Part shown: positions 1 through 48,589 of the stretch, in pieces
Layout of the letters: every line of letters begins with the position of its first letter
Position numbering within the stretch: the first letter of the stretch is position 1
Source: Patescibacteria group bacterium
GTDB lineage: Bacteria > Patescibacteriota > Minisyncoccia > Minisyncoccales > PEYH01
NCBI GenBank assembly: GCA_018817645.1
Contig: JAHITK010000006.1
Span: 1 to 48,589 of the forward strand
DNA: 48,589 bases
Direction of reading: 5' to 3'
Notes under the pieces: generated by a model
Databases searched by the model: none
What the model was told of the DNA's origin: nothing
Seen by the model: the letters and a program-made list of their open reading frames with translations, nothing else
Translations under genes and position numbers: made by a program

Positions 1-1095
1 AAGGGCTGTTGTGCCGGTAACAGCTAATGTATCTGCTAAACCAGTAGCGCCCGTAACATCTAAAGTGCCGCCTAAAACTGTCGCTCCAGTTCCTACGGTA
101 AGGGTGCTGGTTCCATTAATAGCCACAGAGGTCTGGGTTGGAACAATAAGACCGCCAGTCAGAGTTGTTGCGCCTGTGACTGCCAAAGTGCCAGATAAAG
201 AAGTTATAGCCGGGCTGAAAGTGCCACTAACAGTTAAATCGCCAAAAGTAGCCGCGCCCGTGACATCTAATGTACCAGTAATACTAGTATCGGGTGTAAT
301 AGTTACTGATGTAGAAGTACTTGCACCAATTGCCAAATCACCAGCTGCTAAAAGGTCAATACCGCCATTAGCATAAAGAACGCCTGTTAAGGTGCTTGCT
401 CCGGTGACGGCCAAAGTGCCGCCTAAAACTGTTGCTCCGGTTCCCACAGTAAGGGTGCTGGTTCCGTTAATAGCAACTGATGTCTGAGTTGGAACAACAA
501 TGCCTCCGGTGGCTGTTAGTGCGCCTGTTATGCCTGTCGCTCCGGTAACAGCCAATGTTCCGCCTAAAACTGTTGCTCCGGTTCCCACCGTAAGGGTGCT
601 GGTTCCGTTAATAGCCACTGATGTCTGAGTTGGAACAACAATGCCTCCGGTGGCTGTTAGTGCGCCTGTTATGCCTGTCGCTCCGGTAACAGCCAATGTT
701 CCGCCCAAAACCGTTGCTCCAGTTCCCACCGTAAGGGTGCTGGTTCCATTAATAGCCACTGATGTCTGGGTTGGGACTATAAGACCACCAGTCAGGGTTG
801 TTGCGCCTGTTACAGCTAAAGTGCTGGCAGTAGAAACCGCGCCTGTGGTTCCGCTTACAGTAAAATTAGATGTGTCAACAGCGATGCCGCCATTAGCATT
901 AAGCAGACCAGTCAAAGTGCTTATGCCGGTTACGGCTAATGTAGAACTTAAGGTTGTTGCGCCTGTTACTCCAAGCGCGTCTCCGACCGAAACATCGTCT
1001 CCGACAGTCGTGGTAGCGTTTACAACTGCTCCTACCATCAACGTCGCGAGCAGGACAGTCAATCCTGTTTTAAGAATAGAATATTTTTTACTCAT
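1..1095 (-). CDS. Secreted Thr/Gly/Val-rich repeat protein, N-terminal part (truncated by window edge)
   Basis: This open frame runs from an ATG at 1095 off the left edge without a stop, so the ORF track lists only its antisense shadows. The N-terminus (MSKKYSILKTGLTVLLATLM) is a typical signal peptide or membrane anchor. The rest is low-complexity: short units such as TLAVTGATTLTG and STLTVGTGATVLGG recur, and at the DNA level a block repeats with a period of 141 bp (47 codons; unit starts near 421, 562 and 703). Repeats of this kind occur in surface or fibre proteins that form beta-solenoids and often end in an intramolecular chaperone or peptidase domain, which here would lie outside the window. 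No enzyme motif is visible. No Shine-Dalgarno is seen before the ATG. I infer a cell-surface structural protein; the function is unknown. Confidence 0.75.
   Translation of the reverse strand, partial: MSKKYSILKTGLTVLLATLMVGAVVNATTTVGDDVSVGDALGVTGATTLSSTLAVTGISTLTGLLNANGGIAVDTSNFTVSGTTGAVSTASTLAVTGATTLTGGLIVPTQTSVAINGTSTLTVGTGATVLGGTLAVTGATGITGALTATGGIVVPTQTSVAINGTSTLTVGTGATVLGGTLAVTGATGITGALTATGGIVVPTQTSVAINGTSTLTVGTGATVLGGTLAVTGASTLTGVLYANGGIDLLAAGDLAIGASTSTSVTITPDTSITGTLDVTGAATFGDLTVSGTFSPAITSLSGTLAVTGATTLTGGLIVPTQTSVAINGTSTLTVGTGATVLGGTLDVTGATGLADTLAVTGTTAL
421..843. repeat. 141-bp tandem repeats inside the surface-protein gene
   Basis: Three nearly identical consecutive units begin near 421, 562 and 703; they share gcctaaaactgttgctccgg with few changes. 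A further related unit begins near 70. The period is a multiple of three, so copy-number changes would keep the reading frame and alter protein length in 47-residue steps. Confidence 0.8.
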
Positions 1096-1186
1096 TGTAA
1101 TTCTAAATTAATTGTTAATTATTTTTTGTGCTCGTCTTATTAACCGTGCACCAGTGAATAAGGCGAACGAATTTAAGACGACCTTT

Positions 1187-1254
1187 TCCCCCACCAATCC
1201 TATGCCTGACTTCGTTAGAATTTGCGCGAAGCGCAGCATAGGATTGGTGGGGGA
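1187..1254. terminator. Long inverted repeat, possible terminator or repeat element
   Basis: The 19-base arm tcccccaccaatcctatgc (about 1187-1205) is perfectly complementary to gcataggattggtggggga (about 1236-1254). The roughly 30-base loop holds a second small pair (cttcg/cgaag). The structure sits between the coiled-coil gene and the repeat protein. Neither flank has a clean T-run, so it could be a mobile palindrome rather than a terminator. The + strand ORF over it (1112-1360) looks spurious. Confidence 0.5.
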
Positions 1255-1325
1255 TTTCATCCCCTACGAAATAAGGAGAAATCCCGACCTTTATTATTTT
1301 TTTATCTCTTCTTTATCACTCTATA

Positions 1326-1577
1326 TTACTTTATTCCTAATTTTTCTTCTACTGCCTTGACTCGCTTTTCTAAATCTTGAACTTCAAATCTGTATGCCAC
1401 TTGGCTTACTTTCTTGGCAATCTCTTCATGGTCACCGCGTAAATCAAATAAGGACTGGAGCATCTTTTTATTATCTTGACGCATTTCTTGATGCTCTTTG
1501 GTGTTTTCATCAAAACCCCTTTTTATCATTCCAGCCAAATCTTCCAAAGTAACATTTTGTTGAACATTGTCAGCCAT
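1326..1577 (-). CDS. Small coiled-coil protein of unknown function
   Basis: This 83-residue soluble protein has no signal peptide or membrane segment. Most of it is charged helix with heptad-like spacing (for example FEVQDLEKRVKAVEEKLGIK at the C-terminus), so a coiled-coil dimer or trimer is likely. Short proteins with an N-terminal LEDLAxMIKRGFDE-type segment are, to my knowledge, common in Parcubacteria and remain uncharacterised. It starts with ATG without a visible Shine-Dalgarno, like most genes here. It stands alone between two non-coding stretches that contain hairpins. No catalytic residues are apparent. Confidence 0.7.
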   Translation of the reverse strand: MADNVQQNVTLEDLAGMIKRGFDENTKEHQEMRQDNKKMLQSLFDLRGDHEEIAKKVSQVAYRFEVQDLEKRVKAVEEKLGIK

Positions 1578-1643
1578 TTTGTTTATTGTATTTTATTATA
1601 CCATTATACTACCAAAACAAAAGAATAAAACTATAAGTCAAGA

Positions 1644-1674
1644 TGTGGAAAACTTTTCGCCCGCAGGGCGGGCT
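1644..1674. repeat. Variant of the TGTGGAAAAC-hairpin element (single palindrome)
   Basis: TGTGGAAAACTTTT is followed at once by the palindrome gcccgcagggcgggc. The left sequence matches the one that precedes the seven paired REP elements elsewhere in the window, but the GC-rich stem here has a different sequence and there is no second palindrome. Confidence 0.5.
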
Positions 1675-1726
1675 CAAATTAAAAACGAAAAATGAAAAAA
1701 TCAAAATGACAGATTAAAATCAAAAA

Positions 1727-2119
1727 TTATTTCTTCCCTTTCAATGTCAATATGCTTGAGGCAAGGATATTCGCTATTTCCGTCAATATGTCTAATAATT
1801 TCTCCGCATCTCGCGGATTCGCTTTTTTCGAATCTTTTAATAACGCCAGCCAAAACTTAGTTTCATTTGCTGATTTAAGAGAATGGTGAAAGAAATTAAT
1901 AAAATCCTTTTTGGAACTTGCTGCCTGTGCCTCAATATAGTTCGCCCCAATACTGGTTCCGCTTCTCAATATTTGTTTCGCAAATATCTGTGAACTGGTA
2001 TCTTTCGGCAATTTGTCTATAAACCTTATCAATTCAAGGATAAAACAATATACTTTCTTCTTAAAATCATTTTTAAACTTTTCTTTGTCATTTTTCATTT
2101 TTAGTTTTACATTTTTCAT
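1727..2119 (-). CDS. Four helix bundle protein (S23 / 23S rRNA intervening-sequence protein family)
   Basis: This 130-residue protein carries the hallmarks of the S23/four-helix-bundle family: an amphipathic first helix, LPKDTSSQIFAKQILRSGTSIGANYIEAQAASSKKDFINFF in the centre (the R-S-x-x-S-I-x-x-N-x-x-E-A signature) and a final helix ending the domain. Family members were first found encoded in 23S rRNA intervening sequences, but many CPR genomes carry free-standing copies of unknown role, probably oligomers that bind nucleic acid. The start ATG overlaps the stop of the upstream O-antigen-ligase-like gene by four bases (ATGA), which suggests translational coupling. The first eight codons lie in a simple A-rich repeat (aaaaatgaaaaatgac-like) that also occurs upstream of that gene, so a start at the second Met (residue 8) is possible. 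Confidence 0.85.
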   Translation of the reverse strand: MKNVKLKMKNDKEKFKNDFKKKVYCFILELIRFIDKLPKDTSSQIFAKQILRSGTSIGANYIEAQAASSKKDFINFFHHSLKSANETKFWLALLKDSKKANPRDAEKLLDILTEIANILASSILTLKGKK

Positions 2120-4332
2120 TGTTTGAGCGCTTCTATCCTTGCCTTGACGTCCGCATAATTCGAAACATACTGCAAAATCAGCGAATACGCCTGTAAAGCA
2201 AGATTCTTGTCGTTCTTAAACTCATAAAGCTGCCCTAATGAATACAAGGCCGGAACATAATTCCCCTTGAGTTCAATTGCTTTCAGTAAAGATTCTTCTG
2301 TTTGCGCAATCAATTGCTCTTGCAATGTTTTTAATTTACTAATCTGCTCCAGGTCTCTCTCGTCGGCTTGCTCTAATTCATCTATCTGCGCTAAATTTGC
2401 CTTTGCCGACTTTAAGTATATGTTCCCTAAAACAAGCGGCAATTGCGGGTCCCGGGGAGCAAACTCATACGCTTTTTGAAAACTCGCCAGCGCTAATTGC
2501 TCAGCATTTTGTACCCCAAAACCATCAAGCGTCTGGTAAAAACTGCCCTGTTGGAACCAATTTTCGCTGTTTTTCGGATTAAGGCGCGTCACCTCCATTA
2601 CTATGCTCTCTCCGTTTGAAATATATTGCTGGAAAAGTTTTTGCTTATCCTCTTGGCTCAATTCTTGATTGCCGACTAATTCATTAAGCTGAAGCGCAAA
2701 TGCCTGGGACAGATTTCTCAAATAATCGTCTTTATTTTGGTCCAAATTGGAAGCAGAAACAATCGCTTTAATTCCGTTTTCCAAATCAGGATTTTCTGAA
2801 TTGATAAGATTGACGCCATTGGCAAAAATTACTGCTCCCGCATATCTCTGGCTGACTTTATAGGCCCCGATGCCCGCGCCAGCCATCACCACAACTGCCA
2901 ACATCATAATAGCAAAGGCCTTTTGGGGCGATTGATAGAACAAAATCTCCTTTATATTCCCCTTCCTTTCAAGACCGACGAACAGGCCGAGCATTAAAAA
3001 CGCTAAAAATAATAATGTGATGTTGGCTGGGTAGAAAAACCAGGTAAAAAACAGATACAAACAGGCGATAAAAATGCTTGACGATAATTTTGCCTCCATA
3101 GAGTCGTCATTTTTCGCCCTAAACAACGGCCTAATCCCCTGCCATAAAGCCACGCCTATCAACAACAGGACTGACAAAATACCCAGAATGCCGACTGTGG
3201 ATAACAAAGTGGTTAAGATAGAAAAACCCTGATTAAACCGCGTTTGCCAGAAAGCCCCGAGATTTATTGCCAAGGGCTTAAAAAGGTCAAACTGCTCGGG
3301 AAAAGTGGCTGGTCCGGAACCAATAATCAGGTTTTTTACAGAACTTTTCATTGTATCAGCCCCTATCTGAATAGTGGATTTGAAAGTGAGCCCGATTTCC
3401 GGAGAATAACTATATAACTTATCAGTAGGAATGCGCACAAAAACAAATATCAGGGAAACAGCCAGAATCAAAAGAGGTAGGATAAATTGCCTGATTTCCT
3501 TTTGGGTCAAAATCGGGCCCATATTTTTGCTCATCTGGGCAAGGACAAAAATAATGCCCAAGATAATACCAAGCCATACCAGCCAGTAATTGATTAAGAT
3601 AATGGATGCGAAAAATAGGATTCCGGTAATAGCGGACAGTCCAAAGATAATTTTTGATTGCCTGACCGCCTTGTCCTTGACCGCAATAACTTTACTCCCA
3701 AACAAAGACATTAACAACACGAAGGCGCAGCCGATAAATACGCCCAATGCTTCAGTGCTTCCAATAGTGTTGAAAATAAAATTCTTAGTAAGGAATAACG
3801 GGAAGATTGCTTTTCTGAGCGCTGCTTGAAACAGGAAAATAATACTCAAAACAAATGCGCTTACCAAAAACCCGAAAACGAATTTATGAGCGCCGAGTTC
3901 TGATTTTTTTGTCTCTTTTGAGCCCCTTTTTTCAATGGCTTCCTTTTTGCTAAATAAATTCGCTGACAGGAAATAAACTAAACCGCAAAGCAGTATGTTT
4001 AAAAATGTATCGGGCGTGTCGGCCACTGCGAAACTCTGACTCCGGGAAACGGAAAAAATGGTGGATATCCCTATCACAATCAGAAACAGAATCATTGCTT
4101 TGCTGATTTTCCCAAAATCCAAAGTAAATTTTCCCAAACTGATGACTTTCACGGCCCAAAGAATCAGCAATAGAAAAACAGCGATTGATAAGAACAATTG
4201 CTTATTCAGGAAAAGCGGCGAAGCGGTGAAGGGAAGAGCGAAAAGGGGCAGAAGAAAAACCAGCATCAGCGCAAGGGAATTGATTTTGAAATCTAATAGA
4301 TTTTGAAAACTAAAAAAATTCTTTTTAGGCAT
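2116..4332 (-). CDS. O-antigen ligase-like polytopic membrane protein with C-terminal TPR repeats
   Basis: This 738-residue protein has about a dozen hydrophobic segments in residues 15-490, with the long extracytoplasmic loop typical of the O-antigen ligase/polymerase (Wzy_C, WaaL) superfamily. This is followed by a soluble region of tetratricopeptide repeats (about 560-738), including AEQLALASFQKAYEFAPRDP and YVPALYSLGQLYEFKNDKNL. In characterised relatives the membrane part transfers lipid-linked glycan to an acceptor, while the TPR part binds partners. In CPR bacteria such fusions are candidates for protein O-glycosylation or capsule assembly. That is inference here, as specificity cannot be read from sequence. 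It is the first gene of a two-gene unit with the four-helix-bundle protein. Confidence 0.8.
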   Translation of the reverse strand: MPKKNFFSFQNLLDFKINSLALMLVFLLPLFALPFTASPLFLNKQLFLSIAVFLLLILWAVKVISLGKFTLDFGKISKAMILFLIVIGISTIFSVSRSQSFAVADTPDTFLNILLCGLVYFLSANLFSKKEAIEKRGSKETKKSELGAHKFVFGFLVSAFVLSIIFLFQAALRKAIFPLFLTKNFIFNTIGSTEALGVFIGCAFVLLMSLFGSKVIAVKDKAVRQSKIIFGLSAITGILFFASIILINYWLVWLGIILGIIFVLAQMSKNMGPILTQKEIRQFILPLLILAVSLIFVFVRIPTDKLYSYSPEIGLTFKSTIQIGADTMKSSVKNLIIGSGPATFPEQFDLFKPLAINLGAFWQTRFNQGFSILTTLLSTVGILGILSVLLLIGVALWQGIRPLFRAKNDDSMEAKLSSSIFIACLYLFFTWFFYPANITLLFLAFLMLGLFVGLERKGNIKEILFYQSPQKAFAIMMLAVVVMAGAGIGAYKVSQRYAGAVIFANGVNLINSENPDLENGIKAIVSASNLDQNKDDYLRNLSQAFALQLNELVGNQELSQEDKQKLFQQYISNGESIVMEVTRLNPKNSENWFQQGSFYQTLDGFGVQNAEQLALASFQKAYEFAPRDPQLPLVLGNIYLKSAKANLAQIDELEQADERDLEQISKLKTLQEQLIAQTEESLLKAIELKGNYVPALYSLGQLYEFKNDKNLALQAYSLILQYVSNYADVKARIEALKQ

Positions 4333-4387
4333 AGTTTTAATTACTAATAATCGTTATTTGGTATTCGGATATTGTAGCACGGAAAAA

Positions 4388-4510
4388 ATAAAAATGAAAA
4401 GTGAAAAAATAAAAATGACAATTTAAAATCTAAAATGTCAAAAAAATAATTTAAAATTTTTAATTTTTATCTGTTATTTTTCATTTTTAGTTTTTAATTT
4501 TTCATTTCTC
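4388..4510. repeat. A/T-rich simple repeat (AAAAATGA-type)
   Basis: The stretch alternates aaaaatga-like and ttttcattttt-like words and resembles the A-rich sequence near 1680-1730 and 2060-2110. The three patches bracket the O-antigen-ligase/four-helix-bundle pair. I see no gene in it. Confidence 0.5.
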
Positions 4511-4519
4511 TTAGAAACC

Positions 4520-4543
4520 AAAAACCCGCGGAAGCGGGTTTTT
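4520..4543 (-). terminator. Rho-independent terminator of the S-layer-like gene
   Basis: The stem aaaaacccgc/gcgggttttt with a four-base loop lies 31 bases beyond the stop codon of the 1442-aa gene. Because the stem begins in A and ends in T, it can terminate in both directions. Confidence 0.85.
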
Positions 4544-4573
4544 GGGAACTTAACTAATCCTACAAGGAAAAGA

Positions 4574-7500
4574 TTAGTAAGTCAGGGAATACTTTCCATA
4601 CACTGGGAATTCGCTGTCAGAAATGCTCGCTGGGAGGGAAGCCGTTGGCGCGGTTCCCGGTCCTGAACTGGAATAGAACCAGTCAAGTCCAGAAGCCATT
4701 TGGCCTTTGGTTCCATTAACTTTTACTCTCAAACTCATACCAACCTCTGTGGATGTCCAGGTGCCGGTAGTATCAAGTTTGATTGTAAAGGTCTTGGTCT
4801 GTCCAGAAGCGATTTCTTCAGGAGTAGTCAAATCAAGAGTATATGTCGCCGCAGCAGTGGCTTCAAGGTCAGTACCACTCTGGATTCTTTCTCCCCCTTC
4901 CCATACTTCCCATGCATCAGCAGTAGTTGGTAGTTGTCCAGTCCCGGAACCCTCAAGGGTCACGGCTAAACTTTCAACCGACAATGCTCCGCCAACTGCT
5001 GTAATATCATACATGGCAATGGTCTGCATTGCGCCAGCGATACTAGCGTCGTAAGTAGTAGCAGACGCGGTTATAATCGGCTCAACATCATGCATTGTCA
5101 TATTGTTGGACGCGATAACTCCCGGGCTGACTCTTACAATCCTGTCGTTCGCAGCAGCAGTGGCAACACTGGTTACCAAGTTTGCCATTGTTTCGCCTGC
5201 GTCAATACCAGTTTTAACTACGGCCCATCCGCTGTTTGAGGCAGCTGAAGCGTCATAGTGGTAGACAACATCACCAACCCCATATTGATAGGTGGATGCA
5301 GTGCTGTATGCCTCCTGGCTGACATCAGAATCAAAAGCGAAATAACTATCGCTCGTATCTACTGTTGTGCTGGTGCCATTAACTACAAATGTATCAAGGG
5401 TGCTGAAGGTGCCGCCACTGGCATTATCTGTCATAGTGGTGACTATTCCTGTGTAGGTCATTCCAGCAGAAGCCTCGTAGAAACCAACCAAGTCGCCAAC
5501 CACTGGCAACGCGCCCGTGAGGGCAACATTGCTTCCGGTCAGTTCAACATTGATATCGCCGGTAGTTAATGTTACTGCTTTTGAACCTGTTACATCAGCA
5601 ACAGTAATGCTGGTGTCGGCAGTAACCGCTGTTACTAATCCAGCATAGACATCATTGGCTGAAGCATCATGCAGAACAACATAATCATTGACGGCAATTC
5701 CGGTTGTTGAAGTTGCGGTAGCGGTTGCGATATTGGCTGCCTGCGCTATCGCTCCGAACTTGGAAACTTCTTCAGTTGCGGCAAAGGTTTCAGCAGCTGA
5801 ACCACCGATATCTATACCAGTCGAAACCAAGTCAACTGCTTCGTTGTTGGCGGCAACCACAGGCCTTAACTCATAGTTGTCAATACTGACAACTAAATCG
5901 CCTGCCATATAGTGTCCGACACTGGAAGCTGAACCCGGTTCGGTTGTTATTGCTCCGCAATAACCGGTATCGTGGCTCGCCATAATGGCAGAGTTTGACC
6001 AATCGCCCAAGGCCTCAACAGAAGCATATTTGGCTCTGGCTTTATCACCTGAACCCATTGTCAGGGCATCAGAAGTATCAATCCATAAACTGTAACTTTC
6101 TGAACCATAATAAGGAATGGTTTCAGACAGCCCAGAGAAGGTGATTACTCCTGAAACAGCTGATTTGCCGGAGCCGAGAGTAGCGCTTCCGTGCTTTAAG
6201 GTGTAATTGGTGAAGTCCCTGTCTTGGCTACCTCCGGTCTCAACAGTGAATCTAAAGGTATCAATGGTAATCGGCTCATATAATGTACCGAAAGTCATAT
6301 CTAATACCTTTACTCCTGTTTCATTAGCGTGCAAAACAGCAGCATTCGGATTTGAACCATTCTTAAGGGTCAAAATTCCGGATGTCTGAATAGTCATTGT
6401 CTGTCCGCCTGCAGCTGCGCTGTTTGTCACTGCCTCTCCAGAGGTTGAGCCCGTGCCGGAAATGTCATCAGCGTCAAAGTCAGCGATATATGTGCCGCTG
6501 GCTGTGCTCTGGTCAAAATTGGCGCAAACAATAACCACTTGAGAACTGGAAGCAGGGATAGTAAAGACCCCGCCTGTTGAGAAACTGTCGTTGGCGCCGG
6601 CCACTGAAGAGTCAACTGAACCGATTAAGGTTGAGCTGGTCTCACTGCAGGTTCCGGCTCCTTTCTGCATCCAGAGTTCGTTAACAGCAGAAATAAGACT
6701 AGCGCTGCTTACAACATCAATATTGAAGGTGGAAATATACACGCCTTCGCTTGACCCGGTCTGAAGAACAAATTGTCCGATTTGCTTTGCCGCCCCGGCA
6801 ATTATGCTCTTATTACCCCAACTGGCATCCTTAACAACTGTTAAGGTTCCGGCTGCGCCGGTCAAAGTATTGGCGTTCAACGCTGATGTCTGATATTCCA
6901 CGAAGTCACCAGTTGTCAATCGTTTTACATAAACATCCTCAATGGCAAATCTAAAGGAATCAGCGCTGGACAAATCACTCCTTAAATTACCAACAATACT
7001 TATGGTCTCTGTTGTTCCAGAAGGAATAGTGAAATAACTGGACAGAGTATAATTAGTTCCGGTGGTAGAAGGAGCGTCGCTGGCAACGGTCAAGGCATAA
7101 TGGCTTGCGCCATCAGAGGTCTTTACATTGACAGTTCCGGTAAAGATATCATCTGACTCGTTGTCGGTAGTGCCGCTGTCTCCATTGTCAGGAGCAACTC
7201 TGGTCACTAAATAGAATTTAAGTCGTCTCACTTCAATATCTTCGCCTTTTGCCTTCAGGTCAAACTTAGCAAATACCACTTCGTTTCCGCCTGCTGGCAC
7301 TGTTCCGGTTGGAGAAGTATTTGACAGGACTACTGTCAAAGAACCTGCGGTAGCGGTTATATGGTTATAACCACTAACATTGACGGCAATATCTCCGATT
7401 GGGAAAGATGTGTCAACAGTGTTTCCAGTGGCGGTTGCCAAAATTCTGGTTCCAGTATCCTTGCCAAGAACAACGACATCATAGTCGTTCAAAATAACGG

Positions 7501-8902
7501 CCTGGGTGGTTCTGGAGGCCCCGTCAACCAAATCAACATACAATGAAAGCGTCTTGGAAGAGCCGTTAGGAACTAAATATCCCGGGCTGCTGGTCAAATC
7601 AAAGGTGACATACTTGTCATCGCTTTGCGCCACAGTTGCCAGGGTATTGCCATTAGCATCTTTCAATATCCAATTGGCAATGTCCCCGTCAGCCGCGCTG
7701 CCGTTGTTATAAACGGTCAACTCTTCAAGATAGACATCTTCATTAGAAGTTGTCTCGGTGAACTTGAACCTTGTCAGAAGTTGGTCTGTATTGCCAATGT
7801 CAACTGATGCAGTGGTTGTTCTTAAACTCACTACGTCAACATCAACAGCGCCCAATACGCTCGCTCCGGTAGCCAAAGAGAAAGTATTGCCAACCAAGGA
7901 CAACCCGCTCGGGTCGCCAGAAATGGCTGTAACTTTTACTCCAAAAGTTCCGGAAGTGGCAGTAGAACCAAGGTGGGTCAAAATAGAAATCTTCTGCGTA
8001 GTTCCTTTGGCAATAGTAATCGGCTTGCTGGTGAAAGTAATAGCAGCCAATTTGCTGGAGAAGGTATAGACATTGCCATGTCTTACACCATCCTTGTCTT
8101 GAACCAAAACACCGCTTATCATGCTGTCTACGGAAATACCAAATCTTTCAACAGTGATAGAAGTGATATCCCAATCAGTACTACCTGCTGTTGCATCAAA
8201 CACCAACATCGTGTTGTATGCTGAATTTGACATCAAGGTAGCCGCCGCGGGATTAGTGCTGGCCAAAGCCACTGAATGGTCGCCAGCTACCACCGGAGGC
8301 GTTACACCCTCGGCTAAAGTGTTGCAAACATCGCTATACCAATAAAATCCGGCTGCTACGCAGTCAGCTTCAGTGGTATAATCGCTGGCAACTGGGGTAA
8401 CTGGAGGGGTCACTACGCTTGCAGATAACAAGCTGTTCAGTTTGGCTCTGGTTGTCTGGCCCACATAACCAGTGCCTTTTGTTAAGCCCCAAGAAGCAAG
8501 AATTGCTGAAGCAAACTTCTCCTGGAAAGCAATAACAGAGGCCTTGGTGATGGAGCCGAAATAACCAGTAGCTCCAACAGTGGTTGGATAGGTCGGCGCT
8601 CCAATCTCTGCTTTCAATATAATCTGTAAGTACTTTACCTCATCATTTGTCATGCCGTATTTCAGGGCATTCTGGAAGGTAAAGCCATCGGGAATTCCTG
8701 TGTAAGCTGCAGGGGTAGCGGTTGTGCCGCCTTCAAGGGTGGCCAATTGAGCCTGGTATTGAAGAAGCAGAGCTTGTAAATCCGCAATTTGGGCTTCAAG
8801 CTCAGCCATAGTCAAACCATAGACCGGCGCGATTGAACCGCCGAGCATCATCACAGCACAAGTCACTGTAGATACTCCTGCAACGATTCTTTTAATACTC
8901 AT
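4574..8902 (-). CDS. S-layer-like secreted protein with peptidoglycan-binding domain
   Basis: This 1442-residue secreted protein starts with a signal peptide (about 1-30), then a short coiled coil (MAELEAQIADLQALLLQYQAQ, about 32-58). Next comes a peptidoglycan-binding_1 domain (about 75-160; NDEVKYLQIILKAE and GYFGSITKASVIAFQEKF), which would hold it to the wall. The remaining 1250 residues are Ser/Thr/Gly/Ala-rich with many beta-sandwich-like segments of the type seen in surface-layer or adhesin proteins. Cysteines are rare. Such architecture is recurrent in Parcubacteria as the presumptive S-layer subunit, and its solitary, terminator-bounded position fits a highly expressed structural gene. 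No enzymatic motif was seen. Calling it the main S-layer protein is inference. Confidence 0.75.
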   Translation of the reverse strand: MSIKRIVAGVSTVTCAVMMLGGSIAPVYGLTMAELEAQIADLQALLLQYQAQLATLEGGTTATPAAYTGIPDGFTFQNALKYGMTNDEVKYLQIILKAEIGAPTYPTTVGATGYFGSITKASVIAFQEKFASAILASWGLTKGTGYVGQTTRAKLNSLLSASVVTPPVTPVASDYTTEADCVAAGFYWYSDVCNTLAEGVTPPVVAGDHSVALASTNPAAATLMSNSAYNTMLVFDATAGSTDWDITSITVERFGISVDSMISGVLVQDKDGVRHGNVYTFSSKLAAITFTSKPITIAKGTTQKISILTHLGSTATSGTFGVKVTAISGDPSGLSLVGNTFSLATGASVLGAVDVDVVSLRTTTASVDIGNTDQLLTRFKFTETTSNEDVYLEELTVYNNGSAADGDIANWILKDANGNTLATVAQSDDKYVTFDLTSSPGYLVPNGSSKTLSLYVDLVDGASRTTQAVILNDYDVVVLGKDTGTRILATATGNTVDTSFPIGDIAVNVSGYNHITATAGSLTVVLSNTSPTGTVPAGGNEVVFAKFDLKAKGEDIEVRRLKFYLVTRVAPDNGDSGTTDNESDDIFTGTVNVKTSDGASHYALTVASDAPSTTGTNYTLSSYFTIPSGTTETISIVGNLRSDLSSADSFRFAIEDVYVKRLTTGDFVEYQTSALNANTLTGAAGTLTVVKDASWGNKSIIAGAAKQIGQFVLQTGSSEGVYISTFNIDVVSSASLISAVNELWMQKGAGTCSETSSTLIGSVDSSVAGANDSFSTGGVFTIPASSSQVVIVCANFDQSTASGTYIADFDADDISGTGSTSGEAVTNSAAAGGQTMTIQTSGILTLKNGSNPNAAVLHANETGVKVLDMTFGTLYEPITIDTFRFTVETGGSQDRDFTNYTLKHGSATLGSGKSAVSGVITFSGLSETIPYYGSESYSLWIDTSDALTMGSGDKARAKYASVEALGDWSNSAIMASHDTGYCGAITTEPGSASSVGHYMAGDLVVSIDNYELRPVVAANNEAVDLVSTGIDIGGSAAETFAATEEVSKFGAIAQAANIATATATSTTGIAVNDYVVLHDASANDVYAGLVTAVTADTSITVADVTGSKAVTLTTGDINVELTGSNVALTGALPVVGDLVGFYEASAGMTYTGIVTTMTDNASGGTFSTLDTFVVNGTSTTVDTSDSYFAFDSDVSQEAYSTASTYQYGVGDVVYHYDASAASNSGWAVVKTGIDAGETMANLVTSVATAAANDRIVRVSPGVIASNNMTMHDVEPIITASATTYDASIAGAMQTIAMYDITAVGGALSVESLAVTLEGSGTGQLPTTADAWEVWEGGERIQSGTDLEATAAATYTLDLTTPEEIASGQTKTFTIKLDTTGTWTSTEVGMSLRVKVNGTKGQMASGLDWFYSSSGPGTAPTASLPASISDSEFPVYGKYSLTY

Positions 8903-9119
8903 TTTAGATTATCTTTCCTTTTATTTCTCGTAATAGCCGTTTTAGGTTATCAACGATCGTAAAAGGATTCATTTATACATTTAATTTTTTTGTTTCGACC
9001 TTTACCCTTCCGCCATCCTTTGCTAAAGCTACGGAATGGCATCGGGCTGACTTCTCTTGGACCGCTTCTACAAGACAAACGCCGCTGGTGATCCAAACAA
9101 CGGCTCGTCAGATTTCAAA

Positions 9120-9845
9120 TTATTTGCTGTTCGTAAGCATTAAAATCTTTTCTAACGCTTGGCTGTAATTTCCATTATTATAATCGGCTTTCGCCTGGCT
9201 GAACAGGTGTGCCTGCTCATCGCTCAAGGTCTGGCTTTCTGTTATGTTTATGAGGTTTTTAACCAATTCTTTGGTGGTATTCTGGATATTCTCTTCAAGC
9301 GCTTCCGCTGTTTTGCTGGAGAGAACGCTCGCCTTGTCTTTTAATTCAGCCATTTCTTCCACATTTTCCTCGTTCGCGCTCAAGGCCCCTACTTTCTTAT
9401 TAATATCTGCGACTGATTCCACAATTTTGGCGGTTTCCGCCGGGTCTTTAGACGCGGAAGGAATAGCGCTCGCCGCCTTGTCTAACATATCTGCCACTTC
9501 CTTTATATCCGCTGGCTTTTTCAAACTATCAAGCTTGGTCTGGGCTAACACCAAATAAGTGGCTGGCGTGTCGTTGGCCGGGATAACTCCCACCTTATTT
9601 CCATTCAATGTCTGTAGATATAAATATGCGGTTATGCCGGCCGCCACGAGCATTACTATAAAAGCAGGGATAGCGATCGGGATTAAGCGGGCTGGCTGGA
9701 AAGAAAACAAAAAGCCACGGCTATGCGCGGTTTCTTCTGGCTGAAAGCTATCCAAAATAAAGGACTTGGTGTCCTCGACCCATTCTCTCTCCGGCTTTAC
9801 TCCTCCTAATGCCTTTAATTGTGCGATAATCTGCTTGTTTTCCAT
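9120..9845 (-). CDS. DUF5667-like single-pass membrane protein, probable anti-sigma partner
   Basis: I place the start at the internal ATG (MENKQIIAQLKALGGVKPER) at 9845, because the upstream 42 codons of the longest frame are low-complexity basic sequence. The 241-residue product has an N-terminal cytoplasmic segment with the pattern of anti-sigma factors, one membrane helix (about residues 54-78, LIPIAIPAFIVMLVAAGITAYLYL) and an extracytoplasmic helical domain. That domain includes DIKEVADMLDKAASAIPSAS and ends in a short Gln/Asn-rich tail. The layout matches the DUF5667 family, typically encoded next to ECF sigma factors. The sigma gene lies just upstream on the same strand, separated by a REP element. 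I infer that it controls that sigma factor; a direct interaction is not shown. Confidence 0.65.
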   Translation of the reverse strand: MENKQIIAQLKALGGVKPEREWVEDTKSFILDSFQPEETAHSRGFLFSFQPARLIPIAIPAFIVMLVAAGITAYLYLQTLNGNKVGVIPANDTPATYLVLAQTKLDSLKKPADIKEVADMLDKAASAIPSASKDPAETAKIVESVADINKKVGALSANEENVEEMAELKDKASVLSSKTAEALEENIQNTTKELVKNLINITESQTLSDEQAHLFSQAKADYNNGNYSQALEKILMLTNSK

Positions 9846-10008
9846 TTTTCTTTTCTTTTTTATTTTGCCTTTTGCGTTTTTCGCTTTGCGCTTTACACGA
9901 TATGTATCGGATGATGGATTCTGCGGTATCGGATTTCGGCTTTCTATATAGTAGACGAAGAAACCCGCCAAACGTTACAGTTGAAAGTCAGAACTTGACC
10001 TTATCGCC

Positions 10009-10119
10009 TGTGGATAACTTTCCCCAAAAAATTACGAGGCCGGGCCTCGTAGTGAGAATCCTTATATCTGGCGTGGGTTCCGACGTTTTACGAAAATTAC
10101 GAGGCCCGGCCTCGTAGTG
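10009..10119. repeat. REP pair copy A (BIME-like element)
   Basis: An exact DnaA-box-like TGTGGATAA is followed by CTTTCCCCAAAAAATT, palindrome 1 (acgaggccgggcctcgt, 10034-10050), a 48-base spacer, and palindrome 2 (acgaggcccggcctcgt, 10099-10115). Palindrome 2 is the reverse complement of palindrome 1. The spacer is identical to that of copy C. It lies between the ECF sigma gene and its DUF5667-like partner, so it would be transcribed in their intergenic region. Confidence 0.9.
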
Positions 10120-10129
10120 ACCTTGTCAG

Positions 10130-10627
10130 CTACCTCGCGCCTTCTTTCAGCTGTTCCATCGCTCTGTGAAGCAATACTCTTGTTGCTCCCTTGGACTTTC
10201 CGAGTATTTTGGCAATCTCGCCAATAGACAACCCGTCCACATAGCGCCAAACAACCACATTCTGATAATCCTCTTTAAGGGCGTTGAGCCCTTGTTTTAC
10301 GATTTCCAAAGCAGCGTCCTGTTTCTCCTGCGCCTCAATAGGCGCGGTCATATCCTCTATTTCTTTAGTGTCCTCAATCGATATTGTCCTCATCTCTTTA
10401 TTGGTCCGGTAAAAATCAATGACTAAATGCCGGGCCGTAGTATAAAGATAAGCTCTTGGATTTTTTATTTTATCTTCCTGCTGAAAACTCTTCCAGGTTT
10501 TCAAAAAGACCTCGGAAGTCAAATCCTCGGCAATCTCCTGGGAACTGACTTTAATAGAAATAAAACGATAGATGCTCTCCACATAGTTATCGTATATCTT
10601 ACTGAATTTTTTTTGCTTTTTATCCAT
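10130..10627 (-). CDS. ECF-type RNA polymerase sigma factor
   Basis: This 165-residue protein contains only regions 2 and 4, as expected of an ECF sigma-70 factor. Region 2 spans about residues 10-75 (FSKIYDNYVESIYRFISI, then EIAEDLTSEVFLKTWKSF). Region 4 spans about 105-160 (VVVWRYVDGLSIGEIAKILG followed by the recognition helix SKGATRVLLHRAMEQLKE). It would direct RNA polymerase to an alternative promoter set. The downstream gene encodes a membrane protein of anti-sigma type, the common arrangement for envelope-stress control. The 100 bases upstream carry phased TCCAC motifs, also found before the neighbouring regulator operon. No Shine-Dalgarno is seen. The regulon is unknown. Confidence 0.92.
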   Translation of the reverse strand: MDKKQKKFSKIYDNYVESIYRFISIKVSSQEIAEDLTSEVFLKTWKSFQQEDKIKNPRAYLYTTARHLVIDFYRTNKEMRTISIEDTKEIEDMTAPIEAQEKQDAALEIVKQGLNALKEDYQNVVVWRYVDGLSIGEIAKILGKSKGATRVLLHRAMEQLKEGAR

Positions 10628-10644
10628 TATTTATTTAAACAATA

Positions 10645-10730
10645 ATGTCCGGATTCTTTTCTGGACAGGTGGATAACTTGTGGACATATTGTGGACAATA
10701 ATATTTTATGTCCGACATCTGTCCGCAATC
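10645..10730 (-). promoter_or_regulatory. Phased TGTCCACA-like boxes upstream of the sigma gene
   Basis: Read on the minus strand, TGTCCACAATA, TGTCCACAAGT and TATCCACCTGT follow each other at an 11-base period, one helical turn. Further GGACA/TGTCC half-sites lie on both sides. Three of the 9-mers resemble a DnaA box (TTATCCACA) with one or two mismatches. The related word TGTCCGCATAT-TGTCCGAC lies before the 193-aa/215-aa operon. I infer an operator for a shared regulator; DnaA binding is the alternative. Confidence 0.5.
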
Positions 10731-10735
10731 CAATT

Positions 10736-11383
10736 TTATTTTAAAACATATAAAACATCATCTCTGCCCTCCCTGATTCTGTCTATCGCCCCTTTATTAA
10801 TCAATGCGCTTAGGTCTCGACGCAAAGTTCTGGAACTTAAAGAAGCAAACATGCTTTTGATTTCTGACAAGGAAAGCTGATTTTTCGCCTTTAACAATTC
10901 TAAAACCTGTTTTTGCCTTACAAAAGGATTGGAGGAGGCCCTGTTAACAGTCCTATTTTCCTCCGGTTTTTTATCCACCGCAACCGAGGGAAAACTGATT
11001 TTCCCCAATATTTCTGCCTCTTTTTTCACTGCTTTTACCGGATTTTCCGGCAAACTCCTTATAAAATCCATTATTTTACCATATTCCCTCCTTAAAACCA
11101 AAAAATTCTTGCTGTTCACCCAGTTTTGTTTTTCGGCTATGGAAAGATAAGCGAAAAGAACTTCAATCCCCTTGCTGATATTCTTTTTATTGCCCGGGTT
11201 TATCCCCGAACAGATAAAATCAGCTAAAATATTATTAGCTTTTTGCCTGATTTGAGCTTGCAGGGGCTCGTTTTCAGGGAAATTCCCAGTCACCTGATAC
11301 ACGGCAACTGTTAATCTTATAGCGTCCTCCTTGCAGAACATAGTTAAAGAGTAAAAGCGCTCAACAACTTCAGAAATCGGCAT
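10736..11383 (-). CDS. Winged-helix (DeoR-type HTH) regulator with N-terminal helical domain
   Basis: The C-terminal 65 residues of this 215-aa protein form a DeoR-like winged helix: VLELLKAKNQLSLSEIKSMF, then SLSSRTLRRDLSALINKGAI, then the wing DRIREGRDDVLYVLK. The first 120 residues are a helical bundle of unknown type (FCKEDAIRLTVAVYQVTGNF, YLSIAEKQNWVNSKNFLVLR). It could act as a sensor or oligomerisation part. The middle is a polar linker. The start codon lies inside the end of the upstream 193-aa gene (14-base overlap), so the two are co-translated. It is encoded between the ECF sigma gene and that membrane protein, and TGTCC motifs stand before both units. I infer that it is a local transcription factor, probably autoregulatory. 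Confidence 0.75.
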   Translation of the reverse strand: MPISEVVERFYSLTMFCKEDAIRLTVAVYQVTGNFPENEPLQAQIRQKANNILADFICSGINPGNKKNISKGIEVLFAYLSIAEKQNWVNSKNFLVLRREYGKIMDFIRSLPENPVKAVKKEAEILGKISFPSVAVDKKPEENRTVNRASSNPFVRQKQVLELLKAKNQLSLSEIKSMFASLSSRTLRRDLSALINKGAIDRIREGRDDVLYVLK

Positions 11384-11951
11384 CCCAGACCAATTCGGTA
11401 AAATTCTTCAGGTTTTCAAGCTGGCTCGCGTTGAGGTTTAATGATTTATTCACCGCTTCTGCTATCAAATCCTCTGAAATGGCAATGCTTTCCCCTGTTT
11501 TAATCTCTCTCTCGCCAATGCGATTCTGAATATAGTCCTCGCAAAAAATCTTTTGCTCGGCGCTAAGAGTGACCGAACTTCCGCTCAAATACTCTCTTAA
11601 AGCCCGGCGGGCAAGATGGGTAATGCCGTCTCCGTTTTCAGCAACTTCCTCATATTTCTTTCCAGCAGAGATAATAAGGGAATTATCATTATTACTCTCG
11701 GCGCTGCTGATTTCTTCCGTCTCGCTGTCAGTAATGCCTATGGACAACGCCCCTTCTTTCTCGGCTGCTTGCTCGCTTTCGTTAAAAGCAAGATTGTCTG
11801 TGCCTATACTGGAGAACATATTTATCTTGTATTCTGCCAGTTTTCCCGAAAACTTGAGAAAAACAAAAGTAGAGGCCACTGCTAATACAAATACTGCTAC
11901 CAGGACCATAGTAAAAATTCCCCTCCGATGTTGAAACATAGTAAGCTCCAT
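11370..11951 (-). CDS. Membrane-anchored protein with conserved C-terminal helical domain, unknown function
   Basis: This 193-residue protein has one N-terminal transmembrane segment (about 12-34, IFTMVLVAVFVLAVASTFVF), an acidic Ser/Glu-rich linker (about 60-100) and a C-terminal domain of about 85 residues. That domain begins NGDGITHLARRALREYLSG and continues LSAEQKIFCEDYIQNRIGE. I believe similar GDGxTHLARxAL segments recur in other CPR membrane proteins without assigned function. ATG at 11951 or the internal ATG four codons later are both possible starts. It overlaps the downstream winged-helix regulator. The pair resembles a membrane sensor plus cytoplasmic regulator, but this is inference from context only. 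Confidence 0.7.
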   Translation of the reverse strand: MELTMFQHRRGIFTMVLVAVFVLAVASTFVFLKFSGKLAEYKINMFSSIGTDNLAFNESEQAAEKEGALSIGITDSETEEISSAESNNDNSLIISAGKKYEEVAENGDGITHLARRALREYLSGSSVTLSAEQKIFCEDYIQNRIGEREIKTGESIAISEDLIAEAVNKSLNLNASQLENLKNFTELVWDADF

Positions 11952-12012
11952 ATTTTTATTATTAAATTATCTTTCTTTACTTTAATCAATTTTAGATTTT
12001 TGTAAAGCCCTT

Positions 12013-12046
12013 TTGTCCTCTTTGGCGAGTCGGACAATATGCGGAC
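12013..12046 (-). promoter_or_regulatory. TGTCCG direct repeats before the 193-aa/215-aa operon
   Basis: On the minus strand TTGTCCGCATATTGTCCGAC gives two TGTCCG words at an 11-base period. They lie just upstream of a plausible promoter (TTTACA, 16 bases, TAAAGT). They match the boxes before the sigma gene in core (TGTCC) and phasing. Confidence 0.45.
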
Positions 12047-12408
12047 AAAAAGTCAAAGTTCCCAACTGGAAGTCGGGAACTACTATTTAAGGGGGCAGAA
12101 AATCTCTGCCAAAGAACTGCTTAGCAAAGAACAATAGAATGGCATGCGGGGAGGGCGGCTTATACGGACTTCCCTCCCCTGACTCTTTTTGAGAATCTTT
12201 GTTGCGAACTTAGCCTGTTGCGTTACTCGAGAAAGCCTACTTAAAGCCCTCGCTCGCAGCCGACTCTCTTGCCTGTGGAGTAGCCACTACTTACCGCTCG
12301 AGGGGGAGAAAGCGACTAGCAGAACTCCCGCCTTTAGTCCGTCAACCACGGAGGTTGGAGGTATGCCGTCCCCCCGAAAAAAGGAGGACTGACACAGTTC
12401 TCTTGCTA
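12046..12408 (-). ncRNA. Structured non-coding RNA 1 (paralogue of the RNA at 13187-13521)
   Basis: This 360-base unit has no credible ORF. Its promoter on the minus strand is TTGACA (12437-12442), 16 bases, TACAAT (12415-12420). It ends in the hairpin agttccc/gggaact (12057-12081) followed by TTTGACTTTTTG. Inside, a perfect 8-bp stem GGGGAGGG/CCCTCCCC encloses a loop with GTCCGTATAAGCCG. A separate upstream word CGGACTAAAGG can pair with GTCCG. The 5' part carries CCTCC words complementary to Shine-Dalgarno sequences. The second RNA shares CGGACTAA-GG, GAGCGG-AAG, the GTCCGTxxTAAGCCGCC hairpin, GCATxCC and GTTCTTTG in the same order. It does not match what I know of RNase P, tmRNA, SRP or 6S RNA. 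Function unknown. Confidence 0.65.
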
Positions 12409-12414
12409 TTTTCA

Positions 12415-12442
12415 ATTGTACATTCAAATTAACTCCTGTCAA
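12415..12442 (-). promoter_or_regulatory. Sigma-70 promoter of non-coding RNA 1
   Basis: On the minus strand the -35 is a perfect TTGACA and the -10 is TACAAT, 16 bases apart. There is no ORF downstream before the hairpin terminator at 12057-12081. Confidence 0.7.
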
Positions 12443-12462
12443 ATGAATCAACAGATAGGCCC

Positions 12463-12571
12463 TGTGGAAAACTCCCCCTCAAAAATTACGAGGCCGGGCC
12501 TCGTAGTGAGAATCCATTGATTTGACGCGGTTTCCGCCAAATGCAAAAATTACGAGGCCCGGCCTCGTAAT
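12463..12571. repeat. REP pair copy B (BIME-like element)
   Basis: TGTGGAAAACTCCCCC precedes palindrome 1 (acgaggccgggcctcgt, 12488-12504) and palindrome 2 (acgaggcccggcctcgt, 12552-12568). The spacer belongs to a second subfamily (attgatttgacgcgg...) shared with copy E and differs from copies A and C. The element lies just upstream of the non-coding RNA 1 promoter. Confidence 0.9.
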
Positions 12572-12604
12572 TACCCCTCATAATTTCCTTAAAATTTCAA
12601 TTTA

Positions 12605-12642
12605 TAAAAAGGTCCGCCTCGCGACTCGCGAACGAAGCGGAC
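12605..12642 (-). terminator. Terminator of the unknown 137-aa gene
   Basis: On the minus strand GTCCGC pairs with GCGGAC around an inner CGCGA/TCGCG stem, followed by CTTTTTAT. It lies about 25 bases beyond the stop codon. Confidence 0.75.
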
Positions 12643-12666
12643 ACCCAGACACAACGCCCAAAAGAA

Positions 12667-13080
12667 CTAATTCCTGACAGAATTTTCAGCCCCATCAATA
12701 TACTCCACATATATTCTCCGCCTCTCTGCCTCTTTGACCAATCTCTCGTCAAACACTCCGTTAGGAGTGTTGACTATTGAGATGCCTCCTTCTCGGTTTA
12801 AGGCCGCGACCCTGGTAACCAACTGGCCTGGCTCCTCAACCCCGTCAAGCCAAGTTATGGTTGGATAGGGGCGCCAGAGGCCACCATCGCCAACACTTAC
12901 CTCTGCCGTCCTAAGCACCCTTAATCTCCCTATGTTGTCACAAACCACTGAAACCCCCATGGGATAGTTGCAAGCGCAGGGAAGATCTACAGTATCACTT
13001 CTATCAAACCGGAGCGTGATGATTTTATCCGACCTTCCTCTCATTTCGTCCGGCATTGAAAAAATTCTCTTTCCTGGCAT
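12667..13080 (-). CDS. Unknown soluble protein between two paralogous RNA genes
   Basis: I do not recognise this 137-residue protein. The start is placed at 13080 because AAAGGAGGG lies four bases before that ATG, whereas the longer frame would put this ribosome binding site inside the coding region. The sequence is mixed alpha/beta without signal peptide or membrane helix. It contains DLPCACNYPMGVSVVCDNIG with three Cys, which could bind metal or form a disulfide but match no motif I know. The C-terminus (FDERLVKEAERRRIYVEYID) is helical. The strong ribosome binding site is unlike the SD-poor neighbours and like the 21.7-26.6 kb genes. RNA 2 ends just upstream and RNA 1 begins downstream, so the gene may belong to the same module. 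Confidence 0.7.
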   Translation of the reverse strand: MPGKRIFSMPDEMRGRSDKIITLRFDRSDTVDLPCACNYPMGVSVVCDNIGRLRVLRTAEVSVGDGGLWRPYPTITWLDGVEEPGQLVTRVAALNREGGISIVNTPNGVFDERLVKEAERRRIYVEYIDGAENSVRN

Positions 13081-13186
13081 TTTCCCTCCTTTATTTTTAC
13101 GCGGCAAAGATTTAAATAAATCCTGTTTCTAATTTCATCTTACTCACCTATAATTTAAAGTCAACTTTTTGATAAATATATTGCTC

Positions 13187-13521
13187 TAAGAAAGAAACAA
13201 GTCCTCGGCATTGCCAAGGACTCTTCGGGTTAACGGCGAGCGATAATGAATAACGCTCGAAAGGTGCTGGAAAGAACAAACAAAGAACACTGAAAGTGGT
13301 ATGCGGGAGGGGCGGCTTAATAACGGACCACCTCCCTTGCTCTGAGAAGGAGAGCGCAGTGTTTGTCAGTCACTACGCCGGGCTCTTGTCAACGCGTATT
13401 AGCGTTGAGCCCTCAAAGAGCAACCACCGCTCGCGCTTGCCGCTCAGGTGTAAGGAGGTTACCTTGAACCACCTTAGTCCGCAAACCCGTCTGCCAAGGA
13501 GGATAAACAGAACGGTGTCTT
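13187..13521 (-). ncRNA. Structured non-coding RNA 2 (paralogue of the RNA at 12046-12408)
   Basis: On the minus strand the promoter is TTGACA (13550-13555), 16 bases, CATAAT (13528-13533), the same spacing as for RNA 1. The transcript ends in the hairpin agtccttggc/gccgaggact (13200-13222) followed by TGTTTCTTTCTT. Inside, a long hairpin GGGCTC...CAACGC/GCGTTG..GCCC and the conserved GGGAGG/CCTCCC stem with loop GTCCGTTATTAAGCCG are visible. GCGGACTAAGG upstream can pair with GTCCG. CCTCCTT occurs twice in the 5' part, once in a predicted loop closed by CCGTTCTG/CAGACGG. The conserved words keep the same order as in RNA 1, although the intervening sequence differs, as expected of homologous structured RNAs. 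Class and function unknown. Confidence 0.65.
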
Positions 13522-13527
13522 ATTTTT

Positions 13528-13555
13528 ATTATGCATCTAATTAAAACTTTGTCAA
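13528..13555 (-). promoter_or_regulatory. Sigma-70 promoter of non-coding RNA 2
   Basis: TTGACA and CATAAT are 16 bases apart on the minus strand. A hairpin at 13562-13581 (atccgc/gcggat) just upstream may insulate this promoter from the large surface-protein gene. Confidence 0.65.
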
Positions 13556-13591
13556 GACAAAATCCGCTATTCTTGGCGGATTTAGCGGACC

Positions 13592-13641
13592 GGTGGAAAA
13601 CTTTCCCCAAAAAATTACCCGCCCCAGGCGGGTAATTTTTA
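13592..13641. repeat. Variant REP-like hairpin, probable bidirectional terminator
   Basis: GGTGGAAAACTTTCCCCAAA is nearly identical to the left module of REP copies A and C. It continues into a different palindrome, attacccgcc/ggcgggtaat (13614-13636), and there is no second palindrome. On the minus strand the stem is followed by TTTTTTGGGG, so it can terminate the 1946-aa gene that ends 46 bases away. Confidence 0.6.
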
Positions 13642-13686
13642 CTGCAATGATTATTTATAATATAAACCAACTAATTTAAGAACTTA

Positions 13687-16600
13687 TTAGGGACTTAAAA
13701 ACACGGTTCCATCCTTGCCGCTATATGATGCGTTGTCTGAATTCGCTCCGCCAAGTGCTGCTATCACTCCTGTGAATCCGCCCATATTCCCATAAATAGC
13801 AATTCTTCCTCCACCGCCTCCACCGCTGATAGAAGACGCTGATCCTCCATTCGCCGATATGGTCCCCGCTCCCTCAATAGCGCCGGCCGAGAGATAAATG
13901 GTCCCACCACTCCCGGCGCCACTTGCAGGATAACCACTGGTGTGCGGGATACCATTATCGCCATTAGATGAAATTACTCCGTTAATAATAATCTCGCCCG
14001 CAATAGTTATCTTAATTTTCCCACCGCCGTTTCCTCCTTTCCTTGTCTCGGTTGAATTGCCTCCGCCAGAACCGAAATCATCCGGCATTTGCTCGTCTCC
14101 ATACGGCTGACCGAATCCGGATGAAGGATAATTCCTCCCGCCCAAACCGCCATAACTTCCGCCATATGCGATAATGCCGGCTCCCGGCCCTTCTTCGGCA
14201 AGATAGCCAAGTCCTGCAGACGAAATTGCAGAACCGCTGTCTATCGCCAAAGAGTTGCTTTGAATCAAAATATTTGCCGTGATTTCACTATCTTCCAAAG
14301 TAATATTATTCCCTTCCATAGTCACAATCTTTTGATTCTGGCCGACAAGTTGAGATTGACTTAAACCAAACGTATCGCCAATATTTATTGCCGTATCGTC
14401 TGATGCTATTAAAGTCACGCTATCTTGAACATCAAGATTCGCGCAACTCAATTGATTAGGCAAATAAAAATTCGCGCCTCCCTTAATGGCTATATCGCTG
14501 AAAATATAACTATCATTGCTCAAAATTATTGCGCCATTGCGCCCGTTATTATCAATAACCAAATTTCCTGTTTCCCCTTGGCTCATAAAGACGGTTCCCG
14601 GACCTCCGTTAACAACATTGTCCGCGTCCTCTCCGCCGAATGCTTGAATATTCCCAGTAAAATTATTTGCATCATAATAAATCGCGACTCTTCCTCCTCC
14701 GCCAGCCCCAGAACCGGACGAAGATCCTCCTCCATTTGCCCTGATGATGCCTGTTCCTGATAAGACGCTTGTTGTTATATAGACAGACCCGCCGCTCCCA
14801 GCGCCAGTGGAAGCAGGCCCGCCAAAACTATGCAGGAGTCCGTCCTCCCCATTGGCCGAGATAAGGCCGTTATTTAATAATTCTCCTTGCACATCTAAAA
14901 TAATCGCTCCTCCGCCAGCTCCTCCTCGCCGATACGTGCTGAAGCCCGGGACTTCGGGATTCCCTAAGGCGCCTGACCCAAGATCTGCAGGGAATTCTAA
15001 ATCGCCGTAAATAAATAATCTCGGATCCCCTCCATTTCTTCCACCAATGCCCCCATGGCTTGCGCCTGTCTGGCTCGCAAAACTTACGCCCGGTCCCTGA
15101 TCAGACAAATAACCGTTCCCGTCAGCCAGAATCCCTGCGCTATTATCAATAGTGATGTTGTCCGCTATTATCTTAACTCCCTTAAAGGGTTCTAAAGAAA
15201 TATCAGAGTTAACAAATAAATTAATTCCTTCAAGAATCACCAAATCTTTAAAAACATATTCGCCTGCGCTAAGAGCTATGTCTTGAGAAATCTCTGTAAG
15301 GGGGTCGTATTCATCTATTATCCCATCGTTGTCCAAATCAGAATACAAAGAAAAATTTCTTTGCTTCGGAGAGGGTTCCTGCTCTTCAAAATCGTTACTA
15401 TTATCGTTTGTGTCTATATATCGCAAATAACCATCTCTGTCCGGGGACAATTTCCGTGCCAAACTTTTATCACTTGAACTCGTTGCTGCCTGTGTCTCAA
15501 AAACAAGCGGTTCGCCCCAACCAAGAGCGTCAATCTTGCAATCTATCGCTGCCTGCGTGGTGGTTGCTTGGCCTGGATTGCAAGAAAAAACCGCGGCCGC
15601 TCCTGCCTCGTCGCTTAAATGAGTTTGATACGGCTTCCAATCCGATTCTTCTTCTGAATAATCGCCCATTCCTACAAGAAAATATTCCTTTGCTTGAATT
15701 ATGGAGGTGCTCGTGGGAAATTCTTTGTTTAAAAATGGATTATTCCAATCACGGCCCGCTGAAAAATAACTGAAATAAAACCCGGATAAGGAAAACTCCT
15801 GTTCAAGGGGGTTATAGAGCTCAACAAATTCTTCACTGCCAGCAGACCGCACTTCAGAAATTATTAAATCTTGGGCAAAAACATTTTCCTCAAGTGATTC
15901 TGTTAATGTCAAAATAATTGTCACTAAGCCCGACTGATCGCCATCGGCATCCTGCGCCCGAATATTGATAGTGTTTTGACCGGACACCAGGGTGACCGTA
16001 ATCTGCCACTCATTATTTTCGTCAACCAAGATTTCTTGACTGTCCAAAATAATAATATCGCCTGACCGGGCTGTACCCTCAATAAGTATCTGCACTCCTC
16101 CGGCCTCACTGTCAACATCATCGCTCGGACTAAATGAATCCCCGTCGTTGGGAGAAATAATTTCCGGCAAAGGGGGTCCGCTTAAATTAACATAACTAAA
16201 AGTATCTCCTTCCTCTGCCTCGGACCATGCCTCAATATTGCCTGCCAAATCAACGGCTCGCGACCTAAAATAATAAGCATGACTGTCAGCTCCGCTAAAA
16301 TCCGCGCTTGTCCCTTGGACAGCGATTTGCCAGTCCTGCCAAGAACCTGCCAGGCCATCCTTAAATTGGATATCATAATCGGCAATGCCCGACTCATCAC
16401 TGCCCGACCAAGTCACGATGAAATTAGCCGAGGATTGGGAGACGTCTAACTCCAATACTTGAGAAAGAGGGGCTAAAGTATCTAATATAATTGAAGATGA
16501 GTTGCCGAGAGGACTGATGTTCCCAGCCATATCTTTGCTCCAGACATAAACAGTTTTCGAACCATCAGCCTCTGATAAAGCAAATATCTCTGGTTTTTCG

Positions 16601-19527
16601 TTTTGCCAATCAGGATCATCTACGCTGGGTTTTCCAGGGTCTTCTGACAAAAACCATTCTGATCCCTCTTCGGTGCTAGAGGCCGAGACAGTCACTCCTA
16701 CAATTCTTTGATTGGTGTAAAATTCTGAATATGTGTCTATGTCAAACAAAGAAATATTCGGGCTTTCAATTGCAGTGTCAATAGCCCAAGCGTATTCAGC
16801 AGGAGTGAGATCGGTATTTAAAAATAAATCTGTTGCTTTGGATAAAAATTTATGTTGACCGTTATATAAACCCGGATACACTTTTGGAGACTCGCAGGAT
16901 TCCCAATCTTGACTATCTAATTTACATTCAAAACTACAATTTTCCTCATTCGCATGGAAGATAAAAATAGCTTGGGTCTGATTGGTTAAAAGGGGTGGGC
17001 CGGAAGTGATCTCGGTTTCAGGGGAGGTGTCGTCAATTTCTTTCAGAATATCCTCCAAAACCGGCTCTATAAAACTCTTGTTTTTTGATTTAGACGTAGG
17101 CTCCTGAATCTCAAAATCCTCACTATTGTTATCAGTGTCTTGATAGCCCCCCGAACCAATCGCCTTTCTTCCTAAGGATTGATAGAAGATAGAATGGGGA
17201 TAAGGCGTTCTTGCGCCAGTAAAACCAAGCCCGTCAAGCCATTCCCCAACCATATCTCTGCTTTTCGGATTATCGCCAAAGGCCTGGCCCTCAACAAACG
17301 GACTGTTATGACCTGTGCCCCAAGCTACAGCGTCAATGATGTTTTGACCCTGGTCAAGCAAGGCAACACTTTCGTCCTGGATGAGATAAGAAGTACTGAA
17401 AGTATCGGCCCCGACTGAAGAGGGATAATTCTCATCTTTGGAACCGGCCCATAAGAAATAACCTTCCCCAGGGATAGCACTTCCTCCGGGGAAAATCCGG
17501 ATTGAGGACTCTGCCCCATTTTGATTCCTCTTTCTTAAACGCCAACCACTAATATCTACGCTACTGCTTGAAGGGTTATAGAGTTCAATAAAGTCCTGAC
17601 CTTTTGTTTCTCCCTCAATCTGAACCTCGCTAATTAGAATCTTTGGAGAAGGGATTGATGAATGTCCGCCACTGCCGGAACCTCCACTTCCTCCGCTGCT
17701 TCCGCTTGCGCTGCCAGCTCCAGTATCCCCGATGGCGCCAGAATTTAAAAAGCTGCCTGTTTGCTCTTGCGCAAACAATCCTATCTCCCCCTTAGAATTC
17801 GTGGGCGAAGGCGACTCGTTGAGCGAAAAATCCGCGGCATTATTATTAGTGTCAATATGATTAGAACGCTCTAAACTCTTATTGGTTTCAAGTCCTTTTT
17901 GTAATATCTTTCCCTGCGCCTCTACGGCCGATTGAGGCGCGGACTGCTCCGGTTTTCCCCAACTCACTTTATCTAAAATATTTCCCTCATTGTCTGAAAC
18001 AATAACCCCGCTCACGCTGCTTAATTGAGCGCTGAAAACCGCGTCCCCTTGAACTTTTTTATTATCAATTATTAATTCTCCGCCGATTAAAAGAAAATAC
18101 CCTTTGGCAGGGATGATATTTTTATTCCAAGTAATTTTCTTTTTTGTTATATTATTGCTTGAATTGACCAACTGAAGTTGAAAATTGGCGTCGCTTAATT
18201 CAATCGGCGCATTGTTAGGGTTATAAATTTCAATAAATTCATTTTGGGCTTTATTAAGACCGGCGCAAACCTCGTTTATCAAAATATTCTGCCCGGTTTG
18301 TTGGTCTTGTCCGGGATCAAATTCTGCTGTTCCCGAAGATATCCCTCCTCCGACCTGTAAAAGATTTATTCTCTCTCCCAACGCATCTAATTGTTCCTGC
18401 AAGGACTCTATTTTTTCCATAAAAGCCAACAAATCATCCTCTGTAACTATGTCTTGCGCCTGTTCTTCCAATGCATTGTATTCGGCTTGACTAAGAAATG
18501 ATTTAAATGCGCGAAATTGTTCTAAGATATTGGCAATAAATTGGCCTAAGGCGCTGTCCGCGGACATGTCCAATGTCCCATCTTGATTATTTTCTATATC
18601 AGGAACATCTACCACTGAAGCTCCCGAGAAAAAATCGCCTATTCTTCCGAAAAAATTCTTTATTGTATCCCCGAGTTTTTCAAAAAATCCTTTTTCGTGA
18701 AAATCAAAATAAGGGACATTGTCCGGAAATTCAAGTTGAATATTGGGCTGAGATTTCCAAGAATAACTGTGGGTAATTTCACTCTGCCAGTAGCCAGCGC
18801 GCTCTCTATCCATTTCTCCGCGTATTGTCAAAACAAAAGGGGCGATCTTTTTGCCCTGCGCATAATCAGTAGAGTAATTCCAGCCAGTTCCCAATAAAGA
18901 TCCCCAGGAGCCTCGCGACTCCGGCGCTCCTATTGGCTCGGAAGAAAAAATTTTGATTACTGCCTCGCCTTGATTATCTGTTTCTGGATAATAAAAAATA
19001 ATATATTGAAACTGCTGTTTTTCTTTTTTGCCCTGAAAATTATTATAAGAAAAATCCAAATTCCCGGTGGCTACCTTGACCTCGTTCTCTTTTAACCACT
19101 GGCCAAGATAATTGACCGCTTGTTCAACGGTCAATTTTTCAATTTCTTTTATAACCTCTCCAATACTCTGGGTAAAAAATACTTTGCCAACCTTATATCC
19201 TAATTTGGCAATCTCTATTCCTACTTCTTTCGGACCCTCTATTAATAAATAATCTCTTATATTGTCCCTAACTGACTTTCGGACAATCATAGAGGCCGCT
19301 TCCTTTTCTGCACTGGCTACTGAAACCACTGATTCTATCCAAGTATCGGTTAATACTTGTGGAATGGTCCGTAAAATATTCTTTGCGTCTGTATTATTAA
19401 TATATATAAATTTATCTAAATCTTCGACGCTAAAATCATTATTACTTACCGCACTAACAGAGCCGACTCCTAATGTAAAAAGCCGTAACAGAATTAGTAA
19501 AAACAATAAAAAGATGGGCCTTCTCAT
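13687..19527 (-). CDS. Giant secreted protein with three lamin-tail domains and glycine-rich C-terminal repeats
   Basis: This 1946-residue protein has an N-terminal signal peptide or anchor (about 1-26) and an unassigned domain (30-290). A coiled-coil segment (about 365-392, FMEKIESLQEQLDALGERIN) comes next. Three lamin-tail domains are recognised by I-L-I-x-E-V ... E-F-I-E-I/L-Y-N-P (about 415, 635 and 1205). Between them lies a region with ITSGPPLLTNQTQAIFIF and ENCSFECKLD, as in bacterial Ig-like adhesion domains. SDLDNDGIIDEYDP (about 1385) resembles a calcium-binding thrombospondin-type-3 motif. The last 500 residues contain Gly-rich GGRxAIY repeats. Lamin-tail domains in bacteria usually sit in large extracellular proteins, sometimes with nucleases; no nuclease motif is seen here. 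It follows the 202-aa membrane protein by 10 bases, so they form an operon. I infer an adhesin or surface scaffold. Confidence 0.8.
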   Translation of the reverse strand: MRRPIFLLFLLILLRLFTLGVGSVSAVSNNDFSVEDLDKFIYINNTDAKNILRTIPQVLTDTWIESVVSVASAEKEAASMIVRKSVRDNIRDYLLIEGPKEVGIEIAKLGYKVGKVFFTQSIGEVIKEIEKLTVEQAVNYLGQWLKENEVKVATGNLDFSYNNFQGKKEKQQFQYIIFYYPETDNQGEAVIKIFSSEPIGAPESRGSWGSLLGTGWNYSTDYAQGKKIAPFVLTIRGEMDRERAGYWQSEITHSYSWKSQPNIQLEFPDNVPYFDFHEKGFFEKLGDTIKNFFGRIGDFFSGASVVDVPDIENNQDGTLDMSADSALGQFIANILEQFRAFKSFLSQAEYNALEEQAQDIVTEDDLLAFMEKIESLQEQLDALGERINLLQVGGGISSGTAEFDPGQDQQTGQNILINEVCAGLNKAQNEFIEIYNPNNAPIELSDANFQLQLVNSSNNITKKKITWNKNIIPAKGYFLLIGGELIIDNKKVQGDAVFSAQLSSVSGVIVSDNEGNILDKVSWGKPEQSAPQSAVEAQGKILQKGLETNKSLERSNHIDTNNNAADFSLNESPSPTNSKGEIGLFAQEQTGSFLNSGAIGDTGAGSASGSSGGSGGSGSGGHSSIPSPKILISEVQIEGETKGQDFIELYNPSSSSVDISGWRLRKRNQNGAESSIRIFPGGSAIPGEGYFLWAGSKDENYPSSVGADTFSTSYLIQDESVALLDQGQNIIDAVAWGTGHNSPFVEGQAFGDNPKSRDMVGEWLDGLGFTGARTPYPHSIFYQSLGRKAIGSGGYQDTDNNSEDFEIQEPTSKSKNKSFIEPVLEDILKEIDDTSPETEITSGPPLLTNQTQAIFIFHANEENCSFECKLDSQDWESCESPKVYPGLYNGQHKFLSKATDLFLNTDLTPAEYAWAIDTAIESPNISLFDIDTYSEFYTNQRIVGVTVSASSTEEGSEWFLSEDPGKPSVDDPDWQNEKPEIFALSEADGSKTVYVWSKDMAGNISPLGNSSSIILDTLAPLSQVLELDVSQSSANFIVTWSGSDESGIADYDIQFKDGLAGSWQDWQIAVQGTSADFSGADSHAYYFRSRAVDLAGNIEAWSEAEEGDTFSYVNLSGPPLPEIISPNDGDSFSPSDDVDSEAGGVQILIEGTARSGDIIILDSQEILVDENNEWQITVTLVSGQNTINIRAQDADGDQSGLVTIILTLTESLEENVFAQDLIISEVRSAGSEEFVELYNPLEQEFSLSGFYFSYFSAGRDWNNPFLNKEFPTSTSIIQAKEYFLVGMGDYSEEESDWKPYQTHLSDEAGAAAVFSCNPGQATTTQAAIDCKIDALGWGEPLVFETQAATSSSDKSLARKLSPDRDGYLRYIDTNDNSNDFEEQEPSPKQRNFSLYSDLDNDGIIDEYDPLTEISQDIALSAGEYVFKDLVILEGINLFVNSDISLEPFKGVKIIADNITIDNSAGILADGNGYLSDQGPGVSFASQTGASHGGIGGRNGGDPRLFIYGDLEFPADLGSGALGNPEVPGFSTYRRGGAGGGAIILDVQGELLNNGLISANGEDGLLHSFGGPASTGAGSGGSVYITTSVLSGTGIIRANGGGSSSGSGAGGGGRVAIYYDANNFTGNIQAFGGEDADNVVNGGPGTVFMSQGETGNLVIDNNGRNGAIILSNDSYIFSDIAIKGGANFYLPNQLSCANLDVQDSVTLIASDDTAINIGDTFGLSQSQLVGQNQKIVTMEGNNITLEDSEITANILIQSNSLAIDSGSAISSAGLGYLAEEGPGAGIIAYGGSYGGLGGRNYPSSGFGQPYGDEQMPDDFGSGGGNSTETRKGGNGGGKIKITIAGEIIINGVISSNGDNGIPHTSGYPASGAGSGGTIYLSAGAIEGAGTISANGGSASSISGGGGGGRIAIYGNMGGFTGVIAALGGANSDNASYSGKDGTVFLSP

Positions 19528-19537
19528 GCTCTCTTTT

Positions 19538-20146
19538 TTAATATATAAAAATGTTATCTAAAAATTTATCAAAAAACTCTGAGCATTTTCCCTCTTCATC
19601 TGGCAAAAATACAGTATCCAATCTATATATCATTTCACCTTTGGGGATTTCTATACCAACTATCTTGCCCCAGCCCTTCTTATCAAAAATTGTTCTTAGA
19701 GATTGATGCCCGCTTATCCCCAAAACATCATATCTCCCAGATATTGAAGCAGAATATTTCTCAGGATCTTGGATACTATTTCTTACTATATCTGCTGTGG
19801 TTTTATCATATTCTATCCAAATACTAAATCCACAACCTGTAGCGAGAAATCCAGCCTCATCAGTCGTGAGGTCTGGACTATTAAAATTCACAATCCACTC
19901 GTCAGGACCTATTTCCCTTTTTTCTACTTCCCATCCTGCCGGCGCTTTGAGATTTATTCCGGCATGCTTGTTTTCCACGATCTTTCCGTCTGGCCCGTCT
20001 TTTATGACATAATATTTGGGCGCTTCAAATTTAACGCCCGGCGTCACTCTTTCGGTGTCCTCGCTTAATCCTAACCATAATAAAACACCTACTATTACCA
20101 AAACAAAAAAACCTAACACGAGAAAGAAATAAAATTTCTTCTTCAT
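19538..20146 (-). CDS. Membrane-anchored extracytoplasmic protein of unknown function
   Basis: The track starts this frame at a TTG inside REP copy C. I prefer the internal ATG (MKKKFYFFLVLGFFVLVIVG) at 20146, giving 202 residues. One N-terminal hydrophobic helix (5-26) anchors the protein. The remainder is a compact domain beginning with NLKAPAGWEVEK and containing GFSIWIEYD and GISGHQSLRTIF. The AGWEV-type start resembles PsbP-like or lipoprotein domains that bind surface partners, but the match is too weak to assign a family. Two Cys (ATGCGF and GKCSEF) could form a disulfide. It precedes the giant lamin-tail protein by 10 bases and is probably co-transcribed with it. Confidence 0.65.
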   Translation of the reverse strand: MKKKFYFFLVLGFFVLVIVGVLLWLGLSEDTERVTPGVKFEAPKYYVIKDGPDGKIVENKHAGINLKAPAGWEVEKREIGPDEWIVNFNSPDLTTDEAGFLATGCGFSIWIEYDKTTADIVRNSIQDPEKYSASISGRYDVLGISGHQSLRTIFDKKGWGKIVGIEIPKGEMIYRLDTVFLPDEEGKCSEFFDKFLDNIFIY

Positions 20147-20221
20147 AATTTTAGTAAAAATAAAAATATTTGAAGATTGTAGAACATTTTTAAAATTAAA
20201 CCAAACAAAAATAACAAAATA

Positions 20222-20333
20222 CCTGTGGAAAACTTTCCCCAAAAAATTACGAGGCCGGGCCTCGTAGTGAGAATCCTTATATCTGGCGTGGGTTCCGACG
20301 TTTTACGAAAATTACGAGGCCCGGCCTCGTAAT
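20222..20333. repeat. REP pair copy C (3' side of the RAYT gene)
   Basis: CTGTGGAAAACTTTCCCC precedes palindrome 1 (20249-20265) and palindrome 2 (20314-20330, centre inverted). The spacer is identical to that of copy A 10 kb away. It lies 90 bases beyond the stop of the REP-associated transposase gene, and copy D lies on the other side. Confidence 0.9.
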
Positions 20334-20362
20334 TCTGAAAATCGACTAAATTTTGGACTCAA

Positions 20363-20393
20363 AACTGCTCTAAACTGCTCTAAACTGCTCTAA
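20363..20393. repeat. 10-bp tandem repeat (taaactgctc) x3
   Basis: Three consecutive copies of taaactgctc (the first starts aaaactgctc) lie between REP copy C and the transposase stop codon. No gene is present. It may be replication slippage or a transposase binding array. Confidence 0.7.
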
Positions 20394-20421
20394 AAAATAT
20401 TAAAAAATAAATCATTCCAAA

Positions 20422-21129
20422 TCATTCTAAAAAATCTGTTTTATCTATTCCTTTAGAATAAATGCTTGATTTGGATAATATCCAAGAGTTTATTTCGTTC
20501 TTAATTTCTTGTTTTCCGTTAAATAACTTCGCAAAAAAATCTTTTTTAATCAATGAAGGAAAATTATCTTTCCCTAAATAATCCTGATAACTGGACCAGC
20601 GATATTCGCTCCCTAAAAATTGAATGGCCTTCTGGGGATTAAGAACTTTCCATTCTTTCCACTGCGGCTCAACGAGTTCTATCGGATTTGTGTTTATATA
20701 AACAAAATTATTTTTAAGCTGCGTTTCTGTCTGGATAAGTTTAGCTCTAAACCGTCCCTCAAAAAGAGATCCTGTTCTTTGATATTTTTTATTAAAAAAA
20801 TACGCATATCCGCCGAGTTTCCTTGTATATTTCGTAATGCCATTTTCTGTGATTTGCCGAATAAGAAGATGAAAATGGTTGCCCATTAAAGCAAATGCGT
20901 GAATTTCGACCAAGGGATTCTTGGGCTGATAAGACATCACCAGCTCTTTTTGTCGCTTCCAAAAAGCGCGGGATTGCCACGGCGAAGGCGCTGTATCGTT
21001 AAAAACTAACAAACTATTAATAAAACGAAGGCGATCTTCATCGTCTAAGAATATTTTACGCTTATCATTTCCGCGCTCTATAATATGGTAGAATTCACCA
21101 TTGATTAATTCGGTTTTTCTTTTTGGCAC
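20422..21129 (-). CDS. rayT: REP-associated tyrosine transposase (RAYT, TnpA-REP / Y1_Tnp family)
   Basis: This 235-residue protein belongs to the HUH single-strand transposases (Y1_Tnp, IS200/IS605-related). It has GEFYHIIERGNDKRKIFLDD at residues 11-30, the metal-binding HUH motif in LMGNHFHLLIRQ (about residues 82-93), and a catalytic tyrosine candidate in RKLGGYAYFFNKKYQRTGSL (about 104-123), followed by FEGRFRAKLI. RAYTs nick at REP palindromes and are thought to spread them. Two copies of one palindrome pair flank this gene, at 20222-20333 and 21176-21309, and five more occur in the window, which strongly supports the assignment. The start is a GTG without a clear Shine-Dalgarno. The gene looks intact, so the element could be active. 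Confidence 0.92.
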   Translation of the reverse strand: MPKRKTELINGEFYHIIERGNDKRKIFLDDEDRLRFINSLLVFNDTAPSPWQSRAFWKRQKELVMSYQPKNPLVEIHAFALMGNHFHLLIRQITENGITKYTRKLGGYAYFFNKKYQRTGSLFEGRFRAKLIQTETQLKNNFVYINTNPIELVEPQWKEWKVLNPQKAIQFLGSEYRWSSYQDYLGKDNFPSLIKKDFFAKLFNGKQEIKNEINSWILSKSSIYSKGIDKTDFLE

Positions 21130-21175
21130 ATATTTATAATAACTTATAACAAAAACTTTTTAAGGGTTAACACCC

Positions 21176-21309
21176 TGTGGAAAACTTTTATCTATATCCG
21201 TCTCGAGCGGCCCCCAAAAAATTACGAGGCCGGGCCTCGTAGTGAGAATCCTTATATCTGACATGGGTTTTCGGCGATAGCAGAAATTACGAGGCCGGGC
21301 CTCGTAATT
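21176..21309. repeat. REP pair copy D (5' side of the RAYT gene)
   Basis: TGTGGAAAACTTTT is separated from CCCAAAAAATT by about 24 bases (including tctcgagcgg) not present in copies A and C. Palindromes lie at 21224-21240 and 21289-21305; both have the same central G, unlike copies A, B, C and E, where the second is inverted. The spacer is a diverged member of the A/C subfamily. Confidence 0.9.
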
Positions 21310-21345
21310 TCTGTCTCTTAATTCTGTTTATTGCAATCTGAATAA

Positions 21346-21608
21346 AATAGGGTTATAAAAAATAACGGGGCGTTTTGGCTCCAAAACTTGCAAGGAGGTG
21401 ATCGCCGCAATGAAGCGAGCGCTATAGTTCTGTAGTGCCTCGTTACGGTGTACATCGTTATCCTCTCGGGACGCAAAAGAGGATAGCGTCCCTTTTGTCC
21501 AAGGGACCCCTTTGGTCGGACAACACAGGACAACCGCACAAACATAGCACTCTCGGGTAAAACCCAGACATCAACAAGGCGGACCTTTCCAAGGCCCGCC
21601 TTTCCCGT
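21346..21608 (-). ncRNA. Candidate structured RNA with an anti-Shine-Dalgarno-like tail
   Basis: There is no convincing ORF here. On the minus strand a -35-like GTGTCA (21637-21642), 16 bases, TATTAT (21615-21620) could start a transcript. Its 3' part contains GATCACCTCCTT, identical to the conserved 16S rRNA 3' tail, followed by a GTTTTG/CAAAAC hairpin and TTATTTTTTAT. The centre holds GGGACGC-TATCCTCT-ttt-GCGTCCC-g-AGAGGATA. These are two stems of 7 and 8 bp that cross each other, so they are either a pseudoknot or alternative folds. A further hairpin (aaggcgg/ccgcctt) lies near 21577-21605. The strand is uncertain: on the + strand the same 12-mer would be a perfect Shine-Dalgarno before a 5-codon ORF (MKRAL). 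Confidence 0.4.
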
Positions 21609-21635
21609 TTCAAGATAATATAACCGAGATTGCCA

Positions 21636-21664
21636 TTGACACGGATTAAATATAGTGTTATCAT
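21636..21664 (+). promoter_or_regulatory. Consensus sigma-70 promoter of the small membrane protein
   Basis: TTGACA (21636-21641), 17 bases, TATCAT (21659-21664) lie about 30 bases before the Shine-Dalgarno of the 21696 gene. The -35 overlaps the weaker -35-like hexamer proposed for the minus-strand RNA, so the two could exclude each other. Confidence 0.75.
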
Positions 21665-21695
21665 ATTATTACTTTGCTGAAGTTAAGGAGGGCAT

Positions 21696-21929
21696 ATGAA
21701 TACTCTACGCGAAGTCCTAAAAAAGGACTGGCCTATGATCGGATGGAAGAGGGCAGCCAAGATTTCTGTCCTCTGTGTCGTGATGGCGTGCGGGATAATC
21801 CTGGGCGGATTCCCGGGAACCAAACTCTTGGAAGTTCTGGGTTTGGGCTGCGGTTTAGGCGCTGGATTTACTTTGATTGCTTTTGCTACTGCCATCTGGC
21901 GCATCCACCGCCAAACAGAATCGCCATAA
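21696..21929 (+). CDS. Small membrane protein with strong ribosome binding site
   Basis: This 77-residue protein is one of the few + strand genes. It has a consensus promoter, AAGGAGG six bases before the ATG, and a hairpin terminator after the stop, so it is an independent and probably well-expressed unit. Two hydrophobic helices (about residues 20-37, AAKISVLCVVMACGIILG, and 45-68) are separated by a Gly-rich turn (GFPGTKLLEVLGLG). The N-terminus is basic and amphipathic. I do not recognise a family. Candidates are a holin-like or toxin-like small membrane protein or a regulator of a membrane enzyme, but nothing in the sequence decides between them. It lies between the RAYT/REP block and the lipid genes. 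Confidence 0.75.
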   Translation: MNTLREVLKKDWPMIGWKRAAKISVLCVVMACGIILGGFPGTKLLEVLGLGCGLGAGFTLIAFATAIWRIHRQTESP

Positions 21930-21938
21930 AGACGAGGC

Positions 21939-21977
21939 AAAGGAAAAGGAGAAACACAACTTCTCCTTTTTCCTTTT
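21939..21977 (+). terminator. Terminator of the small membrane protein gene
   Basis: The stem aaaggaaaaggagaa pairs with ttctcctttttcctttt around a seven-base loop, ending in a T-rich run just beyond the stop codon. Confidence 0.75.
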
Positions 21978-22011
21978 CTGGATTAAAAACCAAACGGAGT
22001 ATCAAAAACCC

Positions 22012-22141
22012 TCTGGATAACTTTTATTTATACCCGCCCCGGTCGGGCCAAAAAATTACGAGGCCGGGCCTCGTAGTGAGAATCCGTTGATTTGACGCGG
22101 TTTCCGCCAAATGCAAAAATTACGAGGCCCGGCCTCGTAAT
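22012..22141. repeat. REP pair copy E (BIME-like element)
   Basis: TCTGGATAACTTTT is followed by an extra small palindrome (cccgccccggtcgggcc) and then palindromes at 22058-22074 and 22122-22138. The spacer differs from copy B by about one base, although the copies are 9.5 kb apart, which suggests recent duplication or gene conversion. Confidence 0.9.
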
Positions 22142-22149
22142 GACCTCAT

Positions 22150-22199
22150 AATAATAAAAGCCAAAGGGTTAGGAGATAGATTGCTCTACCCAACCCTCT
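22150..22199 (-). terminator. Terminator overlapping the 3' end of the hydrolase gene
   Basis: On the minus strand AGCCAGAGGGTT pairs with AACCCTTTGGCT (one mismatch), followed by TTTTATTATT. The left arm includes the last codons of the hydrolase gene. Confidence 0.8.
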
Positions 22200-23124
22200 G
22201 GCTCTCAATTTTCTCAAGCCATTTTTGAATGGCTTTTATTGCTGTTTGAGTATGCTCCCTGCTCTCAAAAATTATATGAGGAGCGCCGCTTAAAGAAACT
22301 ATTGTCTTGTCGCAGGGATGCCGCTCAAGAAACGCTTCTGCTTGCTGATTGGCTGGAATCAAGTCATTTTCCGACTTGAGAAGCAAAACAGGCACGTTCG
22401 GCGGAAGAATTATTGCTGGAGCATTGATTAAGGATTCTAAACTCTCGATGGTAAAAGATATCACTGTATCCGGGTCTTTCAGGAATCTTGTGATTAGTTT
22501 TCTTGTTTCTTTGAACTGGGTGGTAACGGCCTCGGTGGAAGGAATGCTCCAGTTAACAAAGACAAAAACAGGGATTGGCGGCTTAAATCTGCGCTTCAAT
22601 TCCTCATAATAGCGCCATTGAGGAATCTTTAAAATTCTCGGCTTCACATATTGTCCGATCTCGGCTCCAGAACTGGCAAAACCAGCCTGGAAAATAGCGC
22701 CGTCTAAGACATCACCTTTGTCCTCGGCCAGAAGATAACTGGTGACAATGCCTCCGATAGAGGAACCCAAACCATAAACAATTTCTGGTCGGAATTCCTG
22801 TTTTAACCAGTAAACTGCTCTCTGAAGCTGCTGACAAAGAGTTGTCAGTTCAAAATCGCAGCAACTGCGAAGTTTGTTAAACAGGCCCTTACGATTGCCA
22901 ACTGTGACTCCTCCCCGGCTCTGCCCTATTCCCGGCAAGTCAATAGCGATAAGAGTTGCTTCAAGTTGAACAGCAATTTCTTTCAGTGCCTCTTTGAACC
23001 ATCCTCCGTGGAGGCAAATAGGAGAAAGATAAACAATCAATCTCTTCCCTGCCCCTTGATACAGCCAAGCGCCCAGAGCATCCTGCTCTCCGTCAGTTCT
23101 TATCAAAATCTCTTTTGGCTCCAT
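22186..23124 (-). CDS. Alpha/beta hydrolase
   Basis: The start is placed at the ATG at 23124, eight bases after AAAGGAGG, rather than at the GTG that overlaps this ribosome binding site. The 312-residue product has an alpha/beta-hydrolase fold. The oxyanion region follows LIVYLSPICLHGGW, the nucleophile elbow is GLGSSIGG (G-x-S-x-G form, about residue 125), the acid is probably in LLLKSENDLIP, and the catalytic His in LSGAPHIIF near the C-terminus. No signal peptide is present, so it acts in the cytoplasm. Relatives include esterases, acylglycerol lipases and thioesterases. Next to plsY and the fatty-acid kinase genes, release of fatty acids from an ester is attractive but inferred. It has its own terminator and a likely promoter (TTTACA, 18 bases, TAATAT). 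Confidence 0.85.
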   Translation of the reverse strand: MEPKEILIRTDGEQDALGAWLYQGAGKRLIVYLSPICLHGGWFKEALKEIAVQLEATLIAIDLPGIGQSRGGVTVGNRKGLFNKLRSCCDFELTTLCQQLQRAVYWLKQEFRPEIVYGLGSSIGGIVTSYLLAEDKGDVLDGAIFQAGFASSGAEIGQYVKPRILKIPQWRYYEELKRRFKPPIPVFVFVNWSIPSTEAVTTQFKETRKLITRFLKDPDTVISFTIESLESLINAPAIILPPNVPVLLLKSENDLIPANQQAEAFLERHPCDKTIVSLSGAPHIIFESREHTQTAIKAIQKWLEKIESQRVG

Positions 23125-23183
23125 TCTCTTCACCTCCTTTTCAAAGAACCACTTTTATATTACCGCTTTTACCTTTTTTTTGT

Positions 23184-23218
23184 AAAGAAAAAGAGAGCGC
23201 CGGAAAGCCAGCGCTCTC
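23184..23218 (-). terminator. Terminator of plsY
   Basis: GAGAGCGC pairs with GCGCTCTC around a ten-base loop; on the minus strand the stem is followed by TTTTTCTTT. It separates plsY from the hydrolase gene. Confidence 0.85.
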
Positions 23219-23237
23219 GCATCTCATTTTCCATAAT

Positions 23238-23951
23238 TCAAACTCCAACTGCCAAATCTGACAGATATCTTCTGACTCTGCCCACATGCTTGAGCAGGGC
23301 GATGATAGTGGCTCCAAGGGCTATCCAGAAAAGTTGATGCCCAAAACAGAACCATATTATAGGAAGAGTGCCAGCGATACCGATTATCCTTCCCAAGACC
23401 TGCGAACCAAGCACAGAAAAGGCCTTCTTAAACAATCCTTTGAATCCTGCCTTTCTGGGCATCGGCTCCTTGAACTCCATAGTGGTCATCACAAATTCAG
23501 TGAGCCAAACAGTGGCAATGACAACACCCACTGCCGCGAAACCAGCTCCGGGATTCAAAAACAAGACAGCGCCGAGAAGACAGGCCAGGCCTTTTCCACC
23601 TTTAAAACCGAGAGAAACTGGCCAGTTGTGACCAATGACCACAAAGGCGGCGGCCAAAGCAAACAGCCAAAGGGTCAGAGAGGGGGAGAAGTGTTGAATC
23701 CTGGAAACCCCGAAGGCAATTGCCATAACAACTACTCCTTTCCCGACATCTCCGATTAAGGCCGTAAGCAGAGGCCCAATCTTTTTTGTCGCCCGCCAGA
23801 CATTCATTGCTCCAATGTTGCCGGAGCCCTCTTTGGATAAGTCCTTCCCATGCCTTTTGGCCACCAAATGACTAAAAGGGATGGATCCTATTAGATAGCT
23901 GATACACATAATCGCAACCAAATACACTCCTTCCAAATCTGCCCCTTCCAT
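23238..23951 (-). CDS. plsY: Acyl-phosphate:glycerol-3-phosphate acyltransferase PlsY
   Basis: PlsY moves an acyl group from acyl phosphate to the sn-1 position of glycerol-3-phosphate, the first step of phospholipid synthesis, in the membrane. The 237-residue product has the three family signatures: SYLIGSIPFSHLVAK with GKDLSKEGSGNIGAMNVWR (about residues 18-55), GHNWPVSLGFKGGKGLA (about 106-122) and a Gly-rich later loop. There are about six to seven hydrophobic helices. The start at 23951 follows AAGGAGG by six bases. It is divergent from the fatty-acid kinase operon, whose product feeds PlsY directly, and the two promoters overlap. An insertion of about 25 residues after the fourth helix (EFVMTTMEFKEPMPRKAGFK) makes it somewhat longer than the usual 190-220 residues. 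Confidence 0.93.
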   Translation of the reverse strand: MEGADLEGVYLVAIMCISYLIGSIPFSHLVAKRHGKDLSKEGSGNIGAMNVWRATKKIGPLLTALIGDVGKGVVVMAIAFGVSRIQHFSPSLTLWLFALAAAFVVIGHNWPVSLGFKGGKGLACLLGAVLFLNPGAGFAAVGVVIATVWLTEFVMTTMEFKEPMPRKAGFKGLFKKAFSVLGSQVLGRIIGIAGTLPIIWFCFGHQLFWIALGATIIALLKHVGRVRRYLSDLAVGV

Positions 23952-23968
23952 TTCGGCCTCCTTATAAG

Positions 23969-24017
23969 TTGACAAATATTGCTATTTTCATATTATATCT
24001 TAGTTTGACTTTGTCAA
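23969..24017. promoter_or_regulatory. Overlapping divergent promoters of plsY and the fatty-acid kinase operon
   Basis: On the + strand TTGACA (23969-23974), 16 bases, TATTAT (23991-23996). On the minus strand TTGACA (24012-24017), 16 bases, TAATAT (23990-23995). The two -10 hexamers occupy the same bases, so polymerase cannot bind both at once. The palindrome TTGACTTTGTCAA (24004-24017) could also be an operator. Confidence 0.65.
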
Positions 24018-24091
24018 TCAATTATGGTAAAAAATGACAATCACACAGGTAATGTTGTTCATTGACAAAACCCATAGAGGAGGTGAACAAA

Positions 24092-24802
24092 GTGCCAAAG
24101 CAGAGAAAGAAGGGGCTTCGTATTCAGGTTTTAAAGAGAGCAACTCTTTCAGTAGAGTTCCTGAAAACCATGCTCCACAATATGAGCCGGGCGGTTGCTG
24201 ACAAGATAGACGAAATCAACAAAAGGAATTATTATCCAGTGCCTGATAAAGACACAGGCAGCAATTTAGCCAAAACCATTGGTGAGGCCGCTGAAATTGT
24301 AGGCAGCAAGGAATATCCTTCTGCGAGAGAACTCATTGAAGACCTCACCGAGGAGATCCTGCTGGATAGTGCGCGGGGAAACATCGGTCTTATTGTGACA
24401 GCCTGGCTTTCGGCATTCCTCGTCCGATTGTCAGAAGGAGAAGAGCTGAACTCAAAAACCTTGGCTCATGCCTTTAAGGAAGGAGAAAAGGCGGCCTATG
24501 AGGTCTTGGACAATCCCCGCAAAGGCACTGTCTTGGATCCCATCACGAGTTCAAGCAAAGCCGCTCTTGCAGCCTCAGAAAACCAAGCAGATCTTAGAGA
24601 ACTGGTAAAAGCAGTGCGCGCAAAAGCGCAGACAGCTCTTGAGAAAACCACAGAAGAACTGGAGGCATTGCTAAAGGGAGATTTCAGTCCAGAAGAAATC
24701 CAGCGATTGAAAAAGGAAAAAGTCGTTGACGCCGGGGCCTTTGGCTTCGTGATAATGCTCGGCCGCTTCTTAGACCTGCTTCAATCAGCGGCAAGAGAGT
24801 AA
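24092..24802 (+). CDS. fakA: Fatty acid kinase FakA, DhaL-type kinase domain (split subunit 1)
   Basis: I start this gene at GTG 24092, which follows GAGGAGGTGA at good spacing; the longer frame would include the ribosome binding site. The 236-residue product is a DhaL-like nucleotide-binding domain. NYYPVPDKDTGSNLAKTIGE matches the PVPDGDTGTNM signature that binds ATP-Mg, ARGNIGLIVTAWLSAFLV matches the Gly-rich ARGNSGVI loop, and VDAGAFGFVIMLGRFL matches the terminal VDAGAxG motif. In FakA this domain phosphorylates the carboxyl group of a fatty acid held by FakB. Here the protein ends after the kinase domain, whereas usual FakA is about 550 residues; the next gene encodes another part. DGDTG is changed to DKDTG, with both Asp residues kept. 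It was probably acquired or retained for fatty-acid salvage. Confidence 0.8.
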   Translation: MPKQRKKGLRIQVLKRATLSVEFLKTMLHNMSRAVADKIDEINKRNYYPVPDKDTGSNLAKTIGEAAEIVGSKEYPSARELIEDLTEEILLDSARGNIGLIVTAWLSAFLVRLSEGEELNSKTLAHAFKEGEKAAYEVLDNPRKGTVLDPITSSSKAALAASENQADLRELVKAVRAKAQTALEKTTEELEALLKGDFSPEEIQRLKKEKVVDAGAFGFVIMLGRFLDLLQSAARE

Positions 24803-24812
24803 GGAGACAAAA

Positions 24813-25109
24813 GTGAAGAAGAAAAAAAAGAAAGCAAGACCTCGCTATGAAATCGTGGCAAGAATCTTCAGGAATACAACAATGCCGTTAAGGGACTGGA
24901 AAGAGCAGATTGCAACAGAGCTTCGTGAATTGGGCAACAGTTTAGATATCCACGTCAACCATTCGGGCAAAAAAGCCGTCATTCACATCCACACCAATGC
25001 GCCTGAAGAGGTGAAAATCATCATTACTGCCTTCAGTAAGGCCGATACAACTCCTCGATTTGAGGAACAAGACCTGGAAGAACAGGTAAGGGAGGTGCAG
25101 AATGTCTGA
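24813..25109 (+). CDS. FakA middle-domain-like small protein (split subunit 2)
   Basis: This 98-residue protein starts with GTG after AAGGAG and a run of lysines. ISSVIHIHTN-type sequence (KKAVIHIHTNAPEEVKIII, about residues 54-72) corresponds to the HxHT segment of the middle domain of FakA, where the His residues take part in metal binding and catalysis. The preceding ELRELGNSLDIHVNHSGKK fits the same alpha/beta fold. The C-terminal dimerisation part of full FakA is not visible. The gene starts 11 bases after the kinase-domain gene and overlaps the FakB-like gene by eight bases, so the three proteins are made together. I infer that it completes a FakA-like kinase in trans. It could instead be a free regulatory domain. 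Confidence 0.65.
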   Translation: MKKKKKKARPRYEIVARIFRNTTMPLRDWKEQIATELRELGNSLDIHVNHSGKKAVIHIHTNAPEEVKIIITAFSKADTTPRFEEQDLEEQVREVQNV

Positions 25110-26028
25110 CAAGAAACCATTGGGACTGGTTGTTGGCGAGACCGCGGATCTGCCTCAATCCTTTACACAAAAAAACGGGATTGAAGTAGTGCAGTTTGAA
25201 GTGAATTTCCCTGAAGACATTTCCGACCGGAATCCCAGAAAGAACTTCTACGCAAGAATGAGGCAGGGAGAGATACCAAAAACCGCCCAGCCGCCTGTTG
25301 GGCAATACCTAAAGGCCTTCCGCGCGGCGCTGGACAAGTTTGACCAAATCCTGGTCATTATTATGACCGGTGATCTTTCGGGAGCCCTCCAGTCATCTCA
25401 ACAGGCCAAGAGAAGAATGCCTGAAGAAGAACAAGCAAAGGTCCATATCATTGACTCGCGCCTGGCAAGCGTTGCCGAAGGCCTGGTGTGCTGGAAAGCC
25501 CAAGAACTCATCAAGGCGGGCAAGGATACCATCGAAATTGTTGGATATCTTGAGTCGATAAAAAAGGCCGAGGAGCTCATTGCCGAAGGCAAAAACCCTG
25601 AGCAAATTCTTGGATTTGAACCGCTGGAAATCGGTTCCTTGGGCCTTCTGGAAAGCGCGAAGTGGCTAGAAATCGGAGGAAGAATCTCACACGCAGACGC
25701 TGTCAAGGCAGAAATCGCCAAGAAGATTGGCATGCGGGCCGCGATCACCCTGAAACACGGCAAAGTGGAAGGAGTAGGAAAAAAGGGCGTGAAATTCTCT
25801 CCAAGAGGAGTAGTCGCCTCTCTCTTAGGGGAAATAAAGAGGGCTCGGCAACAGCTCGGTCCAGATATGAAAATTGCCATTGCTCATGCTGATGTTTCAA
25901 AAAAGCAGCTGCAAAAGCTTATAATGGGCATAAGGGATATGAGGGTTGAACTCCTCTTTGTTTCAGAGATAACCCCAGTCCTTGGAACCTATAGCGGTCC
26001 AGGCACCATCTTGATTGCCTGGATATAG
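25102..26028 (+). CDS. fakB: DegV family fatty-acid-binding protein (FakB-like)
   Basis: DegV/FakB proteins bind a fatty acid and present it to FakA for phosphorylation. The 308-residue product shows the family order: KPLGLVVGETADLPQSF at the N-terminus (family D-S-x-x-D-L-P pattern), ILVIIMTGDLSGALQSSQQA (S-G-L-S-G-T-Y-Q-S-A pattern, ligand pocket), VHIIDSRLASVAEGLVCWKA (I-D-S-x-x-x-S-x-G), and the C-terminal PVLGTYSGPGTILIAW (G-T-H-x-G-P-G-A). It starts with ATG after GGGAGGTG, eight bases inside the end of the upstream gene. A helical insertion at residues 140-170 (KKAEELIAEGKNPEQILGFE) seems longer than usual. Chain-length preference cannot be read from sequence. Confidence 0.88.
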   Translation: MSDKKPLGLVVGETADLPQSFTQKNGIEVVQFEVNFPEDISDRNPRKNFYARMRQGEIPKTAQPPVGQYLKAFRAALDKFDQILVIIMTGDLSGALQSSQQAKRRMPEEEQAKVHIIDSRLASVAEGLVCWKAQELIKAGKDTIEIVGYLESIKKAEELIAEGKNPEQILGFEPLEIGSLGLLESAKWLEIGGRISHADAVKAEIAKKIGMRAAITLKHGKVEGVGKKGVKFSPRGVVASLLGEIKRARQQLGPDMKIAIAHADVSKKQLQKLIMGIRDMRVELLFVSEITPVLGTYSGPGTILIAWI

Positions 26029-26095
26029 CAACACCCTGACGGGAACAAACTTTCTTTGGATGAAAGTGATCTCGTTGGGGTTTTCTTTTTAAATT
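26029..26095 (+). terminator. Probable terminator of the fatty-acid kinase operon
   Basis: After the stop, caacaccc can pair with gttggggtt around an inner stem actttc/gaaagt, followed by TTCTTTTT. The outer stem is imperfect, so strength is uncertain. Confidence 0.5.
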
Positions 26096-26138
26096 TCGCA
26101 TATTTTAAAATTTCACATATTTTAAAGTAAAATAATCC

Positions 26139-26248
26139 TCTGTGGATAACTTTTCCCAAAAAATTACGAGGCCGGGCCTCGTTGCGACAATCCCTAATAC
26201 TGGCGTGGGTTTCGACGTTTAGCATAAATTACGAGGCCGGGCCTCGTA
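26139..26248. repeat. REP pair copy G (BIME-like element)
   Basis: An exact DnaA-box-like TGTGGATAA (26141-26149) and CTTTTCCCAAAAAATT precede palindromes at 26166-26182 and 26231-26247, both with the central G. The spacer is a diverged member of the A/C family. The element lies between two convergent transcription units. Confidence 0.9.
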
Positions 26249-26264
26249 CTGTTGTTTTGCGTTG

Positions 26265-26293
26265 AAAAAAAACAGAGGCAGGGGTCTGCCTCT
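26265..26293 (-). terminator. Strong terminator of the micropeptide transcript
   Basis: AGAGGCAG pairs with CTGCCTCT around a four-base loop; on the minus strand it is followed by G and eight T. It ends whatever is transcribed leftward from the 26.6 kb region. Confidence 0.9.
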
Positions 26294-26301
26294 TGGCGTT
26301 G

Positions 26302-26392
26302 GCGCGCTTTCTCAAAGAGAAAGCGCGCAGATAAGGTTGTCAAAGTGCGGTTGAGTTTTCCCGGTCGGGGCGCCACAGGCGCCCCGACCGGG
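26302..26392 (-). other. Two very stable RNA hairpins in the micropeptide transcript 3' region
   Basis: gcgcgctttctc pairs with gagaaagcgcgc around a three-base loop (26302-26328). cccggtcggggcgcc pairs with ggcgccccgaccggg around a three-base loop (26360-26392, 15 bp). With the terminator at 26265-26293 they form three consecutive hairpins in a roughly 270-base stretch without a credible gene. This could be a long structured 3' UTR or a separate RNA; one 10-codon ORF with an AAGGGG-type site (MIVVALSGFT) lies at about 26455-26485. Confidence 0.6.
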
Positions 26393-26538
26393 TGTGAAAA
26401 AGCGAAAAAGAAAGTGCGGAGAAAAAGATGGTCAAATCTCCGTCTGTGTACTACTACGTAAATCCTGAAAGCGCCACAACGATCATTGTGCGTCACCCCT
26501 TACCTGTGTTCTTGCCACTAGTCATCGAAGAAGTACTT

Positions 26539-26619
26539 CTAGAAGACCACGACAGCCAAAGCCACAGCGGAGATAACGAGCGACAACACGGCCAACGAAA
26601 GGACCAACGCCCTCTTCAT
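26539..26619 (-). CDS. 26-residue single-pass membrane micropeptide
   Basis: MKRALVLSLAVLSLVISAVALAVVVF is two basic residues followed by one hydrophobic helix, then a stop. AAAAGGAG lies ten bases before the ATG. It is too short to be listed alone in the ORF track, which shows a longer frame (26539-26724) whose first 35 codons look non-natural. Upstream on the same strand AAAAGGAGGTGA precedes an 8-codon ORF (MVRAKLLW, 26669-26695) whose stop overlaps a GTG that opens a 17-codon ORF. That in turn ends in ATGA at this start. This is the layout of translationally coupled leader peptides, though chance is possible for such short frames. It resembles type I toxin peptides in form. Function unknown. 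Confidence 0.5.
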   Translation of the reverse strand: MKRALVLSLAVLSLVISAVALAVVVF

Positions 26620-26783
26620 CTCTGACTCTCCTTTTCCGAACCTGCAATAGCAGGGCTTCGATCGCTCACCACAACAGTTTGGCGCGAACCATTCACCTCC
26701 TTTTACAGAGATTCCCTCACTCAAAAATCTTGAGTTCAGACCAAAAAATCCGAGTCCTGACAGATCCTCTGGTCCAAACTCAA

Positions 26784-29471
26784 TTATTTTATTTTAACCC
26801 CTTCTCTTTTCTTAGACAAGGTTTTCAAAAAATTGAAAATGATTTCCCCTGCTTTAACGCTCAAATTAACCGTTTCTCCTTGTTTGATTTCCCCAATCAC
26901 AATTTTCAAGGAAAGCGGGTCAAGAATGAATTTCTGGATGACCCTTTTCAACGGCCGGGCGCCCAAATTCATATCAAAACCTTTTTCCGCCAGCAATTCT
27001 TTGGCTTCCTTGTCAGCCCGCAATTTTATCCCCTTCCTTTCCAGCCGCTTAGAGACCTTGACAAGCTCAAGCTCAACAATCTGCTGAATTTGTTTTTTGG
27101 CCAAATAATTGAAGATTATAATCTCATCAACCCGGTTCAAAAACTCCGGCCGAAAATTTTCTTTCAACGCCTCGTTCACCCTGTCTTTCAATGTCTGAAA
27201 TTCTTCTTTATCATTGTCTATAAATCCCATTGTGCCCATTTTGGCAATAAATTCCGAGCCAAGATTGGAAGTCATAATAATAATGGTGTTTTTGAATGAA
27301 ACCGGCCGGCCTTTGGCATCAGTGAGCCGTCCGTCATCTAAAATCTGAAGCAGGATGTTAAAGACCTCGGGATGGGCTTTTTCTATTTCATCCAAAAGCA
27401 CAACGTTGTAAGGCCTTCTCCTGATTTTCTCGGTAAGCTGTCCAGCTTCCTCATAGCCCACATAGCCCGGAGGCGAACCAATCATCTTGGACACGCTGTG
27501 GGACTCCATATACTCTGACATATCTAAGCGAATCAAAGCATTCTCGTCATTAAACAGAAATTCTGCCAAGGCCTTGGCGGTTTCGGTTTTACCAACGCCG
27601 GTGGGACCTAAAAATATAAAGGAACCGAGAGGTTTGTTTTCCTCGGCAATCCCGGCCCGGCTGCGCCTGATAGCATTGGAAATGGCTTCTATCGCCTGTT
27701 CTTGGCCTACGACCCGGCGGGAAATGGAATTTTCCATTCTTACCAATTTTTTTGTTTCCTCTTCCAATAAATTAGTGGCGGGAATTCCGGTCCAATGCGA
27801 AACCACCCGGGCAATGTCTTCCTCCCCGACTTCCTCTTTCAAAACCTGATGTTTTTTTCTAAAATTAGTAAGCTCCTGCTCTTTTTTCTGAACGTCTTTC
27901 AATATATTCGGAACTAATCCGTATTTGATACGCGCTACTTTTTCCAAATCGCCTTCGCGCTCAGCCACTTCGGCCTCAAAACTTAATCTTTCATTGTCTG
28001 TTTTCAAAACCTTAAGCGCCTGAATTAAGTCCTTCTCTGTTTTCCATTTCATCTCCAAACCTTTTGCTTTTTCTTTCAAATCAGCCAATGTTCTTAAGCA
28101 GGCAGACAACCTCTTTTTTGAAGCAGGATCCTGCTCGTTTTTTAGCGCCTCCCTTTCAATGGTCAGCCGCTGTATTTCTTTCTTCACTTCCTCCACTTCC
28201 GCTGGTTCTGATTCCATTTCCAAACGCAATCCGGAAGCCGCTTCATCCATCAAGTCCACGGCCTTATCAGGCAGAAATCTGTCTGCGATATATCTGGCAG
28301 AAAGCTCGGCAGCAGCGATTAAAGCCGAATCCCTTATTTTTACGCCATGATGAAGTTCGTATTTTTGCTTAATGCCCCTTAAAATCGCAATCGTATCTTC
28401 TATGCTCGGCTCAACAACATATACCGGCATAAATCTTCTCTCCAAAGCCGGGTCTCTTTCAATGTATTTTTGGTATTCTTTCAGAGTGGTGGCTCCGATG
28501 GCTCTCAATTGTCCGCGGGCCAGGGCCGGTTTTAATAAATTAGAGGCATCAATCGCGCCCTCGGCCGCGCCGGCGCCCATCACGGTATGGAGCTCGTCAA
28601 TAAGAAGAAAATAGTGGTCTTTGGCGCGCTCAATTTCCTTTAAGAGCGCTTTTATCCTCTGCTCAAACTCTCCGCGGAATTTTGTTCCGGCAATCAAAAG
28701 ACCCAAATCAAGGGCAATAATCTCCTTATTCTTCAAGCTCTCCGGCGCATCCCCTTTGATAATCCTCTGGGCCAATCCCTCAACAATGGCGGTCTTGCCA
28801 ACACCGGCCTCGCCGATTAAAACCGGGTTGTTTTTCGTCCGCCGGGAAAGAATCTGAACCACCCTTCTTATCTCATTCTCCCGGCCAATCACCGGGTCAA
28901 GTTTTCCTTCCTCAGCCAACTTGGTGAGGTTCTTGCAATATTTTTCAATCACTTGATACTTGGACTCTGGATCCGGATCGGTAATGTTCTCTCCGCCCCT
29001 CATCTCTGACAAAAGTTTCAAAACATTTTCATAATCAAGACCAACGGAACCGTAAGGGAATAAAATCTTCTTGGCTTCAGAAGGCACTTCAAGCAGAGCC
29101 AGGAAAAGATGCTCCACGGAAATAAACTGGTCTTTCATCCTGATTGATTCTTTTCTCGCCCGATCAAGAACGCCTGCCAAATCTTGGGTTAGATAAAATT
29201 GAAGTCCCATCGGCTGATCTTCAAAATCATCAAGATTAGAAATATGCTCCCTTGATTTAATCGCCTTAACCATTTTGTTTTTCAATTCCGGCACCACAAT
29301 CTTTAACTTGCGCAAGATAGCGGAGACAATCGTGTCTTCCTGGCTGACCAAAGAATACAAAAGATGCAGCGCGTCAATCTGCTGCTGATTTTGTTTCCGC
29401 GCCAGCGACTGGGACATCAAAATGGCTTGCTGGGCTTTTTGAGTAAAATCTCCGCCAGGATTTGCAAACAT
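26784..29471 (-). CDS. clpB: ATP-dependent disaggregase ClpB (Hsp100)
   Basis: ClpB threads aggregated proteins through its hexameric pore with DnaK help. The 895-residue product (ATG at 29471; the track uses a TTG two codons earlier) has a Clp_N domain (1-150) and AAA domain 1 with Walker [16 protein letters not shown] and Walker [11 protein letters not shown] long coiled-coil middle domain (about 400-530) supports ClpB rather than ClpC. AAA domain 2 has [15 protein letters not shown] and [13 protein letters not shown], followed by the C-terminal domain. In AAA domain 2, [20 protein letters not shown] has extra residues with an MGF that resembles the ClpP-binding [LIV]GF loop of ClpC, so a dual role cannot be excluded. 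It is a single gene. Confidence 0.92.
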
Positions 29472-29604
29472 AAACAATTTAACAAATTAACAATTAAACA
29501 AGCGCTTCGCTTTAACAATGAAACAATTCTCCCTATTCTTATTTAAACCCAAAAGACACCGAAAGTCAACCTCAAAAAGGCCAACTCTTGAATATTTTTT
29601 TGTT

Positions 29605-30975
29605 TTACTTTTTCCTTTCACCGAGAACGACTATAAGAGTTATCTCCTTCCCCTCTCTTAAAATTTTGAGATTTACCGAATCATTGGGATTATAATCCAA
29701 GATAATCTTGGCCAAGGGATTCTCGGAGGTAATTTTAACGCCATTGAATTCCAAAATAATATCATTCTTCTTAATCCCGGCTTTGGCCGCCGGACTGTCG
29801 GCCACAACGGCTGTCTCCGTGTCTTTTCCCAAAGAATCCTTGCCAATCCAGGCCCCATAATCAACAGACAAATTATTGGCTTCGCTGATTTCTTCGGTGA
29901 TTAGCGTGTAAGACACACCCAACCACGGATAAACAATGGTTCCCGTCTTTTTTACCTGGTCAATGTCTCTCTTCGCCATATTAATAGGCAAGCTAAAGCC
30001 GATATTCTCTCCGCTGGAAGAGCGGGCGGCATTAATCCCGATTACTTCCCCGGCCAGATTTAAAAGCGGACCGCCGGAATTGCCCGGATTAATGGCGGCG
30101 TCTGTTTGAATAATGCCTTCCAAATTCTCGCTAAAGCCCGCTTCGCCCGTCGCCGTAATGTTCCGGCCTAATCCGGAAATAACGCCCACTGACACGGTAT
30201 TCTGGAATTCTCCCAAAGCGTAACCGATGGCTATCACTGTTTGGCCGATCTGCAAACTGGAAGAATCGCCCAACTTCACGGTGGGAAATGTTTTTCTTTC
30301 CCCTTCAGGGGCATCTGACTGGTCAACTTTGAGAACAGCTAAATCATAGAACGGATCCTTGGCCAAGATTTTAGCCGGGTATTTCGAGCCGTCGCCGAAA
30401 AAAACCGTGTATTCCGCGCCCTCTTCCAAAGTGACATGTTTGTTTGTTAAAATTATGCCGTCTGAAGAAATAATGAATCCGGTTCCCCCGCCCACTTGCT
30501 GTTTTTCTGTTCCGTTTTCGCGGTATTGGGGAATAAGAAAATCGCTTCCAAAGGGCCAATTCAAACCGCCGAAAGGGTCAATATAGTATTTCTCCAAAAT
30601 CGGGACATCTTTGCTGATAACAATGCTTACCACGGCCGGCGAATAATCCTTAACCGCCTGAATAATCCTCTGCTCCTGGGTTGTCTGGGGAATGTAGTTA
30701 TTTTGGATGGTCGTGTCTTTTCTAATAATAGGGACTCCCTGTTGCTCCAGAATATCAATAACCTGATTCTGCCAATAATAGTTGGTGAGAATCGCGCCGG
30801 CTGCGCCGGCTGTGATGGATACCAAAATTATCAACACTGCCAAAAGTCCCGGCCGATGTTTTATTCTGCCCCTATTCTTAGCAATGACCTTAAGTTTGCC
30901 TAAGTCTATCTTTGGAAAGCGGAAACTATTTTTTATTGAACTGCTGTTTTGCCAAAAATTACTACTTTCCTCCAT
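29605..30975 (-). CDS. htrA: HtrA/DegP-like serine protease with PDZ domain
   Basis: This envelope protease degrades misfolded secreted proteins. The 456-residue product has a basic cytoplasmic tail, one membrane anchor (about residues 43-65, GLLAVLIILVSITAGAAGAI), a trypsin-like domain with all three catalytic residues (His in ILTNKHVTLE, Asp in DPFYDLAVLKV, Ser in NPGNSGGPLLN) and a C-terminal PDZ domain (about 355-450; VADSPAAKAGIKKNDIILEF). The track starts at TTG; I use the ATG four codons later. It sits downstream of the diacylglycerol kinase-like gene on the same strand. The large secreted proteins of this genome are natural clients, which is inference. Confidence 0.93.
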   Translation of the reverse strand: MEESSNFWQNSSSIKNSFRFPKIDLGKLKVIAKNRGRIKHRPGLLAVLIILVSITAGAAGAILTNYYWQNQVIDILEQQGVPIIRKDTTIQNNYIPQTTQEQRIIQAVKDYSPAVVSIVISKDVPILEKYYIDPFGGLNWPFGSDFLIPQYRENGTEKQQVGGGTGFIISSDGIILTNKHVTLEEGAEYTVFFGDGSKYPAKILAKDPFYDLAVLKVDQSDAPEGERKTFPTVKLGDSSSLQIGQTVIAIGYALGEFQNTVSVGVISGLGRNITATGEAGFSENLEGIIQTDAAINPGNSGGPLLNLAGEVIGINAARSSSGENIGFSLPINMAKRDIDQVKKTGTIVYPWLGVSYTLITEEISEANNLSVDYGAWIGKDSLGKDTETAVVADSPAAKAGIKKNDIILEFNGVKITSENPLAKIILDYNPNDSVNLKILREGKEITLIVVLGERKK

Positions 30976-31025
30976 TTTGTTAGTCAACCATTTCGGCTGG
31001 CAATTGCCTTCAATGGCTAATTTTA

Positions 31026-31412
31026 TTAACGATTAAATAAATATGATATGCCTCTGATGATGTGGGGCAGGAAAATAAATCCGGCCACAGCAGCCGCGCC
31101 GATAACAGCCATTAAGACCGCGCCAGCCGCCAAATCCTTTATTTTCCTGATTTCCTGGTTGTGATTGCTGTCTATCAAATTAGTAACCCTTTCCACTTGG
31201 GTATTCATCAGCTCAATGCCCAAAACCAAAAAAATACACAGGGTTATTATCGCTCTTTCCTGCAAATCAAGGGGGAAATAAAGCATAAAAAAGACCACGA
31301 TCAGAGCGATAATTACCCCGATTCTTACGGTATTTTCCTCCTTAATGCCTATGCGCAGGCCGTTAAAAGCAACCTGAAAGCTCTTTAATAATTTCTTAGG
31401 GTTGATAATCAT
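31026..31412 (-). CDS. dgkA: Diacylglycerol/undecaprenol kinase family membrane protein
   Basis: The start is taken at the internal ATG (MIINPKKLLKSFQVAFNGLR) because the longer frame adds 16 residues unlike the family. The 128-residue product has three transmembrane helices and the DgkA signature ELMNTQVERVTNLIDSNHNQ followed by KIKDLAAGAVLMAVIGAAAV. Here the Glu, Asn and Asp that bind Mg-ATP and the K-D-x-A-A-G-A-V helix are kept. In Gram-positive relatives the enzyme phosphorylates undecaprenol and recycles the lipid carrier of wall synthesis; the Gram-negative enzyme uses diacylglycerol. Substrate here is unknown, though a role in carrier-lipid recycling is plausible. It is upstream of htrA by about 50 bases. 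Confidence 0.9.
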   Translation of the reverse strand: MIINPKKLLKSFQVAFNGLRIGIKEENTVRIGVIIALIVVFFMLYFPLDLQERAIITLCIFLVLGIELMNTQVERVTNLIDSNHNQEIRKIKDLAAGAVLMAVIGAAAVAGFIFLPHIIRGISYLFNR

Positions 31413-31517
31413 AATTTTTAGAGTATCTACTATTTTGATACTTTCTAAAATTGTTGTCAAATAAAAGCCGCGGGCCTGGCTCGCAAGAAAAATTTACGAT
31501 GAAAAATGCCAAGGATT

Positions 31518-32519
31518 TTACTGCATCAGCAAATTTTTTATTTCGTTCCAGATTTCGGGTTGGTTTTGTTTTTCTTTCATCCAATACCACCACTCCGACC
31601 CCCAAAGATAAAAAGTGTCTGTTCCGGTATCCTTGGCATATTGGATTATTTTTCTTATTTTCTGAAGATCCATAGTTTTTTCCTGTTCTTCTAAAGGAGA
31701 ATCAGATAACAAGGTCTGACCCCACGGTTCCGCCTGGAGCTCAACGCAAATAACCTTTTTATTAAATAACTTACCTATTAACCAGGCCTTTCTATGATAG
31801 AAAACGGGGGGAAACGGCGGCCTAAAGTAAAATTTAAAATCACTGGACCAAACCACCCGGTATAGAGTATGCCCGACCATATCGCCATATTTCGCCGCTT
31901 TGAACCAGAAAGGAAACTCTCCGCTCTCGCTCACCACCACTGGTCTTTTTTCAGGGTCAAGGGATTTAACCAAATCTATTTCTTTTTTTATGTCCTTTCC
32001 GGAAATAAGGGGGCAATTGTCTCCAAAAGGAAAAAAGGGTTCGTTTTCCACTTGCCACATTTTAATCGCGGAATAATCTCTATACCTCAAAACCACCTGT
32101 TCCAGATAATTTAAAAGTTTCTTGTTGAAATCTTCTTGACTTAAATTTTTTGCCCAATCCGGGATATGGCATTCCGGCCAGCGCGGGACTTTTCTGCCGA
32201 TGACCAAAAGGACTTCCGCACCTCTTTTTTCCGCCTGCTCAATCTGCCAATCCAAATCAGCAAAATCAAACACTCCCGGCTCTTTTTCTATTGAATCCCA
32301 GTAGGCGACCAGTTTTAAATTTTTAACCTGCAAATCGTCTAAAATCGCCAGGTAGTTGGCTCTCCAATCCAGCCCTAAGAGCTCGGCTTGTTTTTGGGAA
32401 AACACCGCTCCCCAGGTGATGTTCTCGGCGGGAGTGGCTTTACCAATAAATAAAAAAACAAGGAGGCCGATGATGAAAATCAAGAAAAGGAAAAGTATAA
32501 TTTTAAAAACTTTAGGCAT
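31518..32519 (-). CDS. Membrane-anchored TIM-barrel glycoside hydrolase (GH5/GH39/GH42-like clan A)
   Basis: This 333-residue protein begins with a membrane anchor (MPKVFKIILFLFLIFIIGLL) and then a beta/alpha barrel. It has LVAYWDSIEKEPGVFDFADL, a typical second-strand motif of clan GH-A enzymes. The likely acid/base Glu is in IKMWQVENEPFFPFG, and the likely nucleophile Glu in KKVICVELQAEPWG. The family cannot be fixed by eye; GH5, GH39 and GH42 are candidates. It would act outside the membrane on oligosaccharides or host glycans. It follows the EamA transporter gene by one base, so export or uptake of a related solute may be linked. Catalytic residues appear intact. Confidence 0.75.
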   Translation of the reverse strand: MPKVFKIILFLFLIFIIGLLVFLFIGKATPAENITWGAVFSQKQAELLGLDWRANYLAILDDLQVKNLKLVAYWDSIEKEPGVFDFADLDWQIEQAEKRGAEVLLVIGRKVPRWPECHIPDWAKNLSQEDFNKKLLNYLEQVVLRYRDYSAIKMWQVENEPFFPFGDNCPLISGKDIKKEIDLVKSLDPEKRPVVVSESGEFPFWFKAAKYGDMVGHTLYRVVWSSDFKFYFRPPFPPVFYHRKAWLIGKLFNKKVICVELQAEPWGQTLLSDSPLEEQEKTMDLQKIRKIIQYAKDTGTDTFYLWGSEWWYWMKEKQNQPEIWNEIKNLLMQ

Positions 32520-32520
32520 T

Positions 32521-33453
32521 TCAAACGGCTAATAATACTAATCCTGCGATTATAAATAAGATCGCGAAAATTTTCTGGATGATAATTTTTTTGGAAACCT
32601 CGTCAGCCAAGAATTTCGGAAATTTATAAGACAAAATAATGGTAAAAATCAAAAGGAAGACATATCTCGTTCCTTCCAGCGCGTTGATGAAAGCAAGATA
32701 GGATAAGGGCGCAAGGAAAATCGCAAGGTTCTGCAAAATGCCGGCGCCGGCGCCGATAATTTGATTGGAAATAAACAATAAAGCGATTTTGGGCTTCTTT
32801 AAAAAAGACGACCATGGCGCTTTCTTTTTCTTAAAAATCTCTCCCTTCACTTCTTTGGAGAATAAAAACAAAAGAGCAATTAAAAAGCCGCCAACTTTAA
32901 TCCAGATTAAGCCGGAAATAAACGGCTGGGAAATATAAACCAGCTTTGCGGTTAAAAAACTTAGGGCAAATAAAAAAGCGGTCAAAGAGGATAAGATAAA
33001 ACTTTTTTGGGTTACTCCCCGCTTCTTCTCTGAACTAATAAACACACTCCCTACTATCAATAATAAAAATGCTAAAATTTTTGCCGAACTAAGCGGTTCA
33101 AACGTATCTTTGGATTGCCAGGCGAAAATATAACTCAAAATTAAAGTGAAAATCGGCAGAATCCCGCCGATAGCCGGAATCACCCTGGAGGCCTCAAATA
33201 ATCGCAGCGATTCAAATAGGCCCAGAAGCGCAAAAAACCAAAGAGCGCCGGAAAGCAAGGCAATCAATAAGGTTAATGAATCGGGGATGGTAAAACCAAA
33301 CGGAGCCAAAACAAAAACAAGAATGCCAAGCACACTCACATAAAAAGCGTAAAGTTTCGGTTTGGCAAGAGGGCCGGTCAATAAAAAGTCGTCAATAACC
33401 GCTGATATTGCCAAAAGAAAATAAGCGATGATGGCAAAAATTATCCAAAGCAT
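32521..33453 (-). CDS. EamA/DMT-superfamily transporter
   Basis: The 310-residue protein has ten predicted membrane helices as two repeated EamA halves. The first half contains FESLRLFEASRVIPAIGGIL and the second ALEGTRYVFLLIFTIILSYK, each with the SRVxPxxxxxP-like pattern of drug/metabolite transporters. The charged loop SSEKKRGVTQ separates the halves. Substrates of such proteins vary (amino acids, nucleotide sugars, metabolites) and cannot be predicted here. The stop precedes the glycoside hydrolase start by one base, so the genes are co-translated. GH1 and GH3 genes lie upstream on the same strand across a 166-base gap, consistent with a carbohydrate-related locus. Confidence 0.85.
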   Translation of the reverse strand: MLWIIFAIIAYFLLAISAVIDDFLLTGPLAKPKLYAFYVSVLGILVFVLAPFGFTIPDSLTLLIALLSGALWFFALLGLFESLRLFEASRVIPAIGGILPIFTLILSYIFAWQSKDTFEPLSSAKILAFLLLIVGSVFISSEKKRGVTQKSFILSSLTAFLFALSFLTAKLVYISQPFISGLIWIKVGGFLIALLFLFSKEVKGEIFKKKKAPWSSFLKKPKIALLFISNQIIGAGAGILQNLAIFLAPLSYLAFINALEGTRYVFLLIFTIILSYKFPKFLADEVSKKIIIQKIFAILFIIAGLVLLAV

Positions 33454-33473
33454 ATTTTATTATTTTACAGCGA

Positions 33474-33610
33474 GGATATTTTATTTGAAATGCGTCTCGA
33501 GGCCGAGCGGGCAGGGTTTCCCCCGCTCAAGCGGGGGAAGAACGAAGCCGAGAGTCGAGTAATAATTTCCTCGCTGAGGAAATTGTTGCGTCAGTTCAAA
33601 TGAAATATCC
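33474..33610. repeat. Small inverted-repeat element (MITE-like) with internal hairpins
   Basis: ggatattttatttgaa (33474-33489) pairs with ttcaaatgaaatatcc (33595-33610) with one G-T mismatch. Inside lie two hairpins, ccccgctcaagcgggg (near 33515-33533) and aatttcctc/gaggaaatt (near 33563-33584). There is no ORF. It could be a miniature transposable element or a transcript end between the GH1 and EamA genes. Confidence 0.5.
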
Positions 33611-33619
33611 GAGCTGTTG

Positions 33620-34795
33620 CTAACCTTCTACAAACAACTGATTGTTTTTACAGATTTCAGAATAAAAATAGGCGCTCGGACGGGGTTTTCTTTCAAGGGT
33701 GCTATAATCAATTTCAATCAATCCGAATCTGGGACCAAAACCATCGGCCCATTCAAAATTGTCCATCAAAGACCAATAAAAATATCCTCTGACATCAATT
33801 CCTTCTTGAGTTGCCCAGTGGACATTTCTCAAGACCTCTCTTATATACCACTCTCTATTCTTATCCCCTGCATCAGCCAATCCATTTTCTGTGATATAAA
33901 CCGGCTTATTGTATCTTTTAAGCTCCTTTAATAAATAATAAATTCCCTCTGGATATAATTCCCAGCCCATATCAGAGACCTTTTTGTTTTCGTTCCGGAT
34001 TAAACCCGGAAATTTAATTTTGAAATGGAAATAATAATTCAACCCAATAAAATCGCAATGATTTTTAATCTTATTCAAAAAATATCTGTTTTGCCACCAA
34101 TCAGGAAGCCCTACGATAAATCTATCCAATAAATTCTTAGATGGCTCAAAATAAGTATTATGTTTCACTATCCCTACTAAAACTTTGTCTCGGCCGAATG
34201 TTTTAAATAATCTGTAAACACTCTGGTGAGCTCTGATTAAATTATTGACCACGCGGATATATAAAAAGATATTCCTTTTTTGAGGCAGCCATCTTTTGGC
34301 AAGATAGCCCTGCCCAGCGAAAACCATCGGCTCATTAATCGTTGCCCAAAAATCAATCAAATCCTGATATTCTCCGAATAATTTGGCGGCGTACCTGGTG
34401 AAATATTCTATTGACTTGTTATTGGCAAACCCGCCGATTTCGGCCAGCCATTGGGGCAGAGTAAAATGATGCAAAGTGACCATTGTCTTGATTCCTCTCT
34501 GCTTCAGGGCTGACAACACTCTCCGGTAATGCTCAATTTCTATTTTATCAAATTCTCCCTGCCTCGGTTCTATTTTCGCCCATTCAATTGAAAAACGGTG
34601 GGCGTTTTGGTTCAGTTTTTTTAACAAATCAAAATCCGGCTCAAAGCGGTTGTAATGGTCGCAGGCAAGGCCGGCGGGACCGTGTCCTCTTTTGGGCGGA
34701 TTGATCTCCCAATCAGAAAGCTTATTTCCGCCTTCCACCTGATAAGCGGAAGTGGCGCTTCCCCATAAAAAATTGTCTGGAAACTTCAGAACCAT
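33620..34795 (-). CDS. Family 1 glycoside hydrolase (beta-glucosidase type)
   Basis: GH1 enzymes cleave beta-glucosides or beta-galactosides from oligosaccharide ends. The 391-residue product starts with the conserved N-terminal FLWGSATSAYQVEGG. It has NAHRFSIEWAKIEPRQGEFD, the acid/base Glu in WATINEPMVF, the nucleophile Glu in VYITENGLAD, and the late YFYWSLMDNFEWADGF. There is no signal peptide, so it is cytoplasmic. It is shorter than usual GH1 proteins (440-480 residues), probably through shorter loops, since all core motifs are present. Its start shares one base with the stop of the upstream GH3-like gene (TAATG), a coupled pair. Confidence 0.93.
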   Translation of the reverse strand: MVLKFPDNFLWGSATSAYQVEGGNKLSDWEINPPKRGHGPAGLACDHYNRFEPDFDLLKKLNQNAHRFSIEWAKIEPRQGEFDKIEIEHYRRVLSALKQRGIKTMVTLHHFTLPQWLAEIGGFANNKSIEYFTRYAAKLFGEYQDLIDFWATINEPMVFAGQGYLAKRWLPQKRNIFLYIRVVNNLIRAHQSVYRLFKTFGRDKVLVGIVKHNTYFEPSKNLLDRFIVGLPDWWQNRYFLNKIKNHCDFIGLNYYFHFKIKFPGLIRNENKKVSDMGWELYPEGIYYLLKELKRYNKPVYITENGLADAGDKNREWYIREVLRNVHWATQEGIDVRGYFYWSLMDNFEWADGFGPRFGLIEIDYSTLERKPRPSAYFYSEICKNNQLFVEG

Positions 34796-35865
34796 TAAAT
34801 CCCTAATTTTAATCTGATAATTTTTGACACTGATTGATTTATCCTTTCTTCGCTTATTCTACCATTTTCCACTGCTTTAATAAGTGCCTCTACCCCAGCG
34901 CTGGCCGGCAAACGCCAACCGGAAAAAATCAAAATATCAATGCCCGCTTCTACGGGTAAAGAAACAATGTCTTCTAATTCATACTTATTTAATAAAGAAT
35001 TTTGGTCCAAATCATCAGAAATTACCAAAACTTCATTTCCTAATTCTGATTTCAAAAAATCAATTCCTTTTGGGGAAAAAGTAAAAGGCACATCCTCGTC
35101 TATGTTTTTATAGATAACATTAACAATCATCACCATCTCCGGCTTAGCAGACATCGCTTCTTTAAACAGACCTATGTCCGGAACCTCCTCCTTTATCGCC
35201 AATTTTTCTTCTGGATTAAAATCAATGTTCCCATAACCGGGAAAATGTTTGATTGCGGTAAAAATTTCTGCGGTCTTCTGGCCTGAAATTAAATTTCTTG
35301 CCAAATCTCCTGCGTTTGACTGCTTCTCTCGGAAGGAACGGCTGTAAATAAAATCGTCTGGCTCGACTTTATCCAAAACCGGCGCAAGATTGAGCGTAAC
35401 CCCGAATTGCTTCAGTTCCTGTCCTCTTTTAAGGCCGATTTCAAAAGCGATTTCCGGATCATTAATAACGCTTTGGCCTATTTGCTCCTGAAGAAAACCA
35501 ATCCTGTTGATTTCTCCTCCTTCCTGGTCAACGGCTATGAATAATGGGATGCCAGTGTCCTGCAGGGCTATTTGCTGAAGCCCGTCTACTAATTTCAGCA
35601 ACTGGAGCTCGTTTCCTATATTCCAACCCAAGAGCAAAATTCCTCCCGGATGAAGTTCTTTTATCATTGACTTTATCTCTTCAGTAAGTTCTTGGCCGTC
35701 AAAGCCAATAATAAAAATTTGGCCTATTTTTTGCTTTAAGCTTAAGTTACCCCATAAAAAATTATCGGATAATTTTGTGATATCATCGGACTGGCCGGAA
35801 AGACCAATCAGCAATATCGTCATTGCCAAAATCGTCATTATGATAATGAGAAAGGCGAGTTTCAT
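34795..35865 (-). CDS. Membrane-anchored GH3-like (NagZ-type) protein with altered active site
   Basis: The 356-residue protein has an N-terminal anchor (MKLAFLIIIMTILAMTILLI) and a GH3 N-terminal barrel: IGQIFIIGFDGQELT, PGGILLLGWNIGN, IPLFIAVDQEGGEINRI, GVTLNLAPVLDK and IKHFPGYGNIDFN. The nucleophile Asp is present in VLVISDDLDQNSL. Authentic NagZ enzymes have KHFPGHG followed by a D-S-H with the acid/base His; here the motif reads KHFPGYGNIDFNPEE and this His is missing. It may use another residue, have a different substrate, or be catalytically weak. NagZ relatives release N-acetylglucosamine from peptidoglycan or glycans, so a wall role is possible. It is coupled to the GH1 gene. Confidence 0.85.
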   Translation of the reverse strand: MKLAFLIIIMTILAMTILLIGLSGQSDDITKLSDNFLWGNLSLKQKIGQIFIIGFDGQELTEEIKSMIKELHPGGILLLGWNIGNELQLLKLVDGLQQIALQDTGIPLFIAVDQEGGEINRIGFLQEQIGQSVINDPEIAFEIGLKRGQELKQFGVTLNLAPVLDKVEPDDFIYSRSFREKQSNAGDLARNLISGQKTAEIFTAIKHFPGYGNIDFNPEEKLAIKEEVPDIGLFKEAMSAKPEMVMIVNVIYKNIDEDVPFTFSPKGIDFLKSELGNEVLVISDDLDQNSLLNKYELEDIVSLPVEAGIDILIFSGWRLPASAGVEALIKAVENGRISEERINQSVSKIIRLKLGI

Positions 35866-35880
35866 TTCTTTATTATCTCA

Positions 35881-36036
35881 TTTTTTCCGACTTTCTAAAA
35901 CCCTGACATTTCTAAATCCTTTTGATAAGTAATAAAAATAGAGTTGACCCCATTTTGACCATTTTTTCCGACTTTCTAAAACCCTGACATTTCTAAATCC
36001 TTTTGATAAGTAATAAAAATAGAGTTGACCCCATTT
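35881..36036. repeat. 81-bp tandem duplication carrying the left end of the IS remnant
   Basis: ttttttccgactttctaaaa starts at 35881 and again at 35962; about 75 bases are identical and each ends in agagttgaccccattt. The left transposon end is therefore present twice. Confidence 0.85.
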
Positions 36037-36283
36037 GTCCTTGTCTATCAGATAATGAGTGATGCCCAGCTTTTCACATTCCATATCCAAAGGATGCAAT
36101 CTGGGTTTCATCGGGTTAGAACTCTTCGGATATCCGGTATATCTATTGGTGAATGTGGCGTGATTATCTGTCTGCAACCCTGAAACGATAAAGGGGTAGA
36201 ATCTAACCAGGGAATCAAGGAATAATATGCTTTCTAATGGAAAAATGATGGAAAAATGATGGAAAAATGGGGTCAACTCTATT
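35937..36283. mobile_element. Insertion-sequence remnant bounded by inverted repeats
   Basis: Left ends aatagagttgaccccattt (35937-35955 and 36018-36036) face the right end aaatggggtcaactctatt (36265-36283), a perfect 19-base inverted repeat. Between the inner pair lie about 230 bases of transposase remnant. An 11-base tandem repeat (aaaaatgatgg) precedes the right end. This is an internally deleted, non-autonomous copy; a full copy would have to exist elsewhere. Confidence 0.75.
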
Positions 36284-36411
36284 TTCCCCTCTTCGAGCAA
36301 CAACCGAAAACCCATCACTGGGTTTTTGAATTCAGGGAATTAAGGTAATGTAAACCAATATATCAAAAGAATTCAAAAATGCTTAAAATCTATCTTCAAA
36401 AATTATTCTTT

Positions 36412-37917
36412 CTAAAACCCTGCGATCCGGAATCGGTGGTCTTTTTTCCAGCGGATGATTAAATAACTCAAAAAGAGATAATAAAAGATAATCCAGACCC
36501 AAGAAATTTTCAAACTTATTGACGAAAAAGCCAAAGAAGCGAAAAAATTAGAAATAATCTGGAGATAAGAAAGAATCAGCCAGCAAGGGAAAATAAATAT
36601 TAGGGCGAAAATCCCGGCAAAGAGTCCAAAAAGAGCGGAAAGAAAACCAAAAACAAGAATGAACGGCAATAATGGAAGAATTAAAACATTGGTTATCGGG
36701 GCCACTAAAGAAATATATCCGAAATTAGAGATTAAAATCGGCAAAGTGAAAATCTGGGCAGCCAAGCTCATGGCCAAAACATTTCTCAATTCCAAAAAAT
36801 TTGGAATTCTCCTGAGCCATCGCGAAAATATGGGAAATAAATAATTTATGCCCAGCACCGCCAGAAAAGAAAGCTGAAATCCAATGTTGTTTAAGAGAAA
36901 CGGGTTAAAGGCAAGCATTACCGCAGCCCCGAAAACAATGGCCCTTGAAGAATCGCTTTGCCTCCCCAAAATCTGGCCGAATAGATATAAAAAGCCCATA
37001 ATTCCGGCCCTGATGGTTGAGGCCTGAAAGCCCGTAAAAATAATGAAAAATAAAATGAAAATTATGGTCAGAAAAAAAGCTTGCTTTCTCCAAAGCCCCA
37101 GTCCCAGAAACCCCAACATCAGGATATTCATCAGAATCATTACGTGCATGCCGGAAATGGCGGTAAGATGGCGGATTCCCGCTTTATTCAGTGTTTCCTC
37201 TAATTCCGGACTCAATCGCGACTTGTCGCCTAAAATTATCGCTCCCAAAAGCAAACTGCTGTTAACGGAAAAATTGCGATAAATGCTTTCCCTGAGTTTA
37301 TTTTTCATTGCCAAAATCCCCTGAAAAAATCTTTGGCTTAAAGAAAGATGATTTCCATTGCCAATTATCTTGATTTCCGGCGAAAAACTGACGGCAAAAA
37401 TCCCCTGCCGGAATAAATATTCCCGGTAATCAAATCCCTCAAATTCCGGCGGCTTTTCAATCTTTCCGGAAATTTCAACGCTCTGCCCGTATTCGTATCG
37501 CGGATAAAAGGGGACAAAAGCCAAAATCCTCTCCTGGGTCGCGATTTTCTGGTTGTTTATTTCTTCCAATTTTACGATTATCTTTTGGCTTCCTTGATTT
37601 ATGTCCGGCTCTTTAATAATTATCCCGGATATTTCCACCTCCGCACCAAAAAATTTTTCAACCTCTTTTTCAAAATTATCCTTCTGGAAACATTCCGCCC
37701 TCATAAATCCCATAGAGAAGAAAATCAAAGAAATAATAAAAACCCATTTTGATTTCTTGAGCAAGAAAAATGAAACCAAGACCAGGAAAAGAAAAACGCT
37801 TCCAATAAGCCAGAAAGCGTTTCGCAGAATCAGTCCAAAGAAAATTCCGATTACAAAAGAGAGACCGGAGCAGAAAATAATTTTAGCGGCAAAGGCATTA
37901 CCTGATTTGACAAACAT
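36412..37917 (-). CDS. comEC: ComEC/Rec2 competence DNA-uptake channel (core form)
   Basis: ComEC forms the inner-membrane channel for transforming DNA. The 501-residue product starts at the ATG at 37917, inside the last codons of nrdG. It has N-terminal membrane helices, a DUF4131-like OB-fold region (about 70-180; FEGFDYREYLFRQGIFAVSF) and the competence domain with the diagnostic ALLGAIILGDKSRL-like loop and GIRHLTAISGMHVMILM (about 245), then about eight helices. The C-terminal metallo-beta-lactamase domain found in many ComEC proteins is absent, as is common in CPR genomes. This protein alone does not prove competence; pilus and ComEA genes are not in the window. Confidence 0.92.
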   Translation of the reverse strand: MFVKSGNAFAAKIIFCSGLSFVIGIFFGLILRNAFWLIGSVFLFLVLVSFFLLKKSKWVFIISLIFFSMGFMRAECFQKDNFEKEVEKFFGAEVEISGIIIKEPDINQGSQKIIVKLEEINNQKIATQERILAFVPFYPRYEYGQSVEISGKIEKPPEFEGFDYREYLFRQGIFAVSFSPEIKIIGNGNHLSLSQRFFQGILAMKNKLRESIYRNFSVNSSLLLGAIILGDKSRLSPELEETLNKAGIRHLTAISGMHVMILMNILMLGFLGLGLWRKQAFFLTIIFILFFIIFTGFQASTIRAGIMGFLYLFGQILGRQSDSSRAIVFGAAVMLAFNPFLLNNIGFQLSFLAVLGINYLFPIFSRWLRRIPNFLELRNVLAMSLAAQIFTLPILISNFGYISLVAPITNVLILPLLPFILVFGFLSALFGLFAGIFALIFIFPCWLILSYLQIISNFFASLAFSSISLKISWVWIIFYYLFLSYLIIRWKKDHRFRIAGF

Positions 37918-38596
37918 CAAAATGAGGCGTTATTTCTTCCTTCAGTTTTTCCAGATATTCGTCCGGGAAGGACTTGGCTTTTGCAAGTTTGGGGTTCAGG
38001 AGTTTGCCTTGCGACTGGAAATTTTGCAAAAAATATTTGGGCGCAGGCGAAATCCATTTTACGATTTCCAAGATATCTTTCTTTTCCACCAACCCCGGGA
38101 CAAGAGTGGTCCTGAATTCAAAATCAATCACTCCTTTTTTTAACAATTTTATGCTTTTGTCTATCTGTCCAACATCAATATCCGCGCCAACCACTGTCTT
38201 ATATCTCTTTTTGGGCGCCTTAACATCCATTGCCGCATAATCAAGCAAGTTCAATTCAATCAGCTGCCGCAGCATTTCCGGACGGCTCCCGTTGGTGTCC
38301 AGTTTTATCAAAAACCCCATCTCCTGAATCTTTTCTATAAAATCCGGGAGGTCGTCATAGATGGTCGGCTCGCCTCCGCAAATTACCACTCCGTCTAAGA
38401 ATCCTTTCCTTTCTTCAAGGAATTCCCAAATCTTTTCTTCGGGAATCAATGGATGTTTTTTAATCTCCTCTGCCAAAACAAGCTCGGGATTATAGCAGAA
38501 CGGACATTTAAAATTACAACCGCTGACAAATATGGTAGCGGCAACCTTCCCCGGATAATCAATAAGGGTAGATTTTTGAATGCCTCCTATCCTCAT
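37898..38596 (-). CDS. nrdG: Anaerobic ribonucleoside-triphosphate reductase activating protein (NrdG-type radical SAM)
   Basis: This radical-SAM enzyme installs the glycyl radical on NrdD. The 232-residue product has IQKSTLIDYPGKVAATIFVS followed by the iron-sulfur signature GCNFKCPFCYNPELV (CxxxCxxC). The SAM-binding GVVICGGEPTIYDDLPDFIE and the internal LIKLDTNGSRPEML also fit. It is longer than enterobacterial NrdG and of the PflA-like archaeal/CPR type. Its ATG overlaps the stop of nrdD (ATGA) and its end overlaps comEC by 20 bases, so the three genes form one transcript. Confidence 0.93.
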   Translation of the reverse strand: MRIGGIQKSTLIDYPGKVAATIFVSGCNFKCPFCYNPELVLAEEIKKHPLIPEEKIWEFLEERKGFLDGVVICGGEPTIYDDLPDFIEKIQEMGFLIKLDTNGSRPEMLRQLIELNLLDYAAMDVKAPKKRYKTVVGADIDVGQIDKSIKLLKKGVIDFEFRTTLVPGLVEKKDILEIVKWISPAPKYFLQNFQSQGKLLNPKLAKAKSFPDEYLEKLKEEITPHFDVCQIR

Positions 38597-41500
38597 ATCT
38601 TGAGATTAAACACTTTCCTGTCCTTGAATTCCTGCTGTTTCCCCGCATTCCATTGTTTCACGGGGCGGATGTAGCCGACAACCCTTGAATAAACTTCGCA
38701 GGGTTGCTCCACCACGCATTTCGGACACTTAAAATGTTCGCCGGCGATATATCCATGAACCGGGCAGATGGAAAAAGTCGGAGTCAAGGTAATATAGGGA
38801 AGCTTAAATTTAGTAAAAATATTTTTTACCAGCGCTTTAACCGCTTCCGCCCCGGACAGCCGCTCCCCGGCAAAAATATGCAAGACCGTGCCGCCGGTAT
38901 AACGGCACTGCAATTCGTCTTGAAGTTTCAGCGCTTCAAAAACATCGTCAGTATAATTGACTGGCAATTGGCTGGAATTGGTATAATAGGGAACTTCCGG
39001 AGTGCCGGCGGCAACGATGTCCGGATATTTTTCTTTGTCTTTTTGAGCCAGGCGGTATCCAGTGCTCTCACCGGGCGTCGCTTCCAAATTATACATATGG
39101 TCTGTTTCTTTCTGATATCGCAATAGCCGTTCTCTCATAAAATCCATTATCTCCAGTGAGAATTTCCTTCCATTATTTGACGCCACTCCCTCTCCCAGAA
39201 AGTTAACAAGCGCCTCGTTCATTCCAATTAAACCAATAGTGGAAAAATGATTGGCATAATATGCTCCCCTGGCTTGTTTAACCCCACTCAAGTAATACTT
39301 TGAATAAGGATAAAGCCCTTTTTCAATATAGTTTTCTATGGTTTTTCTTTTAATCTCCAAACTTTCTTTGGCTAAATCCATGGCTTTGCCAAGTTGTTCA
39401 AGAAAATCTTTTTTGGTTTTGGAAAGATAACCGATTTTCGGAAGATTAATAGTGACTACTCCGATGCTGCCCGTGAGCGCGCCGGCGCCAAACAACCCCC
39501 CGCCCCCGCGGTTATGAAGTTCTTTCATGTTCAACCGAAGCCGGCAACAATTAAAAGAAATTTGCCCCAAAGAATGCAGAAAAAGATGGTTTTTTTGAAG
39601 TTCTATATCGTAAAACTCTATTGGTTTTTTATATTTTTTAATTTTAATTTCCTGCGCTCTAGTCAAATAAATATTGCTATTCTTGATTTTTAAACTCTCT
39701 TGAGTATGAGCTCTGTATTTTTCTAATGTATTAGACCCGGTCGTTCTAGACTTAGTCAGTCCTGGCACCTTGGTGGTAGAGACTGCCATCCACCCCGGTA
39801 GTCTTTCGGCCAAAATCGGATTATTAATGCATCCGTTCCCTTGTTTGATTTTTGACTTAGCATGCTGCAAATAAATTATCTGGCTCTTTTTCCTTAATTT
39901 ATAGGTAACGGGCTTCCCGATTAAAGAATAAAGCAACACAAGGTCGCGAGATAATTCTAAATCATTTATATGGATTTCTTGCCTTCTATCATAGCCGTCA
40001 CCCTTAAAGTGAAATTCTAAAAAACTTTTGATAACATCGGGGGGAGAATTAAATAAAATCTGGGGCAATCTTCCATATTTTTTAAATCCTGCATTATAAA
40101 ATTTTCTGGCTAATTTGGTGTTATAAACATAAAGATAGTAAGTATTATATTTTGGGTCTTGCTTCTCTTTACAATCCAAATTAAAAACTTTTTTAATTAG
40201 TCCTCTTATTAAATTCAGATTTTCCAAATCCCCTGTCTTAAAAGTAAATTGTAGGCCTCTCGGCTCTCCAAAATGAACATAATTTTTCCTATTTTTAAAC
40301 AAATAATTTCCATCTGCCACAAAATATCCTAATATTTTAGCCAAATCTTCATTGAAACTGAATTCCTCAATGCTCTGATATTTTTTAGATAAAACTCCCT
40401 CGTCTGCTCTCTTAATAACCAAGAGATAATCTCCTTTTTTAATATCTTTGGCGAACTTCATCACAATTCCTTGTTGGCAATAAACCGCCACCGGGTGGTT
40501 TAATGAGAATATTGCTTTTCTGCCGTCTACGCTACTAATTTCTACTACTCGGGTATCGCTAATCTTTAAGAATCTCTTTATCGGAGCCCATTCTAACTTT
40601 AAGGTTTTTGGATTCAAGGACAGTCCTTCTATTCTCCCTTCTTTTTTACATTCTGACCACCCTTCTTTGTCAAACTCTCCGTCTTTATAATTCTCCGCTA
40701 CTTCTTTAACGGAAAGTCTTTTAATTTTTCTTGAATTCCTAACTAAAATTTCCTGACTTCCCTCTAAACACATACTTCTGACATCTTCTGGACTCATATC
40801 GGAATTAATATAGTTGGCGAAATAATTGATTCCGTATTTTGCCGAGGCCTCAAAGATTAAATCAAAAACCGTACCGTCCCAGGGAAAATCTTTAGTGATA
40901 TTTATGGTTGGAATCGGAAAATGGAAAGGCCGGCCGTATTTGTCCCCCTCAATCATCGTTTCATACAGCGCTTTATCAAAGATTCTCATCTCTTCCTCAA
41001 ATTCGCCGTATGTTTCCTCTTGGGGCTTCCCTCCCCAGATAACGGGTTGTCTGGAAAAGACCGGCGACGGTTTTAAATCCAATGTTATATTTGAAAACGG
41101 ATTCTGAAATCCCACTCTCGTCGGCACCGCCATATTAAACAAGAATTCCTGCAAGGATTGCTTGACCTGCTCATAATTTAAATTGTCATAACGGATAAAA
41201 GGCGCCAAGAGGGTGTCAAAATTAGAAAAAGCCACCGCTCCAGCGATTTCTCCTTGAACAGTGTATAGAAAATTTACCACCTGTCCCAAGACAGCCCGGA
41301 AATGTTTGGGCGGTTTTGATTCCACTTTTCCCGGCGCGCCGCCGAATCCGCGCAGTAAAAGATCATAGAGGTCCCATCCGGCGCAATAAAGCCCTAAGGT
41401 ATCCAGGTTGTGGATATGAAAATCATTATGCTCTACTGCCTGTCTGATTTCTTTCGGGTAAATTTTATTGAGCCAATACTTTTTGACAATATATGAAACG

Positions 41501-41916
41501 CCGTAATGATTAAGGCCCTGCAAAGAAAAGGTCATATTGGCATTTTCCCGAACTTCCCAATCCAATTTTCCGAGATATTGGTCAACCCTGTCAACCGCTT
41601 CTTCGCTGGCCGCCACCGCTTCCCTTGTTATTCTCCTTTGCTCCCGGTAAAGGATATAGGCCCGGGCTGTTTCAGTAAGATTTTCCGCGATTAAAACCTC
41701 CTCCACGATATCCTGAACCTGCTCAACATTCGGAATTTCGCCTTCCTTAAAGCGCCGGCCCAAAATATCCGACACTTTTTTGGAAAGTTTTTTAGATAAA
41801 ACGCCATCCGCCTGGCCGGTCGCAGTGATGGCTTTATAAATGGCTTTGGCTATCTTTTCCTGTTCAAAATCAACAATACTCCCGTCCCTTTTTTTAACTT
41901 TAACAATCTTTGTCAT
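38593..41916 (-). CDS. nrdD: Class III anaerobic ribonucleotide reductase NrdD with an in-frame intein
   Basis: NrdD makes deoxynucleotides from ribonucleoside triphosphates in the absence of oxygen. The 1107-residue precursor has an N-terminal ATP-cone (1-95, KVKKRDGSIVDFEQEKIAKA), the reductase core, a C-terminal zinc site (CPVHGYIAGEHFKCPKC) and the glycyl-radical motif RVVGYIRP near the end. An intein of about 407 residues interrupts NSDMSPEDVRSM|CCRLRLNMKEL at residues 383-789; without it the protein is about 700 residues, the normal length. The intein inserts at a conserved active-site Cys, as inteins usually do. No class I or II enzyme is seen here, which suggests an anaerobic lifestyle. 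Confidence 0.95.
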   Translation of the reverse strand: MTKIVKVKKRDGSIVDFEQEKIAKAIYKAITATGQADGVLSKKLSKKVSDILGRRFKEGEIPNVEQVQDIVEEVLIAENLTETARAYILYREQRRITREAVAASEEAVDRVDQYLGKLDWEVRENANMTFSLQGLNHYGVSYIVKKYWLNKIYPKEIRQAVEHNDFHIHNLDTLGLYCAGWDLYDLLLRGFGGAPGKVESKPPKHFRAVLGQVVNFLYTVQGEIAGAVAFSNFDTLLAPFIRYDNLNYEQVKQSLQEFLFNMAVPTRVGFQNPFSNITLDLKPSPVFSRQPVIWGGKPQEETYGEFEEEMRIFDKALYETMIEGDKYGRPFHFPIPTINITKDFPWDGTVFDLIFEASAKYGINYFANYINSDMSPEDVRSMCLEGSQEILVRNSRKIKRLSVKEVAENYKDGEFDKEGWSECKKEGRIEGLSLNPKTLKLEWAPIKRFLKISDTRVVEISSVDGRKAIFSLNHPVAVYCQQGIVMKFAKDIKKGDYLLVIKRADEGVLSKKYQSIEEFSFNEDLAKILGYFVADGNYLFKNRKNYVHFGEPRGLQFTFKTGDLENLNLIRGLIKKVFNLDCKEKQDPKYNTYYLYVYNTKLARKFYNAGFKKYGRLPQILFNSPPDVIKSFLEFHFKGDGYDRRQEIHINDLELSRDLVLLYSLIGKPVTYKLRKKSQIIYLQHAKSKIKQGNGCINNPILAERLPGWMAVSTTKVPGLTKSRTTGSNTLEKYRAHTQESLKIKNSNIYLTRAQEIKIKKYKKPIEFYDIELQKNHLFLHSLGQISFNCCRLRLNMKELHNRGGGGLFGAGALTGSIGVVTINLPKIGYLSKTKKDFLEQLGKAMDLAKESLEIKRKTIENYIEKGLYPYSKYYLSGVKQARGAYYANHFSTIGLIGMNEALVNFLGEGVASNNGRKFSLEIMDFMRERLLRYQKETDHMYNLEATPGESTGYRLAQKDKEKYPDIVAAGTPEVPYYTNSSQLPVNYTDDVFEALKLQDELQCRYTGGTVLHIFAGERLSGAEAVKALVKNIFTKFKLPYITLTPTFSICPVHGYIAGEHFKCPKCVVEQPCEVYSRVVGYIRPVKQWNAGKQQEFKDRKVFNLKI
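39550..40770 (-). other. Intein with LAGLIDADG homing endonuclease inside NrdD
   Basis: The intein starts with CLEGSQEILVRNS (splicing block A), continues with block B (FSLNHPVAVYC), then two endonuclease motifs (ILGYFVADGNYL and EFHFKGDGYD), and ends with block F (IEFYDIELQKNHLFLHS) and block G (ISFN followed by the extein Cys). The usual penultimate His of block G is replaced by Phe; the terminal Asn and the +1 Cys are kept, so splicing may still be possible. Removal leaves a continuous NrdD sequence SMCCRLRL. Confidence 0.88.
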
Positions 41917-42014
41917 TGGCTTGATAGGATAAACTTGCCCGGTGAAGGAGCAAGTATTGTGTTTAATGTCTTTATATTACCTTAACTCCTGATTTCGGTC
42001 AAAAAGGGGTCTCT

Positions 42015-42179
42015 TGTGGAAAACTTTTACTTAACCCGCCCAAGGCGGGCTTGCCCGCCTTGGGCGAACCACTAAAAAATTACCAGGAAAAATTACGAGG
42101 CCGGGCCTCGTAGTGAGAATCCTCAATACTGGTGTGGCTTCCGACGTTTAACAGAAATTACGAGGCCGGGCCTCGTAAT
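42015..42179. repeat. REP pair copy H with an inserted hairpin; supplies a stop codon
   Basis: TGTGGAAAACTTTT is followed by a long hairpin (cgcccaaggcgggc/cccgccttgggcg), then aaattacc and palindromes at 42095-42111 and 42160-42176, both with the central G. The right end runs into the glycosyltransferase gene: its last six codons (LRGPAS) and its TAA stop are made of palindrome 2. Confidence 0.9.
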
Positions 42180-43279
42180 GGCAGATACATTTGGAAAAGT
42201 TTGTTAAAAACTTTTTCCCAGGCAAAATTTTTGGAAAATTCCAAAGATGCACTCCTTATTCTTTCCCTAATCTCCGCCTCGTCTAACAAGATATTCACTT
42301 TCTGAAAAATATCCGGCGCCTCTTTTGGCCTGGTCAAAAAGCCGTTTTCTCCGTCTTTTACCAGCGATTTTGAACCGCCGGCATCAGCCACCACTGGAAC
42401 AAGCCCGGAGGCCATGGCTTCAATGGTGACATTCCCGAATGTCTCTGTGGTTGACGGAAAAACGAATATATCTGAAGAAGCGTATGCCTGCGAAAGTTCA
42501 ATTCCTTCAATATGGCCAAGGAAGATGACACCGGGCATAAGTTGCTCTAATTCTTTGCGCACCGGCCCTTCGCCCGCAACGACCATTACAAAATCATTCC
42601 TTTTTGCCTTTAATAATTTGTATGCTTCCGCTAAAGTACGCAGGTCTTTCTCCCAAGTAAGGCGACAAACGCACAATAAAATTAATTTATTTTCATTTTG
42701 AATAATTTTTTGTCTCCAATCTGGCGAACGGAAAGAAATGTCAAAATTGACAAAATCCACTCCCCAAGGAATGGTTAGGACATTTGGTATCCGATGGTCA
42801 ATAAGTTCCTGCGCCATAACTTGCGAAGGGGTGGTGGTAAAACTCATCTGTTTATACAACCTCCTCAACAAAAACCAAGCGAATGGTCTAAGAAAACCGA
42901 GATTATAGTAGACGAAATATTTACAAAAATCGGTATTATGAGTGGCGACAATCGGAATACGGCGTCTCTTGGCGTATTTTAAAGCGGACCAGGCAATAGT
43001 ATCCGGACTGTGAAGGTGGATGATGTCCGGCTTAAATTCGTCCAGTTGCTTTTGAAACTTCCTGGTGCCGGGCAAAGAAAGACGATAAGCCCTATAAAGC
43101 GGGAATACTATTGAAGGAATCTTGATAACCGGGACCGGAGACAGAGAAACATCCTCTGCCCAGCCAGTAATAATAATGGATTGGACGCCTTTTTTAAGGC
43201 CTTCATTTATAAGAGATAAAAGCACGCGGGTCACGCCGTCTTCTTTTTTGAGAGTGCCGATAAAATAAGCGATTTTCAT
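42158..43279 (-). CDS. GT4-family glycosyltransferase
   Basis: The start is taken at the ATG of MKIAYFIGTLKKEDGVTRVL (43279), nine codons into the track ORF. The 373-residue product has two Rossmann-like halves of GT-B fold: the N-terminal GVTRVLLSLINEGLKKG Gly-rich loop, HLHSPDTIAW and ATHNTDFCKY. The C-terminal half has LLCVCRLTWEKDLRTLAEAY and the donor-binding SDIFVFPSTTETFGNVTIEAMASGLVPVVA with the E-x7-E motif of retaining GT4 enzymes. It probably transfers a sugar or phospho-inositol/mannose-like unit onto a lipid; substrate is not deducible. The C-terminus LRGPAS and stop come from REP copy H, so the original end was replaced. Confidence 0.92.
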   Translation of the reverse strand: MKIAYFIGTLKKEDGVTRVLLSLINEGLKKGVQSIIITGWAEDVSLSPVPVIKIPSIVFPLYRAYRLSLPGTRKFQKQLDEFKPDIIHLHSPDTIAWSALKYAKRRRIPIVATHNTDFCKYFVYYNLGFLRPFAWFLLRRLYKQMSFTTTPSQVMAQELIDHRIPNVLTIPWGVDFVNFDISFRSPDWRQKIIQNENKLILLCVCRLTWEKDLRTLAEAYKLLKAKRNDFVMVVAGEGPVRKELEQLMPGVIFLGHIEGIELSQAYASSDIFVFPSTTETFGNVTIEAMASGLVPVVADAGGSKSLVKDGENGFLTRPKEAPDIFQKVNILLDEAEIRERIRSASLEFSKNFAWEKVFNKLFQMYLPLRGPAS

Positions 43280-43390
43280 ACAAAAATTTTTTAATTCTGC
43301 TGCCATAACTCTTTTTTCCCCGGTTCTTTACCAAAAAATCGCCTCTTTATTCCAATCTTATTCCAAAAATCGGCGATTTTTGCTATCTCG

Positions 43391-43477
43391 CTATTTTTTC
43401 TTCCTCTTCTTTTTAATAATGCCTCTTTTCTTTAATTTTCTAATAAGTCGTTTTTGATTTCTCCATCCGATTCCCAT
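43391..43477 (-). CDS. 28-residue highly basic micro-ORF, copy 1
   Basis: The product, MGIGWRNQKRLIRKLKKRGI and then eight more mostly Lys/Arg residues, has 15 Lys/Arg in 28 positions and one predicted helix. It is too short for the ORF track. A paralogue (45154-45240) is identical in the first 20 residues while third codon positions differ (cga/cgg, gga/ggt, atc/att), the pattern of protein-level selection. It has no Shine-Dalgarno. It resembles in size and composition the tiny ribosomal proteins (bTHX, eL41, COX24-domain proteins), but I cannot align it with any of them with confidence. It lies between the toxin-antitoxin pair and the glycosyltransferase. Confidence 0.6.
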   Translation of the reverse strand: MGIGWRNQKRLIRKLKKRGIIKKKRKKK

Positions 43478-43593
43478 ATTGTAAAAATTAATAATTATTT
43501 ATCCGAACTAAAGCCCGATATCCTGTCAAGGAGTTAACCTTTGGCAAATTTAACCTTTGATAAAAACTGGCAACCAAAAAACTTTAAGGTAAA

Positions 43594-43860
43594 TTATCTT
43601 TTTTTATAAGTATTGGTAGAGCGTCTCTCAACCCTAAAAACCTCAACAGATTTTTCACTCGGAAATACTTCATAAAGAATCCTGTATGTGCCAACTCTTA
43701 TTCGCCAGACATTATCTTCTCCTTTAATCTTCTCAATGTCTCCCTGATAGGGGTTTGTTTGAAATTCTTCCAAAACAAACAAAAGACGGTTTGCGTCTTG
43801 TTTGGGGAATCGCTTCATTGATTTTAAGGCACTGTGGGCAATTTTAACCTTCCATCTCAT
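43594..43860 (-). CDS. RelE/ParE-family toxin
   Basis: The 88-residue product has the RelE fold: KVKIAHSALKSMKRFPKQDA at the start, then NPYQGDIEKIKGEDNVWRIRVGTYRILYEVF. This includes the conserved W-R-I-R-V-G-x-Y-R-I-L-Y-E strand. The C-terminal VEVFRVERRSTNTYKKR is basic, as in ribosome-dependent mRNA interferases of this family. The typical catalytic Arg/Lys positions are occupied, but the nuclease residues cannot be fixed by eye. It overlaps the antitoxin gene by 17 bases, the classic toxin-antitoxin order antitoxin first. Confidence 0.9.
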   Translation of the reverse strand: MRWKVKIAHSALKSMKRFPKQDANRLLFVLEEFQTNPYQGDIEKIKGEDNVWRIRVGTYRILYEVFPSEKSVEVFRVERRSTNTYKKR

Positions 43861-44062
43861 TCTTTAATTGAGAGAGAGTTAAATATTTTCCTTCTCGAAT
43901 TTCTTTTCGTCCGGCTTTGATCGCTTTCTTTTCAGATAAAGTCGACTCCACCAAAGAAATAATTTTTTTCAAGCGCAAAAACTCCTCGTATTCATCTCGG
44001 GGCATTACCACTAAATCTCCTGTCTTTGATAAATCTCTTGGAATAGCAATGACTTTGTTCAT
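43844..44062 (-). CDS. Antitoxin of the RelE-type pair
   Basis: The start is taken at the ATG of MNKVIAIPRDLSKTGDLVVM, eight codons inside the track ORF, giving 72 residues. The N-terminal strand-rich part (VIAIPRDLSKTGDLVVMPRDEYEEFLRLKK) resembles AbrB/Phd-type DNA-binding antitoxins, and the C-terminal helix (LTLSQLKNEMEG) should wrap around the toxin. A 23-base perfect palindrome about 85 bases upstream is the likely operator. Confidence 0.8.
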   Translation of the reverse strand: MNKVIAIPRDLSKTGDLVVMPRDEYEEFLRLKKIISLVESTLSEKKAIKAGRKEIREGKYLTLSQLKNEMEG

Positions 44063-44145
44063 TATTCTTAATATTAACAAATCCAAATAAAGTGGTCAAT
44101 GTCTGAGCTCCCGTTATAGGCCGCTTTTAATTTCTGTGTCAAATC

Positions 44146-44168
44146 TGTCAAAGGTTAAACCTTTGACA
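44146..44168 (-). promoter_or_regulatory. Probable operator of the toxin-antitoxin operon
   Basis: tgtcaaaggttaaacctttgaca is a perfect 23-base palindrome upstream of the antitoxin start. The half site aacctttg occurs twice more just beyond the toxin stop (43536-43543 and 43552-43559), so the module is bracketed by the same word. Confidence 0.65.
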
Positions 44169-44256
44169 AAAGTCCTGCCATAAAAAATACTAACATCGCA
44201 ATCTATCTCCCAGCAAAATCTTCATAGTCGAGGAAGGATCTTTTTTGAAACCTTCT

Positions 44257-45114
44257 TTAATTTGTATCCGATCTTTCGCCAGGCAAAATGCTTTCTATCT
44301 CTATTTTTTTCAAATCTTCATAAAGTAAAAACAGAAAGGTTAATATAAAGAAAAGCAGAAAAATGTTTAAAATCCCATCAGGGATATAGCCATAAGGCAC
44401 TAAACCAAACGCTGCGCCTCCTAACCAAGCGATTCCTCCGATAAATATGCTCATCACAAATAACCGCCAAAAAACGCTTCCCCAATTTCCTTTTAATAAT
44501 TGTTTGCTTCTCACAAGGGCCACCGTGCCCTTCAAATTTTCTGCTACTAAAATAGGTATGGCTAATACAAACCATGTCCAAACTATAAGAGACCATACTG
44601 CGGCGGCGATAAGAAGAGGGATAAAAAGCAATGTTGGCGCAGAAACAATGCTCATTAATAAAACTATTATGAAGCCCAATTCAGCAAGGATGCTCTGTAA
44701 TAAAAGAATCCAAAATAGAGAGTGGATTTTCTTCCATCCCTTTTTTAATGATTCTTTAACCCCTCTTCTCTGCTTTCTTCCTTCTACGGCATAAACTATT
44801 GCAAGTAGAGGCCAAAGCTCAACAAATACAAGCACCAGTAAAAGGATAATTGCTATAAGGATTGGTATAAACCATTTTCCTAATGATAGAGCGAACGCTA
44901 AAGACAAAAAGCCGGCTATAGACATAAAAGCGATAACAATATAACCCAAGATTGAAATAACCGCTACGCCTAAAAAGGTCCTTATCCTATCTTTACAAAC
45001 CCTAAAACTTTCCTTAAAAAGTTCCCCAACCCCAGATAGTTTTCGTGTTTCCCGTGGCCGAAAAGGGGTTGAAGGCGTTGTGATTTGATTATTAGAAAAT
45101 CCTTGTTCATCCAT
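44257..45114 (-). CDS. Polytopic membrane protein of unknown function
   Basis: The 285-residue protein has a polar N-terminal tail (about 35 residues, Pro/Thr-rich) and about six hydrophobic helices, with LFKESFRVCKDRIRTFLGVA before the first. The pattern RKQRRGVKESLKKGWKKIHS between helices resembles the DUF975/glycerophosphoryl-diester-membrane and YciC-like integral proteins, where a short amphipathic helix repeats before pairs of membrane helices (also LVRSKQLLKGNWGSVFWRLF). No catalytic motif is visible and no family can be assigned with confidence. It lies between the antitoxin and micro-ORF copy 2, close to ftsZ, but no functional link is evident. Confidence 0.7.
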   Translation of the reverse strand: MDEQGFSNNQITTPSTPFRPRETRKLSGVGELFKESFRVCKDRIRTFLGVAVISILGYIVIAFMSIAGFLSLAFALSLGKWFIPILIAIILLLVLVFVELWPLLAIVYAVEGRKQRRGVKESLKKGWKKIHSLFWILLLQSILAELGFIIVLLMSIVSAPTLLFIPLLIAAAVWSLIVWTWFVLAIPILVAENLKGTVALVRSKQLLKGNWGSVFWRLFVMSIFIGGIAWLGGAAFGLVPYGYIPDGILNIFLLFFILTFLFLLYEDLKKIEIESILPGERSDTN

Positions 45115-45153
45115 AATAATTGTTATAATTAATTATTTTTATAAGTTTAACAT

Positions 45154-45240
45154 TTATTTCTTCTTCGGCCGTCTTTTCACGATGCCTCTTTTCTTTAATT
45201 TTCTAATAAGCCGTTTTTGATTTCTCCATCCAATACCCAT
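45154..45240 (-). CDS. 28-residue highly basic micro-ORF, copy 2
   Basis: MGIGWRNQKRLIRKLKKRGI is identical to copy 1 and the tail is VKRRPKKK instead of IKKKRKKK. The 1.7-kb separation, synonymous differences and conservative tail changes argue for a real protein rather than a DNA repeat. There is no visible Shine-Dalgarno. It lies between a hairpin that follows ftsZ and the membrane protein gene, so it may be expressed from the ftsZ transcript. Confidence 0.6.
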   Translation of the reverse strand: MGIGWRNQKRLIRKLKKRGIVKRRPKKK

Positions 45241-45249
45241 ATTGATTAA

Positions 45250-45264
45250 CCCGCCCGAGGCGGG
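45250..45264 (-). terminator. GC-rich hairpin downstream of ftsZ
   Basis: cccgcc/ggcggg with a three-base loop follows the ftsZ stop by about 45 bases. On the minus strand it is followed by TTAATCAAT, not by a T-run, so it may stabilise or weakly terminate the transcript. Confidence 0.5.
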
Positions 45265-45275
45265 CAAGTGATTAA

Positions 45276-45312
45276 TGATTATTGATTATTGATTATTGAT
45301 TATTGATTATTC
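45276..45312. repeat. Heptanucleotide microsatellite (tgattat)n at the ftsZ stop codon
   Basis: About five copies of tgattat run directly into the TAA stop of ftsZ. On the coding strand each unit contains TAA, so all three frames end within the repeat. Confidence 0.8.
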
Positions 45313-46236
45313 CACTCCGGCCGCAATCAAGGTGATTTTCACTTCATTGGGTTTGAGTTTTCGGTCTTCTATGGCGCCGAAAATAACGCGGGTGGCAGAA
45401 GAATTTTTGGTGATAATCTTAGCGGCCTGCTGGACTTCTGTTAAAGATAAATTCTTCCCGCCGGTAATATTGAACAAAACTTTTCTTGCGCCTTGAATGC
45501 CGAAATCCAAAAAAGAAGAGTGAATTGCCATATCAGCGGCTTTCACAATCTTATCGTCTCCCTCTGCCTTGCCTACTCCGAAAAGGGCATTGCCCGAATT
45601 GCTCATTATTGCCTTAACATCCGCAAAATCCACATTGATAATGCCCGGCCTGACTATCAAGTCGGAGATACCCTGCACCGCCTGCCTTAAAACCTCGTCG
45701 CAAATCCAGAAAGCGGAAAGAAGCGTGGTCTTCTCGTCTATTTGGGCGAGAAGTTTGTCATTAGGTATGACGAAAAGGGTATCCACCCTGCTTTTTATTC
45801 TCCCCTGACCCATTTTGGCAATCGCTCTTCTTTGGGCTCCTTCAAAAGAAAAGGGCAAAGTGACCGCCCCGATTGTCAAAGCACCAAGTCCTTTGGCAAT
45901 TTCTGCCACCAAGGGAGCCGCTCCGGTTCCGGTCCCGCCTCCCAGACCGCAGACAACAAAAACAATATCGCTCCCTTTCAGCGCCCCCTCTATCAGTCCC
46001 CGGCTTTCCTCTGCCGCCTCCTTCCCTATCCTTGGGTTCATTCCGGCCCCGAGCCCCCGGGTCAATTTTTCCCCGATTTGAATTTTCTTATGGGCTTTTG
46101 TTTTCTTTATATCCTGCGCATCGCAATTAAGGGCGATCAATTCCACGCCCTGAACTTTGCATTTAGCCATCCGGGAGATGGCATTTCCTCCCGAACCGCC
46201 CACGCCCACTACTTTTATTCTCGCGCCTGTTTTCAT
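45307..46236 (-). CDS. ftsZ: Cell-division GTPase FtsZ, short form without C-terminal tail
   Basis: FtsZ polymerises into the division ring. The 309-residue product has VVGVGGSGGNAISRM, the tubulin signature VCGLGGGTGTGAAPLVAEIA, LPFSFEGAQRRAIAKMG, DADVKA-like NVDFADVKAIM and the C-terminal GTPase-activating domain ending ITLIAAGVE. The protein stops there: the flexible linker and the conserved C-terminal peptide that bind FtsA and other partners are missing, and typical FtsZ has 350-400 residues. The stop lies in a microsatellite that contains stops in every frame, so a simple frameshift does not hide a tail. It follows ftsA by ten bases in one operon. The GTP-binding residues look intact. 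Confidence 0.92.
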   Translation of the reverse strand: MKTGARIKVVGVGGSGGNAISRMAKCKVQGVELIALNCDAQDIKKTKAHKKIQIGEKLTRGLGAGMNPRIGKEAAEESRGLIEGALKGSDIVFVVCGLGGGTGTGAAPLVAEIAKGLGALTIGAVTLPFSFEGAQRRAIAKMGQGRIKSRVDTLFVIPNDKLLAQIDEKTTLLSAFWICDEVLRQAVQGISDLIVRPGIINVDFADVKAIMSNSGNALFGVGKAEGDDKIVKAADMAIHSSFLDFGIQGARKVLFNITGGKNLSLTEVQQAAKIITKNSSATRVIFGAIEDRKLKPNEVKITLIAAGVE

Positions 46237-46246
46237 TATTCAGCAA

Positions 46247-47470
46247 TCAGGGGATAAAAACCCTGAAAAGCTTTTTAATTTTCGAACCAAATCCATTGCT
46301 AAAGAAAGAATTATCTCCTCCCCCTTCTCCCAATCCGCTTAATATCAGCCCGCATAAAACACTGTAACTAAGATTTTCTTCCAAGCCGAAGAAATTTTTG
46401 ATAACGCCCTTCCGCACCGGCAATTCCAATTCGCTTTTCGCGAAATTAACGATTCCCGGCAATTTAGCGCCGCCGCCGGCCAAAATCACGCCAGCCGGAA
46501 GCGCCTTTTGTTTGCCTATCTTTTTCAATTCTTTGTTTATTAAATCAAAAATTTCTGTCACTCTGGCCCGACCGGCTTTAATCATTTTTTTAGTATCAAA
46601 AACAAACTCTTCCTCTTTATTTATGCTGATTTTCTCCTTTTTCGTCTTATTTTGGAAAATATATGAACCAAACTTGCTCTTAATCTCTTCGGCGACGTTT
46701 ATATCCGCCTGCAGGGCAATCGCTATATCCCGGGTAATATGAGCGGACCCGACCGGCAAAACAGCCAAATGAATCAGGTTTCTATCCTCAAACACCGCCA
46801 ATCCCGTTGTCTCGGCTCCAATATCTATAAGGGCTGTGCCTAACTCCTTCTGCTGGGGAGTCAAAAGCGCCCTGGCAGACGCCAAAGGAGAGGGAATAAC
46901 TTCAGCGATTCTCTCGACTCCGGCTGCCATTACGGCCTCAACGAGCTTATTCAAATAGGGGGAGAAGGCGCACACTGCCAAAGCATTTACTTCCAGCTTG
47001 ATTCCTTTCATCCCGACAACATCTTTAAGTCCGGCTTCGCTGTCCACGATAAACTCCTTGGGAAAAGTGTCCAGAATCTCCTGATTGGAAGTGAGATTGG
47101 CCAGAATATTTGTTTTCGCCTCTTCCGTCACCCTATCCATATCGTCTGGCGAAACCCTTTGGTCCGCTCTGGAAATTGCCACTGCGCCATGCCCGTGTTC
47201 GGAGATAATATGAGCGCCTCCGATATTAATAAAAACATCTTTGATGCGATGGGGCCTGACCTCGTTATTGAGTTTCGTTAAAACATGATTGATTTTGTCA
47301 GAAACCACATCAGCGTCTATCACCACTCCTCTTTTCATGCCGTCGGACAGCACGCTCGCAATCGAAAGCACCGCCACCTTTTCCCCCTCTCTTTTTCTCT
47401 GGGCAACCATTCCTTTGATATACCCAGAACCAATGTCAAGCGCGCTTACTATGTTATGAGTCCGAGCCAT
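46247..47470 (-). CDS. ftsA: Cell-division actin-like protein FtsA
   Basis: FtsA tethers FtsZ filaments to the membrane. The 407-residue product starts NIVSALDIGSGYIKGMVAQ (phosphate 1 motif), has the 1C domain with VINIGGAHI-like VFINIGGAHIISEHGHGAVA, phosphate 2 in GTALIDIGAETTGLAVF, and the adenosine motif in GVILAGGGAKLPGI. It ends with the amphipathic helix FGSKIKKLFRVFIP, the membrane-targeting sequence. The usual binding site for the FtsZ tail has no visible partner here because FtsZ lacks this tail. It lies between ybeY and ftsZ with short gaps. Confidence 0.94.
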   Translation of the reverse strand: MARTHNIVSALDIGSGYIKGMVAQRKREGEKVAVLSIASVLSDGMKRGVVIDADVVSDKINHVLTKLNNEVRPHRIKDVFINIGGAHIISEHGHGAVAISRADQRVSPDDMDRVTEEAKTNILANLTSNQEILDTFPKEFIVDSEAGLKDVVGMKGIKLEVNALAVCAFSPYLNKLVEAVMAAGVERIAEVIPSPLASARALLTPQQKELGTALIDIGAETTGLAVFEDRNLIHLAVLPVGSAHITRDIAIALQADINVAEEIKSKFGSYIFQNKTKKEKISINKEEEFVFDTKKMIKAGRARVTEIFDLINKELKKIGKQKALPAGVILAGGGAKLPGIVNFAKSELELPVRKGVIKNFFGLEENLSYSVLCGLILSGLGEGGGDNSFFSNGFGSKIKKLFRVFIP

Positions 47471-47474
47471 GTTG

Positions 47475-47891
47475 TTATTTTTTAAAAAAAGTTAAATATT
47501 CTTGCTCTTTGGCCTGCATAATTTTTGCCTCTTTTTGGTCTTTATGGTCATAGCCCAAAAGATGCAAAAGGCCGTGGATGAAAATATGCGGCAAACCGGT
47601 TTTTTTATCAAAACGGATTTCCGAAGGGCAAATTATTATTTCTCCCAAGCTCCTTGGCAGACCGGCCAGTTCCTCCGGATAATTGTCGCTCGCAAAAGAC
47701 AACACATCTGTGGACTCATCTTTCCCCCGATAAATGCGGTTTAATTCCGCCATCCTGGCTTTATTTGCAAAAACCACAGAAACATTCCATTCCTCTGCCG
47801 GTCTTTCTGTTTTCAAAACCTTTTCTCCTATTCTTCTTAATAACCTTTTATCTATGATAGAAGATTTGGTAAGGTTATTAATTTCAATCAT
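47475..47891 (-). CDS. ybeY: Endoribonuclease YbeY (16S rRNA maturation)
   Basis: YbeY is a metal-dependent endoribonuclease that processes the 16S rRNA 3' end and helps ribosome quality control. The 138-residue product has the defining zinc motif HGLLHLLGYDHKDQKEA (HGxLHLxGYDH) and the upstream strand LGEIIICPSEIRFDKKTG. SVVFANKARMAELNRIYRGKDESTDVLSF is the conserved N-terminal half. Its length is normal. It lies between yqeY and ftsA, with spacings of 9 and 4 bases, so translation-quality and division genes share a transcript. Confidence 0.94.
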   Translation of the reverse strand: MIEINNLTKSSIIDKRLLRRIGEKVLKTERPAEEWNVSVVFANKARMAELNRIYRGKDESTDVLSFASDNYPEELAGLPRSLGEIIICPSEIRFDKKTGLPHIFIHGLLHLLGYDHKDQKEAKIMQAKEQEYLTFFKK

Positions 47892-47900
47892 ATAATAGAA

Positions 47901-48392
47901 CTATTTGGTCAATAACTCTTTCACCATCGCGCTCACAATTGCCCCGTCTGCCCGGCCCTGGATTTTCGGCATCAAAACACTCATTATTTTGCCCATATCT
48001 TTCAGCGACTCCGCTTTAACTTCCTTTATCGCTTCTTCGGCTAATCTCCTGATTTCCTCTGCCGGCATCTGTTCAGGCAAATATTGATTCAGAATTTCCA
48101 TTTCTTGTTTTTCCTTATCAGCTGACTCCGGCCTCCCGCCGGCCTCAAATTGCTCAATCGCTTCTTTGGACTTTTTGACCAAAGAAGAAATCACTGGAAG
48201 AACTTCCTGGTCTGTAAGCCGGCTCTTTTCAATAAGTTCCGCTTCGTCTTTGGCCTCTTTTAGCCCGGCTCTTTTTTCTTTCTCCTTTTTGATAATGCCG
48301 TCTAAAAGAAGGCGCAGGATAGAAAGCTTCCTCTCTTGCTTGTTCTTGAGAGATTCCTGCAAGTCCTTTTGAACTTTTTCTCTTAAGTCCAT
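47901..48392 (-). CDS. yqeY: GatB/YqeY domain protein
   Basis: The 163-residue product is a stand-alone YqeY domain, related to the tRNA-binding tail of GatB: MDLREKVQKDLQESLKNKQE, KLSILRLLLDGIIKKEKEKR, LTDQEVLPVISSLVKKSKEA, and the C-terminal MGKIMSVLMPKIQGRADGAI with GRADGxxVSxMVKELL. Such proteins probably bind tRNA or support amidotransferase-type charging, but the exact job of the free form is not settled. Length is slightly above the usual 145-150 residues. It is the first gene of the yqeY-ybeY-ftsA-ftsZ series. Confidence 0.93.
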   Translation of the reverse strand: MDLREKVQKDLQESLKNKQERKLSILRLLLDGIIKKEKEKRAGLKEAKDEAELIEKSRLTDQEVLPVISSLVKKSKEAIEQFEAGGRPESADKEKQEMEILNQYLPEQMPAEEIRRLAEEAIKEVKAESLKDMGKIMSVLMPKIQGRADGAIVSAMVKELLTK

Positions 48393-48424
48393 AAGATAAG
48401 AACCCGCCTCGCTAACGCTCGGCA

Positions 48425-48589
48425 GAACCTTGAAATTGAATTTGTCATATATTTAAATTAACGTAATTCAATTATAAGAACCTTTCGCTTCGCTCAAGAA
48501 CGCTTGAAATTAAAATCATCATATATAATTTTTTAAGGTAATTTAATTATAAGAACCTTTCGCTTCGCTCAAGAACGCTTGAAATTAAA
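48425..48589. repeat. 75-bp-period tandem repeat cut by the window edge
   Basis: aattataagaacctttcgct starts at 48470 and again at 48545, and each runs about 45 bases to gcttgaaattaaa without change. The 30-base stretch between them is similar to the stretch before the first copy (tcatatatttaaatt against tcatatataattttt), so this is a diverged tandem array and not a CRISPR. A degenerate third unit begins near 48425. No gene is seen. Confidence 0.7.

Follow-up and report, generated by a model that had tools for sequence, protein, structure and literature searches.

The stretch of DNA analysed here, which we call the window, comprises 48,589 nucleotides of a genome assembled into 665,325 bases on 28 contigs, with an estimated completeness of 100%. 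The small size and the gene content of the genome suggest an origin in the Candidate Phyla Radiation. The window is chromosomal DNA that carries ftsZ, ftsA, ybeY, clpB and other housekeeping genes, mostly on the minus strand. An anaerobic ribonucleotide reductase gene was found at 38593-41916, with an internal intein splicing domain (Pfam PF14890, residues 430-781).

The region under study has the order 1946-aa gene, RNA2, 137-aa gene, RNA1 and 193-aa gene, all on the minus strand. RNA1 (12046..12408, minus strand) and RNA2 (13187..13521, minus strand) are predicted to be structured noncoding RNAs by their promoters, terminators, mutual paralogy, fold and GC content, which is 51% in RNA1 and 52% in RNA2 against 43% in the window. 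The coordinates, strand and parts of both RNAs had been given in an earlier note made from the sequence, and they were confirmed.

Transcription signals, neighbouring genes and repeats

Each RNA has a promoter of its own, as the earlier note had proposed: TTGACA-16-TACAAT for RNA1 (12415..12442, minus strand) and TTGACA-16-CATAAT for RNA2 (13528..13555, minus strand), both with 11 of 12 matches to the sigma-70 consensus. The same-strand intrinsic terminators were borne out as well, with a stem of 11 pairs in each case, at 12057..12081 in RNA1 (minus strand, followed by a U-rich tail to about 12046) and at 13199..13223 in RNA2 (minus strand, again followed by a U-rich tail). These promoters and terminators, by which a free-standing RNA is recognised, were identified by consensus matches only, and the region holds seven promoter-like sites where 2.0 are expected. 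Both RNAs end about 95-107 bases before the next start codon.

The 137-aa gene between the RNAs (12667..13080, minus strand) has a promoter-like site, TTGACT-16-TAAGAT (13164-13137), located between the RNA2 terminator and its start codon. The 193-aa gene likewise has one, TTTACA-16-TAAAGT, between the RNA1 terminator and its start codon, and both sites are conserved in G001, a genome of the same genus. The ribosome-binding site of the 137-aa gene, which had been called unusually strong, is real and unusual for the window; its Shine-Dalgarno sequence is AAAGGAGG, and few genes in the window show one at all. This strong site is kept in G001. Searches with the protein in Pfam, NCBIfam, PHROGs and PADLOC gave no family, the PDB gave neither a sequence match nor a fold match, and viral contigs gave no relative. 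The structure of the protein was predicted with fair confidence (mean pLDDT 80.8). Homologues of the gene are patchy and share conserved WLDGVE and C-x-C motifs.

The suggestion that this gene belongs to the same system as the RNAs did not survive the comparison with relatives. Its syntenic copy in G001 keeps the promoter and the Shine-Dalgarno sequence with no RNA on either side, and in G073 and G099, where it has homologues, the surroundings are different and the RNAs are again missing. We thus rejected the link on the synteny in G001 and the neighbourhoods in G073 and G099, and the gene is judged to be outside the system.

A REPIN-like element (12458..12573, no strand assigned) is located close upstream of the RNA1 promoter, and a REP-like element (13587..13643, no strand assigned) close upstream of the RNA2 promoter. 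Palindromic repeats of this REP/REPIN-like kind (ATTACGAGGCC...GGCCTCGTAAT) are found in many intergenic regions, with further ones at 10031, 10096, 20226-20333, 21178-21308, 22055-22141, 26163-26228 and 42017-42179, and similar repeats occur in G001. At 20422-21129 there is a Y1 transposase gene with a weak match to REP-associated tyrosine transposase. The window proteins searched showed no domain of TnpB, IscB or a reverse transcriptase.

Relatedness of the two copies and their proposed fold

RNA1 and RNA2 are truly related, that is, paralogous. Their local alignment scored 65, while 500 dinucleotide shuffles gave 23.8 +/- 3.2 with a maximum of 42, so that the observed score is about 13 standard deviations over the shuffles; the global score was 188 against 119 +/- 9.6. 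The claim that both share words in the same order is hence statistically significant. The 5' halves by themselves are without significance (52 of 500 shuffles score as well), which places the statistical weight of the relatedness in the 3' core. This core comprises 62 columns that are 85% alike, and much of the remaining sequence is barely alignable. A conserved core with a hardly alignable rest is what selection acting on certain words would leave behind, as far as this may be read from two sequences. The words common to the 5' parts, in the same order, are UCCUCCUU, CGGACUAA and GAGCGG-AAG. Both RNAs are noncoding in appearance, because the loops of hairpin P4 (described below) differ by two bases between the copies and, as read from the sequence, hold TAA in one frame.

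The shared words make up the opposing strands of common helices, and one fold fits both copies, namely a three-way junction in which the hairpin loop GUCCGU pairs with an upstream (A/G)CGGAC. The CGGAC/GTCCG pairing that had been noticed earlier is possible in both RNAs. All elements lie on the minus strand. In RNA1 the pseudoknot consists of ACGGAC (12337..12342) and GUCCGU in the P4 loop (12164..12169), and in RNA2 of GCGGAC (13477..13482) and GUCCGU in the P4 loop (13323..13328). Helix P3 is formed by AGUGGC (12283..12288) with GCCAUU (12143-12138) in RNA1 and by GGUGGU (13423..13428) with ACCACU (13300-13295) in RNA2, and shows one two-sided and two one-sided changes between the copies. 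Helix P3b, GAGCGG/UUGUUC, lies at 12294..12299 with 12134-12129 in RNA1 and at 13440..13445 with 13279-13274 in RNA2; it is paired in both constrained folds and invariant, hence without covariation.

Hairpin P4 is located at 12148..12179 in RNA1, with the stem GGGGAGGG/CCCUCCCC, and at 13305..13336 in RNA2, with the stem GGGAGG/CCUCCC; the stem of this GGGAGG hairpin is 8 pairs long in RNA1 and 6 pairs long in RNA2. It shows two two-sided changes, and one inner pair is broken in this alignment. The P5 arm, with a variable interior, is closed by ACUC/GAGU in RNA1 (12182..12281) and by GCUC/GAGC in RNA2 (13339..13421), with one two-sided change in the closing helix.

Taking the pseudoknot, P3, P4 and P5 together, 16 of the 24 pairs are unchanged, three are kept with one-sided changes, four are kept with two-sided changes and one is broken. 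This count comes from two sequences and from helices picked after looking, and the covariation is suggestive at that strength; two of the four two-sided changes, those in P4, are equally readable as a one-base shift of the stem. Forcing P3, P4 and P5 costs 1.6 kcal/mol in RNA1 and 0.2 kcal/mol in RNA2 over the best folds. The folding energy of the whole RNAs is good (z = -3.75 for RNA1 and -4.26 for RNA2), and falls to z = -0.49 and -2.30 without the 5' and 3' end hairpins. The good values therefore owe much to these hairpins, which makes folding energy a weaker argument than it appears, and the RNA1 core folds no better than shuffles. RNAalifold gave unreliable folds on MAFFT and on plain pairwise alignments, and the shared helices were picked from an over-fitted fold of a custom structure-aware alignment. 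We accordingly present the fold as a hypothesis derived from two sequences.

Distribution in other genomes

Through blastn against 100 relatives, we found no further homologue of either RNA. A covariance model (R1) returned only its own two copies from all 247 genomes of the order, and likewise from partly overlapping samples of 384 genomes of the class and 380 of the phylum; a second model (R2) with laxer filters gave the same result in 40 relatives. The best weaker matches, seen as alignments, were without the hairpin and its loop words. Pattern scans at the DNA level over viral contigs and 85,000 species genomes (the latter with one pattern scan) yielded chance matches only, and in phages and plasmids there was nothing past one 28-base match with an E value of 0.4. 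The outcome that the earlier note had named as speaking against its claim, a lack of further homologues with covariation, has thus come true by half: none of these searches found a further homologue.

It follows that covariation rests on the two copies, and that purifying selection across species is not demonstrable, the RNAs being absent from every relative searched. A family under selection on fold, as the earlier note proposed, would thus be a suggestion from two copies, between which four two-sided and three one-sided changes keep the pairing and one pair is broken.

G001 has the same gene order and neither RNA. One of its two slots holds a glutamate-dehydrogenase-like gene between REP-like elements, and the other is a short intergenic stretch with a terminator. 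The dehydrogenase-like gene, named from its sequence, and its REP-like elements occupy L016:13022-14200, at the place of RNA2. Upstream of the homologous operon in G005 and G006, which belong to the family, gap lengths and sequence searches showed no comparable stretch either. Either the RNAs were gained in this lineage, or they were lost or changed beyond recognition in relatives. Our verdict is that RNA1 and RNA2 would represent a new, very narrowly distributed RNA family.

Interpretation and comparison with known RNAs

We put it at about an even chance that RNA1 and RNA2 go back to a single free-standing gene for a trans-acting structured noncoding RNA, of which they would be old and by now diverged copies. 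Gene structure and paralogy are computed results, the fold is derived from the two sequences, and trans action and partner binding are our inference only. Each RNA would be transcribed from its own strong promoter and stopped at its own terminator. The core would be laid out as a hairpin followed by a long helix P3b/P3 (GAGCGG...GUGG with CCAY...UUGUUC), which would open to a three-way junction with the variable arm P5 and the hairpin P4, with an invariant GCAU at the junction. The P4 loop GUCCGU may then pair with (A/G)CGGAC upstream of P3 as a long-range pseudoknot. It seems most likely that the RNAs act in trans, as regulatory RNAs that bind a protein or a target, and the invariant unpaired words, namely UAA after CGGAC, UAAGCC in the P4 loop and GCAU at the junction, are candidate contact sites. 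The RNAs were perhaps gained beside REP-type repeats.

A bolder version, which we regard as unlikely, would make RNA1 and RNA2 the first members of a new bacterial class of structured RNA with a pseudoknotted three-way junction. Their reduced genome would then keep both copies for a function as ribonucleoprotein or ribozyme that has no counterpart elsewhere.

Slightly less likely still, the RNAs may come from a mobile element, belonging to REP/REPIN repeats with a RAYT-like transposase or having served as guide-type RNA to an IS element that has since been lost; they would by now be resident and duplicated. The REP-like element close upstream of each promoter, the Y1/REP-associated transposase-like gene at 20422-21129 and the absence of the RNAs from the syntenic slots of G001, one of which holds a dehydrogenase gene between REP elements, are in its favour. 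However, REP-like elements are widespread in the intergenic regions of the window and of G001, so that their adjacency to the RNAs is expected. Domains of TnpB, IscB or a reverse transcriptase were not found in the window proteins searched, and no matching RNA was found in other genomes, phages or plasmids.

We consider it improbable that the two molecules are regulatory RNAs whose CCUCC stretches pair with Shine-Dalgarno sequences, the foremost target being the site of the 137-aa gene. RNA1 contains four CCUCC where 0.66 are expected (p 0.002) and RNA2 three where 0.44 are expected (p 0.006), both RNAs carry UCCUCCUU near their 5' ends, and the AAAGGAGG of the 137-aa gene stands out in the window, as only few genes there have a Shine-Dalgarno sequence. 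Yet the duplex energy with the 137-aa leader was no better than that of shuffles (78 and 86 of 300 were as good), in RNA1 the motif lies hidden within a hairpin, the P4 stem simply accounts for one CCUCC per RNA, and the strong site is also kept in G001, where the RNAs are absent. Antisense pairing to the 137-aa leader was rejected as not above chance.

The position of the RNAs, which end some 95-107 bases before start codons at intrinsic-type terminators, would also suit a role as attenuators or riboswitches, cis-acting leaders with conditional terminators that control the 137-aa and 193-aa genes, a reading that we hold to be even more doubtful. One RNA would then control two unrelated genes, and in G001 no RNA was found upstream of the homologous 137-aa and 193-aa genes. 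They are probably not leaders of the downstream genes, because these genes have promoter-like sites of their own between the terminators and the start codons, kept in G001 without the RNAs.

It is quite improbable that the RNAs are decaying relics of a larger known structured RNA such as an intron, RNase P RNA or tmRNA. Size and complex fold would agree with this, but words and helices have been preserved alike in each of the two separate copies, which is not what decay would bring about. Rfam (4227 families) gave nothing at or above gathering score in the whole window, and relaxing the E limit to 10 brought up weak matches only, far under their gathering scores, none of which fits either RNA; the statement that no class is recognised thus holds. 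RNase P RNA (RF00010, G000:C10:21582-21906) and tmRNA (RF00023, G000:C1:67674-68052) lie intact and above cut-off elsewhere in the genome, outside RNA1 and RNA2, and ARAGORN found no tmRNA in the window. Given these locations, we rejected the idea of either molecule in disguise. Least probable is a chance result or artefact, in which unrelated intergenic stretches would have words in common and carry promoters and terminators by accident: the RNA1 core has an ordinary folding energy, but the alignment lies about 13 standard deviations above shuffles and both copies have the same gene architecture.

Of a reduced genome of 0.67 million bases, about 700 bases go to the two copies of an RNA without a match among described families. 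Should fold and expression be borne out, a group in which noncoding RNAs are seemingly little studied would gain an orphan RNA family; confined to one species, this family would be a curiosity. The pair is ready for testing the predicted pseudoknot.

A literature search found nothing bearing on such an RNA. Of the closest known systems, RNase P RNA and tmRNA are similar in length to RNA1 and RNA2, and both are found elsewhere in the genome. The IS200/IS605-type guide RNAs are also pseudoknotted structured RNAs near a transposase-type gene and repeats, but RNA1 and RNA2 have independent promoters and terminators, and no TnpB/IscB domain was found in the window proteins searched. With 6S RNA, of which some species keep two, and with other free-standing bacterial regulatory RNAs they share an own promoter and terminator, the lack of a reading frame, a compact fold and a presumed action in trans. 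They differ from 6S RNA in being about twice as long, in having no Rfam match and in a predicted pseudoknotted three-way junction instead of its long bulged hairpin. RNAs of the OLE, GOLLD, ROOL, HEARO and raiA type are large orphan bacterial classes with many homologues; the likeness lies in the length, the elaborate fold, a function not readable from sequence and the patchy distribution, whereas RNA1 and RNA2, without an Rfam match, are two copies in one genome.
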